A DNA stretch of 64,000 nucleotides from Bemisia tabaci. Lineage: Eukaryota; Arthropoda; Insecta; Hemiptera; Aleyrodidae. Of this stretch, positions 1 to 64,000 are shown piece after piece. Within the stretch, counting starts at the first letter, position 1. Each line of letters opens with the position of its first letter. The stretch spans positions 72,349,660 through 72,413,659 of the forward strand of contig NC_092793.1 in assembly GCF_918797505.1 (NCBI RefSeq), written 5' to 3'. A program made the translations under genes and the position numbers. The notes below the pieces were generated by a model. It was not told where the DNA came from. It saw only the letters and a program-made list of their open reading frames with translations, and made no database searches.

Positions 1-541
1 ATTCCTGGTTCATCCATAAGAACACCTGTCTAATCAGGGAAACTAATGTAACATACGTTGTCTCTGAAACGAATCTGCAGAGGTAGCAGTTCCTACCCAA
101 AAAATTTCGTTCAAGTGGAGGAACATTGAGCGCCAAATCATACATTTATAATTATATTTAGCTGAGAAGTCTCATGTCTGCAATCGTTTAAGACTCTGAT
201 CGATTGATTTTTTTACAGTATATTTTCCGGAGGAAATATACTATTAGAAAATTAGACAGTTTGATTACAGTGATTCTAGTTAAATTCGTCCAAGTAAGGT
301 CTGTTTCACATCTGGTTTCCTTTCCTTCAGAATGCTTATGCGCAGTAATCGTTGTATAAAACGTTATTTTTGGTCGCTGTGATGTGACATGTGAGTACGA
401 AAATCTGTCCCTCGAAGCTTCTCATTAGCATTTCTATTTACGATCGTGATGCGACACTTTTATGGGCGATTGAATGACACGTATAGCTTCCCGTTTCTGG
501 GATGTTTTTCTCGCCTGTCCCATCCGAACAGCGGAATGAGC
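1..541. other. Intronic sequence, nothing recognised
   Basis: AT-rich sequence with no open frame resembling a protein. It is taken to be the 3' part of the how intron that ends at 11285, because the next exon in frame order is at 11286. No repeat seen elsewhere in the window was recognised here. Confidence 0.5.
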
Positions 542-1123
542 CACTGGAAAGGTCGGACGTAAAATTTTTAAAACTGCAAATTTTGTTGGTTATTTCGCCA
601 CATTATACATTTTAAGAAATATTATTCTTAGGAAATTTCACGTGGAAACCAATGGAACCACTTCTAAACTTTTACGTCGTGTATCAACAAGGTGTCTACC
701 GGTCCCAAAAGTCCCTGATATACCCGAAAGTCCCCAATTTCTTGTTCAGGTCCCCAAAAAATGACAAAAATTGTCCTAAACACCGGCATTTTCAAGTTTT
801 TCCACCAGCCGCGGCGGTGCGGTATAACTAGGAATGAATAAAACTGAAGTGTTTCTTGGTTTTTCGTATGTTTTCATCGGTTCAACATGACTTGTAAAAT
901 TAGTCGTATAAAAACCTCTTTTAACGCTGTAACTAGCTCCTTTTTTCTCACTATTTCAGGGGGAAAGTCCCCGATTTTATTGAAAAAACATCCCTAAAAG
1001 TCCCCGAAAGTCCCCAATTATGGTTTTTTATAACTGGTAGACACCCTGATCAACGAAGGTATAAGCTTTTAAAGTTTCCAAATTATGTCCGACTTTTCCT
1101 GCACTGATTCGCTCCACTGTGCG
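542..1123. mobile_element. Family-2 MITE interrupted by a hAT-like element
   Basis: The outer parts (542-690 and 1049-1123) match the family best seen intact at 50751-50986: a left segment with GGTCGGACGT, a middle ACCAATGGAACC block, and a right end TCCACTGTGCG. The copy is split at 690/1049 by another element. The left terminus is degenerate. It has no coding capacity. Confidence 0.75.
691..1048. mobile_element. hAT-like non-autonomous element, 358 bp, nested
   Basis: Termini are inverted: GGTGTCTACCGG on the left and CTGGTAGACACCCTG on the right. The flanks ATCAACAA (683-690) and ATCAACGA (1049-1056) form an 8-bp target duplication with one mismatch, the size typical of the hAT superfamily. 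Deleting the element restores a continuous family-2 sequence. Internally there are repeated AAAGTCCCC units near both ends, possibly transposase-binding repeats (inference). There is no ORF. Confidence 0.75.
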
Positions 1124-3730
1124 CCAATCGGAAAAATTGAGTGATCAACGTAAGAAAAGCTGCGGTTCTGCAAAATGAATGAATTATCAAGGAAAGGAAG
1201 GCGGAAAAACTTGTTTGCTTGTTTTCATCGAGCGAGGCAATAGCTAGAGTTTTATTTACCCACTCCCTTTTTTGGAAGGAGGAACTGTAGCTGTATCTGA
1301 GCGGCTGCACCCTCGGAGAAATACCCATAATAGGCAATCCTTCTCTCATCCCGAGTGGGTGACAACAACAATATTAACGCCGTGCCATCCAACTCGTCAT
1401 GGCTCCCCGTATATTTAACAAATGTGTAAGAATTCTTGGGGATTATCAAGTGAAGACCTTAGATCGATCTTTTGTAGTTTACCACTAAAGTCTCGGAAAC
1501 CAATGTTAAAAACATTTTTTTTTTAAAGTTAGGCATAATTGGACCGCGTTAAGCAGAAAGGAACCAAGCCACATCAGCTTTTGCCAAATAATTGGACAAT
1601 TCAATTTTTTTTACGAGAAAACGGTTTTGCGGATACATACATAAGAGTCGCTCTCACAGAGCGCTCTGCGACGCCTAACCGCCACAAAACTCGGTCCTGT
1701 CACAGGTCGTCAGGGAGCTGGCATCCCCTAATCTCATCCATAACCCTCTGTCGCCAAAGGTTTTGCGGATTATTGTGCAAATTTAAGCGAATTTACTGCA
1801 TATTAAGAAGCAAATTTCTCAAAATTTTCTAAGAGATCCGCAGAAAGGTTCTCTCGTAAAAGTTAAGTTGCTCAATCTTTGGCTTTGGCTGATGTGGCTC
1901 GGTTCATTTCTGCTAAACGCAGTCCAATTCTCTTTCAGACATTTCTTTTTGTCAGTAATAAGCATCAATATACAGCAGTCACCTCAGCCTTCGTGCAGAC
2001 GATGAGAATATTAGAGGCTGAATCCAGGAACCGACAAAAAGCTCAAAATATTGTGCGTTCAATAAAGGGAAAGGGAGCCCGAAAATAGCCGCGCGAGGCG
2101 CCCGTCAACCGTGGCTCCCGAGGCGATCATCCTATCGAGTCTCGTTTCTTCGCCTAATTCTTCGCGCCTCCTCAAATGAGATCTTCATTAATATCACTCC
2201 CGCTGTCGGATTATTAGCGTCTCAGCTTTTAAAATCCCTCCTCTCCTCTCCGCTCTGCTTCCCTGCCGCCCCCTTCCCCTCGTCGGCATCCGCAGGGCAG
2301 TTTAAAGTTCCAAGTTTCGTTTTCAGGACGAGTAGCCTATTCATACTTCTTTCCGAGGAATGGATCCAGTCTCCAGAGGCGATGCCTGCACCTTTCCTCT
2401 CAGCGTAATTGAACCGATTGTTTTCCAAATGGACTACATTTTGCAATTTGAAACTATAAATTCTTGCACGGTTTAAAAACAACGTATGTGCCATTAGTTT
2501 CCCCATGCACATAAGTGTTTTTCCAGAAGAGCCAGAATTTATAGTTCCAAATTGCAAAATGCAGTCTAAATCACGTAAGCGTCGAAATTGCGAATGCGAG
2601 GAAAACAAGAGAACCCGTTTTATTCGCTTTGTTGAAAACCTTCGAATTCCAAAAAACGTATGTTTTTTCAGAAGGATATATTGATCTCAGACATGATTGA
2701 TTATACCAGAGAAAACAAAGAAATAATCATCCTTAATTCTGCCACAAAAATAGAGATTGGCATCCTTACCTACGAGAAATACTGGATACTCGAGTGACTG
2801 GAAGATTCTCCTCGTAACCTTGGCAAGTGCGGACCAATTTCCATTTTCGCTTTTCTCGTAGGCAATTTTCGGGGGAGGCGTTTTTCTTGGTCGAGGATTT
2901 ATCCAGCGCGTTCGTTGGTGAAGCATCTGTTCCGCATAAACGGCCATTGAGCCGCAACAGTACAATAGGCGCGAGTTTCATAAACAATAGCCAAGAATGA
3001 GGTTAATAGGAGTATCGCGCCGCCAGAAGCCGAGGTCGAAGCCCTTAACCCCCCCCCCCCCCCTCACACCCTACCCCAGCTTTTCTCTCCGCTCTCCAAT
3101 TAAATCCTATTATTATATATTAGTATTATTATCATGAAAGAACTGTAAACAATGAAAGAAAACGCGGTGAAATTTAGTGTTTCCGTCCCGACGAGCGTTC
3201 GTTCCTTTAATAGCTCATAATGTCACTCGAGCACCTATATTTACGATGTTACCTTATTTTTTCACTCATGCGTTTCTGAGTAGGGACAGGGCTCTAAATA
3301 TATCGCCTAAAGTTGCGACTGTAGTCGTACTGATCGAAAGAAAACAAAAATAAGTTTTTTTCCAGCTGATTTTATGGCCTCTACCTCGGTGGGGCCTGCA
3401 GCCAAAAAATAAAAATGTATGCATGCGGAGATTGATTGGATCAGTCATCCCAAGAAAACTGTGCTTGTTGCGCAGAGGGAAATTATGAGTTACGTCAACA
3501 ATGGCGTTGCTAGGGTCCGCGAGATGGTACAGGGAGGCCTGAACCCTCGCCTTCCTTTTGGCTGAATCATTTTTTTTAAAAAAATGGCGTTTGTCGTGAT
3601 TTATAGGAAGGTTTACCATTTAACTCCCCCTCCCCCTACAATGAGAAATTTCCGAACGTAGATCCCCACTTAAAAAATGTCTTGCTATCCCGCTGTAGTT
3701 ACCCGACCCTCAAGAAGTACCCGCTTTGCA
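1124..3730. other. Intronic sequence with a poly-C tract and one diverged repeat
   Basis: No gene is supported. A C-rich run sits at about 3050-3063. A segment near 2434-2560 (containing TGCCATTAGTTTCCCCATGC) resembles 22600-22800. Open frames here look like chance ORFs. Confidence 0.5.
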
Positions 3731-3734
3731 ATTG

Positions 3735-4137
3735 AACCACTTTGCAATAGGGAACTACCATTTATGGCTCATTTTCAGGATGTCTGAAAGTCCGGAAATA
3801 GTACTGATTTTTTAAGGGCGGTCCAGAAGCACTGAAAAAGTGCGGAATTCGCAAGAAGTCAGATTTTTTTTCATTGTTATCACAATTTGAGCGAGGTATT
3901 GAAATTTTTCGAATTTCGTCAATTGAAAGTACTGAAAAAGTACTGAATTTTCCTGCTGAGGAGGTACTGAATTTCTTTGGAATGTACTGAAAAAGGACTG
4001 TAGAAGTACTGATTTTTGGCCAACCTGTTTTAGTAGACACCCTGATTTTCCCAAAACAGCATTTGTATGTATCATTATTTTGCCAGTACTGATAAGTGAT
4101 TTTATGGACGAATCAAAGTTCCCTATCGCAAAACGGA
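3735..4137. mobile_element. Degenerate hairpin repeat carrying a nested element
   Basis: The outer sequences TTTGCAATAGGGAACTACC (about 3743) and AGTTCCCTATCGCAAAA (about 4118) are inverted copies of each other and flank the element at 3776-4044. The same TTGCAATA/GTTCC theme appears at 2440-2560 and 22500-22790. Confidence 0.45.
3776..4044. mobile_element. hAT-like MITE (CAGGATGTCT ... TAGACACCCTG)
   Basis: Ends read CAGGATGTCT and AGTAGACACCCTG. The interior is full of short direct repeats of GTACTGAAAAAG and GTACTGAATTT. A second copy lies at about 25631-25912 and the ends match those of the element at 691-1048. Flanks share ATTTT on both sides, shorter than the 8 bp expected for hAT. Noncoding. 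Confidence 0.65.
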
Positions 4138-5106
4138 GTTCAGATTGCACTCTCAGGCACCCGTCATTCAGTGTCAGTCAGTTTGAGTCTAAGTGCTTTA
4201 TTCAAAAAAGGCGGTCATGCGGCTAAGTTCTTCACAGCTTAAAAGCGCAAACTATACATTCCTCTCTTTTTTGTCCGTTTTTGTCTTCAAATTGTTTGCA
4301 AAGACCTACAGCGAAATGTGTCCTGGCGGGACGCGTTTTTTTTACTGGACCGTCAATTTTTATCGTGTTGCTGCGGGCGAGTAAATGACCAGTCGTTTCT
4401 CAGATGAAAGAACATAACTATAATGCAACATTGCAACTTTCCTCCTGATAATTTGTATTTTTACTTGGAAACTATTTAGAATTTCTCATTGACGCTCTTA
4501 CAGACTTCTCAGCTAATTATTTTTTAAGTCAGTGAAAATTTTGAAAGAAATATTTGTGTAATAAAAATTTGGAAACAAGTGAATTTTGTTTTAGTTGATT
4601 TTGCAACCTCAGAACGAAGATACGTGCTTTCAACTGAGAAATGACGAATTGGGTCTCTTTTTTGTTCTGAGTGTGTGATGGGAGGGGGAGGGGGCAATGC
4701 GTGGCAGGACTGATCACTTTGTCTGGACTTTGTAGCCAACTTTGTCGAAACTGGGGTAATTTTTGATTTCCAGGAATATCTTCCATTCTAAGTGATCCAA
4801 TATTTTTTTCTCCGCGTCAGGGGTGCAGATAGCATTTTTAAGAAAAAACAATTTCAAGACCTTTGGTTCGCCTTTCACGTACGAATGTCCGCTATGTTGC
4901 AATTATTACGTGATTTTCACAGCAATTTCGCAAAATGAATGTGTGCCATTTTCACTCGATTCTGCGGAAAATACGCGATTTTCATGTTGATGCGCGGCGG
5001 GCGGCGGCTTCCCGTTTTCGCACGCGACCAAAGGCGGGCCGCCTTTTTTCCACCCCTGCTCCGCTCTGCCACATTCGCATGCAGTCGGAAACTTCTTTGG
5101 TCCATA
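4138..5106. other. Intronic sequence, nothing recognised
   Basis: No repeat shared with the rest of the window and no convincing coding frame were seen. A GC-richer patch at about 4985-5090 has overlapping chance ORFs on both strands. Confidence 0.45.
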
Positions 5107-5357
5107 CTGCCGTGCTAAGGGAAAACGCCGTATGAGCCTTCCTGCGTTGCTATATTTTCTTCAATACGGAACATATTTATTTGAAAAATTGTGAATAATT
5201 TTCTTCGAATTTTTCAGAGAATTTTTTTAGCAATTTTTCTCAAATATCTGAAAATTTAGGGAAAGATACATATAATATTTCTCAGAAACATAGGTTTTAA
5301 CCGGGAAAATTTGGCGACTCTTGAATGTTCTCACGACGTCTTTCCGTAGCACGGCAG
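5107..5357. mobile_element. CTGCCGTG MITE, copy 1
   Basis: Starts CTGCCGTGCTAAGGGAAA and ends TCCGTAGCACGGCAG, with inverted ends continuing about 50 bp inward. Flanking 4-mers are CATA and CAAA, a diverged 4-bp target duplication. It belongs to the most abundant family in the window. Noncoding. Confidence 0.8.
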
Positions 5358-5463
5358 CAAATCGGAGGAACTTTTGAGACAACAAAATTTCGCCACTCTT
5401 GCGTCCTGAGGAATCACTGTAGGCCAACATCATGCTTAAGGAGTAATATTTTCGTGCGAATCG

Positions 5464-5663
5464 TACACTAAAAAAAAAAACCTCCGGCCGTGGAAGCCGT
5501 ACTTACGGGCTGGACATATCGTCCGCGTTCCGGGCTCAGAGACCGAAAGTTCCGGGTGTAGCAACCGGAGCAATCGAAGCTACGGCTCCAGTATCCGGAA
5601 TTTCTGGCCTCCGAGCCCGGAACGGACGGTTTGTCTCTGTAGCCGTAACTTTTTTCCAGTGTA
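5464..5663. mobile_element. Fold-back MITE (TACACT...AGTGTA)
   Basis: The left end TACACTAAAAAAAA and right end TTTTTTCCAGTGTA are inverted. The GC-rich interior also folds back: GTTCCGGGCTCAGAGACC near 5530 pairs with GGCCTCCGAGCCCGGAAC near 5607. The A-run termini resemble those of elements at 8306 and 11607, suggesting a shared terminal type. Confidence 0.65.
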
Positions 5664-7175
5664 AGTATCGGCAACGCCGGTCGGTCACCTGTGCCAAGTT
5701 AAGTTGGGCAAACGAGCTCGTATTGTCATATTAGTTGTATGACGGCGGAGCACTCGTCAATCGGTGTTACGGAGCCAAAAATGCCGCTCGTAGCGAGCAC
5801 TGCTGCCGCACGGAGCGAGATTGAAGCCGAACATCCGGGCGCGAGCCGTGAGGGGGGGTTTTGAACATGGCCTTTTTACGCCAAATGGCAGCGTTGACGG
5901 TGATCGCGGAGTTGTTAGCGCCAGATGCTGCGGCCCCTCGGATTCCACAGAGGAACCAAAGGCCGATTATCAATGATTTGTCTCCACGGCTTATAAATTG
6001 CTGTCGTCAGAGCGTGCAATCTTACTGCCTCGGCCAACGGCCGCCAAAGCTCCTGCACAGCGCGTCATTGCAACGTAAATATTCCAATATAGAAGCTCTT
6101 CTCTTTTATATCAATTGTAAGAGAATAATTAAAGCTTATCTGCATAGACAAGAAAATTACGCATCCATGAATAGAGGAAGAAAGCACCAAAAATGTGACC
6201 AAAACCGTAGAAAATCGACCAACGTTATCGTTCTCTTTAAAATCTGTTAGAGAAAAAAAGAGGGAAAATGCTGGAAAAATTACGGATAATTTGTATAAAA
6301 TCGCTATATAAAAGTTAAGTGTTTTTCGCGCCAATGCATACCTATGGAGCGTTGAAGAAGTCTTATTTTTGAAATTTCTGAGGGAAAAGGGGCTTTTAAA
6401 ATGGGGAGGCCAATTTTAAAAATGGGAAGCGACGGCCTTCTTTTTTATTGGCCTCAGTTTCCGTCCCTGAATATTGTTAACGGAAACTCCTGCAATATTT
6501 TGTAGGTGGTTTGCTATTAGAGCCCGTTGCAATGCATTGATCTTTTCCTGTTTTTCAGTTTCCAGCAGAAATTCCCCTCCATTTGTCTTTTTAACTTTTA
6601 AATGCGTCCATAGACTTAAACGCGGAACAGAAAGGTAAGCGATGTATCTGAGCCTCCGATCCAAGGACTCAAACGGAACTAAGTGCGAATTCAAAAGGAA
6701 CTATGTCACAGTAAGAAGAAGTAACCAACATCTTGCGTTCAGATGGGAAGTAAAACACTAAGTAACACAAGCTGTTGGTTGATGATTTTTGTGTTAGTTT
6801 GCCCTGTGTCGAATCGACCGAATCCTCGTGTTGGAAATCTGAGACCTCGTTGAAAATTAGTCGCCAAGATCGAAGCTTGAAGTATACCTAGCGCTAGCCA
6901 CTCGCAACTTCGCAAGTCGCGACCTCCATGTTTGGGGAGACGAATAAAAGTACATAAGTTCCACATGACTTCTTCGTCATCCGATATCGCAGAGTGACCT
7001 ACGGTTTGGGTCGATTTTACACAAAATTGTGTTGAGGAACCAAGTCCTTTGGGTTGATCTGACACAAAAAAGTAACACAGAGTAACACCAAACACAAAAA
7101 TTCTTAACTGTGATGCATAGAATTAGCGTGCCTTTTGGTTTCACTTGATTTTATTCTCTTGGGCCTTGACTCCAC
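5664..7175. other. Intronic sequence with a diverged repeat segment
   Basis: No gene is supported. Around 6765-6800 the words AACACAAGCTGTTGGTT and TTTTTGTGTTAGTT recur in inverse form inside the tandem repeat at 27835-28010, so this part is probably an old repeat copy. Confidence 0.4.
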
Positions 7176-7400
7176 GGAACGTCTTTCCATGGGATTTGTC
7201 CCAGGGAAAAATCTCACTTGCGAAGTTGGGGAAAATTTTGAGTTAGTCAATTGACTAAGAGTCATTGTGGAGTCCCAGGAACGATTTAAAAAGAGAATTT
7301 TTTTGTGTTGTTTAATGGGGGGAAAAAAGCCCAGAAGTTCCAATCCTTCGATTAGAACTCGGGAAAAAATCCCGTGAAACGTCTCGTGGAGCCAAGGCGT
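7176..7400. repeat. Dispersed repeat shared with 49840-50045
   Basis: The words AAATCTCACTTGCGAAGTTG, TGTGGAGTCCCAGGA and AATCCCGTGAAACGTC occur in the same order in both places. No terminal repeats or coding frame were identified. Confidence 0.55.
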
Positions 7401-7552
7401 TGCACACGTTTCCTATCAGTTCAAATGCCCACAACTGTCCTTTTCATGGCGGAGTTTTTATGGGGAACTTTGCGGCCTTGTGAGCGGGGTCGCACTACTC
7501 GGACTCGCGGGGGCTGATGAATTGAGTCGTTCTCCTCGAGCCCTTGACTGTC

Positions 7553-7805
7553 CTGTCGTGCTAAGGAAAAACGCCGTATGAACATTCGAATGTTGCCAAA
7601 TTGCTTCTCGGAAAATATTTATTTTTGAAGAAACTTATCAATATTTTTCATTGAAATTTTCAGACACTTAAGACCAAATTACGAGCAAAATTGTCTAAAA
7701 AATCGGAAGCATATTACGTATCAATTTTCCCGGAAATTCTTGATTTCTCGGAGGAAACTTGGCAACGTCTGAAGGCTCATACGGCGTTCTTCCTTAGCAC
7801 AGTAG
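7553..7805. mobile_element. CTGCCGTG MITE, copy 2
   Basis: Begins CTGTCGTGCTAAGG and ends CCTTAGCACAGTAG, with the typical inner inverted parts ATTCGAATGTTGCCAAATT and TTGGCAACGTCTGAAGG. Flanks TGTC/TATC match at 3 of 4 bases. Confidence 0.75.
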
Positions 7806-8205
7806 TATCCGAGTCCGGGGTCGGGGCTTGCCGGGTGTCGCGGTCGCATGTCGCCGTGTCCGTCAGCCTCCGCGTGTGGCAGCGACGAGTCGGCCAAGCG
7901 TGGCCAATGTCCACATCCTTTTGGGCGGGAGCCTGGACGCTGCCTCCTCCTCCTCTGACAAAGTGCTCTGCACCCAGCGCCTTTTCCACTGCCACCCCTT
8001 TCCTATTTCCATATTGCCAACCGTTTAATTCTGTCGCTCGAGATGTTACGCCATGTCTTGCCTCCTGCTCCGAGCCCACTCTCCGACGCACGGTGGGCGC
8101 CGCGTCTCTGAAGCCACTGCGGCCTCACCCTACTCGAGAGAACAGTAAGGCAAGGTACCCACGTAGGGAGAGCATGGAGACGTCGTTAATTTTGAGGTTA
8201 GATCG
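7806..8205. other. GC-rich intronic stretch, no gene supported
   Basis: A 202-codon open frame runs from 7691 to 8299 on the + strand, but it starts inside a MITE and ends inside another repeat. Its product shows no recognisable domain, so it is treated as chance. Confidence 0.45.
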
Positions 8206-8209
8206 TGGA

Positions 8210-8745
8210 GCTTGTAGGGCCCAAAAGGGCAGTCAACCTATGAATGTAAATCGTCCAGAGTGGTACACTATCACAAATTTTACGATCCGTCGTTTGTGAA
8301 GTATACACGGAGAAAAAAACTTCGTGCATACGACCCGGATTTGAGATCATATGGATTTCTGAAGTTTTCTGATCACGCATCCGAAAACTTGAGATCGAGC
8401 TGCCGAGAGTCAGGTCAGACACCGAGGCACTTCGGTATGTACCGGAGTACTTCAGATGTGTGACCCGAACCCTTCGGTATATATCGAAGTACTTCAGATG
8501 TCTGACCCGAACTTCGGCAGCTGGACCTCAAGTTTTTAGATGCGTGATCCGAAAACTTCAGAAATCATGTGACCTCAACTTCGGGTCCCACGCACGAAGT
8601 TTTTTTTCTCCACGCATATTTGCTCATTTGTTGCGTAAATCTATTCATTTTTGCGGAAGATAGCTTTTCTATGAACTCTCTTGGCCATCTTGGTTTAATA
8701 TTGGAATCTAGAGATTGGCAATAATCTTAAGTACTTTTTCAAGTG
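8210..8745. mobile_element. Old copy of the 28496 element, interrupted
   Basis: Segments 8210-8305 and 8615-8745 match the interior of the 385-bp element at 28496-28880: AGGGC...CAACCTATG near 8217-8240, TTTTTGCGGAAGA near 8648, and GCCATCTTGGTT...TTGGAATCTAGAGA near 8683-8715. The terminal repeats of that family were not found here. A fold-back element is inserted in the middle. Confidence 0.55.
8306..8614. mobile_element. Fold-back element, ~150-bp arms
   Basis: The left arm begins CACGGAGAAAAAAACTTCGT and the right end reads ACGAAGTTTTTTTTCTCCACG, its inverse. The arms stay complementary inward, e.g. TCTGAAGTTTTCTGATCACG against CGTGATCCGAAAACTTCAGA. The central part contains repeated CTTCGGTAT/GTACTTCAGATGT units. 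A second, MITE-interrupted fragment is at 24431-24772. Confidence 0.75.
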
Positions 8746-8949
8746 TATTTTCCGAAGGAAACGCACCTTTTTTTTCTGATGAGACGAATCATTTCCCTCC
8801 CCCCGTGAAAAATTTCCGTATTTCCTACCGCGGATGAACGTCTGTTTGAGTTGGAAGGGATGGAGACGGAGACGGCGACGGCGTGGAGGACTTACTGAAA
8901 CCTGACGGTCACTTGACGAGGCCACTCGCTTGGATCAGGTGTGACGACA

Positions 8950-9330
8950 CATAATTTTCATACCCACGGCGCGCGCTACGACTCTTTTTTCAAGCGCCCT
9001 TCCCACTGCTCGCCGCTGTGCGCCGCGCCGTCGTGCTCCGGGGCCGGGGCCCATCCCAGGTGAGTCCCACATCCTTCCGATCCAGCGCGACGCCCCGAGT
9101 GGGTCCCAAGACCGAGGAGCTGACGGTCCGCCGCCCCCGAGAAAAGCACACTGATCTACTTTTTGCGGCGGCCCCTCCCCTTCCGCCGTGCGCCGGCGCA
9201 GTCCCTCATCGCGGCTAAATGGGTCGTCAACGGCCGAGCTTTAGGCCACTCCCCTCCTCGCCCACCCACCGCCACCGCCTACGGAAAGCTTCAGAGGTGC
9301 CCAGCTTACGCAATACGCTGACGCCGGATG
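8950..9330. other. GC-rich patch, no gene supported
   Basis: Unusually CpG-rich for this window. Chance ORFs occur on both strands with no domain. It could be a buried regulatory or repeat-derived segment. Confidence 0.35.
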
Positions 9331-9619
9331 GGCTCCACCGTTAATTATTTGCCGGAGATTTATAGTGTTTCTGCATTAGGTGCCGTGTCGTGCAAATTGA
9401 ATGTGATCGTCTTGGAAACCATAGCGGAACAGCGCGGCTTTGAGAAAAGTTATGAATTATACGGGCGTGACGCGGTGCCCTTTGCGGTGAATCCAGCGCG
9501 AAAAATTCCGTGCATGGAAACCTCCAAGAATACTCATAATGGGTAATGTGGGTATTTCTAATCGAATCATAATGCCCTAAAAGTAAGTAAATGAATAATG
9601 GAAAAAGCAATGATCAACA

Positions 9620-9665
9620 TTGTGACATTGGTGAATCTAGATACTCGAATGGGGGAGGGGCGGAA
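9620..9665. repeat. Left part of a repeat split by a hAT element
   Basis: GAATCTAGATACTCGAATGG followed by G-rich sequence matches GGATCTAGACACCTCGAATGG at about 14704. The repeat continues after the element at 10570-10640. Confidence 0.6.
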
Positions 9666-10569
9666 CAGGGCCGGATTAAGGGGATGGCCACATGGGCCGC
9701 GGCCCATGGCGGCAAATTATAGGAGGCGGCAAATTTTGCAATTTTTTTAAATGTAGGTATAAAAAAATCGGATTTAGAAAAAAAAATTACAAACGAGAGA
9801 AGGCGACAAAATCTCTCATTTCCTGAGAGTATAATAATTTCTAATTTTGTCGTCTTTCAGAGATACAAGAGACAGCACCTTTAATTATTCAAGTTAAGAG
9901 AGAAACCAAATAGTTAAAACACGCAATTTGGCCCGGAACGGCGCGACTTAGAGAGAAATGATGACGAGGACTTGAGATGAAAAGGAGAAGCCCTCGGCGC
10001 GGCGATCGGCATGTAACACATATTAGCGCCTACAAGACTGCACGAATACTTCACGCATTGCATCAAACAGAGTGCGGTCATTGCGGTCAGCGTAAAACGG
10101 ATAGCGCCTACAAGACTGCGTGAATACTTCACGCATTGCGTCAAACACAGTGCGTTCAGCAGCGGTTGGCGTGAAACTCACAGCGCCTACAAGACTGTCG
10201 GAATACTTCACGCATTGCGCCAAACACGGTGCGGTCAGCGCGGCTCGGCGGCGGAAGTTAAAATCATTGATCCACATTTATGTTTGTTCTTTCATAATTT
10301 TTTCGTTCATTTCTTATGAATGGAAGGCTTTGTCCACGCAGAGATAGGTTTACGAAATTTGACTTTCGCGCAAAGTTCCGTGAACTTTTGCTAGTAGTGT
10401 TGACAGGGCTTTCGCAAAAAATGTGTCCAACACGAGTAAACGCGTCTTATGCACCCCTCCCTCGCTGGCACGTTCATTTGATGATTTTTATCGATGTTTC
10501 AAAACTAATGAGAAGGGGGCGGCAAAATACAGGCGGCCCATGGGCGGCAAGTAGGTAAATCCGGCCCTG
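9666..10569. mobile_element. hAT-like non-autonomous element, 904 bp, perfect 8-bp TSD
   Basis: Inverted termini are CAGGGCCGGATT (left) and AATCCGGCCCTG (right), followed inward by GCCGCGGCCCATGG-type palindromic sequence. The 8-bp flanks GGGCGGAA (9658-9665 and 10570-10577) are identical. The right interior carries three ~79-bp tandem units. A second copy lies inverted at 51597-52394. No transposase frame is present, so it would have to be moved in trans. Confidence 0.9.
10026..10250. repeat. Three ~79-bp tandem units inside the hAT element
   Basis: Units start at 10026, 10104 and 10183, each with GCGCCTACAAGACTG followed by GAATACTTCACGCATTG and a CAAACA-GTGCG block. Two similar units occur at 51922-52055, and the core reappears as a palindrome at 33290-33365 and 42304-42379. 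Confidence 0.85.
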
Positions 10570-10800
10570 GGGCGGAAAGGGGCTTCCCATAGAAAATTTT
10601 TGAAATTTTGAAGCACCTGATATGCAGTTTGAGTCAATTTTGTCATGAATAATTACCAAATATAAGCGACTTTCCTTCTTTTTTCTTCCGTTCCTCCTTT
10701 CTTTCTTTCTTCCCTGTTCTTCTTGATTTTTTATAGGCGAACGGAGGGAGGCTTACGCCCCCTACGCCGCCCACTTTGATCCGCCTATGCATTTTGACTG
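10570..10800. repeat. Right part of the split repeat, ending TCCGCCTATG
   Basis: AAAATTTTTGAAATTTTGAA and TATGCAGTTTGAGT match 14758-14805, which is uninterrupted there. Downstream, GATCCGCCTATGC (about 10779) is the inverse of CATAGGCGGATC at 14698, suggesting terminal inverted repeats of the host repeat. Confidence 0.6.
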
Positions 10801-11285
10801 ACGAGTAACAATCAATAGGTGAATATTTTTGGGGAGTTATTTCCTTAAAAACGGAAAGCGGAATCATGCAGTCATTTTTGGCAACGGTGTATTTTTTCTG
10901 CAACTAATAACAGGATCAAATGACACTTTTTGGCAACTGGAAATGGAGATTTGCGAAAGTTCAATGTCGTGTAGTTGGGTAATCGTTCAAATCTTAATAA
11001 TTCCAATCGCGTCATTCTCTCTAATTACCGATTCTCTGCACCTCTTGTATCAGTGTGTGTGTTTTTGGGGCAAGAGAACTCTCAGCATGCGGTCCGTGAT
11101 GCAAATATTTATTTTAAGTTGCTCGGATCTCATTCACGCGCGTGGACAGTTCCAAGCAAGAATGAGAGATCCAAGGTGGATGCTGTCAATGCCAATACAC
11201 CCTAAGCAGATTCTGAACATTGCATCAATGACGCCTTTTCTAATTTCATTTTTTACCTTATCGTTCTGATTTTTTTCTGTTTCAG
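10801..11285. other. Intron end leading into a how exon
   Basis: No repeat was recognised. A pyrimidine-rich run (TTTTTTTCTGTTTCAG) gives a strong acceptor ending at 11285. A 146-codon frame at 10829-11269 is open but has no domain and runs into the splice site. Confidence 0.5.
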
Positions 11286-11419
11286 AAATAGCAAAAGTCC
11301 GATCAAATCTATTTCAAGTTAATGGTGTGAAAAAAGAACCTCTAGTGTTACCAGAAGCAGATGGAAATGTAGTCACGTTAACAGAGAAAGTATATGTGCC
11401 AGTTAAAGACCATCCAGAA
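11286..11419 (+). CDS. how: how/quaking exon: QUA1-KH junction
   Basis: This 134-bp exon encodes 44 full codons after two bases completing a Glu codon from the exon upstream. The peptide contains IAKVRSNLFQVNGVKKEPL and ends KVYVPVKDHPE, which is the end of QUA1, the linker and the first KH strand of insect How / vertebrate Quaking. These proteins bind ACUAA-type RNA sites as dimers and control mRNA splicing, export and stability. Acceptor TTTCAG and donor GTAAGT are canonical, and the exon ends in phase 0, matching the next exon at 37381. The upstream exon with the QUA1 dimer motif is not in the window. Identity is by recognised family sequence; choosing how over another quaking paralogue is inferred. 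Confidence 0.93.
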
Positions 11420-11606
11420 GTAAGTCTCTTCTTTTTATTTTTATTCCTAATTTAAGACTTAACATTTTCAAAATCTGACTTTTTTACAGTGACAAATCAT
11501 CGTTATCCCTTACTAGAACCCATTTTTTAAGTCACATTCGTGAATTTTCTCAAGTCTCGTGAAAATTGCCTTTTATGATGTTACTTTAAAGGCTTCCCTC
11601 AGCTTT

Positions 11607-11832
11607 CACTGGAAAAAAAAAACTCTTGGATCCAGAGCCCAGACTCTTCAAAAGTTTGAAAAGAAAAAATACTCTTGATTCCATCGGATTATTTCTTGAA
11701 TCACAAGGAAATCCGCTTAATCAAGAGGCTTGGCTCTCGATTCAAGCGAAAATCCGATTGAATCAAAAGTAGTTTTTCTTGTCAAACTTTTTAAGAGTGT
11801 GGACTTTGAACCAAGATACTTTTTTTTCAGTG
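11607..11832. mobile_element. MITE with CACTGGAAAAAA ends
   Basis: CACTGGAAAAAAAAAACTC at the left and ACTTTTTTTTCAGTG at the right are inverted. Inside, ACTCTTGATTC and GATTCAAGCG-type words also pair. It lies 190 bp downstream of a how donor site. No clear target duplication. Confidence 0.6.
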
Positions 11833-11904
11833 TCCGTTTAACACGATGTAAACCGCAGGAGGTCTCCTGTCCGCAAGGAAAAACCTGTTCAAGGAACGAC
11901 CATA

Positions 11905-12137
11905 CTGCCGTGCTTAGGAAGAACGCCGTATGTGCCTTCAGGCGTTTCCATAGCTCATTCAGTAAAGGACGAATGTACTGAGAAACTTGTGAATATTTTC
12001 CCTCAAATTTTTCAGAGAATTTTATTTGCAATTTAGTCTGGAATCTCTGAAAATTTCAAGGATAAAGTATGCATAACTCTCTTCAAAACTAAACATTTTC
12101 TGGGAGGTAATTTGGCATCATTCGAATGCTCTTACGG
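11905..12137. mobile_element. CTGCCGTG MITE, copy 3, truncated right end
   Basis: Starts CTGCCGTGCTTAGGAAGAAC after a CATA flank. The right end reaches only CTCTTACGGCG and then runs directly into the family-2 element at 12138, so the last ~20 bp are missing. Confidence 0.75.
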
Positions 12138-12354
12138 CGCACAGTGAATCGAGTCAATCAAAGAGGTCGGACATTATATTTTTACTTCGTCACATTTGAA
12201 ATTTTAAGGGGTGTATCTTGAAGAAAATTTCACGAGGGAACCAATGGAATGGAGCCACTTTTAGATCCTTAAAGTTTTGTACGAACAGAGTTGTAAGTGT
12301 TTTTAAGTTTCCCAATTTTGTCCGACCTCTCCCGTTGACTTGATCCACTGTGCG
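12138..12354. mobile_element. Family-2 MITE, 217 bp, intact
   Basis: Ends are CGCACAGTGAATCGAGTCAA and TTGACTTGATCCACTGTGCG, with AGAGGTCGGAC and GTCCGACCTCTC just inside: about 30 bp of terminal inverted repeat. The centre contains TTTCACGAGGGAACCAATGG. It has replaced the right end of a CTGCCGTG MITE. Confidence 0.8.
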
Positions 12355-13663
12355 GCGCTTTTCCTTAACAGTCCAGTGCATGGATACGATCCTAAGCCGT
12401 CAATATTTCCAACCTTTTTGAATTGTCCTCAGCGACGCAAATCTTGGAGAATCGGTGGTGTGTGTGTCGCAGGTTTTTACGTATGGAAATCGCGGTCAAG
12501 TACGGGATGCAATAGGTCACTTGACTCGCTCGCTGCCTTTCTGGTCAGAGTTTTGAATCGAGCTGACATTCCGCAGAGCCGCGCGGCCTCTCGCGGCGGA
12601 TCGGGACATTAATCACGAGACTCAACTCAGGACATTTTTGGCAGCTAATGCATTTTTTCGAGCAATTATTGTTCTCGCATACCGAGAGAACTCGCCGCAT
12701 TGAATTCCTGGAGAGAAAGTGCAGCGATTTTTAAACGCGATGAATCATCGCAATTCCACAAATTTGAAAAAGTATGGATGCACTGAAAAAGTACGATTTT
12801 GAAAGGTCGGTACGGAAGTACAGAAAATGTGTCAACCGCCCGTGAAAAAGAAACAGGTGTGCGAAATTTTTGTGATAAACTTCACAAAATAGCCTGGGGT
12901 GTATGCGATTTCTCACTCTTGTTTTGGTTCATTCTATTCATCTCTTCATCATTCCTTAAAGGAGAATTTGTACACAAAATTTTTCTTGATTCATCAGTGC
13001 TTAATGAGCTGAGTTCGCAGTGTTTTTCATAATTTTTTTTGAAATGGGAAATTGTTGAAAAATAGATTTAAAAGTGAGAAACTGCGCCGCCTTGTGACAT
13101 CATCTGGCGGCCTTTCCCGTTTAAACACTTGTATTTTAGCAGATTAGGTTATTTTGTCGTATTTCCTCCCATAATTTTTCAATTTAGAAACCAAGGATAT
13201 CTTCATGCTCAGTTCTCTCAGTAATTTCATTGTCAACTCGTAATTCACAACATTTCGGAGATTTGCAAATCCTTTATTCTATTTTCCAAACCAATACCTC
13301 TCAGAATTCCCTTCAAGATGCTCAAAGCTAAAGCAAAGCTCTTTTTTTTCAACGAGTACCATAGATCTTATTATGTTTTCATTTGTTGTACCTCCGCCCC
13401 AAATAAATTCGTTTTAGATTGGAGTAAAATACGGATGCTTTAATTTTGTTGTCATATCGGATCGAATATTCCTCCTTTTGGCCGGAATTAGAAGGACAGA
13501 TTTCGGAGAGTCGAAGCAGTTTGGCAATCGTGTACGCACGTACGCGTGCGTGAGTACCCGATCACGAGTACGCGTTTTCACATGAAGAGATTGTACCTCA
13601 CCGCGTGCCGCGTAACGGATAACCGAAAGGCTCTTTATGTTCAAGGATCAAAAATTCTGGGAG
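12355..13663. other. Intronic sequence, little recognised
   Basis: Near 12775-12840 words such as CACTGAAAAAGTACG and GGTCGGTACGGAAGTAC suggest a decayed piece of the TAGACACCCTG family. A dyad-rich patch of CGTACG/TACGCG words lies at about 13530-13575. No gene is supported. Confidence 0.45.
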
Positions 13664-13667
13664 CATA

Positions 13668-13920
13668 CTGCCGTGCTAAGTAAAAACGCCGTATGAGCCT
13701 TCAGGCATTGCCAAATTTCTCCTGGCAAATCACTAATTTTCAGGAAAATTGTTGAATATTTGTCTACCAATTTCTTTGATAATTTTGCCTGTAATTTGAT
13801 CTAAAACTTCTGAAACTTTCAAGGAAAAATATTCAACATTTTTCTCGAAAATGAACATTATATCGAAGGAAATTTGGCAACTCTCGAATGTTCATACGGC
13901 GTTCTTCCTTAGCACGGCAG
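13668..13920. mobile_element. CTGCCGTG MITE, copy 4, perfect 4-bp TSD
   Basis: CTGCCGTGCTAAGTAAAAAC at the left and TTCTTCCTTAGCACGGCAG at the right, flanked on both sides by CATA (13664-13667 and 13921-13924). 253 bp, noncoding. A good reference copy for the family. Confidence 0.88.
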
Positions 13921-14074
13921 CATAGCCCGCCACAACCGCCTCTCCCCCTTTCCCTCCACCCTCCTAACTGTTTTAATTTCTTGTTTTGGGCACACCGCAC
14001 CGTGAACTGCCTTGTCTTACATTTAAGCGCATGATCGTAAGAGAAAATCACGGATTAGTTTTCTGCTGTATACT

Positions 14075-14326
14075 CTGACGTGCCACAAGGAAAATTGCCG
14101 TATTAGCCTTCAAATGTTGCCCAATTCCCTCTCAGACAATATTTATTTTTAATGAAAGTTATGAATGTTTTTCTTCGAAATTTTCAGACACCTCGGATCA
14201 CATCCCGAACGAAATTCTCTGGAAAGTCAAAAGAAAAATATTTACAAATTTTCCTAAAAATCCGTGATTTGTCGAAGGAAATTCGGCAACGTCTGGACGG
14301 TCATACGGCGTTCTTTAGCATGGCAG
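14075..14326. mobile_element. CTGCCGTG MITE, copy 5, perfect 4-bp TSD
   Basis: Diverged left end CTGACGTGCCACAAGG and right end TTCTTTAGCATGGCAG, flanked by TACT on both sides (14071-14074, 14327-14330). It lies only 150 bp from copy 4. Confidence 0.8.
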
Positions 14327-14697
14327 TACTGTTGGTCTCATTTCGCTTATTGTTCTTCTTAGACCCAGTTCTATCATCTCTCTTTTGTAGCTCAATCTCC
14401 GGACACAATTTTAGCGAGCATTCTATAGCGCCTGTCCCACGTACAGACTTACAGACCGAGGCTCTCAAATTTGCACTAATTCTTGAATTTCTTAACCATT
14501 TCTGTGCAAAATTCCTTGAAAATCTCAAGATCTGATCTATTACGTGTCCCAAACACATCGGTTATCGTCAAAAATCGCTGGCCCGACGTTTATAAAACCT
14601 GCGTTCGAGCCTGGCGGTTTTCAGAAAAAGCATCTGAAGTGTTTGGTACGTGGGCACCGGGGAGTTCTTAAGGGGAGGTATCAGAATCATACTTCGA

Positions 14698-14850
14698 TCA
14701 TAGGCGGATCTAGACACCTCGAATGGGGAGTGGAACGGGGTTCCGGGGGGCTCCTCCTGAAAATTTTTGAATTTTGAAGCATCCGCCATTATGCAGTTTG
14801 AGCCGTAATGTCGTTCTTCTTTCCTCATTTCCTTCCCTCTTTCTCCCTCC
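14698..14850. repeat. Uninterrupted copy of the repeat split at 9666-10569
   Basis: Contains CATAGGCGGATCTAGACACC, a G-rich segment, then AAAATTTTTGAATTTTGAAG and a pyrimidine-rich end. It represents the empty-site version of the locus at 9620-10640. Confidence 0.6.
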
Positions 14851-15306
14851 TCTTTGACTTACCGAATTTCAGTATGATCACTGGAATCCTCCGTAAAAAT
14901 AGACAAGGGGGAAAAATCGAAATCGAAGAGAAGCACGAAGGAATAAAAATCTGAAGGGAAAAGGGCGGCGCGCATGAGAATCTGACATGAATCATAGGTC
15001 ATCACCCGAGGGCCGAAATCCTGCGAGCGGGAGAGAGGGGAAGATTTCACTGGAATCCCGCTTTTCGAAGCAATTATTTTCCCACCACTCTGAGCTCACT
15101 CGTTACGACGCGACGACTCGCCCACATTACCATAAGGCAAGGCAGGCACAAGCACAATCGCGGGAACGCAGTGTCTGGGATCCAATCTGGGCTCACGGTT
15201 CACAGGTCAACCCGGCTCAAAAAACACCGAAACTGGCCACACAATGAGATGCGACCAGCGGCATGGACGACGCCAGTTTTATGATCAGGGACTTATTGTC
15301 ATATCG

Positions 15307-15652
15307 GTAGAGTTCAGATCTTGTGTAAAAAATACCCGACGCACTACGCTGCCGTGCTAGGGAAAAACGCCGTATGAGCCATCAGGCGTTGTCAAATTTC
15401 CTTCGACAAATCACGAATTTTTAGGAATATTTAAGAATATTTTTCTTCGGGTTTTTTAGAGGATTTTGTTCGCAACTTAACCTGAAATGCCTGAGAATCT
15501 CAAGGGAAAATACGCATAAGTTTCCTCAAAAATGCATGTTTTATATGGGGGGAATTCGACAACTCTGATCGAATGTTCGTACGGCGTTCTTCCTTAGCAC
15601 GGCAGTATTTGTAGAGTTCAGATCTTGTGTAAAAAATACCCGACGCACTACG
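15307..15652. mobile_element. CTGCCGTG MITE copy 6 between 42-bp direct repeats
   Basis: The MITE occupies 15349-15605 (CTGCCGTGCTAGGG ... TTAGCACGGCAG). It is bracketed by identical 42-bp direct repeats at 15307-15348 and 15611-15652, starting GTAGAGTTCAGATC and ending CGACGCACTACG. The left repeat abuts the element exactly; the right one is 5 bp away. Flanking 4-mers TACG and TATT do not match. Confidence 0.88.
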
Positions 15653-15669
15653 AGGCGATGTGGTGCTTG

Positions 15670-15835
15670 GAAATGGGTCTGTTGCAAACTTCAGCTAGAC
15701 AAATGGAAGAGTTAATTCTCATACAAAATGGCTCAAAAATCACGATGAGCGCATTGGGGAAGTCTGAAATACACTCCTAACTTCATATATAATCTGCGTA
15801 AGAAAATTTAATTTTTCCAGGCCTCCAGAAAGGCC
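15670..15835. repeat. Dispersed repeat shared with 27650-27800
   Basis: GGGTCTGTTGCAAACTTCAG, AAAATGGCTCAAAAATCA and ACACTCCTAACTTCA occur in the same order at both sites. No terminal inverted repeats were identified. Confidence 0.65.
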
Positions 15836-16287
15836 TCCCCAATAAAGTATGTTACTATACCCCAACTTGAGTTGCGGTTCCTCCACGATTAATTTAAAAT
15901 GTCTATATCATCCAACAAATTGGGGTGAGACCACAATTTTAAGGGACAACCCCTATCACTTCATATCCGTGCAACAGGATTATTCCCAAGAAATTTCTTG
16001 TAGGTAATTCAGAAATTTTCAATTGGTAGATCGACTATCGAATCGTTCTCGAAAATGCCGAAGCTTCACTTTTAACACGGTCCAAATTAAGTCCAAGCAA
16101 CACTTTGTATCCTCTGTATTAACGTAAATAGAGAGGATCCCGGTGCGATTGAGGTGTCCCAAGACCAAGAGGTGGTTGTTGAGGCGGTGGGGGAGGGAGC
16201 CAGATTCACCTCCAGTCCTGGATCCAGATGTGTTGGAGCTCATCCCTTTCTCCCTCCCGTTTCCTGTTTCGACGCGAGCGGCGGTGG

Positions 16288-16524
16288 CGCTCAGTGGATC
16301 GAATCAATTAGAGAGGTCGGATATGAAATGTTGTATTTAAACTACCGATTATGATGTTTATTTCGTCAAATTTTAAATTTCAAGGATTGCCTATAGAAGA
16401 AAATTTTACAAGAAAACCAATGGAACCAATCATAAAACCTCAAAATGTCGTATAAACTCAGTTATAAGTATCTAAATTTTCCAAATTTTGTCCAACCTCT
16501 GCTATTGACTCTATTCATTGTTCG
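16288..16524. mobile_element. Family-2 MITE, 237 bp
   Basis: Left CGCTCAGTGGATCGAATCAA with AGAGGTCGG, right CAACCTCTGCTATTGACTC and CATTGTTCG. The same central TTTTACAAGAAAACCAATGG block as its relatives. Both termini carry substitutions. Confidence 0.75.
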
Positions 16525-18290
16525 GCGCGGCTGGCTGTGCCGGGGTCTCTTTTACAGACTCGTGAGGATTTTGGAGTCTTTTCCCGACTGCCGCGCCTCG
16601 CCACGCTCGTTCACCCTTCCTCTCGCTCTCGTCCTGGCCGACGACGCGACGTTTGCAGGAAGATGGGGAAGGTCGCAACTCTCACAGTTGCCAGGCCTCC
16701 TGCTTCCGGGAGCCACCGGGAGGGAAATGAGGAAAGAACACAGTAAAGAAGCTGTGAAATAAAATTGAAATTAAAAAAGATTACCAGGAAAACTCGAATT
16801 TCTTTTACAGTTATGCTCAATACTTTGCGGACGCTTGTCGGAGGCAATTAGCAATCGCCGGCGAATTGAAATTTATTTGTCTTGAATACAGATTCACAAG
16901 TGTCAAGAAACAAAAAAGGAAGCACTGATGGGTATGCTCGGAATTCAAACGGTCTTTTTTTCCTATTGAACGCATGATACCAGCTAGCACACTCATCACT
17001 CATTGTCAGTTGCGTATACCTAGTGAAATCAGTGACACAAGTTAGGTTTGGTTTGAATAGGCAACTAAACTAACTGCCCGGTAAAGCGGAGAGTATATCA
17101 TCCAGATTTGAAGGCGCTTGAAGCGGAGGTGATACTTTTGAAGTTGTGCACAATGACACTGATGAAGCCTTTACTTCGTTGATGCGAATTATTGCAATTT
17201 GACGAGTTAACATGCATGCCGTTTGCAAATTGCCGGCGACTGCTGGCTGCTTTCGACGTATGGGCGGTAGAATTTTGGCTATCGGGAGATTTATGGTGGA
17301 CTCCGTCAAATTGGAAACCCACGAAAAATGTCAAAAACATCAGAAAAGCGGCGCCTGATCGATATTTTTCGCGAAAGTTTCAGTATTTGACAACGCAACG
17401 CAGCGTTTTCCTTTTGCAAGGCCGCTGTCTCTAGTGCCTATTCCGTTCTGTGCACAGCCAATTTGAATTTTTTTTTTTTAGATCGTATCGCCGCCAAAAC
17501 CGTACGGCTGCGACACGTCGGACATTGACATTCCGATCTGTGTAATTCTCTTCAGAGGTGGCGGAGGAAGGGAGTTGCCTGATAATAGAAGTGTTTCCTT
17601 CCGTCCGACGATCATGGTCAATCCTATCCCGCTCTATTTCCCTCTCTATCCAAGTAATCACTCTATTCGTCTAGAAATGCAGTCATGTTTGCCACAATCG
17701 ATACAAACTCCACGAAATAAGCGTGGTTCGCTGGAATTTGTCTTTCAACTTGGCGACCCTGTAATCAGCAATGATGCTCCGTCCAGACTGAGTTTTATTT
17801 TTACCCAAACCCCACACCTTTCTCTCACACGTCTGCGCCTCCCCCCCCCCCCCCTTGCCGTTCCTTTTCCACCCGGTGCTGCCTACAGCATCTCTGGATT
17901 TTCCATCTTAATCCTTGTTGTCCCTATGCTTGCGAGTATTTTTACGTCCCTGATGTCAGTTTCTCGTTCCTCAAAGTCATCGACTTAAATTTTTTCCCCC
18001 TCTAAACACGAGGGAAAATTTCTACCTTTAAATTTTTTGTTTGTTTTTTCAACCGTTCGGTTAGTGAGGATTGGACATTAAATATTACCCCCCCCCCCTT
18101 CTCCATAGTAATTTTGGCCGGGGTTTTTTTTTTGGTAAATGACTCCGTAGTTGATCGTCAGTGCCAGATAAATAGTCAAATAAAGTAGTATTTTATGTAA
18201 ACATGGACTTTAACCAGAATCAGCCTAAATTGAAAAGACTTTGTCTAACTTTCTCTCGTTCCTTTTAGTTTTCTTCTTGGCAATATGAGT
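16525..18290. other. Intronic sequence with short repeats
   Basis: A ~75-bp segment at about 17056-17135 (GGCAACTAAACTAACTG, GAAGGCGCTTGAAGCGGAGG) recurs at 52408-52485. Poly-C runs occur at about 17837-17853 and 18088-18098. No gene is supported. Confidence 0.5.
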
Positions 18291-18531
18291 AATTAATATT
18301 GAAAATTTGATGAAAGTTAATGGATGCAACCTCGGAAAGACGAGTTGCGACGTGACGATTCAAATAGAAATAAAGTCCAAGAATAGACGCCTGAAGCGAC
18401 GAATGCAACTATTCGTGCCTAAGGGATGTCCGTGTTGCATACACAAAAATCTGACGGCGCAACGGGTACCTGCGGCACGCACATTGCTTTTTTGGCCTGA
18501 ACAACAGGAACGCCTACAGGGTCAGTCCATT

Positions 18532-20579
18532 GTAACGGGCCGGACAACCGCACGCCTTTGAGTAATAAAGAAATGAATTTAAAATCACCTAAATTTAAAA
18601 TAAATTGTACCAGTAGATAGAGCTCAGTGTGTTATTTCCAAAAGTGTACGAACTTACTTTTTTGTTTTAATTTTTAAGGGAGTTATACCAAAAATAGAGC
18701 CGTAACGGGACGGACAGTTTTTGGAAGTGAGTTTTGACTCCCTTGAGAAAATTGAATAACTCAGCGAATTTTACCATGTAAAAAATCCACAAAAAATGTA
18801 TATAGTCCTCAAGGGTTCAAGGTACTATGCTATTTAAACTAATTTTCATAAGTATTGAATTAAGCATAAAAAAAATTGAAAAATCTGCGTAACGGGACGG
18901 ACAGCATTTGTAACGGGCCGGACAGAGTACGACTGACACATGGTTTTACGGCTGAAAGTCATCTGTATATGATCATACATTGGTCCAATTTTTTCTATGC
19001 ATTAATTTAAGGTTCTGACTGATTAATTTAGATAGATAAAATGCAATTTTTTGTTGATTTTTATTTTTTGCAGCTTGTAGAAGTAGTAGCAAATTCTACA
19101 TACCTATTGATTTTTTACTCTTTTCCCGAAATTTCAATTATTTTGATTAATTTTCAACCCACAACACTCAATCCTTTAGTTATTAATACGATTTTGTTAA
19201 CTTGGAAACAAAATTATGAGCATAATAGTCAAAATAACACTCGTAACGGGTCGGACACTTTTCTCTTAAATCAATAACTTGAACTGTTACTCGCTTAAGA
19301 GCGACAGTTCATTAATGCAGTTACTTAAATTTTGAACGCTATCATTATAGGAGTCAGAACCTACTTTTTTCCTTTACTTAGTAGTTATTCTTTTTTTGTT
19401 TTTAAATATATAAAGCAAAATAAAATGAACTCTTTATCCCCTGGAAGCCGAACGCTTTCTTTTCTCCGAGTTTCTTTGATAACAGTTCCAGCTCCCCATC
19501 CACCTGCACATAAATTTTATTACTTATTAGGATATGAAAATGATTTTAAAACAGTTAAGATTTCTTTTAAATCAAAATTTGAACTTTATTAATGTTTTAC
19601 TGGCAGAAACATCAAAGAAAATAATAATAAAGAAACAAAAGCTCGAGGAAAAATAAATAGTAACTAGTACCAAAAATAATAATAATAATAGTAATACTTC
19701 AATGGCACGGTGTGAGTATCAAATAAATGAGAAGTTATACTATGTCTAAACAAATATAGGAATAAATGGAGTGGGCGGAACAGAAAAACTTGAGTGTTTT
19801 TAAATTTTGTTTCGAAACGTAAACGGTGGATTCAAAAGTTTTAAAACTTTTTAGTGGTTGTCGCTTGAATAAAATTGTCAATATAAATAGTGAAAATTGT
19901 GAACAGAGGTTGAAATTTTATCTTAAACGTAGTAGACAAATAACTAAAAAAAAGAATTGCATTTAAGGCAATAAAAAACAAAAAAAAAATGAAAAAAAAT
20001 TTTCTGTTCTGCTCTTTTGCGGCGCTTCCGTTCTGCATCTTTCTTCTTAACAGCCTCCGCATCTGATGGATGATTTTTTAAATATTCTCTTCTTCGCTGT
20101 TTCCTAATCTTGTCTCTCAGCCTTTCTTTAGCCAGGTGGGCTTTATAGGCAGCTGGGTCCTCTTTCAATTTTCTGCGGTGCTTCTGCATCCGGTTTGCAA
20201 AAATGTCCATTTTTTAAAACCTGAAACAACAAAATTGCTTTAAAATCCAAGAAAGTGAACATTTTGAGGTTTTTAAGTACCTCCTAGGTCTAATAAGGTT
20301 CTTCTGATGTTTCTAATACAGCCCTTTCACAATCCTGAAAATTAGAACCCACTGTGCCCATAAATAGCGAAGTTCAATACTTGTCCGGCCCGTTACGTAA
20401 CGGGACGGACACATTTTAAGTATGTTGTTTTCAACATCTCACAAGGTATAAAAATTGAAAAAAAAATTGAGGAGAACCTGAGTTATCAGAACAAAGTGAA
20501 TCCAAAAATTCGCATTTAAATATGCAAAAATAAGCAAACAAATAAAAGAAAACCATCTTTTTGCGTAACGGGCCGGACA
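18532..20579. repeat. Eight copies of a 15-bp GTAACGGGNCGGACA motif in 2 kb
   Basis: Copies at 18532, 18702, 18889, 18910, 19243, 20397 and 20565 on the + strand and 20382-20396 on the minus strand. Position 9 varies (C, A or T). The copies at 20382 and 20397 abut, making a 30-bp near-perfect palindrome. Sequence between copies is AT-rich and not repeated, so the motif stands out by conservation and by GC content. Possible roles are subterminal protein-binding sites of a mobile element; this is inference. Confidence 0.8.
19944..20210 (-). CDS. Small basic ORF, possible first exon of a mobile-element gene
   Basis: The frame opens MDIFANRMQKHRRKLKEDPA and continues with a strongly Lys/Arg-rich, helix-like stretch (KIRKQRRREYLKNHPSD, AERKRRKRAEQK) for about 70 residues before becoming low-complexity Phe-rich, where the real coding part probably ends. 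Just upstream on the minus strand is TTGTTGTTTCAG followed closely by the ATG, which looks like a splice acceptor. Such basic repeats occur at the start of some arthropod mobile-element proteins; that comparison is from memory and not tested. It sits inside the motif cluster on the minus strand, opposite to how. It may be a relic. Confidence 0.4.
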   Translation of the reverse strand: MDIFANRMQKHRRKLKEDPAAYKAHLAKERLRDKIRKQRRREYLKNHPSDAEAVKKKDAERKRRKRAEQKIFFHFFFVFYCLKCNSFF

Positions 20580-20599
20580 TTTGATGAACCCAACTTCAA

Positions 20600-22490
20600 A
20601 GTAGTAAAACTCGTAAGTACTTACTTTTAGAAATCCAACTTTTGCGAGCACGTATTTGTTGTCATGTTTTTTGTGAGATCAAAACATAACTTCAAATAGT
20701 TGTGAGCCAGGAACAGTAAAAAAGTGCTGCCAACTTACACCTTTTCCAGACCTAAAATACACTGTACAGCACCAAGTCATAAAACAAACAAAAACACACA
20801 AAATAAACAAGAAAAATCGCGAAACCCGTATATTTTCGGAAACTAGAAGTTATTTGCCGTTCAAAAATGTATTCAAAAAGAAGTTTCACTGTATTTCAAT
20901 TTTAGACCCTCAGGTTGACCTTACCATGGACCGACCCTACATTTTTCGAAGTAGGCCCCATGAGTACCACCAGCTATCCGGAAAATCGCAGCCCCCTCTT
21001 AGTCTCCCAAAAAACTGAAATCAGAAAAAAAGTTACGACAGTTTTTTTTTTCGGAACCTTCTTCCTCGTCATAGACATCAGATAAGAAATGAACAACCCC
21101 CCACCGCCTCACAAGAAACTCTTGCCAGTTTCATTGGTATTTTACCCGAAAACGATTTGTTCAACTCATTGTCCTGTTTAGTGTCTCATTCCTCAATTTT
21201 TAGCTCACGACGACGTGTATCTAACGAATCCAAAACAGCTGAAATCCCTTGCGGTTTTTTTTTTTTTTTGACTAAACGAGGCGGCATGCTTCATCGCTTT
21301 CTGCCGAAGCGATGCGGTGTCTGCTACACGTCTCCTACATCGTCTCTACCTCGCGAAATAATGTGCCTATTAATACCTTTACGTGGTAATAGGTGGGTTT
21401 TTTCTCAGCTCGTCGTCTGATGTCTCGTCGAGGACTAAAGGAACTTGGGCTTTTTTTGTCCGCCACGGAGTCTGGCTTTATGTTTCTCATGTCCTGTCTA
21501 CGTCCCCGTAATTACGCGCTTGTCACATCGTGCCGTCGTCGAATTGCCCATTCGTGAAGCACACGTAATCCCAAGTTTCAAACCGATTCCAAATCCCGCT
21601 ATAATATGTGCACATCTCGATGATCAGAACGCATTTAAGGAAAACAAGACTTAATCTATATCGGTCTTCGGGAATCTACCGCAGATACCTCGATGTTTTT
21701 AGAGTGAAAACGTTCATTTTCAAAAGGAACAAGATGGAAACCAACATGAGGTGTTAAAAATGCGTACTTTACCGTCAGATAAATCAACTATCTTGAATTT
21801 CCAAGTTTAAAGATCTGACCGCAAATTCAGGTTTTTCGGTAAAAATGCCCTTTCATATCATGTTTTACTCAAATTCTGCCACCGCGATGGCATTTTCAAA
21901 AGCAGCCTATTAATAGGAACAATACAAGAAACACCTGATGGGTTTTTAAGGAAATCGTGTGCGTTTATTAGTATATAATGAGTAATTTAATAAAGGAAAC
22001 AAAACCCTGGAACTACCTGCCGAAAATTAGGAATATGGAATTGCAAAGTTTCGTTCATGAAGACATGCATCTAATCCTTCCTTGAATGAACTTTTTGTAG
22101 ATGCTTCGATGATGAAAAGCACGAAGAGCATTTCAAAAGCATTATGAAAGTTGATCTGTCGGTTACGTAAAGCATAAATTACATAATTACTTATGTATTC
22201 AAGTGTGGATTGCCTCCACTATTGCCTTGCTCCTGCCATTTTTAGTATCGCACCATGATGGGCTTAATGCTCCAGTGGGAAATCAATGACAATCATAATG
22301 CATTTTTCAGTAAGAAGTATACTGCCATCGCAATGCTGCTAAAAGTGTGCAGCTTCTTTCATCTTGCAAGAAAATCTGAAAATCTAAACAAGTTTCATCT
22401 GCTCAGAAAGAAGTGTCAACTAAACGAGAAATTACCGTGCAGTTGTCGTTTATTCATCTGCCTCTAGTCAATTATTTTTAGATATAGAAG
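20600..22490. other. Intronic sequence, nothing recognised
   Basis: AT-rich, with a T-run at about 21257-21269 and chance ORFs only. No repeat shared with other parts of the window was noticed. Confidence 0.45.
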
Positions 22491-22800
22491 TTCTACGATC
22501 ATAGTTGTTTCGTATTGCAAACCTTGTCCATTTTTCGTTGCATGAGAATTGGACCGCATTTTACCTTAAATTTTACTATTTCTGGCTCATCTATTAAAGG
22601 AGTAATCTATATAGGGAAACTGAAGGCATACACATATCTTATGATATAGACCTTATTTTGTAACAAGGAACCTTTATTTCAGGCTCATTTTAGAGACAAC
22701 ATATATGCCATTGGTTTCCCTATGCAGAAAAGTGCTTTTATAGAGGAGCCAGAGATAGTGGTTCCGTATTGCAAAACGAAATCCATTTAAGTCACCGAGT
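22490..22800. repeat. Diverged dispersed repeat
   Basis: GCCATTGGTTTCCCTATGCA, GAGGAGCCAGAGATAGTGG and GTTCCGTATTGCAAAA parallel the words at 2490-2560. Ends are not defined. Confidence 0.45.
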
Positions 22801-24430
22801 CATACATAATGGTAGTTCTGTTTTTCAAAATGCAGTCCAGTTTTTACGTGGTCAGATATCCCCTTCTAAACATGTTTATCTTGGCAAAATGAGATATTCT
22901 AATGAGTTTCAGCTCATCTGATTTCTTTAAAAAGTTTTTGAAAGTTTTAAAATATTTATAGGATCTGAAATTATCCACGAAATTTTTGATGGGCCTTGTT
23001 GTTGCCTTACAAATCAGCGGGACACTAATGCAGGCTTCTTGCCCGTTCCATCGTAATCTACGAAAAGGAAATATCAATAATTTCCATCATTCCTCGGCAC
23101 GACGTATATTATGCCGAGACTCTCGATTCTTAATTCGATTTCGATCCATACTTCTTGCCGATCGCTCCCACCAAAGCGTAGGTGTATCTAATATCGATTC
23201 TCTTCGATCGATCGATTTTCCGGAGAAATGTATCGACCCTCACATTTCGGTCCGCATGGACCCGGCCGAAAAATCGATCGATGAGTCGACAGCCGATTTA
23301 TCTTGATGGTGGAGGCCCGATCACTGATCACCAACGCCATTTTTAATTGGGTCAATTATTACCACTCCCCGGCCAAGGGACAGGGGGCCGTCATCAATTG
23401 CCGTTTCAATTATTGCCACTCGATGCGCCACGATGAAGCGCGCACCGCATCAGATAAGCCCCAGACTTATGCACCCATCCGAAGCCGAAGCCAAGTTGAT
23501 TAAAGGAAGAAATCGGCGGTGTTAACCTTGAAAAGCTTGCAATTTTGAAACTCTGTGGTCTTTACTAAATCCAGGGCTTTACAAATAGTATTAGCCTCAG
23601 ATACTTTTTTCTGTCTTCCAAATAGTTATATATTACGAATAATAAAGAAACAACTTAAAACGGGACTAAGGCCGCAAATAATATTCAATATATTAAATAA
23701 TAAAAAATAATTTTCTATCATTACGGAAAATGGGGGAAGGAGCGTCATTAAAAGGTTATCTGAGCTGATCGCTTCCAGAAGATATGTTCTCATAACAACA
23801 AGAGAAAGGACTGAAACCCCTTATGTCTGGAGTTACCTCAGGTTTCAGTTGATTCAACGAAAGATGCGTTTATTTAACCGAATCATTCCGGTAGATTCAA
23901 CCGGTAGAAAATTATCCCAAAGCAAACCAAAATGCAAAAATCTTGCTGGGTAGCAACGCCAAAGATGGGGGGGAAAGTGCGCCTGGAGACTGGAGAGTCG
24001 GCAACCCGCGCCAGCCATTCATCATACCTGTCGCACGTCGCGGATCGAATGAGGTTCGACGGAGGGCGGGAACGGGGTGGAGAGATCCCGCCTCCTCTTT
24101 GTAGAGATGAAGAGATGTTTTCGTCGCCTACGTGACATAAGGGCGTAACTACACTCTACAATGAACCCTGTTTTCCATACATTTTAATGCTTTTTCGGGC
24201 TCATCCCAATGTGTAGATACGCCCTTATGTCAGCTAAGCGACGTTTTGTAAATTGGCCTCTTTGAACTTTCTTACACGAATGATCGCTCGGTCTGGGCAT
24301 CCGCGCCGAGTCGTCGCCTCGCCTCACCTCGTCTCGCGCTGGCAATTTGAAAGCTCCGTTTTCGCAGGTGAATTGGACTAAATTTCGCAATTCAAACTAA
24401 AATCGACAAACTACCAACTACAATTTTCAG
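22801..24430. other. Intronic sequence, nothing recognised
   Basis: Several ATCGAT/GATCGATCGAT dyads lie at about 23190-23290. No supported gene or clear transposon ends. Confidence 0.4.
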
Positions 24431-24772
24431 ATGAACCGGTCCGAAAACTTCAGAGATCCATACTGCCGTGCTAAGGAAAAATGCCGTTTAAACATTCGAG
24501 AGCAGTTGCCGCATACTTCCTTCGATAAAATGTTGATTTTGGAGGAAAGCTATGGGTATTTTTCCTTGAAGTTTTCAGGAACTTTAGGTAAAATTGCGAA
24601 CAAAATTATCCGAAAGTGTGTGAGAAAAATGTTTAAAAATTTTGCCAAAAATTCGTGACTTACTAAAGAAAATTGGGCAATGCCTGAAGGCTCCTACGAC
24701 GTTTTTCCTTAGCACAGCAGCATATGACCTGAGCTTCGGGTCTCGTGCACGAAGTGTTTTTTTCCATGTGTA
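24431..24772. mobile_element. Fold-back fragment interrupted by CTGCCGTG MITE copy 7
   Basis: The fold-back pieces (24431-24462 and 24721-24772) match 8540-8614: TCCGAAAACTTCAGAGATC before the gap and TTCGGGTCTCGTGCACGAAG after it. The MITE fills 24463-24720, with CATA on both sides (24459-24462, 24721-24724). Compared with the uninterrupted sequence at 8561-8580, removing the MITE plus one CATA restores the fold-back. Confidence 0.85.
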
Positions 24773-24887
24773 CCATCGTTTCTCGTACGAAAGAACGTAA
24801 CTCCATTCTGCAAAAATTGCAGAAATGTAAGGTTGTAAAATCGACTCTAAGAATTCCATTTTTTACAAGAATGCACCGGTGCAATGG

Positions 24888-25433
24888 ACCACTAGATAAG
24901 GTACGAATTTCAGCATTCTGTTACATGCTTCTTAACCAAAATTTCACGTAAAACACGATGCACACAACGAAAATTACCGAAATTAACTCCTTACGAAGAT
25001 ATTTAATGATTCTTGACGCGTGAATTCAAACCACCTACTCATGAAAACTCAATGCTCTACGTGATTCACATCGCGCGCAAAACGTTATCATGACAGTCTC
25101 TGCGATATACAAATCTGGCAACCTCAATCTTGACGCTTTGGCTCAGCTATAGCAAATTGCTAATAGTTTGAACAACACATGGTGGGAAACGAACATTGCT
25201 CGATTAAGGAGCTTGCTGAAACCGTTGTAGTGCGCGATTTGACTCACGTAGAGTTTTGAGTTTCTTGTGAGCGGGCAGTTCAAATTCCTCGCAACCAATG
25301 TGAAATAAAAACGTCAATATCTTCGTTAGGAGTTGGTTTCCGTAATTTTCGTTGTGTGAATCGTTTTCTACGTGAAATTCTGGTTAAGAAACAGATATCA
25401 GATCGCTTAAATTCGTACCTTGTCTAGTGGTCC
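24888..25433. mobile_element. Fold-back element, ~215-bp arms
   Basis: Left TGGACCACTAGATAAGGTAC and right GTACCTTGTCTAGTGGTCCA are inverted. Complementarity continues through TTTCACGTAAAACACGATGC/ACGAAAATTACCG and CTCTACGTGATTCACATCGC on the left with their inverses on the right. The loop is about 100 bp. Partial copies occur at 47614-47872 and 56581-56725. Confidence 0.8.
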
Positions 25434-25630
25434 ATTTCTGTGTAAGATTTTTCTCTTTTTTCAACATGAGTTCAAAAGAAAATCAGTGAAATTTTCAGCC
25501 AGCATCGCCTGAGACTCTCCGGGTAAAAATGCAATATGCGGGGGGGGGGGGGGGGGCAATTTGGCAACGTTGAAAATATAGTTACGCTCTTACGTGAGGG
25601 AAACGACGACAAGGGAATCCAGGGATCTTG

Positions 25631-25912
25631 GAGGTGTCCGGAAATAGTACTGATTTTTTAAGGGCGGTGCGGAAGCACTGAGAAAGTGCGGAAATTCCGC
25701 AAGAAGGTCCGAAATTTCGGTTCATTTTTTCCATTTTTGTCGCAATTTGAGCAAGAAATTCAAATTGTTGGTCTGTTTCGAATTTCGTCAATTGGAGGTA
25801 TTTAAAAAGTACTGAATTTTTCCGCCGAGGAGGTACTGAATTTCATGGGAATGTACTGAAAAAGTACTGTAAAAGTACTGATTTTGGCCAGCCTGGTTCA
25901 ATAGACACCCTG
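25631..25912. mobile_element. hAT-like MITE ending TAGACACCCTG
   Basis: Second copy of the 3776-4044 type: GGTGTCCGGAAATAGTACTG at the left and CAATAGACACCCTG at the right, with GTACTGAA repeats between. The flanks CAGGGATCTT and CAGGAATCTT agree at 9 of 10 bases, consistent with an old target duplication. A poly-G run lies just upstream at about 25539-25556. Confidence 0.65.
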
Positions 25913-25929
25913 CAGGAATCTTCGAGCCG

Positions 25930-26273
25930 GTACCGGGCGCGTTGTTTACGATGGCCGAGGGCGAGGGCGAGGGCACGAGCAAAACACAAACAAGACCCGA
26001 ATCCGAATTTGGGCTCGGGAGCGTTTTTTTCCGCGGATCATTATTCCGCGAGCATCCACTCGCAACGGCGGCGACCGCGGCGCGGTCGGCGGAGTCGAAC
26101 TCGGTCAACACAGTTGTTTACTCGCGAGGATGGCAGAAAACACGGGATCCGCGCCCGCCGATTCGCCCGGGAACCTTGGGAGTCGCCCAAAAAGGCGCAA
26201 GCCCCGACGCCCCGAGGGGCTCCGCCGAGCTGGCTCCATCCAGCGCCGCGACGCCGCTCGACGCACAACGGAT
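25930..26273. other. GC-rich patch, no gene supported
   Basis: CpG-rich, with overlapping ORFs on both strands and in several frames. None shows a domain, so the frames reflect base composition. Confidence 0.4.
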
Positions 26274-26935
26274 CTAGAGTCCCTTTATACTGAGAGTCAA
26301 GACCAGAGACAAGAGACCCTCCACTGGCCTCCTAGCGACAGGTGGAAGCTTCTACTTTTGGGGTTTCAACAATTCCTTATGGACAATTATTAGGGAGCAA
26401 CAGTCATCACGCTAGTTTCGGCTGTTGACTTACCTACATGGTCGATGATGAGCTTCGGATGACGTCATGAGCCAAACAACTTTCCCAAACGTCGGCCATT
26501 TTCGGCTTGTTTGCAAAACGAAACTGCCAACACGTTGTTGAACATCAACCATGTAGGTAAGTCAACAGTAGAATGCTGAAGTCCCGAAAGTAAAAGCTTC
26601 CACCATGGCCAAAATACTAGTGGAGGGTCTCTTGTCTCTGGTCAAGACAACACCCTCTCATGGAGTCACAAACGGGAATAATGATTACACAAATTGAACG
26701 TTTTTCGTAATCTTTGATCGGCTCATTCTTAAATTCCTTTCTCCGTTCCTTCTCTCATTCCGTTTGTTCCTTGTCGAACCTGAAATTCCTCGGTCCATTC
26801 CAGATTATAATCTTTGCAATTGGTGAAAATGTAATCTTTATTCCCGTTTGTGACACTGTGAAGGCCTAAAATCCGGTTAACCAATCAGAAATGGATTCGC
26901 ATTGTCTTGACTCTCAGTATAAAGGGACTCTACCC
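26274..26935. mobile_element. Nested-hairpin element with AGAGTCCCTTTATACTGAG ends
   Basis: Left terminus AGAGTCCCTTTATACTGAGA and right terminus TCTCAGTATAAAGGGACTCT are inverted. Inside, 26301-26360 (CAGAGACAAGAGACCCTCC) pairs with 26590-26643 (GGAGGGTCTCTTGTCTCTG), and further in, GTTGACTTACCTACATGG pairs with CCATGTAGGTAAGTCAAC. Termini resemble those of the 28496 element, so they are probably relatives. Confidence 0.75.
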
Positions 26936-27270
26936 GCCCCCTTATTTTCTTTTTTCGGGGCCCCGGTTAGGCACCCGTTTCTCAAATTCCTTTCTCTGTT
27001 CCCTCTCTCCTCTTTAGAGATGTAAATGGCCTTAGATGCTAAAGCACCGCTCCAAAATAAAATTATTTTACTACTACTACTACTACTACTACTACATTCC
27101 GTTTGTTCCTTATCGAACCTGTAATTCCTCAGTCCATTCCAGCTTATAATCTTTGCAATTGGTGAAAATGTAATCTTTATTCCCGTTTGTGACACTAAGG
27201 AGGCCTAAAATACGATAACCAATCAGAAATGGATTCACATTGTCTTGACTCTCAGTATAAAGGGACTCTA
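26936..27270. repeat. Duplicate of the right part of the hairpin element plus a retroposon-like tail
   Basis: 27095-27270 repeats 26757-26934 closely (ATTCCGTTTGTTCCTT through TAAAGGGACTCTAC). Between them an inserted piece ends in AAAATAAAATTATTT followed by (TAC)n at about 27069-27094, a form typical of 3' ends of non-LTR retrotransposons (inference). The duplication is direct and about 338 bp apart. Confidence 0.65.
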
Positions 27271-27451
27271 CTTATAACTTTGCCTATACAAAACGTTGAG
27301 GTTCTATAAGTAGTTCCTTTGGTTTCCTCGTGAAATTTTCTTCTCTTAACGTCCCCCAATGTTTAAAATGTGACGAAATAAACATAAAAATTTGCAGTTT
27401 CAGTAAAAAATTTCATGTCTGGCCTGTCTCATTGATTCGATCCACTGTGCG
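27271..27451 (-). mobile_element. Family-2 MITE, reversed, left end lost
   Basis: Contains TTTGGTTTCCTCGTGAAATT, the inverse of the central block in other copies, and ends TTGATTCGATCCACTGTGCG. Its other terminus is missing; it begins where the preceding duplicate ends. Confidence 0.65.
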
Positions 27452-27649
27452 ACGACTCCAAGCCAAGCGACGTGTGCCCTCCCGAGCGACCACGAACGCA
27501 GCATCTGCGCCACCGTATGCTCGTGTTTCTCTAAGACCGCCATTCCAGCGCTAAGTCACTGACTTAATCGTGTTTTGATGATTTTAGATTAGATCAGTGA
27601 AAAATAATGAGATCCATACTGACGCTAAGTGTTCATGCCCAATTGCCCA

Positions 27650-27800
27650 ATGGGCCTGTTGCAAACGTCAGCTAGAGCCAAAAAAGAACATATTTCTTGT
27701 AGAAAATGGCTCAAAAATCAAGACGAGCGTTCAACAAAAGTCTGAATTACACTCCTAACTTCACCATCTTCGTTTTAAATATTTTTTTAGGCTTCCCACT
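27650..27800. repeat. Dispersed repeat shared with 15670-15835
   Basis: GGGCCTGTTGCAAACGTCAG, AAAATGGCTCAAAAATCA and ACACTCCTAACTTCA are shared. Just upstream (27616-27630) a stub reading TACTGACGCTAAG may be a remnant MITE end. Confidence 0.6.
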
Positions 27801-27834
27801 TCATAAACGGTAGTAAACGGTTAAAGTGGGGTTC

Positions 27835-28010
27835 ACTGTTTGACACAGGGATAACTAACACCAAAAATGAACCAACAGCTTGTCTTACCTTGTGTTTTGC
27901 CCAGGGCGAAATTTCATGGATTACTGTTTGACACAGGGATAACTAACACCAAAAATGAACCAACAGCTTGTCTTACCTTGTGTTCTACCCAGGGTGGCGA
28001 AATTTCATGG
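27835..28010. repeat. Two-unit tandem repeat, 88-bp period
   Basis: ACTGTTTGACACAGGGATAA starts at 27835 and again at 27923. Both units run through AACCAACAGCTTGTC and CAGGG...CGAAATTTCATGG. The units are almost identical, so the duplication is recent. Confidence 0.9.
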
Positions 28011-28338
28011 AAAGTAAAGTATGAAATTTCAGAAATTTATGGAATACATTGAAAAATACCGGTTCCTTTTCATGTTTCGCAAAACGTAAAAAATGTGAAT
28101 TTCTTCTATTTATGTGTGCTTTGAATGCGGGTTCCATACTCTAGCCCCTGTAAAATATGAAATATTTCACAGCCTCGTGGAATTTCATGAAATATTTCGC
28201 TGAAATGTCCAATCCCTCATTTCTTTCTTACATTTCATGCCACCCTGGTTTTGCCTCCCATACTAACACAATATTTTGGTTACTGTTTCTTACCGGGTAC
28301 ACATTCAGCGCCGTTTTCCACCAATTTTGTTATCTTAA

Positions 28339-28440
28339 GGGGGGGGGGGGGGTGTCCATCATGCGTTACGTAACAATTATTCAGGAGGGGGCTTTAGGGT
28401 TGCGTTACGAAGCGCTACAAGGGAGGAGACCGGCAAAGTT
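28339..28440. repeat. Fragment with GCGTTACGTAAC termini-like sequence
   Basis: A G-run followed by GTCCATCATGCGTTACGTAA and GGGTTGCGTTACGAAGCG. Similar words (ATTGCGTAACGC, GTGCGTTACAAAGGGG in inverse) occur at 30490-30560. It resembles MITE ends known from hemipterans, an unverified recollection. Confidence 0.45.
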
Positions 28441-28495
28441 GGTCACTTACTTTATGAAAGCTCCCATATCTAAAATGTGTTGTGTATCTTGAACT

Positions 28496-28880
28496 AGAGT
28501 ACCTGTATAGCGAGAGTATAGACAGATGTGAAACTCCGAAAATCCATCAGGCCTTCACCGATGTCTCCGCGAATAAAGTTAGGGCCCAGAAATGCAGCCA
28601 ACCTATGGATTTCAATTATCCAGAGCGCTTTACTAATACAATTGTTACGAACCATCGTTTATAAAGCACGTATTTGACTTAGTTTTTGTATAAATTTACT
28701 CTTTTTTGCGGAAGAACGCTCGCATTTATGTACATTCTTAGCCATCTTGGTTAGAATTGGAATCTGCAGACTGGCAGTGAAATTTTGTGCGTTAGAAGTT
28801 GGTTAGAAGGGTGGCTGCGTTTTTGGGCCCTAAGCCCTCCATGAAGCGATCCGTCCATACTCTCGCTATATAGGTACTCT
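28496..28880. mobile_element. 385-bp element with perfect 10-bp TSD (MULE-like size)
   Basis: Left AGAGTACCTGTATAGCGAGA and right TCTCGCTATATAGGTACTCT form terminal inverted repeats of about 28 bp. The 10-bp flank ATCTTGAACT is identical on both sides (28486-28495, 28881-28890). Target duplications of 9-10 bp are typical of Mutator-like elements (family knowledge), but no transposase is present to prove it. A second, interrupted copy is at 8210-8745. Confidence 0.88.
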
Positions 28881-28890
28881 ATCTTGAACT

Positions 28891-29305
28891 CGCGGAATGC
28901 TTTGCGCCGAAGCTGATGATCCACATACTTTATGAATGGGTCCGATTCGGCAGCAGTGGTCGAGGATGACCCACTGAGAGCGCAGAAGTCGAAGCCGGGA
29001 GCGCTTTAATCCGGTGTCAATTGGGTGTTGAGTGCGTCGTGGTGGTAGCGGGGGTGGGGGCGCGGGTGGCGCCTCGCCCCCCCCCTCCCTCCTCCCCCGG
29101 GGGCACCCGTGGACCACGCGTGCGTCAATTGATCTGCCGCCGCTAATCCATCGAATTCATCGGCACCGGAAACTTTTCATCAACCACCTCGCACCCGTCA
29201 AAACACCATCCATGCCAATCCGTATCCCACTCATTGTCCGCGAACCCCTCGGCCTCGACCCTTGGCCCTTGCCCGTTGGCTTTCCAAGGCTTTAACGCCC
29301 GTCCC
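28891..29305. other. G/C-rich intronic stretch, no gene supported
   Basis: A purine-skewed (GGTGGG)-like segment at about 29040-29075 is followed by a C-run at 29076-29100. Chance ORFs run on both strands. Confidence 0.4.
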
Positions 29306-29311
29306 TATATT

Positions 29312-29557
29312 CTGTTATGCTGAGCAGGAACGCCGTAAATCCATCAAGATTTTTCCTCGTTTTTTGGAACCTAACGCCTTATAACATAAAAACTGTTTTG
29401 CCCATGCACCTCACATTTTCAAGTTGAGTTCTTCATAGTCTTTCCGAAAGTATTCTGTAAAAACATTATCCCAAGGCACGCAAGTTTTTCTGCTATTATA
29501 CGTTGTTTCCAGAAAAATGTTAAATGACGTTCACGGCGTTTTTGCGTTGCACGGCAG
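29312..29557. mobile_element. CTGCCGTG MITE, copy 8, diverged, perfect 4-bp TSD
   Basis: Left CTGTTATGCTGAGCAGGAAC, right GCGTTTTTGCGTTGCACGGCAG-type end finishing ACGGCAG. The flanking 4-mers are TATT on both sides (29308-29311, 29558-29561). The interior is more diverged than in other copies, suggesting an older insertion. Confidence 0.75.
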
Positions 29558-29561
29558 TATT

Positions 29562-32500
29562 CGTGATCCTAAATGAAATCCTTTCATTAGCGAGGCCCTA
29601 TCTGAGGATAACATTGAGATCATGGGAGGATTAAGGGCGCCGCGATAGTAGCATCATGAAAAAGACAATTTTTGCTAACCTCGAATGAAATTCAACAGCG
29701 TACACGGAAAAAAGTGTTGAGGGCTACCCCAATTTTTTGGATGATTTGGAAATTTTCAATCAATTTTGGAGTACCGCAACTCCAGGTAGTTGGAAAAATT
29801 AGAATTGAAACAAAAATTCTACACGAGTGGTTCCGCTCATTAAAACTATCGAACGAGCCTACAATTTTAGAACCTGATAATTTCATCGAGTGTTCTTTCT
29901 TTCCTGAAGTTGGGGATTTGTATTGTTGCCGAGAATCAAATCGTTTGACCAAATCAAGCTCGCCGAATAGGACGGCATGGCTCATTTCTTAAAACGATGT
30001 CAAAAGAGCGACGAAGTATGAAGTCAGCTTCGTTTCAACTGAAAAACTTGATAGCGTATTTGTTTGTTCTTCGATTATTACTTCCCCATTTCGGTAGCAT
30101 TTATCTCCAACGATAACGGATACGTCGAAGAGCGCATGTAAACAGTAACCAATTGTCAAATCAAATATGTGTCCTGAAACGCGAGTGAAAATAATTTTTA
30201 ATGAGATTTTCGTCTCGTACAGCACGGATAGAATGCCTATATTTACGGAATCTAATTTTTGATAGCTGGATATGGGTTTGTTGCAAGCAAGAGATACAAC
30301 TAGACTTGTTGTAAGTAAAATCGCACGGAATGACTGTCTGAAAAAAAAGTCTGAAATCCCCTTCTTGACGCGCAAGCTGCGTAGTTCGTAACACGTTTTT
30401 TTAAAGCTCCTGCCGGCAATTTTTCTTAGTGGCTGGCGATCCAGAAATGCTTGGGGCTGTACATAAAATACGTAAAAATAGGATTTAACTCTCGTTTCCC
30501 CTTTGTAACGCACCCGCAAAGTAGGCCTGCAACCCCCCTAAAAAATTGCGTAACGCTGTTTTCGACCCCTCACATCAGCGTTCTTTGATGAATTTTGGAT
30601 TGAAAATTGCCACTTCGCATCGATTTTTCATCATGGATTTTCGAAAAATCTACGCTACGCGCCCATTTTAGGATTACATAACGCAGCAGGCAGCTCTGAA
30701 TGATCCCGCTTTTTTTAACGCAGGCTCAGACTCCCCTTGAGCGGTACCTATTTCATGAACGACCCTTCTTTTCTCCCTCTCTCTTTTTCTCGCTCTTTTA
30801 AAGCTTCCTACGTGGCAGCCTCGCGTGACCAAGGCTCTTCGTCGTAGGGAAAAGAGTCAAAAAGTGTCACAGGTGAGATATTTGGTGGGATTGAGGTGGG
30901 GCCTGTTGAAGTGACAATGCTCCCAGCGAGATAAGGATGTTCTCTATCACCCGCCCGTAGCAACGCCTAGGCCAACCTTGTTCCCAGTGTAGAATCCTCA
31001 ATATTTCCTCTCCATTATTTGACTTGACTCCGTATTTTGAAGATGACATAAACATCTTCAGCTTTAATTTTTATCAAAATCAGGCACTTTTTATTTTCAC
31101 GTTCAAGAGGAGGAAGTATTGGAATGAAAGAAAGAAGAATAGGTTGGGATATATTTTTCTTGCGATAAAGAAACCTCCATCATCCGAAAATGCCCTCCCT
31201 CCGCGAAAATTTTTATTTTTTTTTTTAATTCACCCTCCGTCTAAACGTTTAATGTTAAGACTCAGATCTTCCTATGTTTTTTTCCCTCTTTCGTAAATAA
31301 TCTGCTGACCCTCTCTAATAAGGTGGAAATTGCTTATTCGTCCCAATTTTTACATATTTTTAAATTTTATGTAAATAAATTGAAACCGAACACCGTGCTC
31401 CGCTCCGGTGGTAAATTACACCAATTTTGCGAATAATACCTAAGCTCAATCAGCCTGCTTGAAGGGAACCTAGTAGCCAGTACTGTACTCCTGGCGCTGG
31501 CTATCAAATTCCGAGGAGCGGAAATGTAGCCTGAGCCTGGTTTGACAGTTCAACAATAATTCGTCTCTGATTCGATGTTTTTGGCTTTCTGACTCCCGGT
31601 CTACGCTCCACGCCGTCTAGTGTCTACCGAGCGTTATGATAATTTTCATTGCGTGAATTAGGAAGAAAAAAATAAGTTGCTCTGAAATAAATTCACATTA
31701 TTTCACATATTATCATTACCTAAACCGGGATACAGAAAGTTCTTCGGCATACGCTGTTTCGAGCAACCAAGGGGTCAGCTTATAATAATTTTCACCAAGA
31801 ATTAGCGTGTTTGCAGTAATTTACCAAAAATTAAACGTGGTCGCATTAATTTTCTAAAAAATTAACACTTACGCAGTATAAAATTCTCAAAAATTGAACT
31901 TTTTTCTACCAGTTTTGCAAACTAAATATGAACATCCTTGTCATAAGTGTTCCTAAAAATCAGTGCGTTGAGTGTTCGCTCTTTGGAATGAAACAGATTT
32001 GTTGATCCCTGTGACCAGACGTTCGGTTCACACAACCGAACTTCTTTCATGTTTTCTTTTAGCCTCATAAGTTCGGTGATACGATGCGATTTGTTGGGAT
32101 GACTTAGAACACCATGTCCTCCTTCATTCCGCGGAAATGCAATTTTGTCTTCTTATTTCAAGTCACGTCACTTGTGGAAATCAAGTCTTTCGCTCCATGC
32201 AACTTTTCTACTCACGCCTTGAAGTCTCTGAGTCAGCCGAAAAGAGTTCACGTTCTCCTTCATTTCGTGGTTATGCAATTTTACCTACTTAGAAGTCGAA
32301 ATCGTTGTATCACGCGTTTTCCCCCATCCAACTTTTCTACTCGACTCTTGCTCTCGGCTCTCGCCCCGTAAATTGTGCTAAGTTCAGAGATGCCTACGCC
32401 ATTGGACGTATTTCTGCTGGACGGAACCAGAGTCGGGTCGGAAAGAGGGGATGCGCTCGTTAGTTCTCGGGGCGTAAGAGTAAATGGAAATTATAAAGCG

Positions 32501-32823
32501 CCAGTGACGTCAGCGGCGACGACGAGAGCGATCTCGAGGAGCTACGCGGCTACGCGGTCCACAACGCTCTTTTCACATGTCTACGGCTCATGAGTTAGCA
32601 TACATTTGGCGCCTAGTTCCGTTTAATTCAATGTAAAATCCCGCTTTTCCATTTCCTCAGAAGGAATCTCGCCCACTTTTACATTGTTTCCTATGCAGCT
32701 CACCACGAGCACACCTCATCTTTCCTACGCGTCTCTAGGTCCGTTTAGCAAGGATAGCGTGAGCACACAACTTCGGAGGGTGTGCGCAAAAATGGAGCAC
32801 ATTTTGATCGATACGCATAAAAA
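29562..32823. other. Intronic sequence; possible decayed element at 29700-30560
   Basis: TACACGGAAAAAAGTG at about 29701 resembles the fold-back termini at 8306. Near 30490-30560 there are GCGTTACAAAGGGG-like words. A 176-codon minus-strand frame (29989-30519) is the second-longest frame in the window but shows no family I recognise. From 30560 to 32823 nothing was recognised. Confidence 0.4.
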
Positions 32824-33773
32824 CCCTGGTAAAAATTGGCGATAAGAGCTGCGTTTCAAAATACCATAGGAATTCTTATAGCCGGCTAAAGGGCTACAGA
32901 AAATCATATAGCTGGCTGTAGAATGCGGAGAAAATCATACGGCCGGGCTATACGAAGCGATAAAAAATTATGCAGCCGGGCTACAGTTCCTATAGCCGGG
33001 CTTTACACTTTATCGCCTGGCTGTTGCTTTTTCGCCATCGATTATAAAAGGCTATAAGAAATTGTGTAGAAATTCGTGTGCTTTGGAAATCATCAAGTTT
33101 AATACGGAACCACCTTAATATTTACAAAACACACATTATATTTTCCTTTAATACATATGTTTTTGTCATCAATTAAAATGAGAATAATCCATACAGGATG
33201 TGCAAACATTTCAAAATCATGACTTGAATAACGCTGGCTCCGCCAGATTAAATATTAGAACCTAACACAAAGCGGAGCGGCAACGCACTGGCGCCTACAA
33301 ACCTAACAGGGATACTTCACGCATTGCGCAACGCGTGAAGTATCCCTGTTAGGTTTGTAGGCGCCAATGCGCGTTTCGCGCTGGCTGCCCGTCTGCCGCA
33401 CCGCAGCGTACCACGGCACTTGAAGAAACTATTTCACACCAGAGGTATTGCACAGTATCATACGAAACTGAAGGCGCTCTAATATATTAGGAATGGCAGG
33501 CATCCATCAAAAGCACGGAGCTTTCCTCGCAAAATAAATCAAGATACTACGGCCGAAAAAGAGAGCAGTGGTCCAAAAATTCACTAAGTCCTAGCATCCG
33601 TAATTAGTGACGTTTTGCCTACACTTTATCGCCTGACTTTGAGTTGCTTAATTCGGCTATAAAAGGCTATAAGAAATCGTGTAGCCGGCTATAGAAGCTA
33701 TTGGAAATATTACAGCCGGCCGTAGGTCTATGGTATTTTGTAACACAGATTCTACTGCCAATTTTTACCAGGA
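32824..33773. mobile_element. 0.95-kb element with CCCTGGTAAAAATTGGC ends, copy A
   Basis: Left CCCTGGTAAAAATTGGCG and right TGCCAATTTTTACCAGG are inverted. Both arms are dense in TATAGCCGGCTA-like words, spaced irregularly. The core carries a 76-bp palindrome. Copy B (41892-42873) lies in opposite orientation, judged by comparing the sequence next to each terminus. No ORF. Confidence 0.88.
33290..33365. repeat. 76-bp palindrome, copy A
   Basis: Starts GGCGCCTACAAACCTAACAG and ends CTGTTAGGTTTGTAGGCGCC. The two 38-bp halves are inverse except for one mismatched pair at the middle (GCATTGCG against CAACGCG). It would form a near-perfect hairpin. Confidence 0.95.
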
Positions 33774-34493
33774 AGACTCTTCCGATCCATTGTAAGTACG
33801 TTTATTCCGGTTATTTTGGCAGCGCGGCAAGTACAAGCGTTGGTTTTAGTTTGTCAATCGGCCAATATCGTGATGGTCGGACAGATGTGTACCCTCTGGA
33901 AGGGGGAGGGGGTCTTTCGTAATTAGCTCATTGTTAACCGATGAACGAAGTTAGCGGCTCTCCGGGGTCACCGCAAAGACCGATCATAATAGATATCCAG
34001 TCTTGGACACTCGAAACCGTTAATTTCTAGCCATAAGCCATAAGCTCCTCGGTGGAGGGGGGGGGGGGGGGGCTCGGAATCGCGTTATCACCGTCCTGTG
34101 TCAAAGAAAAGACATTTTAATATTGTAGATCTCGCCGTACAAGTGCTTTTGGTGTATCTCTAGAAGGGAGACAAGTTGTGCGAGAGAGCATTTACACTCT
34201 TGTTAGAAAGTGCCCTGGAGCTTCACGTTGAATCCTTAAAATCATTCCCCTGTCGATTTTGACGACGGAACACATAAGATGTGACAATAAAGCAGGATGG
34301 TTGATGAGCCAATCAGAGGTCTTTAAAGGTATACTCCACCCCCGTACTCGGTTTCTACCGAAGGTATACCCTACCTGTCTTTTGTGCGTGCTGCGTCTAC
34401 GATTATAGTTACCGGTTGGAATAGGCGTATAGATACTTTGCAGCAAGAGCAGCCAATTGTAAGCATTGACCACGAAATGAATGCACTCCAACT
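33774..34493. other. Intronic sequence with a poly-G run
   Basis: G-run at about 34056-34073. No repeat or gene was recognised. Confidence 0.45.
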
Positions 34494-34745
34494 CTGCCGT
34501 GCTAAGGATAAACGTCGTATGAACATTCGAGAGTTGCCTAATTTCCCTCGATAGAATGTTTATTTTTGAGGAAAGCTATGAACATTTTTCCTTGAAATTT
34601 TCGGGAGCTTTAGGTGAAATTGCGAACACAATTATCTGAAAAATTAGAGGAAAAATATTTACTAATGTTACCGAAAATTCGTGATTATCCCAGGAAATTT
34701 GGCAACGCCTGAATGTTCTTATGGCGTTTTTCCTTTGGACGGCAG
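34494..34745. mobile_element. CTGCCGTG MITE, copy 9, perfect 4-bp TSD
   Basis: CTGCCGTGCTAAGGATAAAC at the left and TTTTTCCTTTGGACGGCAG at the right, flanked by AACT (34490-34493, 34746-34749). Interior matches copy 7 closely (TTTATTTTTGAGGAAAGCTA). Confidence 0.88.
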
Positions 34746-37370
34746 AACTGATAACGGGCCAAGCTGATAATGTCCATTCGGGGGTCAAGGTCGAAGCGCG
34801 GCCCAGCTTTCCCGCTTTGCACCTCTCCCGTGCGCGGTGTCGATGTCTCAGCGCCTCGTCCTCGTAGCAGTCGTAGCCGTTATTGCACCCTCTCCTCCGG
34901 TCTAGCGCCACGCACCGCCATGTTGCCATGTCTCCTCATAAATTGAACATTTTCACGAGAGGGGCATTGTCACGGCCACATGTATGAAGCGTATTTTCGT
35001 TGATGATTGGTTGAGTCAAAAAGCCGCGATAATGGCGGCGAGGTCATAATCGGGTCGAAAAACATTTGAGGCTCGACTTTCGAAATGGATGCAGTTCGGA
35101 TGCCATCATCTTCATCAGGTCATTTCCAAACCCTACGTAGGATTATATTTTGGCCCCAACGTTTGCAAGAATTTCCTCCTCTGTCTGGTGAGTCCGCGAC
35201 GTTGGTCCGAAAAATTATGATCGCGTCAAAATAAAATACAACATCCTCTGATCCACCCCTTTTGGCTCGACGTATCATCAACGAAAATACGTTTTTGGTG
35301 GCAGGTATGGACCATGAAAAGTTGTCAAAGTCTACCGCAAGGATGTAGTACGGATCCACTGAAAAATCATTAATTTTGAAAATGCGAAGAATAGTATTTA
35401 TCAATCGCGGAAAATGTAAGGATTTTTCATACAAAAAATATGAAAATTCGAGATTCTCGTGATGAACTTAGAGAGAGAGCCTTGAGGGTATGCAATTTTT
35501 ATCTTGATTTATCTCATCACGAAACAGTTAGATTCTAAGTATGTATATCAGTTCATTTGTCTAGCATTCACACGTCAGAATTTGATATGCGTTTTTGGTA
35601 AAGAAAAAGTGGGGAAAAAGGCAACCAAAAAGCAAGAATAATGCATGAAAGAGAGTCGAATACTTTATTTTTTTCTCTGAGTACTCCCTTGTTCTACCTC
35701 TCTTTCTCTCTCTTTATCCGGTGATGTTCTGCAATTAGCCAAGTCAAGATACCTAATTTACATTTGTGCAACTCGAGAATTCGTTTAATTCTACCTCAAC
35801 TTGACGACACTGAGCGGCTATTCGCGCGATTAATCGCCGTTAGAGCGTCGCCAATGTGTTTTAATTTTAAGGCCCACCCCCACCCATATGTTGCCTGCTT
35901 TCTTATCCAATACAATTTATTTTTCATCAAGTACATCATACCTGTATGATCGACATATTCGAGCGAGCAGGCAAGTCTTCCTTCCATATCACCCATGTCG
36001 AACGTTGCTTCAGCCACGAAAATTGTTCGGAAGCCCTCTATTTAGGTGATTAGAGAAATGAAGGGTGAGAGAAGCAAGTCTGAGAACGGATTGTAGCGTA
36101 CTGCCGTATAGGGTTCAGGGTCTTCAGTCAAGGCCGAATTTCTAACTCAGTTCACAGTCGCTACACCTCTGTGTCTTGCATTGGTCGTGATTTTGTGGCA
36201 ACAGTACCTAACCACGTACACCCTGATTTATTATGATGCAATTATAATTAAGTATTTGGGCCACAAAAGCTTAGGAGCAATTTATTGAAATCGGCCGTAA
36301 AAATCCATATTGACTCTTGAAGGAACATATCTTTTAGCTGTTGCCCTTTTATGGGAAATGAAACCCGAAAGAGCGAAATTCAAAAGGGCTTGAGGCGTGT
36401 AAGCGTAAGCGGCTCGGGGCACAATCGTCTTAAATAGACTAATATAATTTTGGAGAGCGTAATTTCTTTCATACCTGAAAAACTAGTGTAAATTGTTTGC
36501 AAAGGTAGTTGAATCAGTAATTAAATATGCACAGGTCATGAGAATCCGACTGATTTTATATCCAAAGTTGAATATTTCATGTAATTTTTAATCTGTGGAT
36601 GTAATAGTCATTAATTTTTTCTCGGTCAGGATTCCCCATTATTTTTTGTCAACAGACAAGGTGTAACTATAATTACTTTTGCAGTGAATAACATTCCGAT
36701 AAAAGCCAATAGCTTGACTTGAAAACTGTGTGGCTGGGATCCTGAGACCCGTAAGAACACATGCATAACAGGATCCATCCATGCCACTATGCAGAAAGTT
36801 TCTTCTGATCTAAATACGTCTATTCACTGTTAGTTAGTTTGTAACAGGAATTGTAGTGGTTCTGTTTGATCATTACCACCCTTGCCATTTAAGACACTAT
36901 CAAACTATCAGGTTTCTGTGTGGCGGCAATGGTCGCGCGTATATGAAAATGAGGTTTTGAAATTCCTGAAAAAAATTCCTGAATGGCTTTTCTTCACAGA
37001 GCAACTTTTTCCATGCTTCTTTGACACATATTTCCTCTCTGCTTTTAACACCTAAAGTACACTCTGCAGCTTTGAACACCTGCTTGGCAGTCGTCTGTGG
37101 CAAAAAACCACGATAAACTTCATATCATACCTTATTTTTTCCCTCTCCCTCCGTCGCAAGCTTGTATCCAACGGTCCGTCTTAAAAATGAAGAATTCAAG
37201 TGTAGAAGTATTCTTAGGCGGTATGAAAAAAGAAGCCTCAACATTCATAAATAATAAATCTGTTATTTGTTTCAAAATATGTATTTTATTTCTCTCATTT
37301 TTACTTTTTTCCACCTCGTGATCACCGATTTGTTTTAGATGCATGAGTCTCAATCCACTGGTTTTTTTTC
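34746..37370. other. Intronic sequence; one decayed hairpin repeat
   Basis: Near 36735-36835, CCTGAGACCCGTAAGAACAC and ATAACAGGATCC resemble the hairpin at 48436-48559. Otherwise nothing was recognised up to the exon. Confidence 0.45.
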
Positions 37371-37380
37371 TCTGTTTCAG

Positions 37381-37497
37381 TTTAATTTCGTAGGACGGAT
37401 ATTAGGACCAAGAGGAATGACTGCAAAACAGTTGGAACTCGAAACAGGTTGTAAAATAATGGTCCGAGGCAAAGGCTCGATGCGAGATAAGAAAAAG
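37381..37497 (+). CDS. how: how/quaking exon: KH domain core
   Basis: This 117-bp exon encodes 39 codons in phase 0 at both ends. It starts [19 protein letters not shown] and ends [10 protein letters not shown]. This is the KH core, with the GXXG RNA-contact loop seen as GPRG and the strand KIMVRGKGS after it. It follows HPE from the 11286-11419 exon and precedes the [13 protein letters not shown] exon at 56376 without a frame change. Donor GTAAGC and acceptor TTTCAG are canonical. Nearly every residue fits the family. The exon stands alone between 26.0-kb and 18.9-kb introns, unusual isolation for the essential core of the domain. Confidence 0.97.
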
Positions 37498-38519
37498 GTA
37501 AGCTTTTCTCATTTCCTTGTCCTCTTTTCTCAAAAGAATATGAGGTAGCTTTTCAAACATGACAAACAAATTTTTACAGTCTCTTTTTTGAAAATTCTAC
37601 ATTTAACCACTATCTGGCTGCACTTTGCGCTTGCTTATCCATCAAACCATTGAACCTCATCAGTATGGCGTCAACAATCTATATTCTCATATTATTACAC
37701 CCAATTCAAATCGATAAATTCCGTAAAAAAATAACATTTAATAAAAACTATTACCGACGTTAGGGTGTGCCTTATTTTTGAGTTTTGCGAAAATCAAGTT
37801 GGTCAACCCCTAAAAAGTTTCTATGTAGTCTCTAAATGAACCCCCTAAAAGGAAAAAATTTTAAAAAAATTTTAACCCGTGCCTCAAAGGGCCTAAAGGG
37901 CCTAAACCCAAAATTCAAAAAATTTGGCAAGCGACACATCAATTCTGAAGGAAAATGGCAAGTTACGGCCCTTGTAGGGCAGAAATTTTGTCCGTTTTGC
38001 CGTATCTTGAAGCGTAAGATCACAAACGGCCCAATGACGACGTGAGGCTATGGGCTGGCGGGGCGCGCCGCGGCCGGCCCGCCGCTGAGCGTGCGCGCGC
38101 GGCAGGGTTGCGCATCGCCGCTTTACACCGGCGTAGAGGAACGAACGGTGGGGTGGGAGGGGGATATCCGGTGGAAAAGCATCCACATTTTCTATCCATA
38201 ATGAAAATGCATTATACTTTTTCAATATAGATGAGGAAATATGAGCCATACAAGGAAGTGATGAAAAGAGTGACAAATACATATATAGTTTGTACGGTTA
38301 GGGGTGTAAGTGGGGAAAATTTGCCGTAACTACAGAACAGCCCTGAAAATCTCCGGGAAATAAAAGCTGCTATTGATGAGAGGTTTGCATGAGAGGTTTA
38401 ATTAAGGACTAATTAAAAAGATAGGTGCGATGTTGTCGAATCGTAAGCCCTTTACGCGATCAAAAGCGATTAGTGTAAATTTAATTGGAAAAGTTTAAGA
38501 AAAATTTGATGAAAGAAAA

Positions 38520-38990
38520 TTGCCCCAAATTCGGGAAGTGCTTAAAGTGTTTTTCTATCATGTGAAGTTTTCGCACATTAATGTCAATGGCGGTGCGTCG
38601 AAAACCTCTGATCTTGTAATTCCAATATGGAATGAAAAATGTAGAATCCCTGTGATACATAGTGTCCATGTTTTTAAAAATGTTTGCATTTTTATGAGGA
38701 GTGGAGGCGCGTATCAAAAAATACTAGCCGTCGATTGCTGGTTCAAGAGAATTTGGAGACTGATTTTACGGCAAAAATCGACATGTTATTCGACATTGCT
38801 TTATGCAATACTCTTGGTATCATGGAAAATGAAGAGGATAAAGCATTTTTAATTCTTCAGCGAAAACCTGAATGAGAATGCATAATATCCACAGTGAAGG
38901 ATACTATCCTTGCAGCAGAGGTGAGGAGAGCAGACAAGAAGAAACCTCGCGCCCAGGAGAGAGTTTCTCGACAGGAAAAATTCACGCTCG
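38520..38990 (+). pseudogene. Broken ORF inside the fold-back element
   Basis: Three frame-shifted pieces line up in order. First, FYHVKFSHINVNGGAS and SDLVIPIWNEKCRIPV (about 38548-38655, in the left arm). Second, after a shift near 38680, YEEWRRVSKNTSRR and TDFTAKIDMLFDIALCNTLG with EEDKAFLILQRKPE, ending in a stop near 38875. Third, another frame, STVKDTILAAEVRRADKKK. The order (a WNxxRIP motif, an EEW motif, an LFDIA motif, an EDKAFL motif) recalls a family of uncharacterised arthropod proteins, often multi-copy; I recognise the pattern but cannot name a function. The part in the arm is mirrored in the right arm. Confidence 0.6.
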
Positions 38991-39072
38991 CTTATGAGTC
39001 CCGCCAAACGGAAGAAAATAAGTTTTTTCATTTCCTATGAAATCACTGAAGGTTTGATACATCAATAAGACT

Positions 39073-39481
39073 TTGTTTACCCTCCTTTTCATTGGTGTAT
39101 TTGACGCGGCATCAATTAGAAAGTTTTATTCAATCGGTTCAATCTGGCTTCGCCAACTTACAGCTGATGTTGATTGCCTGGCCTCACCCAGGGGGCTAAA
39201 TGACACATTAGCCTCATTTACTCAAATCTTCCCCAGTAGCCGAGTGGTCAAGGGCATTGCCCACGGTTATAAAGAGTGGGGTTCAAATCCCAAATTAAAT
39301 CATATTTTTTCGAGAAACTAATATTACATTTTTGATTATAGCAAGTAACTGTGGCGGGGGGGGGGGGGGTGTTCAGTACCAGAAAATGTAAGTGGGTAAG
39401 CCATATTGAACCTCTCGTATAAAACCTTCTAATTGATGTCACGTTAAATGCGCTAATGAAAAGGAGGGTAAACATAGACAC
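39073..39481. repeat. Inner inverted repeat within the fold-back loop
   Basis: TTTACCCTCCTTTTCATTGG and GCATCAATTAGAAAGTTTTA near 39076-39136 pair with the inverse of 39395-39478 (CTTCTAATTGATGTC, AATGAAAAGGAGGGTAAAC). Arms are about 85 bp and diverged at roughly one base in seven by eye, so older than the outer arms. Confidence 0.75.
39231..39296 (+). repeat. tRNA-like segment (SINE head or tRNA relic)
   Basis: TAGCCGAGTGG (39237-39247) fits the Pol III A box and GGTTCAAATCC (39280-39290) fits the B box, the right order and close to the usual distance. A tRNA with a long variable arm, such as Ser or Leu, is suggested by the CCGAGTGGTCAAGG D-arm, but pairing of an acceptor stem was not seen. 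More likely a SINE head than a working tRNA. Confidence 0.6.
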
Positions 39482-40363
39482 TATGTATCACAGGGATTCT
39501 ACATTTTTCATTCCATATTGGAATTACTGTTACATTCATGTGCGAACACTTCACATGATAGAAAAACACTTTAAGCACTTCCCGAATTTGGGGCAATTTT
39601 CTTTCATCAAATTTTTCTTAAACTTTTCCAATTAAATTTACACTAATCGCTTTTGATCGCGTAAAGGGCTTACGATTCGACAACATCGCACCTATCTTTT
39701 TAATTAGTCCTTAATTAAACCTCTCATGCAAACCTCTCATCAATAGCAGCTTTTATTTCCCGGAGATTTTCAGGGCTGTTCTGTAGTTACGGCAAATTTT
39801 CCCCACTTACACCCCTAACCGTACAAACTATATATGTATTTGTCACTCTTTTCATCACTTCCTTGTATGGCTCATATTTCCTCATCTATATTGAAAAAGT
39901 ATAATGCATTTTCATTATGGATAGAAAATGTGGATGCTTTTCCACCGGATATCCCCCTCCCACCCCACCGTTCGTTCCTCTACGCCGGTGTAAAGCGGCG
40001 ATGCGCAACCCTGCCGCGCGCGCACGCTCAGCGGCGGGCCGGCCGCGGCGCGCCCCGCCAGCCCATAGCCTCACGTCGTCATTGGGCCGTTTGTGACCTT
40101 ACGCTTCAAGATACGGCAAAACGGACAAAATTTCTGCCCTACAAGGGCCGTAACTTGCCATTTTCCTTCAGAATTGATGTGTCGCTTGCCAAAATTTTTG
40201 AATTTTGGGTTTAGGCCCTTTAGGCCCTTTGAGGCACGGGTTAAAATTTTTTTAAAATTTTTTCCTTTTAGGGGGTTCATTTAGAGACTACATAGAAACT
40301 TTTTAGGGGTTGACCAACTTGATTTTCGCAAAACTCAAAAATAAGGCACACCCTAACCGACGT

Positions 40364-41891
40364 CCTTATTCTTCCATACTTTTAATAAAAAAATATCACA
40401 CCCTCATTAGGAGATCGAAATCATTATGTAGCTCCTGCGCACCAATTTATAAATAATCAACCTCCATTAGCACAAAATTGAAGTGATTTCATTCAAATTT
40501 TATTTCTGTTGGTGAAATTCGAGCTCTCCGACTTGACTTTGCAAGTGACATGTGTTGGTGAAATTTTTTTCGTTAGTCTCTATTTGCGGCTAAATCAATG
40601 CCTCCTCTGTTAACTTGTATCATGTCACAAAGTTTAATTCAATTTTCGCGTTAGAAAGTGGCGAAAAAACTGTAACGTTGTTGTTCAGTCGCTCCGCTCT
40701 CATTCGTTCCCCTCCCTTCCTCCTCCCCCGTTCATTTCCACGCGAAAAACGGACGCGCGAGCAAATAATTGTCGCTGACGCCGAGTGCCAAAATATTTTT
40801 GTTATAAACCTAATTTTAAAAATTAAAAATAAATACTAGCTCGCGAAGGGAACGAGGGCTCTGACCCGGAAGTGGCCCGTCCCGAAAGACGGCCTAAATT
40901 TCCCTTCGGAGGCCCCGTCGACGCGCGACCCGCGACGAGCCCAGTTTGCGGTCGTCAAATAAAAGTATCTCGTTCGGAGCACAGCTCGGATTTAAATGTA
41001 ATAATTCACCGGCCGAATAGCAGAAGGGAAGATGTCCTATAAAATTCAACGCACAGGCGTCATCTCAAATATGACTTGAGTGGACATGGCACAGGTCGAG
41101 CAGGGTCGCTTATTGCGGGGTGTCTGCAGGTCTAAAAAACCGGGTAGGAATCTCATCAGGTTTGGAAAGTAAGGGAACAGAAGAAAAATAATTCGATGAA
41201 GAGTTGCAGTTCTAGTACATGGAGAGATTGACACCTGGAGAAAAAAATCTCGTGTTTCCGTCATTTGCAGTGAATTTAATGTCGAAAATTGTTCATTTTC
41301 AGTTTTGAGAGTCAGCATAAAAAGCTAGGCATTTTGATTATTTTGGCCAAGGAAAATCCGGAAAATGTGGGAATAATTTTAAATCTAGGAGAGCACCTAA
41401 AGATTGAAAGTGGAACTCAACAATTTTTCATAGATTGAAATCTGGGCAACAAAAGTTTTTACGTACGCATACACTTTCCGCGAAAAGAAAGAAAGAAAAA
41501 AAAAACAAAACAAAACAGGAGACTGCAAAAATCGTGGAAAATGTTTGAATTATGTCAGTAAAGTGGAGGAGGTATCGAATTTTTCAAGTGTATGCAATTT
41601 TAAGAACTTTCAGGAGAACAGTAGCAGAAATGTTTTCAAAAATTGTACAAATGAGGTTAAAAGTATATTTAAGTATTCTGGAGATAAAGTCAACTTTTAA
41701 AGTTTCACCCTCCAATTTCTACGAGCATCCAAAATTAACTTTTTCTTTATGGACAACCTCCTTATTTGTCAAAGGTGTTTTTATTTAGGAAAAAAAAAGT
41801 GTAGATTTTTTTTATCTTTTTGTCTTTATAAATACGCATTTGCTAATGGAGAGATTTTACATCTAATCGGTTGTTTCTCATATCCTTGTTT
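40364..41891. other. Intronic sequence, nothing recognised
   Basis: A GC-rich segment at about 40840-40960 and an A-rich run at about 41487-41518. No gene or repeat ends seen. Confidence 0.45.
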
Positions 41892-42502
41892 CCCTGGTAA
41901 AAATTGGCAGTAGAATGTGTGTTCCAAAATACTATGGACCTAAAGCCGGCTGTAAGATTTCCAATAGCTTCTGTAGCCGGCTGTACGATTTCTTATAGCC
42001 TTTTATTGCCGATGGCGATTAAGAAACAGCCAGACGATAAAGTTTATGCTAAACGTTACTAAATACGGATACTAGGACTTAGTTAGTTTTTGGACTACCG
42101 CTCTCTTTTTGTGCCGTAGTATCTTGATTTATTTTGCAAGGAAAGCTCTGTACATTTGAAGGATGACTGTCATTCTTAATATGTTGGAGAGCCTTCAATT
42201 TCTTATGATATTGTGCAATACCTCTGGTGTGAAACAGTTGCTCCAGACGCCGTGGCACGCTGCGGCGGCGCGGCGGGCGGGCAGAGAGCGCGAAACGAGC
42301 ATTGGCGCCTACAAACCTAACAGGGATACTTCACGCATTGCGCAATGCGTGAAGTATCCCTGTTAGGTTTGTAGGCGCCAGTGCGTCGCCGCTCCGCTTT
42401 GTGTTAGGCTCTTATATTTAGTCTCGCGGAGTCAGCGTTTTTCAACTCATGATTTTGAAATGTTTGCACACTCTGTATGGACTATTCTGATTTTAATTGA
42501 TG

Positions 42503-42547
<45 letters not shown>

Positions 42548-42873
42548 AAAAAAAAATTATGTTTTAAGGAAAATATAATGTGTGTTCTGTAAATATTAAG
42601 GTAGTTCCGTATCAAACTTAATGATTTCCAAAGCACACGAATTTCTACACAATTTCTTATAGCCTTTTATAGCCCATGGCGATAAAGGGTAAAGCCCGGC
42701 AATAGGAACTATAGCCCGACTGTATACTTTTTTATAGCTTCGTATAGCCCGGCTATATGATTCGCTCCGCTTTCTACAGCCAGCTATATGATTTTCAATA
42801 GCCATCTTTAGTCGGCTATAAGAACTCCTATGGTATTTTGAAACGCAGCTCCTATCGCCAATTTTTACCAGGG
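41892..42873. mobile_element. 0.95-kb element with CCCTGGTAAAAATTGGC ends, copy B, inverted
   Basis: CCCTGGTAAAAATTGGCAG at the left and GCCAATTTTTACCAGGG at the right. Its left inner sequence matches the right inner sequence of copy A, so it is inverted. It carries the same GC-rich core and palindrome, and a 42-bp poly-A run at 42503-42544 near its right third. No clear target duplication. Confidence 0.88.
42304..42379. repeat. 76-bp perfect palindrome, copy B
   Basis: Halves GGCGCCTACAAACCTAACAG and its inverse meet at GCATTGCGCAATGC. No mismatch was seen across 76 bp. It is flanked by CGCTGCGGCGGCGCGGC-type sequence on the left. Confidence 0.95.
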
Positions 42874-44008
42874 TTCGTAAGCAGCCCAAAAGTTTTCTAA
42901 TAATAGCAAACAAAGAGATTCCACCTGTTCGTCAAATCTGGTCAAGTTTTCATTGAGTCACCTCGGAGGTAGTATATTAGGCAGAAAAAATAAAAACAAA
43001 AATCTGCGTTATTTACTTTAAAACGCGGTTTCGCTCACGTGGTCCCCGGCGGTACCCCAAGCGCCACGCACACTTGAACAGTGTTATGTTTAAATAGATG
43101 AAATCGCGCTATCTAAGCATTTACACGGAACGTAATTTAGTCAGCTAAACCATGACGGATTTAATTATTACGCTTCGGCGCTGTCGTCATGGAACGTCAC
43201 ATCTTCGTATAGTCATCTTTTTCCGCTCCTTTTGATCTGTCTGATAGGGAAATTAATCGGTTGGAACTAGTCCAAGCTAAGGGTTCTTTACTGTACCATT
43301 TCAATGTTTGGATGCACGAAAGAGCTTATCTCAATTGCAAGGTCCCAACTTTGGTATCAACATTTCGACTCCTAGTTTACCCCCTTATAGTATTGCTATT
43401 TCAGATAGCGTTTTTAAACATTTTTAGTGATTATTATTGAGTAAAAATTCACTCGAAGTTTTGTGCATTGATTGTAAACAGCCGCCCGTGAGTAAAGTCA
43501 AGTATGGCAGGAGATCTACGACGTCGCGAACTGAGGCTCTGGTTTTTGCACATTACATTCATCATTGACGCACTGAAAAAAAAATTTAATGAGAATCATT
43601 CTGGAACTTACGAAGGGCACAATTTTAATAAAATTTAACTGATAGTCAGTAGAAACAGGCGAATTGATCATTTGCCGATGCAAAAAACCAAAAATATATA
43701 AGAAAGAATTCAATGATTTCGACATTTTTACAGTATGTATGAACACTTCCAAAACCTACACATTTTTTTATTTTGTATTTATAATTCTTAGTGGACAAAA
43801 ATCTCTGTAACACTTCGCAAGATTCTTTTTCTTAAGTTATTTTGTTGAATTTTTCTTGAGATTCATTAAAATTTTCATTTTTATGGTTCGATGATAAGGA
43901 CCTCTTTAAGCCTCCCTTAATCTCGATGTAAACCATATGAGGCCTCCTAAGTAATCGTACTGTTTAAGGAGCGGAAGGCTCTATCGCGTCCTACATTAGG
44001 CTACATTC
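42874..44008. other. Intronic sequence, nothing recognised
   Basis: No shared repeat and no gene supported. Confidence 0.45.
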
Positions 44009-44255
44009 CTGCCGTCCTTGGAAAAACCCCATATGAACATTCACATGTCGCCCAAGTCACCCCGAAGAATCATATTCATTTCCCGTGGAAAGTTATTAAT
44101 AGTTTTCCTTGAAATTTTCTGACACTTTAGATGAATACGATTCTTCAGGAAATTATGAGATCAATATTTCCAGGTCATTCAGTTTTTTACGAAACGAAGT
44201 TCTGAAACGTCCCAAGTCTCATACGGTGTTCCTTTTCAGCGCCTTAGCACGACAG
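44009..44255. mobile_element. CTGCCGTG MITE, copy 10, diverged
   Basis: CTGCCGTCCTTGGAAAAAC on the left and GCGCCTTAGCACGACAG on the right. TATGAACATTCACATG and GTCTCATACGG mark the inner inverted repeat. No matching 4-mer flank. Confidence 0.65.
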
Positions 44256-44369
44256 TTTACGTTCTCTCTTCAGAGAACCTCTTCAGGTTTCAGTCGCCCT
44301 TTAAGTATAGCAAAAAACCTCTCCCATTCACCGAACCATTCAGATTATGAATACGCCCCCACGTTATGA

Positions 44370-44850
44370 TCCCTGGACTGTAATTTAATCGCATCTGGAT
44401 TCTGGATCTCCATAACGTGAGGGGAGGGGGGCGTCGCGTTGTGGCGCCACGACGCCCGGCGACCGTGGGCACCGGGCAGTGACGGTGGCGGATGCGGCAC
44501 TTTCTCTGACCAACTGTTGTGGATAGACGACCGAGTGGTCACCCAGCTGCATTGCCAGCTTCCCGATCAAGTTCGCTTTTACCCACCTCGAAGCGAGTAT
44601 CTCGACGGCAAAGCGGCAGCCTTGCGCGAAATGGCCCGCGCCGAATCACCGGTTGCAAGTTGGGTTTTATCGGATTACACACACGCCGAGCCTCGTCTTC
44701 CGCGGGGCGCGCGCCGAGCCCAGCCGGTGACCGTGGGTGTGCGACGGGCCCGGCAGTATCATATGGGGACAGAGACTGTATACAGGGTGATGCTGAAGTC
44801 CCGCGGTATCAGCACCAGGCATCACCCCTGAAACTTTTGAAACAAATTGA
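44370..44850. other. GC-rich block with overlapping ORFs, unassigned
   Basis: A ~450-bp GC-rich block with open frames on both strands, up to 130 codons (44439-44831). No domain recognised. An inverted word pair GGTGATGC...GCATCACC lies near its right end (about 44788-44827), and a poly-A run follows at 44915, so a retroposed origin is possible but unproven. Confidence 0.35.
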
Positions 44851-44913
44851 GGTAGAAACCTAAAATTCTGTGATTGCTCCTTGATCTTAGGAAACTACTC
44901 CTCCCCCACCTTT

Positions 44914-44914
<1 letters not shown>

Positions 44915-44970
<56 letters not shown>
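44915..44970. repeat. Poly-A run, 56 bp
   Basis: Uninterrupted A run. Could be a retroposon tail or a microsatellite; length in the assembly may be unreliable. Confidence 0.9.
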
Positions 44971-44974
<4 letters not shown>

Positions 44975-45660
44975 AGGGGATCGCTCCAAACAGGAGCAAG
45001 AATCCCAGGAGGTTTAGAGCTGGTGTGGGACTTGGAAATCACCCTGTAGTTGAGAGACATATTTTCAAATATGTCTGCATTTCAAAGCCTGTAGCCTTCA
45101 AGCCCTGTATTTCAAAAATCTAAGTTATGATAGCGGGTGAGACAAAAGTTAAAAGCGGAGGTTGACGCTGCTTTTCGCCTAATGATGATTTATGAAAAAC
45201 TTCTTAAACAAAATCAAATAAAATTCGCCTCCTAATGAATGTTGAATGTTGGGTTGAGCACTTTTCCAGGCGCATTTTTGCCAACTAGGTCAGGATTGCT
45301 GAACCAGTTGTTCAGCTGTTTGGCCGTAAGACCATCAGGCGAAGCAGAGCGTTGACTTACGAAAACTCCTTTGCACCATAAGGAAGGTAGCAATGAAGGG
45401 CCCCAAAAAATATTTTCTCCATTTTTTTTACCGCTGATGATGTTCGAACAACAGAACGAAAGTCCCGTGCTTTGTCTTTCGAGTTTTGTTTTTCAGCCTC
45501 GTCTCCGCGTTATTTCCTCTCCTTTCCTGCGTTTCTTTGCTATCGTGTAATGCCTAAGTCATTATCCTCCTTGATCGACACGGTCAAGGATTATCGATCA
45601 TTTCCAATACTCGCACCGAAAAATTTGTTTCGCGTAAACCCGGCGTCAAGCAAGGAGCGC
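44971..45660. other. Intronic sequence with one short shared repeat
   Basis: GGAGGTTGACGCTGCTTTTC...ATGATGATTTATGA (45158-45195) is similar to 52880-52920. No gene supported. Confidence 0.4.
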
Positions 45661-45664
45661 AAGT

Positions 45665-45810
45665 GGTTAAATCATCGACCATCGAAATTTTCCCATTTGA
45701 AGCCATAGTAAAAAATCGATTATTAAAGTATATCCTCGGTCCCATCCCATAGGTTTAAATGGAAGACCAATCGATTCATCGCAAAGCTCGACACGGCACT
45801 GGCAAGACCT
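45665..45810. repeat. Hairpin-like repeat shared with 53408-53560
   Basis: TTTTCCCATTTGAAGCCATA and TAGGTTTAAATGGAAGACC form a loose inverted pair; ATCGATT...ATCGCAAAGC follows. The same order occurs at 53408-53560. Confidence 0.6.
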
Positions 45811-45945
45811 TAAGAGGTCCTCGCTTGATCCACCGCGATAATGAGTCGCGGAATGTGAGGTACCAGGAAGGCGGAGGGGGCTGCATTTCTGTTGACAGTA
45901 CAATTAGCTCAAATCTGATGCAGACGAGGACGGACCAGCACTGTT

Positions 45946-46182
45946 CAGCCGTGCTAAGTGAAAACACCGTACGAGCTTTCGAATGTTGCCAAATTTCCAC
46001 TCAGAAAATATTCAATTTTGAAGCAAGTTATACATAATTTTCCTCGAAATTTTCAGATTTTTTAGATCCATTTAGATCGGAAAAGAAATGTTTACAAATG
46101 TTCCTGGAAATTTGTGATTTGTCGAAGGAAATTTGGCAATGTCTGGTTGCTCATACGGCGGTTCTTCCTTACTGCACGGCAG
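45946..46182. mobile_element. CTGCCGTG MITE, copy 11
   Basis: Left CAGCCGTGCTAAGTGAAAAC, right TTCTTCCTTACTGCACGGCAG-type end finishing GCACGGCAG. TTCGAATGTTGCCAAATTTC and GGAAATTTGGCAATGTCTGG form the inner inverted repeat. Flanks TGTT/TGTC match at 3 of 4. Confidence 0.8.
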
Positions 46183-47610
46183 TGTCAAGCGCGAGCTGTG
46201 AATATGGCCCCGGACACGCGCGCTTTTGCTCGGCGGCTTTCGAAAATCAGCCCCCCCCCCTTCTCCCGCCCGCCCACTCTCGAGCCGTCGGAAGCGCACG
46301 AGTCTCAGTTGAGTATCTATACGCGACTGTGCGCAGGCGCAATCAACCATGGCATGTGACATGCAAAGTATAGCACTCCAGGAGCAGCAGCTTCGTCGCG
46401 AGGGGCACAAAACCCACGCAATCGCGTGGGGCCCCAACGATAAGGGTGTCGGATATAGCATTGGGTTCAACCTGGCAACCTCGCTTTCACTTGACACTTG
46501 CAATAGACCCCCCTTCCCCCTCCGAGTCGGAAAAGAAGGGATTGGGGTGAATGATCGTTCTAGACCTCCAATGAGAGAAGTAGTTCTCCTCTTTGGGATG
46601 AATCACTGCAGGAGAACAATCTTCAACCGTCTCGTCGCTGGTTCGCTGCAGCCTCTGCGTGGTCCAAGTGACCCCACCTAGGAGTCATTTTTCACCTCCC
46701 CGGAATGAGATGGGGGCATTCAAACTTGGATCCATTTTGGATTTGCAAGGGCCAAGGCCAAGGCGATTGCGCCGTCGCCAGACTGCGAATGGATTTCGGT
46801 TGGAATGTGGAAAATCCGGCGATCGGAGAAATAAGTAGTATGTAAACGAACATCGACAAGGAAAATTACCCAAAGTAATCCCAACTAAACCTCCCATAGT
46901 AAATAACAATAAAAACACTGTAAACCAAAGAACAGAGGACTAAACTTATTAGACTTAATTCCATCCAAAGTAGCTAATCATCTAAAATATTTAATTTGTG
47001 CAGGAACGCCAAAAATTGTAGTCGCTCAAGTAAAATAAGCTCAGGTGTCTACATTTATTCAATCTGTAAACATATGATGTCCCAAAACAATGATAATAAT
47101 GATGATTTGTGCTCTAAAATATATTATCTCTGCCGGCGATTTATTTATCTCTTGCCGAACAAAAATTAAAAATAATTGCGATCGAAAAAAGAGGTTAAAT
47201 GAGATAACATGACTTCTATTACTCTCCATAATTCATGCCTGAGGTCGTTAATACTGTAAAACAAGACATCTTACATGCCCTGGTCTAATATTTTCGTTTA
47301 TTTTTCAACGCTTGCGTGTAAGGATTCTGATGGAATGGTAAGTTTTTCCAATGAGTTATCTGTATTCTGTTGGCAATGTGAAACGTTCTAAATGTCTTAG
47401 TTGTATCTTATCCGCATGATCTTCTTATGTCGATGTTGTTAACTGGAGTCTCGTAATTTTGTTCCCGAAACCTTTATTTTGACCAGAATCGATGTTTTTC
47501 CCCCTGTTTTTTCGTATTAGTTTCTGTTATCCATATTTTTATTTGATGTCTCTTGATTAGATAAGGTGTAATTTTAAACATTCTGAAACATGTTCCTCTT
47601 CTAAATTTTA
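46183..47610. other. Intronic sequence, nothing recognised
   Basis: A GC-richer part at 46183-46450 contains chance ORFs. 46900-47610 is AT-rich with no repeat seen. Confidence 0.45.
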
Positions 47611-47613
47611 CGC

Positions 47614-47872
47614 AAAATACGATTCGCGCAACGGATAGTATAAAGTATCTATAGTATAAATAGTGTATAGTACGCTGTTTGACTCACGCAGACTTGTGTT
47701 TTTTCATGAGCAAGACGTTTAAATTCACGCATCGTAAAACGTTAAGTATCTTAAAGAGGAGTGAATGTTAGTAATTTTCACTGCGCGAATCGTGCCCTGC
47801 GTAAAATTTTGAGAAGAAAACATGTTTTAGAATGCTTAAGTTCGCACCTTGTCTATGGATCCAATTGGCAGT
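47614..47872. mobile_element. Partial copy of the 24888 fold-back
   Basis: Contains ACGATTCGCGCAACG, TTGACTCACGCAGACTTG, AGTAATTTTCACTGCGCGAA and CGCACCTTGTCTATGGATCC, in the same order as the right arm at 25230-25433. The left arm is largely lost. Confidence 0.6.
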
Positions 47873-48435
47873 GAGGCCTGAATCTCTAATTTCGCAGGCG
47901 ATCTCTAGTATCTTCTCTCCTTCTCTGAGTTGGTGGACGGATTTTTAACTTTTTCGATCAGAAGTTTTTTTTCTCTTTTTTTCCATCTTGCCTTTCTGCA
48001 AGTCAATAAGTCGCCTCACTGTCGCGGTTCTCTGCACAATGCGACTTCTTTCGCTGTCTTTCAGGGCGTCCTCACCGCAACTTCCTTCGAAAAATCGGGA
48101 ATCATTTTATAAATAGCCGGGATGCGAACTATTTTTACCGTGTCGTGTTTTTTGTTTTCGCCGTTTAATTTATCTCCCCCTCCTTTGCCACTCTGTAGCC
48201 TATAATGTGTTCATCATTTCTTCGTTTTTCTCTGAAGTTGTCTCCTCAACAAAAGTGTTAAATGTCCCCTATTTCCGCGTCTTTCTCTTTCCGCTCTCAT
48301 TTTCCTCCTCCCGTTCCTCCTCGCATCTTTAAAAATGTTATCGCTTGTTGCCATCATCCTACCAACGAAAGTTTACCTTTGCCGATACCACTCTCCCACT
48401 ATTCTCGATGCAGCCACCAAAAACGGAGTGTTAAA
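47873..48435. other. Pyrimidine-rich intronic sequence
   Basis: Long C/T-rich tracts at 47915-48060 and 48240-48420. No coding or repeat features supported. Confidence 0.45.
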
Positions 48436-48559
48436 TGGACGTATTTCCATCAAACGGAACTATGTGCATTAAGACATGAGCCCTGAGACCCATAGGAATA
48501 TGTGAATAACAGGACTCACGTCATAATGCACATAGTTTCCTTTGACAGAAATGCGTCCA
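48436..48559. mobile_element. 124-bp hairpin element, copy 1
   Basis: TGGACGTATTTCCATCAAAC at the left and GACAGAAATGCGTCCA at the right are inverted. GGAACTATGTGCATTA pairs with ATAATGCACATAGTTTCC. The tip contains CTGAGACCCATAGGAATATG. Copy 2 (55428-55541) is in the opposite orientation. Confidence 0.85.
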
Positions 48560-49835
48560 AATGTAAACCCATCGGATTGATTCACATGATTCCAAGCGGA
48601 GTATCTATAACCGTAACTGATGGAGTCAGAAAAGAATATTGACGCCATCTTCCTTCGTCGATCTGTACCCCATTGTGAGAGCCGTATATTGGGGACGCGC
48701 GTAAACTGTGGGCAGATTTCAGATTTCGCCCGCAAAAACTAGCGTATGCAACCTGCCCCATCGCGGAGTTAAAATAGTTGCGTGTTCGGTCCGAACCCAA
48801 CTTCGCACTGTTCTTCGCGCTTTTGTGGGTTTAAAAGCGCTCCGTCATCCATGACGTCTCAAACAAGGCTCAGATTTTATAGAAATTCTAACTATAAACA
48901 ATCTCAGTTGCTTTGCCTGAACCGCAAAGTGTTAGAAGTGCGGCATAATGGGATTGGACTGAAAATCATTTTAAAGTTCGCGGTCCGCGGCTGCAGCCAA
49001 AACGAAGTTGACAAAGAGGAGAAACCAGGCGAAGAGGGGAACACGGGAGACACAGGACGGCTCAGAAACATGTAATTCGCTCAGCGTTATTACATTGTAA
49101 ACTTGATGACTTTATCGCACGCTTAGCCGTTTAATGAGCCTCAATTTCTCGATGCCGCCGCGCGCGCCGCGCCGCCGATAATACACATCCCGGATTTACA
49201 GATCCACCGGACAATTCGGACATCGCGTCGCTTCGCGTTCTTAAAATAATATTGCAGATTTCAGAGCATTTCAGAGCCAGATTTCAGCAGCGCGACGTGG
49301 TAGTTTTGTTGTAGGACCAGCGCTGAAGATTCACTTTACACCGGAAGCAAACAATCATCGAGATAAATCGAACTTATTTTCCTTAATTACTAATGAAGCT
49401 GAAAGGATCCAAACGAAATATTGCGATTAGTCGTCGCTTTTCGCTTTTAAATACTTTCAGCTTCATTTCGAGGGTATCGAGGGAGCCGAAGCCCTCTCAG
49501 ACCCCCCCCCCCCCTCCCTCTGCAGGGAAATTTCACCATAAATTCTCCATTCTCGAGGGGGTTTGCTATAGGCCTAGTTTCTTCGGGATGTTTCACGGGA
49601 TTTGTTCTACAACGCTGTCTCCATCTCCACTCGTCAAAATGGCGTCTAAATGGAAGCTCAAAGTGAATCGATCTCAACGATAAGTGGCACTAAGTCGGGA
49701 CTTGATGCGATTGATGAGCGTTGCAGCTCAAATTAGAGCGGCGCGACTCTTTGATGATCAACAATCGCGAACAGATCGTATTTATCGATTAACTTTGGGC
49801 TTCCAGTTTGACGCTATTTTGACGAGTGGACTCAG
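48560..49835. other. Intronic sequence, nothing recognised
   Basis: C-run at about 49501-49514. GCCGCCGCGCGCGCCGCG patch near 49152. No gene supported. Confidence 0.45.
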
Positions 49836-49839
49836 GCGC

Positions 49840-50045
49840 ATAGGGCTCAGGAGAAAATCTGACTTGCGAAGTTGGGAAAAATATTGAATCTGTCAGTACT
49901 AATCACAGTACCGAGTGGAGTCTTGTGGAGCCCTAGGAGCCACTCAGAGAGAAGAAACAATTTTGTTGTTATGTTTAACGGAGAATTTTAATTCTTACGA
50001 CTCGCACTCGGAGTAAATCCCATGAAACGTCCCGTGGAGACAAGA
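49840..50045. repeat. Dispersed repeat shared with 7176-7400
   Basis: AAATCTGACTTGCGAAGTTG, GTGGAGTCTTGTGGAGCC and AATCCCATGAAACGTCCCGT parallel the first copy. Ends undefined. Confidence 0.55.
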
Positions 50046-50750
50046 GGACGAATTTTGTCGGCTCTTTCATTAGGAGATGCAACATCCATCAATGAGTCCA
50101 AACCGCATCACCGGCCAATCAGAAGCGCTAATCCTGACTTAAGTGCAGTCGAGACTCTTCCTAAGTATCTTTAAGTACGGTGTAAAATTCGGCCCAAGGC
50201 CGGGGGGGGGGGGGGGTCTGCACCACACACCGCGCTCATGGGCTCAAAAATCTCGGTGACGACCATTTAAACGGTCGTTGGCGAAGCGGGTAACATGCCT
50301 ATCGGGATCGATAAAACTTTTCACGCATGACGCATGCCATCTGGCGTATTTCGCGTGGGCCCCCGAAATTAATCCGAAAAGCTCGCCTCGGATGATTGAT
50401 GAGCGATGACTGCCCCTCCCTCCCCTGGTCCCCTGGTCACCCACTCACCTGGAGCGAGGCGGCCCCGAACGCGTTTGAAAGGACTCGGATGGAAACTGGA
50501 CGTGTCTCGGCTCCGAGGAGGCCGCGGCCGGATAATTGAATCCTACCCACGTGGGCCACACGAGCGTCGCGCGCTTGCCACCGCGGCCACGTGGGAGTGT
50601 GGGAGTGCGGCAGTGTGGCGAGTGTGGGCCATCTGTTGACTGCATCGCGCCAAATAGCGCGGTCATCGCCGGCCCGGGTCCGTATCGCCGCCACTCGCCA
50701 TCGCCGATCCACGCCCCGCTCCGCTTTTGGGACGTCCATCCCGCCACCGC
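50046..50750. other. GC-rich stretch with a poly-G run, no gene supported
   Basis: G-run at about 50202-50216. 50400-50750 is CpG-rich with ORFs of 77-115 codons on both strands, none with a domain. Confidence 0.4.
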
Positions 50751-50986
50751 CGCACAGTGTATCAAATCAGTTAGGGAGGTCGGACGTGACATTTTGGCTA
50801 AAACTGCGAATTTTGATGTTTATTTCGTCACATTTTGAATTTTAAGGGGTGTTCCTAGAAGAAAATTTCACGAGGAAACCAATGGAACCTCTTTTAAAGT
50901 CTTACAGTTTTGTAAAAACGGAGTTATAAGCGTTTAAACTTTCCAAATTTTGTCCGACTTCTTCTATTGACTCGATCCACTGTGCG
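50751..50986. mobile_element. Family-2 MITE, 236 bp, best-preserved copy
   Basis: CGCACAGTGTATCAAATCAG and CTATTGACTCGATCCACTG...TGCG ends, with AGGGAGGTCGGACG and TGTCCGACTTCTTC inside them. Middle: AAAATTTCACGAGGAAACCA. Useful as the reference for the interrupted copy at 542-1123. Confidence 0.85.
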
Positions 50987-51588
50987 CCGCGGCGGACGGT
51001 CGCGCTTTCAAAAAAACGCTCGCCTCCTTTCGAACGGTTTCGGGAACGGCTTAGCCCGAGGTCCGGTCCTCGCTTCCATTCGTCTTTGCATCCCGCATCA
51101 AAATGTAGGTTGTCCCGCTTGTCCAGTTCCAACGAGAGCGGCTCCAACATCTGTTTTTAAAACTCCTTTTTTTTCGGAGACTTTCATGGCTTACACAATG
51201 AAAAAGCCCAGATTTCGGGAGGTCGGTATGGAAGTACGTAAAAGTTACGGAAATTTGGGATTTTCGTGATGAAATCTTAAAAGTAGCCTTGGGGGTATGC
51301 AATTTCCCAACATAATCAATTTGCCATGTTCCCGGTTCGATTCCTCGTGTTTTTCGGTTTATTCCTTTATCATGACATCATTCCACTCTCCCAATCCAAA
51401 TCTGCCCCCCCCCCCCCTCCCTCGCCTCGAAAAATTCGAGTAGAGGCCTTTTTTCAAACATTTTAGGGGTTTCGGGTTGTATATATCAACATCCACGGTC
51501 AAATTTGCTTCAGGCGAGCCATATTTTTATTTTCCTTTCAACACTTCCTGGGGAGACATCTGTTAGCTTCAAGTTGAATTCAAGTCGG
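50987..51588. other. Intronic sequence, little recognised
   Basis: At 51205-51245, GGTCGGTATGGAAGTACG resembles the piece near 12815. C-run at about 51407-51418. Confidence 0.4.
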
Positions 51589-51596
51589 CCGGGCAA

Positions 51597-52394
51597 AAGG
51601 GCCGGATTTACCTACTTGCCCCATGCGCGCCGCCCCTTCTCATTCGTTTTGAAACATCAATAAAAACCATCAAGTGAACGTGCCGGAGGGGGAGTGGTGC
51701 ATAAGACGCGTTTACCTACTCATGTTGGATACATTTTTTGCGAAAGCCCTGTCAACACTACCAGTAAAATTTCACGGAACTTTGCGCGAAAGTTAAGTTC
51801 CGTAAATCTGTCTCTGTGTGGACAAGGTCCTCCATTTATAAGAAATGAACCAAAAAATTATGAAAGAACTAACATAAACGTGGTTTAATAATTTTAACTT
51901 CCGCCGCTGCGCCGCGCTGATGATCGCACTGTGTTTGGCGCAATGCGTGAAGTATTCGTGCAGTCTTGTAGGCGCTACGCGTTTCACGCCAACCGCTCCT
52001 GACCGCACTGTGTTTGACGCAATGCGTGAAGTATTCATGCAGTCTTGTAGGCGCTAATATGTGTTACATGCCGACCGCCGCGCCGCGCCGAGGGCTTGTC
52101 CTTTTCATTATTTTCAAGTTCTCGTCATCATTCCTCTCTGCGCTAAGCTCCAGGCCAAATTGCGTGTTTAGTTCCTCTCTTAACTCGACTAGTTAAAGAT
52201 GCTGTCTCTTGTAATGTCGAAAAACGAAAAAATTAGAAATTTCTATACTCTCAGGAAAGAGAGATGTTGTCCCCTTTTCTCATTGATAATTTTTTTTTCT
52301 GAATCCGATTTTTTTTATACCTACATTTAAAAAAATTGCAAAATTTGCCGCCATGGGCCGCGGCCCATATGGCCACCCCCTTAATCCGGCCCTG
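51597..52394 (-). mobile_element. hAT-like element, 798 bp, inverted copy, perfect 8-bp TSD
   Basis: Left AAGGGCCGGATTTACC and right TTAATCCGGCCCTG; the left terminal C of CAGGG has become A. Flanks CCGGGCAA (51589-51596, 52395-52402) are identical. It is the reverse complement of 9666-10569 over most of its length, but has two instead of three ~79-bp units. Confidence 0.9.
51922..52055. repeat. Two ~79-bp tandem units in the second hAT copy
   Basis: Units contain GCAATGCGTGAAGTATTC and CAGTCTTGTAGGCGCT, 79 bp apart. The inverse of the 10026-10250 units. Confidence 0.85.
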
Positions 52395-52402
52395 CCGGGC
52401 AA

Positions 52403-53407
52403 CTCAACTAACTCTGAGGCGAAGCGTTGAGTATCAAGTCGATATGAAGGCGCTTCAAAGGCGAAGTTTAGTCTTTGAGGAATTTAGCAAGTGGGGATGG
52501 CGAGGGGCACAGTAGTTGTCGCTACAGTGCAGTATGTCCTCAAACGAATATCCTCCGTTTTCCGTTCCTAATAGGGTCCGCAAGCGGCTTGAGTTATCAG
52601 TTTGTTAATGAGAGCACTAGTGGCGAAACTGGGACTAAATATTAAAGCCGAACAATCGAATGAACATATGATGAGTCGGCAAAAATGAGCTCGAAAGTCC
52701 ACCGGATCGGGTTTCGCTTCGTTGCCAGTTTTGTCAGGGAACAACCTGGAGGATCCATTGGAAGATCCAAATGGCGGAGCTACCAGAGGATCCACCTCTG
52801 ATTGACTCTTACATTACAGAGACAAAATGTTTTAGAGACCCCGCCTCAACGATCCAAGCAATGTAACCGGGTAAAGCTTGGAGGTCAACGCTACTCTTCG
52901 CTTCATGATGATTTATAAGCAACTTCTTGCGCCTAGAACTCGAAAAATGATGACTGGTAAATGTCGGGGTGAGCCTTTTGCCAGCGGGCCGATTATTGAA
53001 ATTGATAGACGAAGCTGTAGACAAAGAAGACGAAAGGGATTCGGAGGGATCCTATTGGTGGAAGCGGGTGGTTGCATTGGACGAAGGAGGTAGGTAATTG
53101 ACAAACCAACGGCAACCTATGAGAGACCATTTTTTAGTCCATCATCTTCTTCCTAAGTCTATAGTCTATAGAAACCTCCCATTTCGACCAAATAGGATTG
53201 CTCCATAATCACTATGTCTTCTTTGTCTATCAATTTCGATAATCAGCCCGCAGGAGAGTTTTTGCGAAGTAGGTTGAGGCTAAATCAAATTCTTCAATTT
53301 TTCGTCACCAGGTGAACCCTAGCGTTGATTTCCGAAAGTGTGATGAGTGGGGAACGCCACAGGCAAGATAGGAGGGGTAGGTCTCGGAAATACCAGTGGC
53401 GTGGCGT
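52403..53407. other. Intronic sequence with short shared repeats
   Basis: 52403-52485 shares words with 17056-17135. GGAGGTCAACGCTACTCTTC (52880-52900) resembles 45158. No gene supported. Confidence 0.45.
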
Positions 53408-53560
53408 GAATGATCGATTATCGATATTTCCCCATTTGAAGCTATGGTAAAGAGTCGATTATTAAGGTGCTCGTTGCGAACATCCTGTTTATCGATCCTT
53501 TTCCATAGTTTCAAATGGCAGATCAATAGATATATCGCAAAGCACGCCACGCACTGGGAA
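53408..53560. repeat. Hairpin-like repeat shared with 45665-45810
   Basis: ATTTCCCCATTTGAAGCTAT and CCATAGTTTCAAATGGCAG form the inverted pair, then GATATATCGCAAAGC. Confidence 0.6.
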
Positions 53561-55427
53561 ATACACTGGCTCCGATGGAGGACGAGAAGCCGGCAACGGT
53601 GGGGCGAATGAGTGTACGCGTGGGCGCTTATAAATAATTCACCAGCCGGCGACGGGCGACGGAGCCGGAGCATAGCAGGAGAAGGAGCCGAAAGTTGTAG
53701 CGAAAGATTTGAATATCCAGCGCGGTTCGCGACGAGATGGAAATAAATGAGGAGCCGCCAAGTGTTAGCGGGGAGCGTGGAGTGTGGAGTGTGGACGTTG
53801 GGACCGGAGCCACGGCCCGTGATTTAAGCGCCCCGAAATAAAAATAAAAATGATTTAGACTTTTTCCTCGCTTAAAATAATAACAGAGCCCCGACGCGAG
53901 GTTTTGACGTGTCGCAGCAACCGCCCGGTTCCCGCGGAGAGTCGAGCTCAACCTCTGCGTCTCCGATGCAACCGTAAAAACATCGGGGTGTTAATCCTAC
54001 GGACCTATGGATATCCACACCTAAAAAAGCACAGCTCATGAAAGTTTTTTCAGGAAAGTAGAGGAAGTGTTCTTCAGAAAGGAACCTAGCCAAAGGAAAT
54101 GGAGGGGGGCTCACTGATTTGGGGGTACCAGCAAAGCTCCGAGGGAGATCTCCCTGGATAAACTTTGAAATTTGAGTCGTCTCAGGAGCAATTTTAAGCT
54201 GATCCTACCGCACAGTTGGTCGGAATAAAATTTTAAAAATGACAGAGATTAGGGATGAAATGGCTCAAAATTCTCCGGCAGGCGGGCCCCGCAGGATACA
54301 GGATTTTTTTTTTGGGGGGGGGGGGGGGGGGCTAGGCGCTATCTTGGATAGGGGAAAGGGCTCGGAGAGGTTTTAAAAGATTTCTAAAAAAGTTTCTGAA
54401 TGGGAGCCTCAACTTCGAAGTTTGCCAACAAGAGCCTCTGCGAGGCAGAAGCTCCTATATTTGGCAAAAGTTTAGGGGGCAGTCGCCTCATAGCTCTTCG
54501 CGTTAGTCCGCCTCTGACAGAAATGTCACGCAGTTATTTCGCTAAATCCCCCTTTTTTCTAAGCCGGACTAAGTAGGATTTAGGGGGGAGGGGGCAAGCT
54601 TCCTTCGGCTTTCCCCAAATTCTGCCTGTGCCGCGTTGTCAGAGAATTTCACGACCCACAACGGCGTAAATAGTAAGTGAAATGAAAAATAATCTTGGAA
54701 AATTGAGGAAAATTGAGTAAAATTTTTGTTTTTCTTTAAGCGCAGAGAAATTTGAAATTAGTAGATAGTTAAGAATGGAAATAAGTAGAATGATTTTCAA
54801 GAGTTGAATTTAATCTTTACGGCCGACGAATGAGACGAAGTTAACTGGTAGACATGGACTGTAGCGAATGTGTTGGCGCATCTTGGAGTCTCTCGATCCT
54901 TGAAGGTTTCTGGTGGACTTGTAATTTGGCACTATCAGCATACCGAAGTTCTATTCCGCTTCAGTTGGGTTGTCACGACTCGCAAGTTCGTCAGTTCATC
55001 CATGTTTTGGTCTTGCGCCAACCTTGTCGTGGTTTTCCTTTTTTACGTTTGCCTTTTCCTTGGTCCCACTACGTTTCATTAGGATCCCCCGTTCCAAACC
55101 GTTAGATGTCTTTGAAGCTGCTTTACCTCGCCGGAGTTTCATTTTAAAGCTTAGAACTCCCAAATCGCAGATCCTTCCAAGGTGTCACTTATTTTTGCTA
55201 GAATTAATTTAAAAATCCCTTAAAGCTCGGGTAAGCTCGGTTCGGTAAAGCTTTAACAAGTCGAAGGGTTTCGGGAAAGGAAGGAAGGTCCTTGCTTTAG
55301 TTTTCCCCATGGAAGATTTGTACAGTGGTTTTCAAATTTCTAGAGCTGGGAATTCACCGCTCGCGTGATAACCCAGCATAAACGTGTAGGTACTTTAAAC
55401 AATTCTGCAAGTGCAATTGGACGTATT
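53561..55427. other. Intronic sequence, nothing recognised
   Basis: Poly-G run at about 54313-54331. No gene or repeat ends recognised. Confidence 0.45.
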
Positions 55428-55541
55428 TCTGCCCAACGGAACTATGTGTATTATGACGTGAGCTCTGTTATGCATATATTCTTATGGGTCTCAGGGCTCA
55501 TATCTTAATGAATTTAGTTCCATTTGACAGAAATACGTCCA
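55428..55541. mobile_element. 114-bp hairpin element, copy 2
   Basis: TGGACGTATTTCTGCCCAAC and TTTGACAGAAATACGTCCA are inverted; CGGAACTATGTG pairs with ...TTTAGTTCC. The tip ATGGGTCTCAGGGC matches copy 1 in inverse. Confidence 0.85.
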
Positions 55542-56370
55542 GTTCTAAGTTGTTATTATCCGCAGAATGTTAAATCAAATGGGGGTGAGGGGTTTAATTT
55601 TTAGGCTGCAGAGGCGAACTATGAAAGCACGTTTTCCTAACGGAGCTGTACTAAAGGAGCGCCGTGTGGTTAAATATTTTTCAATACTTATTGAATTGGT
55701 CTTTTTCTCCTTTCTCCTCGAAGGTGTGAATTATGGCGGATTTTATCTTGTTGTATCAATGATATTAAATGATGTAACGATTTGTCACTGATTCAAGTGA
55801 TCCAGTTTGCCTGATTTCCAAGCACTTGGAAACATTTACCCTTTTCCACTGAGTTTAAAAATCGGGAAACTGGTGAGCATTCGTCATACGGCATTCGTGG
55901 CCAGCGAAGCACTGCTATTTTTACACCCAACTCGACTTAGGTTCTCATCTCTTCTCTCGAAATAGTTTAACTGCTGTTCTACCGCGCGACCCCCCCCCCC
56001 CCCCCCTCATTATTCAACTTCTCCGTTCCTTTTCCATGGGAAACACAGATGGAGGCAATGCAAACGTCCACTAGAGTATACTTCCACAGGAGGAGTTAGA
56101 CTGAATATACTTAACAGGAAGGAAACAAGTCACATGTAGGGGGAAATGAGGTAGGAGTAATTTTGAGCGTAACTAGTCGTACAGTTTTTCCTATCAAAAA
56201 ATTCGAAGCTGAGGAAAAATATTCTGAATGTGAAAGTAGGCGTAGATCGTTCGTCTCACAGTTTTAGTCAATAGAGTTTTCGACCCGTTATTAATTTGTC
56301 TATCATTTGTCTGTGGTTTGTCCTTTAATTTCCAATTAATGTTGGTATTGTTTTTTTTTTTTTTTTTTGT
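55542..56370. other. Intron end with poly-C run and a strong acceptor tract
   Basis: C-run at about 55989-56006. A T-run of about 18 precedes TTGCAG at 56375. Confidence 0.5.
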
Positions 56371-56375
56371 TGCAG

Positions 56376-56516
56376 GAAGAACAAAATAGAGGCAAACCAA
56401 ATTGGGAACATTTAAGTGAAGAACTACATGTGTTAATATCAGTAGAAGACACAGAAAATAGGGCGCAGTTAAAATTAGAAAGAGCTGTTGAAGAAGTTCA
56501 AAAACTTCTAATACCA
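56376..56516 (+). CDS. how: how/quaking exon: second half of KH
   Basis: This 141-bp exon encodes 47 codons in phase 0. It begins [20 protein letters not shown], continues [18 protein letters not shown] and ends EEVQKLLIP. It forms the last KH strand and long C-terminal helix, where the family contacts RNA together with QUA2. Neighbouring exons join without frame change (KKK before, ADGEDELKK after). Acceptor TTGCAG and donor GTAAGT are canonical. Confidence 0.97.
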
Positions 56517-57507
56517 GTAAGTATCACATGTGTTTCAGGAACATTTTTATGTTTCCTGAGACCCCCTTAGACTTAAAATGAATAGACCACCAGATAAGAT
56601 AAGAACTGATGGAAACTTTTTTTTGTAATACTAATTATCTTTCCCTCATGAGTCAATTCAAAAAGAATCCAGTAAGTAAAATCAATGCACTTCGCATAAA
56701 ATTTTGGTCAAAATGCATTTTTTATGGCGCTTTGATTCTTACTCTGACAGGTAATTTATTCGACTTATGATATTTCTTACCACGTAAAGAATCTGGGAGA
56801 CCTACACTTCCCCTCCCCTCAGGGGGTTTGTGACCCACAAGAAAATCTGCAATGAATATGCCTTGCTTAATACCAGTGCAGTAGACCTCTGTAATGGATA
56901 GGTAAATGGGCCCTTAGCCCCCTCTCCTCAAAAAAAAAAGTTTCCATGCTATGCGTAAGCCTTAATTTGTTCATTGAATGTGAATCATAGCTACTTTAAT
57001 ATCTGTAAAAAATAATTTTTGAATAATTTTTGGATTACTTACCTTTTTATTCTTCCAATTGATAATATAATCTTGACACTCAATGTTTCATACGAATTTG
57101 TATTCACCTCAAATGATTTCCGTTATTTGAATTAAGTTTACCCTTCTGTCATAAACTTCTCACTTTTTCACAACTTGTTTTTACTCAGATTTTCATAAAA
57201 TCTCCATAAATTTTTTAGATTCCCCCTTACATCAAGTACATTATTCTTCTATTCTAGCAATTCTATTAAAACATGTGAGTAAATGTTCGGTGGAATTGAT
57301 TTTATTTTTGTGCAAAAGTGACAGTGACTAAGCAACATCGTATCGTTTTCAAAGAAGCGTAGATCACATATTATTTTCAGGAGCTCTATTTTACATTAAT
57401 ATTAAAAAAGAAAATTTATAAGTAAAGACAATGAAGAACTCAAACAATTAAAGATAATGTATTATGAGAATGCACAATTTGAAAAAAGCGAAATTCTACT
57501 ATTGCAG
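56517..57507 (+). other. how: how intron, 991 bp, with a STAR-type site
   Basis: GTAAGT donor and ATTGCAG acceptor. 56581-56725 is a decayed piece of the 24888 fold-back (AATAGACCACCAGATAAG). A TAATACTAAT word lies at 56626-56635. Confidence 0.85.
56626..56635 (+). promoter_or_regulatory. Candidate STAR/QKI response element in how intron
   Basis: TAATACTAAT contains the ACUAAY core and a UAAY half-site directly next to it, the bipartite form bound by Quaking/How dimers. It lies 110 bp downstream of the donor of the KH exon. Family knowledge supports auto-regulation of splicing; whether it acts here is inference. Confidence 0.4.
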
Positions 57508-57607
57508 GCGGATGGTGAAGATGAACTGAAGAAACGGCAATTAATGGAACTGGCCATCATTAACGGTACCTACAGAGATAACAACGCTAAAGTTTTAGTC
57601 ACAGCTG
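57508..57607 (+). CDS. how: how/quaking exon: QUA2
   Basis: A 100-bp exon in phase 0 that ends one base into a codon. The peptide is [20 protein letters not shown], then [33 protein letters not shown] is the QUA2 helix that extends the RNA-binding surface. Donor GTAAGT. The leftover G combines with CT at 59309 to make Ala, giving A-DEEWRR, which matches the known organisation. Confidence 0.96.
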
Positions 57608-59308
57608 GTAAGTTGCATTGCTTTAATATTGAGAATAATATACATATTTAATATATATGTAATTAAAGCACATCCATCATTATACAAATTATGAGAGTAC
57701 AAGAAGTTCCGTGATGCTGAATGTTTTTCTTGCCCCAGCACTTTCACTTTACAGCAAAAATTTTAATTTGCCTCACTTCTTTAGAGTAATTTTATGAAAG
57801 GCTCCCATCTGAGACCAATCCACATTGGTTAGTCATTCTTCCAGACGAGTTTTGAGATCCTATTATGCATTGATGATTAGAGGAGCCAATTCTGCGTCAT
57901 ACTGTCATGCAGGCTGCAGTTGGCTGACAGTTTGGCAGAGGAGTGGATCTTGTAAAGATGCGCAGTTACTGACGCGGGCGGTTTGGTCTCCCTCATACCT
58001 AAGACTGCTGTCCTCCAGGTATCGTTACAATGGAGAAAGAAATTTGTTGATTGGGTTCAGTTGGTGGGATTTTTCTTCCATCTAAATTGATGACCTAATG
58101 AGATGCCCTGATTTGTTTTCCTGATGTGCTGAGCAAGAGGTTGAAATTAACTTTTATTTCCCCTTATGATAAAGAGCCGACTAAAGAATTTGCATAAGGT
58201 GCCATTTGGAACATTGAAACAACAACTTTTCACTTTTAGTGATGTCACTCCTTGATAACAAAGAATATCTCAGTTAAAGAATGAAAACGGACAGTGTTTA
58301 CTATCTTACATCAAAAGTAATGCAAGGAAATTGAAAATCAAAAGTATTTTGGCTCACATATCTTTTGGAGTTCCTCACAATTTTCCTTTAAAGTTTTAAG
58401 CAAGGATTAAAGTTTACAGGAGCGTTGTCTATCATATAGAATTAATGTTTCCCTAAGAATCAAGATGTACTATAACCTTTTAATTCCTAAATATTTAGGT
58501 AGGAGCCTTTGATTTGATGCTGTAAGTAGTATAATACATGTTAAGCCACTGAACAACTCTCCAATTTTTAGCACCCTTTTTTTGAGGTCATAATTTTACC
58601 TCACATCTCTAGTTCTAACCCAATTGCAGGTGGAGGAAAATTTTGGAGAGCTAAGAAGAATAAGAGAGATGAAACCTGAAGTAAGATACACTGCCAACGA
58701 TAATTACTCTAGATAATGATGCAAGCTATTACTGTTGTTTGTACTTGTTCTCAAGACTTGCAGCACTTTGTGCCTTAGTCTGATTAACCGTTTAAGTCAG
58801 GGAATTTGCAGCGGTAGAGAAAAGTCAGGAAATAAATGGTAATAGGTCAGGAAATTTTGCGAGTAATGTCTTGACTCCTACCTATTTTCCGTACCTTTTG
58901 AACGATTTTTGAGTGCCTTTTTCCATTATTTTAATCTCTGGATGTGGAAATTTTTTCAAAAGAAACAAATATTTGGAAGCTTTTTTTGAAGGTCAGGGGA
59001 AGTCAGTGAAAAGCAGAAAAATTTAGGGAAAGCCAAAGAATTAGGAAGTATAGATCTTTTGAAAAAAACATTCCTGGTAGGAAAAAAAATTGTCAGTATA
59101 CCAGAAGTGAAGTATTTTCTTTCAAGTCTCCAATATTGCAATGTATCTCGAGATAAGTTTTAGTGAAGTATGTATACAAGAAACTTGAATTCAAATCCGT
59201 CGCTGAAATTGATAACCATGAAGGTACTAGAATTTTCTTTTGCACTAAGATTGTGTTCAGTGTCAGAAGGTATCTTATGTTGCCTTTTCTTAAATTTTGA
59301 TCCGGCAG
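57608..59308 (+). other. how: how intron, 1.7 kb
   Basis: Phase-1 intron between QUA2 and the C-terminal exon. It contains the candidate stop-bearing exon at 58630-58680. No transposon ends were recognised. Confidence 0.85.
58630..58680 (+). other. Candidate alternative exon with an in-frame stop
   Basis: 51 bp between TCTAACCCAATTGCAG and GTAAGA, both good splice signals. Read after the QUA2 exon (phase 1) it gives GGGKFWRAKKNKRDET and then TGA. It could be a poison exon or a short C-terminus. It is open in another frame, so a chance match is possible. Confidence 0.35.
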
Positions 59309-59629
59309 CTGATGAGGAGTGGCGGCGAATGGCTGCAGTTGCAGCCGAAACACAAAGACTCCTGTCACCAGGCATGCAGGGCATAACACAAATGCGAACA
59401 TCTCAGGCAAATCCATTAGGTGCCCCGCTCATCCTACCTCCACGCATGCAGACAATCCCATCAACTGCTGCGTCCATCCTCAACGGTTCAACGCCTGGTG
59501 CGCCGCTCTTATCGCCGGCAGATGCTGCGCATGGTCTCATTTTCACGCCGTACACAGATTATGCCAACTTTGCGGCGCTAGCCGGCTCGACCTTGCTTAC
59601 CGATTACTCCACTGCTGCGGACCATTCGG
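59309..59629 (+). CDS. how: how/quaking exon: C-terminal region
   Basis: A 321-bp exon: 2 + 106 codons + 1 base. It starts DEEWRRMAAVAAETQRLL and contains GAPLILPPRMQTIPSTAASI, then GAPLLSPADAAHGLIFTPYT and DYANFAALAGSTLLTDYS. This Ala/Pro/Leu-rich tail is less conserved than the KH part but its order of motifs (DEEWRR, GAPLIL, ASIL, FxPYxDYANxAALAG) is that of How/Quaking. The exon is notably more GC-rich than the upstream ones. Donor GTGGGT at 59630 is weaker than the others; if not used, the frame reads GGLFVY and stops at 59649. Confidence 0.93.
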
Positions 59630-60500
59630 GTGGGTTGTTTGTCTATTGATAATTATTTCTCCCCCCTCTCTTCATTTACCTAAAGATTTATTGTTTGCAA
59701 ATCAGGGAAGGGCAGACAACATTTCATAAAACTGGAATCTGAAATGGCTAGTTAAAAACCAGAGCTTTTGGTTAACAAAAAGTTCACTAGCTCGATCAAG
59801 CTTAACTTTTAAGCTAAAAAAGTTCAGTCAGAAAAAGTAATTAATATTGTCTCATAGCAGACAGCTGCATCTTTGAAATTGTTTGGTGGTAGAGCTGCGT
59901 TAAATTTTATTTCTAAAGGATACAGTTCGTTGCACAAAAAATTGTTTCAAGATAAAGTTGATAGACTTTATGGCTCTATTGGCTTTAAATTTTTTCAGAG
60001 TAACTTTTGTTCATATGATTCGAAAATTTGTTTCAGCAATTTGATGAGTCATCAGAAGATCAAATTTTTGTTGAGTATATGTTGCTATTTACCTATATCA
60101 GAGATCTAAAAATTTCAGTTTTTAATGTTGTCTCTCTCCCTGATTTACAAGATGTTTAGTCGCTGTTATGGCACCTTGTACTTAATGATCTTAGGCTCTG
60201 TCTAAGTCAGAAACTAAAACATCATGGTGATGTTTTCGTCGTTTCTGGAACTTCAAAGGAGTTATTTCATTACTTTTACAGATGATAAATGCTTCCAATT
60301 CACTCTTTCATTTCAATACATTGATTCTTGAAAATCGATCCATTGATTGTTTCTATGTTCTTCCAAATAGTAGAAATGAATGATTTTTTATCCTTATAAT
60401 GCCAGGAAGCTGTGCCAAATTTTTATGCTCGCAAGTTATATTATTTCATGATTCAAGTTGTTGCAAAAGTCAATGACTTTACTTAACTTTTGTCCATCAG

Positions 60501-60539
60501 TTCCAACCTCCAGCGAACGTACTCTAACTAGCCATGAAG
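60501..60539 (+). CDS. how: Candidate 39-bp how microexon
   Basis: Acceptor TTTTGTCCATCAG, donor GTATTT. In phase 1 on both sides it adds 13 residues, VPTSSERTLTSHE, keeping the frame. Ser/Thr-rich, so it would be flexible. No other frame is needed to splice it in. It is supported by signals and phase only. Confidence 0.45.
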
Positions 60540-60865
60540 GTATTTTATATGTTTTTTAAGAAGCTAGGAAGGAAACCATTTTTACCCATACATGCAAGAA
60601 CCAGTTTTCGTCCTGAACATTTCAACTTTGAAGTGTGAGAAATTGGAAATTTTAGCTAATTCTCCAAATTTTGTTGTCTGTTCTTGGTCGCAACCACAAA
60701 TGATTGTGGGGGGACTTTTATTTTTGTTTTAAGTGTTTCTAAGTTATGTGCTGTATTAGTGAAATGCCAGTTATTTTATTTTATTTTTTCTACCATTTCC
60801 TTGGTACTTTTACTATTTAGTCTCTTCTCTCTCTTTCTATCATTCACAATGTGATGTTGTCTCAG

Positions 60866-60879
60866 ATCCCGGTGATTGA
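60866..60879 (+). CDS. how: Candidate terminal how exon coding DPGD-stop
   Basis: After a pyrimidine-rich tract and TGTCTCAG, the sequence in phase 1 reads D-P-G-D followed by TGA. It would end an isoform either right after exon 59309-59629 or after the microexon. A 3' UTR would run to the AATAAA at 62385. The short, distinct tail agrees with the family habit of isoforms that differ only at the C-terminus. Confidence 0.35.
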
Positions 60880-62405
60880 GTCTACCAGAAGCATGGAAAA
60901 TGAACCATGCAAACAACATTATTTGTTTTAGTCAATTTTGTTTCTCCCTAATTTTTATCTCGCAAAAAGAATTGCCAAGCAGGCTAGAAAGGGTGTGATT
61001 AATTTATTTTATGGTTTCTGCAAAAAATCTATAAACTAAAACAAGAACACAAAGAAAACAATATTTAAGAATAACTGAATAAACAAGAAAAAGAAATCCT
61101 CAACTTTGTCTTTGTTTAAGATTTACACAAAGTATGTCCTATTATTTTGGATTTTTCCTTCTCTAATTATTTTTTGCATAATTTGATGCTGTCGCATGCA
61201 TTTTGTCGTTTTTAGCTTTTGTTGCATGTTCATTTTTTTCTCTTTTGTAGAAGTATTTATTTATTTATTTATTTTTTTTTGTAGCAAATTATGATTCTTT
61301 TCGATCCATGGAGGAAAGGGGTGACAAGGGTCTGCTTCTTGCGGTTTTCTCTTTCATATCTTAACTCATTTTCTTCCATTCTATGCCAACATTTCTATCT
61401 GGTCTTCTTAAATGGCAAGAACATATGGAAATAGCTCAGTCCACCATCATAACTTGAAACCTTCAATATCCTCAGGCCTTATGATTAGTGCCAACAGGCC
61501 ACTTCTCTCACCTTGCAACAGTGAGAAAGTTTGAAATCACAATTTTTCAAGCTCATTTTGATTTTTAAAAACTTATCAGGGCCAGTTTGACCGGAAGAAA
61601 AATGAGTGGAAATGAAAAAGAGGCCCAGCACTCAATGCTAATATTAAGCTGTGCTTTTACTTTCACAGAAAGGCCGTGTTATGCGCCACAAAATTAAATC
61701 TTCAAGAATAATTAAACATTTACAAAACTGAGTCAATGACTCAAATAGTAGAATTTCTAGTATTATTAATCATTACAGTCTTAAAAATTATTTTACATTA
61801 TGTAATTTTACACATGTTGATGTTTAATGCAAAAAATGTGTATCCCAATTGCAGCATTTAGAAAGCTCCATCTATATTTTATTCTCTTCAAGGAGAACTA
61901 ATCAAAATGGCTCATTGAAATTTTGCGTGATTTTTCTAGAAGAAGTGAAAAAAATCCCTAAAAAATTACAGTAAAAATTGTTGGTCACTTTTCCTTTAAA
62001 AGGGTAAAACATGAGGAGCGACTTACAATGTTCTAATCTAAGATTTACATATTTTGACTATAGCCATGGACATACCATCAAATAATACAGAAAATAATTT
62101 CATTTTATCATCTTGTCCATAAAGTCAATGAATCCTTAGTTTCGACGTTACTTACACGACAGCTCTCATACGTTCAAGATTTTAGCAGAAATGTTCAAAT
62201 TAGAAAGGAAAACGCTTCGTGAATCTTTTTTAATTCGTCTGTGGAAGTAAAAGTGCATTGTATTTTTTGTACCTGGTCACTGTTTTTTATTCGTTCAGTA
62301 TTCGTTGTATTTGTTATTTGAAAATTTTCACTGCTTGCTGTTAATACTCTCTTCTAAATCTGTCCTCTTTTCTATATAAAATATAATAAAGTCATAAGTG
62401 TAAAG
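60880..62405 (+). other. Possible 3' UTR of a how isoform
   Basis: AT-rich, with no repeat ends recognised. An ACTAAT word is at 61897. It follows the candidate stop codon and ends at a poly(A) signal. Otherwise it would be intron. Confidence 0.35.
62385..62390 (+). terminator. Candidate poly(A) signal AATAAA
   Basis: Sits in ATATAATAAAGTCATAAG. It is the most likely end for a transcript finishing with the candidate exon at 60866; AT-rich DNA gives such hexamers by chance too. Confidence 0.35.
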
Positions 62406-64000
62406 TATTCTGAAGGATACTTCTACACTCTTATATTTTGCCAGAAGATGATTCTTGACTCTTGCCTCATTCTATACTTATAGAGTGGATACCACAGGGA
62501 TATCCAAAATGTATTGTATTATTGTGGTCAAGAATCAGAACTGTAATGAGTTACACTGTCTCGATGTAGAGTTCTGAATTTTTCTGTGATAAAAAATTTA
62601 ATTATCTTGTCTCAAGATGCTGTGAAAGTCTCAGTAGAGGAGGTCTGCAAATATTATTGCCTAGTTTTTATCAGTATTTTAGGAAACGGGCTGTTTTAGC
62701 TATCGGGTTTTGTGTGGAAGTTTTATCGGCCCTCATACACCTCTGATTTTTCTTAAATATTTCTTTGAAAAATAGACCCAGGTAGCAAATCATTCCTTGC
62801 ATGATCTGACTTGTATTCACTTCAAAAATCTAAGCAGTCAGATGTCTTCTTGATGCCCATTCACTCCAAAAAGAGGAAAAACGTTTGTTTCCATCCGTAT
62901 AATGTGTTAGACTCCTTCATGAAAAGTAAAAAAAATGACCTTTACCTCCTGGGTTTTTAACTACTTCTCCATTTACCGTGTTCAGAAAACATGGTAAGAG
63001 TTTAAGTACTCATGAAATATTTCAAAATGAGACACGTCACATAATTATACGCATCTAGTGTGAGATCCTCTTTTCCTGTATGATATTTTAATAATACATT
63101 AATTTGGATACATTTTGACCATCTGTCAGTTTCCCCCCAAATTCTTGCCGAAAGCTCTTTCATTTTATTTGGTTCAACTTTCAAAATGTTGAACAAATAG
63201 TCTCACCAAGTTTTTCCAATCTTTATTGAGTATGAGAGGTATGGGTGAATTAATCAAACAATATATGTGGCCAGACAATCAAGTTCCTATCCAACAATTC
63301 AGTTTCCTCAGATATTTATACTTAAATGACAACATTTTTTTGTTTCATCTTTAGGATGCCCCTAAGTAAAAAGTAGCCTACAGCTCCCTTACAACTGAAA
63401 TTGCTAGATTTCTCCCTCTTCGGCCCCCTTCTCTCTCCTCCCCCTCTACTCTTTCGGTCGATAATTCCAATCATTTTTTTATGGTGTAGGCGTGGAGAAG
63501 ATAGTTACTAAAGTTTTATTTTCTGATGCATGTCTTTTTTTCTCTATTTTTTTCTTTCTTTCTTTGTAAATTTGAAAGTAATTGAAGGATCGTCATCACC
63601 GCAGAATCTTGTCGCAATATGATTCTTTCATTCATCAGTTCTTAATCAAAACAACCAAGAAAACATGAAAGAATGATAAATAATCTAAACTAGGTATTTA
63701 CTGTAGCATCGTCAATTATCCTGGGACGTCACAGTTGAGAAGTAATGAAATCATTTTGTTTGTTTCTTGTGGTATGACTGTTTTTACAGGGAGACTGTAT
63801 AACTTTTAATTAATTCTGACCCCATGTAAAATATACCCAAAGTATCTATTTTGAAAAATTTGCACCTTAAACATCATGAATTTTACCTGTTGGTAATTGC
63901 TTGAGAGCCTCAGCCAGCACTACTCTGACCAACAGTAGAAGAAAAAAACATTGATTCAATGTTTCTCAATGCTCGCAGAGCATCAAACTTTATCTTAGGT
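62406..64000 (+). other. Downstream sequence, nothing recognised
   Basis: AT-rich. I searched for an exon with the family's basic C-terminal nuclear motif and did not see one, so that exon may lie beyond 64000 if it exists. Possible acceptors (e.g. CATCACCGCAG at about 63605) are not followed by a familiar sequence. Confidence 0.45.

Follow-up and report, generated by a model that had tools for sequence, protein, structure and literature searches.

A young fold-back element with TAGGGTG ends in a Bemisia tabaci intron and its kinship to transposons with a transposase of probable hAT fold

An exon at positions 37381–37497 (+ strand) of the window, i.e. the whole 64-kb stretch of Bemisia tabaci DNA that was analysed, ends at a GT, and by eye its translation looks like part of a KH domain. 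The gene carrying this exon is presumably how/quaking. A fold-back element begins 263 bp past the exon, and both of its arms are inside one intron. Table 1 lists the parts of the element.

Table 1. Features of the fold-back element in the window.
Feature	Position	Strand	Remarks
Target-site duplication, left copy	37753..37760	.	ACCGACGT
Whole fold-back element	37761..40355	.	begins TAGGGTGTGCC, ends GGCACACCCTA
Left arm	37761..38673	+	TAGGGTGTGCC end, subterminal region common with transposase-bearing relatives, and start of broken exon 1
Transposase exon 1 remnant, first frame	38499..38684	+	matches J exon, P0025
Transposase exon 1 remnant, second frame	38678..38875	+	stop at 38873-38875; matches P0025, P0119
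Possible further exon 1 remnant	38876..39040	+	same frame past the stop; by position only
Loop	38674..39469	.	
Imperfect inner inverted repeat, left	39071..39155	.	82% to 39393-39477
Imperfect inner inverted repeat, right	39393..39477	.	
Right arm	39470..40355	-	inverted copy of left arm minus 27 bp
Target-site duplication, right copy	40356..40363	.	ACCGACGT

An alignment of the left arm (37761–38673) with the reversed right arm (39470–40355) spans 913 columns, with 8 mismatches, a single 27-bp gap and a longest perfect run of 549. The repeat search gives the arms as an 826-nt pair at 100% (rounded) and a 58-nt pair at 98%. The ACCGACGT duplication directly abuts the TAGGGTGTGCC...GGCACACCCTA element at both edges. 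No further copy of the fold-back is found within the 64-kb window, Rfam shows no RNA family at gathering scores in positions 37000–41000, and ARAGORN shows no tRNA in the whole window. By eye, the loop has a tRNA-like A/B-box stretch at 39215–39300 (GTAGCCGAGTGG...GGGTTCAAATCCC), where ARAGORN makes no call.

The B. tabaci genome (610 Mb, 151 contigs) was searched with one arm. There are at least 41 matches, and 40 of the 41 span the whole 824-base arm at 99%–100% identity; 40 of 348 candidates were scored, and the copy number is therefore a lower bound. Twenty-four further loci were read (L027 and L029 being one locus). Perfect 8-bp duplications are found at 21 of these 24 copies. For 20 of the 21, up to 4 mismatches were allowed over the two 11-bp ends, and L033 was scored separately. 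When both 11-bp ends had to be exact, an 8-bp duplication was counted at 15 of the first 20 copies. Four of the 21 perfect duplications (L009, L016, L017, L023) sit in pure G or C runs, thus the duplication proves little at these loci. The duplication at L026 has one mismatch, and one end is missing at L027/L029 and at L031. A perfect duplication is also present at L047, which was found via the ORF search. Two older relatives, L049 and L051, show 83% and 88% identity over the first 1.2 kb; the duplication of L049 is 7 or 8 bp and that of L051 has one mismatch. The 300-bp flanks of L021 and L026 are alike at 99.67%, and these two copies are one insertion event or are in duplicated DNA. Joined together, the flanks of the two copies match a 112-bp stretch of L029 that has no interruption and represents a paralogous empty site.

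Long near-identical inverted arms are thus combined with mobility in this family, the architecture of a fold-back. An assembly fold is ruled out, because copies with duplications are present at many different sites and the two arms are not identical (8 mismatches and the 27-bp gap). An earlier note on this DNA had read the locus as a true insertion with near-identical 0.9-kb arms and an intact 8-bp duplication, and both points are borne out by the copies at different sites and by the ACCGACGT at both edges. It had named as contrary a finding of further copies whose flanks differ and carry no 8-bp duplication; what was found is that flanks differ between copies and duplications are present.

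Two variant copies may be mentioned. The copy at L022:301-3369 is 3069 bp in length; its arms reach 1224 bp at 99.6% and include more of exon 1. The copy at L020 has an imperfectly palindromic insert of ~255 bp within its right arm (L020:2357-2634).

Four copies (L009, L011, L012, L013) show zero substitutions among them over 2.6 kb in a 20-copy alignment, a comparison that ignores gaps (lengths 2595–2597). Their duplications differ: GGGGGGGG, CCCCCCAC, GGGGACTG and CCCTCCTC. The window copy is 0.19% away from these four, and the pairwise divergence in the 20 copies has a mean of 1.16% and a maximum of 2.89%. Judged by these sequences, the fold-back family is young and its source was very recently active.

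The two arms of a copy are closer to each other than to the arms of other copies. In 21 two-arm copies, arm differences average 0.40% within a copy vs. 0.89% between copies. Seven private variants are found in both arms of one copy vs. 26 in one arm only. The common form displays a 27-bp difference between its two arms, and in the short copies of 2566–2570 bp (L015, L018, L021, L026) both sides match the short arm, at 99.2%–99.7%. These data are modest evidence for occasional exchange between arms, and homogenisation appears modest as well.

Three larger elements in the genome have a transposase region. J (L050+L052) is 5188 bp in length, has TAGGGTGTCCC ends, a CCTGACGC duplication and 315-bp inverted repeats at 98.1%. 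K (L053+L054) measures 4874 bp and has a GTGAACAC duplication and 443-bp repeats at 93%, and M (L057+L063) is 4326 bp with a GAGGACGC duplication and 343-bp repeats at 99.4%. All three duplications are 8 bp. In J, the ORF of the fold-back is exon 1, with DDE-like frames behind it; a database gene model, P0001, links the end of J exon 1 to the core, and the J gene contains stops. K has long open frames, with exon 1 and an open core of 605 aa. The core matches of M have no stop; M exon 1 is in two overlapping frames and therefore looks frameshifted.

At the nt level, bases 1–33 of the fold-back are 88% identical to J and bases 93–248 about 69%–70%; the first 240 bp show 71% identity to M (246 columns). 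Comparison with K gives no significant DNA match (best E-value = 0.036). A transposase copy with ends near-identical to those of the fold-back was not found in these comparisons, the nearest being J (88% over 33 bp) and M (71% over 246 columns).

The broken ORF provides a second connection. The piece at 38499–38684 matches the J exon (49% over 53 aa) and residues 29–83 of protein P0025 (34%), and the piece at 38678–38875 matches P0025 residues 82–143 (42%) and P0119 residues 86–148 (46%). Where proteins have longer N-termini, this second piece matches further along. The stretch 38876–39040 shows no match at E ≤ 1e-3 in the comparison with full-length transposases, the first ORF piece gives no match at E ≤ 0.01 in the protein search, and Pfam shows nothing credible for the ORF pieces, cores and homologues. 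The second ORF piece yields 118 matches in the B. tabaci genome, many of them fold-backs of the same and related families; most of the distant ones (36%–49% identity) sit in longer frames. The fold-back and the larger elements are kin through the same transposase exon 1.

Of 8 further distant exon-1 loci, 6 have a TAGGGTG end upstream (none at L059 and L060), as do 16 of 20 core-search loci, some of which overlap (none at L069, L071, L075, L076). Four core loci (G000 C5:7004709, C7:46285164, C8:27000148 and C1:37485794) score equally and have frames of 881–945 aa open around the match; at each locus, a second matched stretch has one TAA. These may represent a recently spread relative.

A second fold-back family was found by the core search. 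L077–L081 are 2.7–3.4-kb elements with TAGGGTGGCC ends, and their end-to-end arms measure 816, 974, 626, 1200 and 1160 columns at 91%–99.7%. They are 93%–99% alike where compared with L078, and contain C-terminal core remnants (query 340–600). L078, the sole member compared with the window element, shows 85% identity to it at the terminal 26 bp and otherwise short weak matches. Duplications in this second group, with L073 (another core-bearing locus, outside L077–L081), are 8 bp in 2 of 6 (L078, L080) and 9 bp in 4 of 6 (L077, L079, L081, L073). Since this second family has similar ends, arm elongation seems to recur and to have occurred at least twice in the TAGGGTG group.

The target sites are rich in G+C. 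Twenty-five fold-back duplications, among them those of L021 and L026 with their shared flanks and the imperfect ones of L049 and L051, have a mean G+C of 74% vs. 41.6% for random 8-mers of the window; among 20,000 sets of 8-mers drawn at random from the window, the highest mean is 58.5%. When near-homopolymer sites are removed, the 19 that are left have 67% G+C (control maximum 61.8%). The 12 bases on each side show 50.5% G+C (25 sites including J and K) vs. 41.6% in the window, thus G+C-rich surroundings are favoured too. The target preference of Ac is nTnnnnAn, and none of the 25 fold-back sites fits it. The preference given for Buster, nnnTAnnn (PMC3517528), is fitted by 4 of 25.

For one homologue of the transposase found in the relatives, the predicted structure is best matched by Hermes, among the matches listed. 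On predicted structure, therefore, the transposase family of the relatives has a Hermes-like fold of the hAT type. The family displays conserved D-D-E, C-R-H-H and R-W. Key residues of Hermes are given as D180, D248, R318, W319 and E572 (PMC6027215), and candidate counterparts are D302, D367, R507, W508 and E702. The candidate D-D and D-E spacings are near those of Hermes; R-W is located later than in Hermes. A sequence search of solved structures gives nothing credible. Pfam searches give no hATC match: K (E ≤ 1) yields two weak unrelated families and nothing else, and 41 homologues (E ≤ 0.01) yield one unrelated family in one member; the domain may be absent or may be too divergent for the profile.

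Besides the Hermes-like predicted fold and the three candidate residue motifs, the group has in common with hAT elements (Hermes, Ac, Buster, Tip) the 8-bp duplications (the window copy, 21 of 24 others, and J, K and M) and ends beginning TAGGG, which we take to be hAT-like. Unlike hAT elements, the group has inverted repeats of 0.3–1.2 kb (315, 443 and 343 bp in J, K and M, ~0.9 kb in the window element and 0.63–1.2 kb in the second fold-back family) and G+C-rich targets, and includes some relatives with 9-bp duplications; Pfam gives it no credible match, to hATC or otherwise, although a divergent domain may escape the profile. Terminal inverted repeats of hAT elements are given as 5–27 bp (PMC3517528) or 10–25 bp (PMC3942097). 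The window element behaves like a hAT element, but because the short repeats and the hAT target preferences are not found here, it is not filed as a canonical hAT. The hAT likeness proposed in the earlier note gains a basis in the predicted fold, and arms of ~0.9 kb vs. 5–27 bp agree with its unusual fold-back class.

The window element is very probably a young, non-autonomous fold-back derived from a cut-and-paste group whose ends are TAGGGTG and whose DDE transposase has a hAT fold. In the process we propose, the transposase of a TAGGGTG-ended relative would recognise the fold-back ends in trans and excise the element, and the same hAT-fold transposase would make 8-bp staggered cuts at G+C-rich sites and insert it there. 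The long arms may be the product of an inverted duplication, in which the stretch from the left end into the first part of exon 1 was copied onto the right side, perhaps by template switching during gap repair. Exchange between the arms may since then have kept them partly alike.

The earlier note had instead taken the ORF to be captured. A captured ORF within an unusual canonical hAT element would account for an ORF that is broken and multi-copy (118 matches), yet this reading has scarcely any probability. The pieces align with the N-terminal region of full-length transposases, and the ORF is the first exon of J, K and M, by which capture is ruled out, and the inverted repeats of the relatives are 0.3–0.45 kb, not 5–27 bp. 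A regulatory role at this site, in which transcription of the intron would give a hairpin RNA feeding siRNA or piRNA, is hardly more credible. Both arms are in a single intron, and the predicted MFE of the element transcript is −1953 kcal/mol, a value that says only that the arms pair; however, copies are present at many different G+C-rich sites, thus nothing marks the window site as special.

P-element targets are G+C-rich, and long arms with 8-bp duplications recall Galileo, so that the family might be moved by a P-superfamily transposase, with its hAT look coincidental; this is improbable to a high degree. Galileo, of the P superfamily in Drosophila, is described as having long TIRs, 7–8-bp duplications, many two-arm copies without a transposase, and transposase-bearing relatives (PMC4168063), all features comparable to those of the whitefly group. 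Its transposase is of the THAP/P type and its target consensus is GTATTAC (PMC4168063), in contrast to the Hermes-like predicted fold and G+C-rich targets of the whitefly group. In architecture, the window element is a fold-back most like Galileo, within a group that very probably moves by a hAT-fold transposase. Tm1, reportedly (by title alone) a Mutator/Foldback family of root-knot nematodes, is also a fold-back, but differs from the window family in its Mutator kinship.

It is conceivable, if somewhat doubtful, that the TAGGGTG group represents an undescribed insect, perhaps arthropod-wide, lineage with a hAT fold, in which long repeats and G+C-rich targets are the rule and fold-backs arise recurrently. 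The group was not recognised among the matches listed in literature on hAT fold-backs, long-TIR hAT elements and whitefly elements. On the predicted fold, a large group of insect proteins, nearly all unnamed or uncharacterized among the matches listed, gains a probable transposase function. These proteins are now connected with element ends, target sites and non-autonomous copies that have moved recently. Fold-back formation, known for relatives of P and Mutator, would be extended to a hAT-like fold. The near-identical copies let the growth and homogenisation of long arms be followed. They may also recombine with each other, by analogy with Galileo, copies of which are described as having recombined to make inversions (PMC4168063).

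Other repeats are present in the window. A second inverted pair (32822–33772 and 41893–42875, ~1 kb at 83%) flanks the element some kilobases off. A ~260-bp repeat family has ~10 copies in both orientations at ~69%–80%, e.g. at 5104–5357, 7553–7808, 13668–13923 and 34494–34745.
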